Part shown: piece after piece, positions 1 to 9,346 of the stretch
How the letters are laid out: each line of letters begins with the position of its first letter
Position numbering within the stretch: the first letter of the stretch is position 1
Assembly (NCBI GenBank): GCA_026391235.1
Contig: JAPLDV010000590.1
Span: forward strand, 1-9,346
Source of the DNA: Bacteroidia bacterium
GTDB lineage: Bacteria; Bacteroidota; Bacteroidia; Bacteroidales; UBA12481
Reading direction: 5' to 3'
Length of the DNA stretch: 9,346 bases
Notes under the pieces: generated by a model
Told to the model about the DNA's origin: nothing
What the model saw: only the letters and a program-made list of their open reading frames with translations
Database searches by the model: none
Position numbers and translations under genes: made by a program

Positions 1-2523
1 AGGAATGCTGATAGGTTTGTCAAAACTCTGAGCCGTATAATTGGTTACATCGGCCTTGAAAGCAAAGTTCCACCTTTCGGTTGGGTTGTATCTCATTTCG
101 GCAAAATAGGCCAAATCCATATACCTGTTATTCAGGGTATTCTGGATCGAATACTTTGCATCGGTAACCTGAATGGATCCACCTGCCATTACATCCCATT
201 TATCCTTTTTGCGGTTATCAACGGTTAACGAAACCTTATGGGTAAAGTTGGTATTGATATTTTCGGTTCCGTTAACCAAACTGATCCCCCGGTTAAAACT
301 TTCGCGCAAGTTGGCATTGATTTTTACCCCGAGTTTGCGGATCGGAGTGGAAAAATCAACCCTGGCCGAAGCCTGGTAATCATTTTTGACATTCACCAGA
401 GTCATCGTCTGCTTCAACTGGTCATCAATGTTCCTCTTCCAGTTAATTTTATCTATTGTATAACCGGCATCGATTCCCGCCATCATCGAAGTAAAGCTGA
501 ACTGATCAAATATCAGCCAGTTAAAATATAGATTGTTGCCGTACTCCGGTTTCAGGTTGCGGTTGCCATAGGATATTGACATCGGATTGCTGTTCTCCGG
601 GATCGGGAGCAACTGACTGGTTGACGGGGTATTAACGCTGGATTGATAAAAAAACATAAGCCGTCGTCCGGTCTTATATTCCCATTCCCACTGCAGGCGG
701 GGTGTGAAATAGAGATGCTTCGATAAAACAGGGGATTCCTTCCACAGGGTAGTTTCAACCTGGCCAAGCTCCATGCCAACTGCAGCCGTGAACTGAACCT
801 TATCGGTATTGCGGGTTAAACTGAGTTCCGGTCGCAAATACTGATATTTCTTCCTGAAATCCGGACTGAGTGAATCGACAACCTGGTCGTTAAGCAGCGG
901 CAATCCCTGCGTTTTATCGTAATGATCATTGTTCGATCCGATCCTGATCGCCGGTTCAATATACAAGAGTCCCTTCACCTTCTGTGTCAGTGAGGTCGAG
1001 CCCGAAACCGACAGGTTGTCTGTTGCAACATCCTGGAACTGACTAAGAATCTGAGTACTCGCCGGTATGAAATATTGTGTGGTGTTCTGGTATCGCGAAT
1101 TGGACAGGCTTGACGAATAACTGCCATCACCGGAGATTTTGAAAATCGAGTGGTTGCGGTTGAATTTTTTCAGATAGGAGCCACTCCCGCTTCCGGTTAA
1201 GGAACGTGACTTCCCAGAGCTGACCCTCGACAAATTGTAAATCGGAATATCATTCTCGATGGCGTCCGTGATTGAATTTTGCGGGGAAAACCCGGCCGAG
1301 AAACCGACATTCCCGTTAACAATGATCGTTTGCGTTGAATCCATGCGGTTTCGCATGCCAAAATTGATCCGGTGAGAGGTATCCCGCTGGATCTGGTTGG
1401 CCGACTGATCCTCGTAGAATGAGCGGTCGGAGGTAAAATTTCTTGTGGTTGAATTATCCTTTAATGTGCGGTTTGATCCACTAAAAATGTAACTGGCAAA
1501 CACCCTTCTGTCCTTGGCCCACGAATAGCCAAAGTTTGCCCCACCGGCACCTGAAGAAGCCAAGCCACTCTCCGGCTGACCAAAATTTACCGGAAAACCA
1601 TCGTTGCCTCCAATCATGATGGCACCTCCGCCACCGGACATGCTCGACATGCCACCGCTGAAACTCATATAATCACCGAAAGAGAATCCGGATTGATTAA
1701 CATTATTCACCATACCCAGTGCGGCGGCCTGTATCTTATCGGAAAACCGGTAAGCCTTGCCGCTGCCCAGATAATGTTTACCGGTACCCCCGCCAACGGT
1801 GACATCCCCCAGGATTCCCTTCTTTTTGTCATCTTTCAGCACCAGGTTAACGGTTTTATCTCGGGTCCCGTCATCGATACCCGTGAATTCCGATTCATCC
1901 GAACGCTTATCATACAGTTGAACTTTATCGATTGCATCGGCAGGCAGATTCTTGGTGGCTACCTTGGGATCGCTGCCAAAGAATTCCTTGCCATCGACCA
2001 GCACCTTTTTAACATCTTTACCCAACGCCTTGATATTGCCTGCCCGGTCGACCTCAATACCCGGCAATTTTTTCAGTAACTCCTCCACATTGGCATCCGA
2101 CCTGGTTTTGAATGCCCGCGCATTAAATTCAATGGTATCGTGCCTGATGGTAAGCGGAACGTACTCTCCGACTACCTGAACTTCCTTAATATCAATCGAT
2201 TTCGGTTTCATTACAACCACTCCGAAATCATTGTTTGAACCGTATGGGAAGGTCAGGTTCTTGTAAAAAGATTGATAACCCAGATAGGCTACCTGCATCA
2301 GGAAATTTCCGTGCTTGATGCTCTTGACCTCGAAGTGCCCCTTTTCATTGGTGATCCCGAAAAATTCCAGCGTTGAGTCCTGAGGATTCAACAGCACAAC
2401 TGTTGCCGAATTAAGCGGAACACCTTTATCACCCAATACATCTCCGGTGAGGTTCGCGGATTGGGCAAAGGCAGATATGGAAAGTGAAAGGGCTGTAATA
2501 ATCAGGATCAGGATATGTTTCAT
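1..2523 (-). CDS. TonB-dependent receptor-like outer membrane beta-barrel protein (3' end outside window)
   Basis: An open frame of 841 codons runs from the ATG at 2523 to the window's left edge with no stop, so the C-terminus is missing. Residues 1-22 form a signal peptide (MKHILILIITALSLSISAFA, then Q-S). Residues about 24-105 look like a CarboxypepD-regulatory-like beta-sandwich (NEKGHFEVKSIKHGNFLMQVAYLGY-type pattern). A plug-like domain follows, with LPGIEVD at 153-159 and KVLVDGKEFFG just after it. From about residue 235 the sequence becomes beta-barrel-like, with a Gly/Met/Ser-rich loop near 286-305 and many alternating aromatic strands. This order fits the Bacteroidota outer-membrane beta-barrel family related to TonB-dependent receptors. 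I see no clear TonB box, so energised transport is uncertain and the substrate is unknown. It lies downstream of the GLPGLI gene on the same strand, 155 bp away, and is probably co-transcribed. An in-frame ATG four codons upstream (2535) is an alternative start. Confidence 0.9.
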   Translation of the reverse strand, partial: MKHILILIITALSLSISAFAQSANLTGDVLGDKGVPLNSATVVLLNPQDSTLEFFGITNEKGHFEVKSIKHGNFLMQVAYLGYQSFYKNLTFPYGSNNDFGVVVMKPKSIDIKEVQVVGEYVPLTIRHDTIEFNARAFKTRSDANVEELLKKLPGIEVDRAGNIKALGKDVKKVLVDGKEFFGSDPKVATKNLPADAIDKVQLYDKRSDESEFTGIDDGTRDKTVNLVLKDDKKKGILGDVTVGGGTGKHYLGSGKAYRFSDKIQAAALGMVNNVNQSGFSFGDYMSFSGGMSSMSGGGGAIMIGGNDGFPVNFGQPESGLASSGAGGANFGYSWAKDRRVFASYIFSGSNRTLKDNSTTRNFTSDRSFYEDQSANQIQRDTSHRINFGMRNRMDSTQTIIVNGNVGFSAGFSPQNSITDAIENDIPIYNLSRVSSGKSRSLTGSGSGSYLKKFNRNHSIFKISGDGSYSSSLSNSRYQNTTQYFIPASTQILSQFQDVATDNLSVSGSTSLTQKVKGLLYIEPAIRIGSNNDHYDKTQGLPLLNDQVVDSLSPDFRKKYQYLRPELSLTRNTDKVQFTAAVGMELGQVETTLWKESPVLSKHLYFTPRLQWEWEYKTGRRLMFFYQSSVNTPSTSQLLPIPENSNPMSISYGNRNLKPEYGNNLYFNWLIFDQFSFTSMMAGIDAGYTIDKINWKRNIDDQLKQTMTLVNVKNDYQASARVDFSTPIRKLGVKINANLRESFNRGISLVNGTENINTNFTHKVSLTVDNRKKDKWDVMAGGSIQVTDAKYSIQNTLNNRYMDLAYFAEMRYNPTERWNFAFKADVTNYTAQSFDKPISIP

Positions 2524-2567
2524 TTGGTATCTCATTAATTTAATTTAAGATCTGGGCCGGATAGAAT

Positions 2568-2587
2568 CCCCGGATTGAAATCCGGGG
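2568..2587. repeat. Perfect 8-bp stem hairpin CCCCGGAT-TGAA-ATCCGGGG
   Basis: Arms at 2568-2575 and 2580-2587 are perfectly complementary around a 4-nt loop. It sits 45 bp upstream of the beta-barrel start codon, inside the presumed shared transcript. There is no adjacent T-run on either strand. From memory, similar GC-rich hairpins are interspersed in environmental Bacteroidota genomes; this was not searched. Confidence 0.75.
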
Positions 2588-2622
2588 TTAGTCATAAGGC
2601 TGTCGACTGCCGGCTGGATCAC

Positions 2623-2649
2623 GGGAGGAGACGCTGCTCCTCCCCTACG
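2623..2649. repeat. GTAGGGG-type hairpin repeat (minus orientation)
   Basis: GGGAGGAG at 2623-2630 pairs perfectly with CTCCTCCC at 2637-2644 across a 6-nt loop. Read on the minus strand it begins CGTAGGGG and ends CCCG. That is the same outline as the two units in the histidine kinase gene at 4244-4300 (TTGTAGGGG...TCGCCCG), although the stem sequences differ. Confidence 0.65.
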
Positions 2650-3512
<863 letters not shown>

Positions 3513-3523
3513 TGAATTTTTGT

Positions 3524-3531
3524 CAAAAATA
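3524..3531 (-). promoter_or_regulatory. Possible Bacteroidota -7 promoter element for the GLPGLI gene
   Basis: TATTTTTG on the minus strand matches the TAnnTTTG consensus of the Bacteroidota primary sigma factor. No convincing -33 TTTG lies 19-21 bp upstream. The predicted transcript leader would be very short if translation starts at 3512, and slightly longer with the ATG at 3503. Confidence 0.4.
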
Positions 3532-3552
3532 GAAGGCTTCCGGTGATTATAG

Positions 3553-3589
3553 GGTTAACAACCTAAAAAACAAGGTTAATTAAGGTTAA
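3553..3589 (+). promoter_or_regulatory. Three helically phased GGTTAA repeats: candidate response-regulator operator
   Basis: GGTTAA occurs at 3553-3558, 3574-3579 and 3584-3589, with start-to-start spacings of 21 and 10 bp, so all three face the same side of the helix. The last two extend to AAGGTTAAT. OmpR/PhoB-type regulators typically bind direct repeats spaced by about one helical turn. The cluster lies between the divergent GLPGLI and kinase genes, about 30 bp upstream of the kinase -7 box. That this is the site for the adjacent regulator is inference. Confidence 0.5.
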
Positions 3590-3618
3590 TGTCTGACATT
3601 GATTCAATCCGGCACCCC

Positions 3619-3626
3619 TATATTTG
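3619..3626 (+). promoter_or_regulatory. -7 promoter element TATATTTG for the two-component operon
   Basis: TATATTTG is an exact TAnnTTTG match 16 bp upstream of the ATG at 3643. A TTG at 3599-3601 is a possible -33 element, but the 17-bp spacer is shorter than usual. The implied transcription start near 3630-3633 is downstream of the ATG at 3589, which supports 3643 as the true kinase start. Confidence 0.55.
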
Positions 3627-3642
3627 TGCCGGAGATATTATT

Positions 3643-5190
3643 ATGGTGCATTTTACGAAAATACGATGGATACCCATCCTGATGATACTCAGCCAGGTGA
3701 TGCTGGCCGGATTTGTTGCCTATTGGCTGAAAAGCCAGTATGACGATGAGAAGGGACTTCTACGGGAGGAGCTTTCACGAATGTATGATGAATCACGCAA
3801 CCAGGTGATTGACAGCCTTTTATTTAATCGTGTTGTCGAACCTGCCTTGAACGATTCCGTAACCATCACCATGATGACAGGTGAAAAGATCGATACTGCC
3901 AATCATAAAGTAGTCCGGAGCATGGCTGGCGGAAAATTTTTAGCCGGAAACGATTCCTGTGAAAGTACAATTGTTGCTATTTCAATGCCGGATTCTTTAG
4001 CAGGCAATAGGATCCGGTCAGGTGCAACATTTATCCAAAGCAATAATAAGCAGGATATACTCATCAGGAGTGTCAAGCTATTTATAAACCACTCCAGTGA
4101 TTCGGCTACCAGCAGGGTTGGCTTCCCTTTATTTCTTCCCGGCAACCCGGATACCGCGCTTTTCAAAAAGGTTTATGACGAGCGGATCGCACAGAAGAAG
4201 TATGGGATTGTGGTAGGGTGGAGTTCGGATAGCGTGAAGGATTTTGTAGGGGCGAACACGCGGTCGCCCGTTATTGTAGGGGCGAACCCGCAGTCGCCCG
4301 AAACAGATAAAAGAAAACCGGGGATGCATTTCAGCAGTGTTTTTCCCGACAATTTACCTCAGGTACAGATTAAGCACACTTTTCCTTACCTGATCAAACG
4401 GATCGGTGCTCAGATTCTTTTTGCAATGATCTTATTGCTACTGACCGGTTCGGCTTTCTTTTTCACCAACCGGAGCTTAAAAAGGCAGATGATGCTCAAC
4501 AGTTTGCGGAATGATTTCGTGAGCAATATCACCCATGAATTACGGACGCCGGTGTCGACCGTAAAAGTCGCACTGGAGGCCCTGAAAACATTCGATAAGG
4601 TGAACAACCCTGCCATCACGCGCGAATATCTCGATATGGCCGGACAGGAGATGAACCGGCTCGATCAGCTCATCAGTAAAGTCCTCGATCAATCGCTGAT
4701 CGGGGAGCAAAAGCAGGTAATTCAACCACAGCTTTCCGATTTAAATCATCTGATCGAAAATATTTTGCTTTCACTTAAGCCCCGGCTGGATGCCCGAAAT
4801 GCAACGGTAAAATTTGATTCTTCGGAAATATCCGGATCTGTTATGGTTGACCCTTTGCATTTTCAGGGAGTATTGATCAACCTGATTGATAATAGCTTAA
4901 AATATGGACCGGAAAATCCGGAAATCGAGATCAGGCTTTGGCAGGATGATGGGTCGGCGTTTATCGAAGTGAGCGATAACGGCCCCGGCGTACCCATAGA
5001 ATACCTCGGTCGGGTTTTCGATAAATTCTTCCGGGTTCCTACCGGCAACACGCATAATATTAAAGGGTACGGCCTGGGTCTGAGTTTCGCCGCTCTTGTA
5101 ATGAAGCAGCATCACGGATCGATATCGGTTAAAAACCTGGATCAGGGCGGCTGTGCATTCACGCTCAGATTCCCTCTTCCATCATCATGA
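3643..5190 (+). CDS. Membrane sensor histidine kinase (RprX-like architecture)
   Basis: The protein is 515 residues from the ATG at 3643. The frame is open back to an ATG at 3589, but that start lies upstream of the best promoter and adds 18 residues ahead of the first membrane segment. Transmembrane helix 1 is at about 9-28, a periplasmic sensor region of about 225 residues follows, and helix 2 is at about 254-276. The HisKA domain has FVSNITHELRTP with the phospho-accepting His298. The ATPase domain shows the N box (Asn417 in LINLIDNSLKYG), G1 box DNGPGVP (Asp445), F box FDKFFRVP and G2 box GYGLGLS (from Gly475). No HAMP domain is evident. It autophosphorylates and should pass phosphate to the regulator encoded next, with which it overlaps by ATGA. 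The stimulus is unknown. The periplasmic domain contains two repeated VGANxxSP segments encoded by a hairpin repeat at 4244-4300. Confidence 0.93.
   Translation: MVHFTKIRWIPILMILSQVMLAGFVAYWLKSQYDDEKGLLREELSRMYDESRNQVIDSLLFNRVVEPALNDSVTITMMTGEKIDTANHKVVRSMAGGKFLAGNDSCESTIVAISMPDSLAGNRIRSGATFIQSNNKQDILIRSVKLFINHSSDSATSRVGFPLFLPGNPDTALFKKVYDERIAQKKYGIVVGWSSDSVKDFVGANTRSPVIVGANPQSPETDKRKPGMHFSSVFPDNLPQVQIKHTFPYLIKRIGAQILFAMILLLLTGSAFFFTNRSLKRQMMLNSLRNDFVSNITHELRTPVSTVKVALEALKTFDKVNNPAITREYLDMAGQEMNRLDQLISKVLDQSLIGEQKQVIQPQLSDLNHLIENILLSLKPRLDARNATVKFDSSEISGSVMVDPLHFQGVLINLIDNSLKYGPENPEIEIRLWQDDGSAFIEVSDNGPGVPIEYLGRVFDKFFRVPTGNTHNIKGYGLGLSFAALVMKQHHGSISVKNLDQGGCAFTLRFPLPSS
4244..4300 (+). repeat. 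Two tandem GTAGGGG hairpin units inserted in frame in the kinase sensor domain
   Basis: Units at 4244-4270 and 4274-4300 are 27 bp, repeat with a 30-bp period and match at 25 of 27 positions. Each contains the inverted arms GGGCGA and TCGCCC around an 8-nt loop (4250-4255/4264-4269 and 4280-4285/4294-4299). The 30-bp period keeps the frame, so they encode VGANTRSP and VGANPQSP just before the second membrane helix. The segment is more GC-rich and Gly/Pro/Ser-rich than its surroundings, as expected for an inserted repeat rather than native sensor sequence. Confidence 0.85.
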
Positions 5191-5876
5191 AAACAAAGAT
5201 CCTGTATGTTGAGGATGAGCTTTTCCTGGGAAAGATTGTCAAGGAAACACTCGAAGATCAGGGCTTTGAGGTTGCCTGGGAAACCGACGGGGCAAGGGTC
5301 ATGAACCGCTTCAACAGCTTCTTTCCGGGCATTTGCGTGGTTGATATCATGCTGCCCAATATCGATGGGTATTCCCTGTGCCGCCAGATCAGGGGTCTCT
5401 ACACCACCCTGCCGATCATCTTTTTAACGGCAAAAGTTGAAACGGCCGACCTGGTAAAAGGATTTGAAGCCGGCGGCACCGATTATATCCGGAAACCATT
5501 CAGCATGGAAGAGTTGATCGTCCGGATCAAAAATCAGCTGAATCTGAAAAATTCCAATGGATCTCAGCCGGTAACCGGCGACCTTGAGATAATACTGGGT
5601 ACCTACCGGTTTTATCCCGGACGGTATGAACTCTTTGCACCCTCCGGAGCCCATAAATTATCGCAGCGCGACATGCAGATTCTCAGCATGCTATGCTCCA
5701 ACCGCAACCGGGTAACCGACCGCAGGGAACTGCTCCTTTCTGTTTGGGGAGATGACTCCTTTTTCAACTCCCGCAATCTCGATGTGTATATCCGCAAACT
5801 CCGCACACTGCTTTCCGAAGACCCCGCCATTGAGATACAGACGATCAAGGGTAAGGGGTATCTGTTCATAAGCTGA
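5187..5876 (+). CDS. OmpR/PhoB-family response regulator (RprY-like)
   Basis: This 229-residue protein is a typical full-length OmpR-family regulator. The receiver domain (about 1-122) has the acidic pair Glu9-Asp10, the phospho-acceptor Asp53 in VVDIMLPNIDGY, the switch Thr81 in IIFLTA and Lys103 in RKPFSMEEL. The C-terminal winged-helix DNA-binding domain (about 132-229) includes LSQRDMQILSMLCSNRNRV, then a recognition region NSRNLDVYIRKLRTLL and the final hairpin IQTIKGKGYLF. Its ATG overlaps the kinase stop as ATGA, so the two are translationally coupled. The kinase next to it is the obvious partner. The likely targets are the divergent GLPGLI/beta-barrel genes and its own operon (inference from position). 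All active-site residues are present. Confidence 0.95.
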   Translation: MKTKILYVEDELFLGKIVKETLEDQGFEVAWETDGARVMNRFNSFFPGICVVDIMLPNIDGYSLCRQIRGLYTTLPIIFLTAKVETADLVKGFEAGGTDYIRKPFSMEELIVRIKNQLNLKNSNGSQPVTGDLEIILGTYRFYPGRYELFAPSGAHKLSQRDMQILSMLCSNRNRVTDRRELLLSVWGDDSFFNSRNLDVYIRKLRTLLSEDPAIEIQTIKGKGYLFIS

Positions 5877-5896
5877 AAATTAAATTCTTCCGTTTT

Positions 5897-5986
5897 CTCT
5901 GTGTAACTCTGTGGTTCTCTGTGTACCTTTGTGTCAGTTCTTATTCTTACACAGAAATTCACAGAGAATCACAGAGTTACACAGAA
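5897..5986. repeat. 90-bp inverted repeat made of eight 10-bp CTCTGTG units
   Basis: The left arm (5897-5936) is four consecutive 10-bp units, CTCTGTGTAA, CTCTGTGGTT, CTCTGTGTAC and CTTTGTGTCA. A 10-bp centre (5937-5946) follows, then four inverted units (5947-5986) whose complement reads TTCTGTGTAA, CTCTGTGAAT, CTCTGTGATT and TTCTGTGTAA, listed from the centre outward. Arms pair at 33 of 40 positions, with 24 of 25 in the outer block 5899-5923/5960-5984. It encodes no protein and shows no terminal T-tract. Possible roles are an interspersed non-autonomous element, a protein-binding array or a transcript-stabilising 3' hairpin. Confidence 0.9.
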
Positions 5987-5990
5987 AAAA

Positions 5991-6036
5991 ATGAAGGCTA
6001 AAATGCCCTTCATCAAAAAAAACAAGTCGGTTTTTT
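5991..6036 (+). terminator. Possible weak terminator hairpins after the two-component operon
   Basis: ATGAAGG (5991-5997) pairs with CCTTCAT (6007-6013) around a 9-nt loop. A second hairpin follows: AAAAAAC (6017-6023) and GTTTTTT (6030-6036) around a 6-nt loop, then CCTTTTTCC. The second could end plus-strand transcripts from the regulator. On the minus strand the first stem is followed by seven T residues, which is the better intrinsic-terminator shape, but no minus-strand gene is seen to need it. Confidence 0.4.
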
Positions 6037-6101
6037 CCTTTTTCCTGTGATAAAGTCATCTATATACTCATAACAGGTTGGTAAAGCAACCAAAAATAAA
6101 T

Positions 6102-6118
6102 TTCACTTATTTAGTGAA
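6102..6118. promoter_or_regulatory. Palindromic operator TTCACT-N5-AGTGAA, probable HigA site
   Basis: A perfect 6-bp inverted repeat with a 5-bp AT centre (TATTT) lies 17 bp upstream of the -7 box of the toxin-antitoxin locus. Adding the flanking four bases gives a near-perfect extended dyad. HigA antitoxins usually repress their own promoter by binding such a dyad as dimers, so this is the likely autoregulatory site (inference). Confidence 0.55.
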
Positions 6119-6134
6119 TTTTTGTTATTAGTAT

Positions 6135-6142
6135 TAACTTTG
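6135..6142 (+). promoter_or_regulatory. -7 promoter element TAACTTTG of the toxin-antitoxin locus
   Basis: TAACTTTG is an exact TAnnTTTG match, 13 bp upstream of the ATG of the toxin remnant. No good -33 element is seen at 19-21 bp; the closest TTTG (6121-6124) is only 10 bp away. The promoter probably still drives the antitoxin. Confidence 0.55.
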
Positions 6143-6155
6143 CAAAGACGATTTT

Positions 6156-6324
6156 ATGGAAATTGAATTTGGCCAGGATTATTTAAGAGAACTTTATTAT
6201 TATGGGCGAGCAAAAAGTAAAAAGCACAGGTTCCAGCCTGACTATCAGCCGGAAAGACGTTTCAGGATCCATCACAATAACAATTTGCACCTTACTGAGA
6301 ATCAGCAATCACTACCTTAATTAA
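6156..6324 (+). pseudogene. Degraded HigB/RelE-type toxin gene: internal deletion plus frameshift
   Basis: From the ATG at 6156 the first 28 residues (MEIEFGQDYLRELYYYGRAK followed by SKKHRFQP) look like the N-terminus of the Bacteroidota HigB/RelE-like toxin that precedes HigA. The frame then becomes nonsense and stops at 6318-6320 after 54 residues. The next frame, however, encodes SITITICTLLRISNHYLN and ends TAA at 6322-6324; this resembles the usual toxin C-terminus (ITICxxxELSNHY pattern). These toxins are usually about 90-110 residues, so roughly 40-55 central residues are lost and the two ends are now out of frame. Gene order (toxin first), promoter and operator are all as expected for an intact HigBA locus. 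The family patterns come from memory and no alignment was run. It is almost certainly inactive as an RNase. Confidence 0.75.
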
Positions 6325-6340
6325 TTGAAATCGGAATCAA

Positions 6341-6661
6341 ATGGAACAGATACTTATACCGTTTATAGCAACTCATCCTGGAATAGTATTAAAGGATGAA
6401 CTTTCTGCCAGGCGAATTACTCAGCGCAAATTTGCCGAAATGATCGAAATGCAGCCAACTATGCTAAATGAAATCATTCGCGGAAAGCGGCCGATAACAG
6501 CTTCAATTGCATTATCACTGGAAAAAGCACTGGAAATCTCCGCTGAGTTCTGGATCAGGTTTCAGTACCAATATGAGCTTGATGTTGTCCGCCAGAAAGA
6601 GCGAACCATTCTGCGTCTTCAAAAGATTGAAGAAAAGAAACTTGCGGGAATGAAAAAATAA
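6341..6661 (+). CDS. higA: HigA-family antitoxin, XRE-type DNA-binding protein (toxin partner decayed)
   Basis: The 106-residue protein has the HigA hallmark near its start, ATHPGIVLKDELSARRITQ (residues 10-28), followed by a helix-turn-helix at about 27-60 with the MLNEIIRGKRPIT recognition region. The conserved EISAEFWIRFQYQYELD segment comes next, and a charged C-terminal helix (about 80-106) may mediate contact with partner or dimer. It normally neutralises the HigB mRNA-cleaving toxin and represses its own promoter. It starts 16 bp after the former toxin stop (6322-6324). Length and motifs look complete, with no internal damage, so it has outlived its toxin. It may now act as a solitary regulator or protect against a related toxin elsewhere (inference). 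Confidence 0.92.
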   Translation: MEQILIPFIATHPGIVLKDELSARRITQRKFAEMIEMQPTMLNEIIRGKRPITASIALSLEKALEISAEFWIRFQYQYELDVVRQKERTILRLQKIEEKKLAGMKK

Positions 6662-6708
6662 ATTTCTCATTTATGCTATCTTAACAACCTGAAATCAAAT
6701 CCACGAAA

Positions 6709-6718
6709 CCTCCGGAGG
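6709..6718 (+). promoter_or_regulatory. Strong Shine-Dalgarno site within a perfect palindrome CCTCCGGAGG
   Basis: GGAGG at 6714-6718 is 5 bp ahead of the ATG at 6724, an unusually strong ribosome-binding site for this phylum, and it fixes the start of the secreted repeat protein. No other gene in the window has one this strong. The 62-bp gap after the antitoxin shows no clear TAnnTTTG promoter. Confidence 0.7.
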
Positions 6719-6723
6719 CCATT

Positions 6724-8832
6724 ATGAAAAGACTATTTATCACTCTGATCATTTTAATTTCAATTTCCTTACATCAGTTCGGGCAATCGGGGTGGTTCTG
6801 GCTGAACCCCAAACCCGACGGAAACACCCTGAATGATGTAGCCATCTTTGGCGATGGCTATGCCGTTGCGGTCGGTTATATGGGACTGATTCTCCGGTCA
6901 ACTGACAATGGCGAAACCTGGTCGAAAATTTACAGTGGGACAACCAGTATTTTATGGGGGGTGTCGATGCATGAAAATGGAACCGGCTGGATTGTCGGTG
7001 TACCCGGATCGGTACTGAAAACTACCGATAACGGCCTGACCTGGGTAAAACAGGCCACCGGAAATTACTACAGCTATTACGCTGTCTTCACCAGCGACGG
7101 CGTAAATTGTATGATAGGCGGATATCCGGGCACAGTCTATACTTCTAATGATGGAGGAACAAACTGGACCACCCATCCTACTAATTCAACAAAAACGATA
7201 AGATGCCTGTATTCCGATGGAAAAGGATTGATCTATACCGGGCATGACGGGGGGGTTATCCAAAGATCCCCTGATAACGGAGCTACCTGGGTTACCCTGC
7301 CATCTCCGATAACGACAACCATAAACGACATTAAGTTTTTAGACAGCCTGGGTATTGCAGTCAGCACCGAAGGCAAAATACTCAGGACTGTCGACTACGG
7401 AACAACATGGACCCTGATAACCGCTACAAAACCTTATGAACTGAATACAATTTGCATCACTGATCGCAATAAAGTATTGATTATGGGGATCGCGGGGTAC
7501 ATACTGAATTCCACCGACGGGGGTACTTCATTCACAGCCACGGGTGCTGGTTTCTTTTATCATCCGATTAATGCAGTCGTGGTAAAGCCGAATGCTTTTT
7601 ATCTGGCAGTCGGGAATTACGGAACCATCACCAAGTCACAAGACAGGCTCGACTGGGTGCTTAAAACCAATGGCTTTGTTGGAATAATTTATGACATCTG
7701 GTTTACCGATACCCTGCAGGGATTTGCTGCCGGGGATTACTATGGCATCCTTAAAACAATTGATGGCGGTGCGACCTGGAAAGTGAAAAACCAATCCGTG
7801 TTTTACCTGGAATACAGTAATCTTTTCTTTGTGAGCAGAACTACCGGTTTTGCCGCGACAAGCAGCAACCTGTTTAAGACCAGCGATAGCGGCGAAAATT
7901 GGACCAAAGTATTTAGCGCATCTTCAGTTCCTGTATTGTACGGCTATGTGCAAAGGATTTTTTTTCTGAATCCGAAGATGGGCTGGATTGTTACAGACCA
8001 AGGAAGTACATATAAAACATCTGATTTCGGGATAACCTGGGAGTATCACCCGAGCGGAGTGACAAAAGTCCTGACTGATGTTGTGTTTATTGATACTTTA
8101 AGGGGGTTTATCACAGGCTGGGGCGGAACAATCCTCAAGACCATTGATGGAGGATCTTCCTGGACACAGATCAGTAATTCCATTACCCAAGACATGACTT
8201 CCCTGCATGCTTTTAACATGGATAGCATAATTGTTTGCGGGTTTTACGGGAAAGTATACAGGACATCCGATGGCGGTTTGATCTGGAATTCCGTCAGCAT
8301 GCCACCCAGCATAACATATAACAATTTCAGGAAGATCAGGTTTTTGAATGATTCCATCGGATGGTTGGTTGGTGACCAGGGAGCACTTTTAAAGACAAAA
8401 GATGGTGGAAAAAGCTGGTCCTTACTGCCCACACATGTAGGACACGATCTCTTTACCTTTTCCTTCACGGATGAGAATCATGGCTGGGCTGCAGGCCTCG
8501 GTGGAACCATCATAAAAACAATCGACGGTGGTGGCATTTCATCGGTTGAAACCATCGTAAACAAGAAAACCGGTTTCAGGTTAAATCAAAACTATCCGAA
8601 TCCATTTGATCAAAAAACAACATTAACATACTATCTGCCAAAAAGATCGAAGGTTAAACTGGATATCTATAATGTGCTCGGATCTAAAATGGCAACCATC
8701 CTGGAAAGCGAAAAAGACGCCGGCGAGCATCAGGTAACTTTTGATGGCAGCGGTTTACCGGCCGGCATTTACTTCTGCCGGTACACCTGGGGAGGGCCTC
8801 AAAGCTATTCTATCCGGCTGCTGAAAAACTGA
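6724..8832 (+). CDS. Secreted Ycf48/BNR-like beta-propeller protein with T9SS type A sorting domain
   Basis: This 702-residue protein starts with a signal peptide (about 1-20, MKRLFITLIILISISLHQFG). Residues about 25-605 carry about 14 repeats of roughly 42 residues with the consensus GxxxKTxDGGxTW, for example GSVLKTTDNGLTW, GTILKTIDGGSSW and GALLKTKDGGKSW. Each is preceded by a GWxVG or GFAAG strand. This pattern matches Ycf48/BNR-like beta-propeller repeats, and 14 repeats could make two seven-bladed propellers (inference). Residues about 616-702 are a T9SS type A sorting domain: FRLNQNYPNPF, LPKRSKVKLDIYNVLG, AGEHQVTFDGSGLPAGIYF. The protein should therefore cross the outer membrane by type IX secretion and be attached or released there. 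No catalytic motif is evident; a binding or scaffold role is possible but unknown. Confidence 0.93.
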   Translation: MKRLFITLIILISISLHQFGQSGWFWLNPKPDGNTLNDVAIFGDGYAVAVGYMGLILRSTDNGETWSKIYSGTTSILWGVSMHENGTGWIVGVPGSVLKTTDNGLTWVKQATGNYYSYYAVFTSDGVNCMIGGYPGTVYTSNDGGTNWTTHPTNSTKTIRCLYSDGKGLIYTGHDGGVIQRSPDNGATWVTLPSPITTTINDIKFLDSLGIAVSTEGKILRTVDYGTTWTLITATKPYELNTICITDRNKVLIMGIAGYILNSTDGGTSFTATGAGFFYHPINAVVVKPNAFYLAVGNYGTITKSQDRLDWVLKTNGFVGIIYDIWFTDTLQGFAAGDYYGILKTIDGGATWKVKNQSVFYLEYSNLFFVSRTTGFAATSSNLFKTSDSGENWTKVFSASSVPVLYGYVQRIFFLNPKMGWIVTDQGSTYKTSDFGITWEYHPSGVTKVLTDVVFIDTLRGFITGWGGTILKTIDGGSSWTQISNSITQDMTSLHAFNMDSIIVCGFYGKVYRTSDGGLIWNSVSMPPSITYNNFRKIRFLNDSIGWLVGDQGALLKTKDGGKSWSLLPTHVGHDLFTFSFTDENHGWAAGLGGTIIKTIDGGGISSVETIVNKKTGFRLNQNYPNPFDQKTTLTYYLPKRSKVKLDIYNVLGSKMATILESEKDAGEHQVTFDGSGLPAGIYFCRYTWGGPQSYSIRLLKN

Positions 8833-8840
8833 TCTGTTTT

Positions 8841-8884
8841 ACGGCAAAAATGAAGAAAATTGGCTTTCAATTCCTTATTGCCGT
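8841..8884. terminator. Nested inverted repeats between convergent genes, possible bidirectional terminator
   Basis: An outer stem ACGGCAA (8841-8847) / TTGCCGT (8878-8884) encloses an inner stem AATTG (8858-8862) / CAATT (8868-8872). It lies 8 bp after the stop of the secreted protein and overlaps the last codons and stop of the convergent minus-strand gene. No long T-tract follows on either strand, so terminator function is only plausible. Confidence 0.35.
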
Positions 8885-9346
8885 AGTGTACTCATTCACA
8901 ACATGATCGATAAATATTCCCTGAAATTGCCCCTGTTTTAATCCTTTTGGCAGAGTCAGTCTGATTTTATGAGGCAAATCAGCCGATAATCCGGAAATAT
9001 CCGTAAAGAACCCCAAATTGGAACGTTCAACATAAGGATAAACCCCGTTGTATGCTTCCTTCAGCCTGACCGGTTTGCCATCAATTTCCAACTTCAATTC
9101 GGTAGCTCTGATTGGCATTTTGCGGGTTTCTTTCCCGACAGCCTTTTCCACATAAGGTTCAGCAATCTGGACATACAGCAGCAACCTCGACGGATCAAGC
9201 CAGGGAGCCACCAGGTCATCGTCGGTATACGTGATGGGCCATGCCCTTTTACGATTCTCCAGTTGGATGAATATACGTTTGGGAATGATTAGGTCCCGTT
9301 CAACCGTTTCGCCGTTAAAGTCAGGGTTATATAGATCAACCTGCTG
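8867..9346 (-). CDS. Unrecognised protein, C-terminal 159 residues (start outside window)
   Basis: The frame is open from the stop TGA (8869-8867) to the right edge at 9346, so the gene continues beyond the window. A GTG at 9211 is not a convincing start because coding-like sequence continues upstream (for example TVERDLIIPKRIFIQLENRKR and WPITYTDDDLVAPWLDPSRL). The visible part is soluble, charged and probably beta-rich (LLLYVQIAEPYV, TELKLEIDGKPVRLKEAYNG, DLPHKIRLTLPKG) and has no membrane segment or sorting domain. Its C-terminus suggests a compact beta-sandwich-like accessory domain, but I do not recognise the family and assign no function. It is convergent with the T9SS protein gene with a 34-bp gap. 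Confidence 0.8.
   Translation of the reverse strand, partial: QQVDLYNPDFNGETVERDLIIPKRIFIQLENRKRAWPITYTDDDLVAPWLDPSRLLLYVQIAEPYVEKAVGKETRKMPIRATELKLEIDGKPVRLKEAYNGVYPYVERSNLGFFTDISGLSADLPHKIRLTLPKGLKQGQFQGIFIDHVVNEYTTAIRN

Follow-up and report, generated by a model that had tools for sequence, protein, structure and literature searches.

Toxin loss in a chromosomal HigBA-type locus of a Bacteroidia bacterium, with the HigA antitoxin left intact

An intact HigA-type antitoxin gene directly behind the remains of its toxin raises the question of how the toxin was lost and whether the antitoxin left behind has a use of its own. We analysed such a locus in a stretch of 9,346 nucleotides (contig JAPLDV010000590.1), here called the window. 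On its + strand, a sensor histidine kinase gene (3589..5190) is followed by a response regulator gene (5187..5876), a short open frame (6156-6320), higA (6341..6661) and a gene for a Ycf48-type repeat protein with a T9SS sorting tail (6724..8832). The best NCBIfam model for the regulator was RprY, with a score below the cut-off of that model, and Rfam returned no family at the gathering threshold.

Several repeats were also observed around these genes. Between the regulator and higBA, a long inverted repeat (5887-5996) has two 51-nt arms that are 82% complementary and separated by a spacer of 8 nt; it is made of ~10-nt CTCTGTG-type units and could be a terminator or a REP-like element. A 48-nt tandem duplication with 95% likeness (3311-3407) doubles 16 residues in a GLPGLI-family gene, the homologue of which at the related locus L047 carries a single copy of the unit, as judged by eye. 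A 30-nt tandem repeat (4244-4300) lies within the sensor kinase gene, and none was seen by eye in the L047 homologue.

The antitoxin gene encodes 106 amino acids with an HTH_3 domain (PF01381, 5.8e-8). It belongs to the HigA family TIGR02607 (7e-20, 70.7 bits against a curated cut-off of 47.7), and a sequence search showed that it resembles solved HigA chains, the best at 1e-9. The gene lies directly downstream of higB, of which only a remnant (6156-6324) is present there, and a scan of genome contigs with HigA gave a single locus. HigA proteins in the clade of the window have about 105 residues, whereas 22 of the 30 best HigA matches (L002-L031) are open frames of 364-381 residues, composed of an HTH and a long C-terminal part; that part looked metallopeptidase-like by eye in the further locus L001.

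Both ends of the toxin were recognized upstream of higA. A HigB profile made from 48 relatives matched only two pieces of the whole window on both strands at E<=0.01, namely model positions 1-29 at 6156-6242 and 83-105 at 6247-6315, and the E-values in a smaller set of pieces were 1.6e-9 and 4.4e-4, respectively. In a tblastn search against 32 sequences, residues 1-28 of intact HigB matched 6156-6239 with 64% identity (E 6.6e-8), and residues 92-105 matched 6274-6315 in another frame with 8 of 14 residues, a match that was not significant alone (E 0.098). Codons 1-28 are thus placed at 6156..6239, and alignment with eight intact relatives extended the C-terminal remnant, SRKDVSGSITITICTLLRISNHYLN, of 25-26 residues, back to about residue 82, so that about codons 82-107 and the old stop occupy 6244..6324 on the + strand in a different frame. 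The raw frame of the N-terminal remnant continues past codon 28 in the wrong register and ends with the stop at 6318-6320, 54 codons from 6156. Neither the two pieces nor the short frames upstream of higA reached a curated toxin family in Pfam or NCBIfam, and their sole Pfam match was an unrelated domain (E 0.038, below the cut-off). Chance likeness of both ends to HigB was rejected in view of their order, their spacing, their adjacency to higA and the profile E-values.

The eight intact relatives are each 107 residues long, align without gaps and take 324 nt with the stop. As the window has only 169 nt from the ATG to the old higB stop, ~155 nt are missing, corresponding to residues ~29-81, about the middle half of the toxin, and the reading frame is broken. 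These results bear out the original prediction that the first 28 residues and a C-terminal piece of the toxin are still legible in different frames, the latter piece being longer than first reported; the predicted loss of about 40-55 central residues also held and was slightly conservative. Aligned with HigB toxins, 6156-6324 showed two HigB-like ends in the right order with the middle absent. With residues about 29-81 gone and the frame broken, the window toxin does not encode a complete HigB/RelE-type fold, nor does the window hold a working type II toxin-antitoxin system with both partners intact. The intact higBA locus of the relative L046 offered a possible source of the deletion in two copies of ATCAG, and a simple exchange between them was rejected, as they lie 153 nt apart and in frame, against ~155 nt missing. 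The endpoint regions of L046 have no common exact repeat longer than 5 nt.

The family of the lost toxin was examined through its intact counterparts. HigB of L046 (107 aa) matched PF05015 at 2.5e-6 with 28.3 bits, above the cut-off of 27, and P0019 and P0024, which are nearer counterparts of the window toxin, scored 19.3 and 19.0 bits, below that cut-off. NCBIfam gave no match for any of these three proteins. A sequence search of solved structures with intact HigB returned nothing up to E 1; the fold was therefore predicted and searched. The top five PDB matches of the AlphaFold model (pLDDT 88.6) were all chains of Proteus vulgaris HigB, with TM-scores of 0.69-0.72 over the query and 13-14% identity. 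Through the Pfam match of the L046 homologue and the likeness of its predicted model to P. vulgaris HigB, the window remnants can be assigned to HigB. Mapped onto this model, the deletion covers the helices 28-43 and 47-50, the strands 58-60 and 69-72 and most of 77-82, so that three of the six strands would be lost. The invariant residues Y58, E59 and R78 fall within the deleted part, and the lost arginine presumably belongs to the active site.

Upstream of the toxin start, a palindromic operator, TTCACTTATTTAGTGAA (6102..6118, + strand), begins 54 nt before the higB start codon and carries the motif TTCAC-N5..9-GTGAA; its 17 nt are identical to those of L046 and L001. The motif was found within 110 nt before higB at 34 of the 64 loci whose HigB start could be read (32 of 61 when the window and two duplicates are left out), 42-68 nt upstream of the gene, as opposed to a mean of 0.03 and at most 1 in single-base shuffles. 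HigA may bind this palindrome. A promoter box, TAACTTTG (6135..6142, + strand), is of the TAnnTTTG type, which we take to be the Bacteroidota promoter consensus. Such a box occurs no more than 45 nt from higB at 60 of the 64 loci (against a mean of 3.0 and a maximum of 10 after shuffling), and the box alone is not rare, with six on the + strand of the window. An upstream promoter box was not found at the spacing expected for it, the TTTG at 6121 being off that spacing. The promoter region of the window has TAACTTTGCAAAG in common with that of L046. The antitoxin, operator and promoter had been described as intact, and the family score of HigA, the operator shared with L046 and L001 and the recurrence of the box all agree with this description.

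Comparison of the same site in relatives showed where an intact module is found. At L046 (genome G789), an intact higB (1161-1484) and a short higA whose product is 70% identical to that of the window lie behind the equivalent kinase and regulator pair; the regulator is 85.5% identical to that of the window, and the end of the kinase, present on this locus as a fragment, is 86% identical over 93 residues. Judged by eye, the gene after higBA at L046 resembles the L047 helicase gene. Homologues of the kinase also stand at the equivalent place at L047 and L048. At L048 (G311), the regulator is followed after about 125 nt by a Ycf48-type gene and then by the gene that comes after it in the window, with no higBA between regulator and Ycf48-type gene. 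The regulator at L047 (G023) is the closest of those compared (87%) and is followed by a gene that looked transposase-like by eye. In the simplest reading, higBA already occupied the site when the lineages of the window and of L046 parted, and the other lineages either lost it or never received it.

Among closer HigA relatives, P0002, P0003 and P0004 (78-82% identical to the window HigA) could be paired with an intact HigB by the equal size of the longest contig (1277, 3798 and 7589 bases). For P0001, the closest (92%, 3 contigs), and for P0005 (76%, on a contig of 5.4 Mb), no HigB partner of matching contig size was detected among the 56 matches listed; this absence is judged from contig sizes in a search of limited sensitivity. 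If these two share or repeat the toxin loss, the retention of HigA would go back further than one would conclude from the window by itself. In another close relative, P0008, the end of HigA is truncated and frame-shifted like that of a decaying gene, on a contig of only 1326 bases.

The age of the loss was approached by comparing the remnants with intact toxins. With P0019 and P0024, respectively, the N-terminal remnant has 26 and 24 of its 28 residues in common, and the C-terminal remnant 15 and 17 of 25. Over all seven intact relatives used (P0017 and P0019-P0024), the numbers of residues shared with the remnants are 19-26 of 28 and 9-17 of 25; among the relatives themselves they are 17-27 of 28 and 10-18 of 25. 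The remnants have thus not clearly diverged from intact homologues more than those have from each other. Given this comparable level of similarity, the deletion is probably recent, and the divergence of the remnants seems to have accrued mostly while the toxin was under constraint. Relative to L046, dN/dS was about 0.07 for the N-terminal remnant (28 codons) and about 0.19 for the C-terminal one (26 codons), 0.06 for the regulator and 0.13 for higA (104 codons), all with near-saturated dS, and the higA interval includes time before the deletion. The estimate of recency draws on 28 + 26 codons with near-saturated synonymous sites and has no intact pair of equal distance as a DNA control. The window HigA shows no deviation at the columns that are invariant in eight relatives, a conservation compatible with recent loss and with continued selection alike. 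If the deletion is recent, an intact HigA is expected without any new function. The suggestion that the antitoxin serves a separate purpose was therefore not upheld, since a recent deletion suffices.

Toxin damage beside an intact antitoxin was also seen elsewhere. Of 393 genomes sampled from the order to which G001 belongs, 140 had a HigA match at 1e-5. The loci sampled were all 72 places among the matches listed, to about E 1e-15, with weaker places mostly left out, a further 6, 1 and 4 loci from the phylum, class and family samples, and 16 regions chosen from the HigB list, partly for a flagged stop (L101), which do not form an unbiased sample. Fourteen loci were dropped before the count, namely the duplicates L001, L033, L036 and L037, and L038-L045, L047 and L048, which had been fetched for other genes. 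The profile classification gave 99 rows, which are not independent loci. Both genes were intact by coverage in 63 rows (61 loci), HigA was intact with a partial HigB in 15, and HigA stood without any HigB match in 12.

Ten of the 15 rows with partial HigB, the window among them, were read as a damaged toxin beside an intact HigA, a count to which draft genomes may contribute false frame shifts. HigB is frame-shifted at L005, L032, L071, L072 and L086, has a nonsense codon at L101 (picked because its stop was flagged), has lost its front at L063 and L078, and carries an internal deletion in the window and at L087, the latter in one genome with L063. The remaining five are L019, at a contig end, L025, L053 and L062, divergent but open, and L095, unclear, divergent and near a contig end. 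L075, listed among the 63 intact rows, has no start codon and leaves the first 14 positions unmatched, and may be an eleventh damaged toxin. Among the 99 rows, none clearly combined an intact toxin with a damaged antitoxin. The nearest to this reverse case, which speaks against a strict rule that the toxin dies first, was L073, where HigA is split over two frames and HigB, intact by coverage, matches the model from position 13 onwards; of the remaining rows that have a complete HigB but lack a complete HigA, L096 and L097 lie at contig ends and L100 has a distant HigA match. L087 keeps roughly 30 codons at the front and a few at the end; the stretch that it lacks has ATTGT at each end in the relative L106, and at the 3' end in L107 as printed. 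The likeness between the window and L087 is noted, and two cases prove nothing. At L005 (1299-1353), L032 (1309-1357), P0027 and P0057, HigB leaves its frame in a shared A-rich part, at about residues 50-66, for which slippage, phase variation and sequencing error are candidates.

Taken together, the window very probably holds a chromosomal type II HigBA operon, probably ancestral with the L046 lineage, in which a recent out-of-frame deletion of ~155 nt removed the toxin core and left HigA. The remnants, the deletion, the intact higA, the conserved operator and the intact copy that a relative carries at this site can all be seen in the compared sequences; the recency, the autorepression and the absence of a current function are what we infer. 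With two HigB pieces, the core gone, an intact HigA and an intact higBA at the same site in L046, the original prediction of a toxin-antitoxin locus after toxin loss was confirmed. HigA would most likely still be made from the same operon mRNA, dimerise, bind the palindrome at 6102-6118 and repress its own promoter. As no toxin would be made, the module should have no addiction or growth-arrest effect and would be on its way to loss. Toxin loss in this HigBA module is real, probably recent and ordinary.

It is unlikely, though worth weighing, that HigA is instead an orphan antitoxin retained under selection, either against the addiction imposed by a related plasmid or phage HigB or as a regulator. 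Its unchanged invariant columns and the partnerless P0001 would fit such a role. Furthermore, related full-length HigB proteins were found on viral contigs (8 of 22 loci, 40-47% identity), on two Tenacibaculum plasmids (45%) and in one phage record (39%), and six plasmid records held a HigB relative when HigB of L001 was the query. These occurrences make a separate function possible, and nothing requires it. However, recent loss accounts for an intact HigA without selection, the decaying HigA end of P0008 speaks against retention, and the missing partners are read from contig sizes with limited sensitivity. A viral scan with HigA gave 33 stretches that matched the pattern, none of which encoded a relative, and a search of phage DNA found nothing.

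An assembly or sequencing artefact, with a full higB in the organism and the deletion produced by misassembly, is very improbable, as the endpoint regions in L046 contain no shared exact repeat of more than 5 nt as a substrate for collapse, and a similar internal deletion occurs at L087 in another genome of the order sample. We give hardly any credence to the idea that the 54-codon frame (6156-6320) encodes a functional mini-protein or acts as a translated leader that keeps higA translation coupled. Its stop is 4 nt away from that of the former higB and precedes the start of higA by 20 nt, and L087 independently retains some 30 codons of the front and a few at the end; however, no relative of the raw frame was found among length-matched candidates sharing three words, and L063 and L078 lack the front of higB while higA is still intact. 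It also seems very improbable that deletions gutting HigB repeatedly spare the promoter, the ~30 first codons and the last codons, as in the window and L087, with the leader needed for HigA and HigA serving as standing immunity against plasmid and phage HigB. The preferred reading remains the recent loss of the toxin core from an ancestral HigBA operon.

The window locus is a clean snapshot of the death of a toxin-antitoxin module, with the toxin first, an internal deletion, and the antitoxin and operator intact. It has the toxin-first order, a TIGR02607 HigA, the HigB fold and the upstream palindromic motif in common with HigBA type II modules, of which P. vulgaris HigB/HigA is a solved example. 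As opposed to these modules, its toxin core is deleted, and its intact relatives match PF05015 weakly (28.3, 19.3 and 19.0 bits; cut-off 27). Orphan antitoxins arising from toxin loss have already been described, and decay of this kind is common; the locus adds an example rather than a principle. One report cites up to 2253 orphan antitoxins in Klebsiella, a high percentage of them judged to be degraded from canonical systems and about 20% genuine (PMC7354431). One marine collection is given as holding 3099, with HigA-1 among the prevalent ones, in another (PMC12654330), and orphan antitoxins are described as abundant in Escherichia coli, with anti-addiction and regulation as proposed roles, in a third (PMC10790755). 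Should sister species share the deletion with higA conserved, the locus would offer a good natural test of the anti-addiction idea. The window resembles the orphan antitoxins of degraded systems in Klebsiella, E. coli and the marine surveys in having an antitoxin without a working partner, and differs from them in that the remains of the toxin can still be read and that a relative is known to carry an intact copy at the same site. A phage HigA-like gene similar to HigA3 (Rv3183) of Mycobacterium tuberculosis (PMC7354431) is likewise described as an apparent orphan; the passage on it gives no HigB-like frame on either side and mentions no legible toxin remnant, whereas the window has one.
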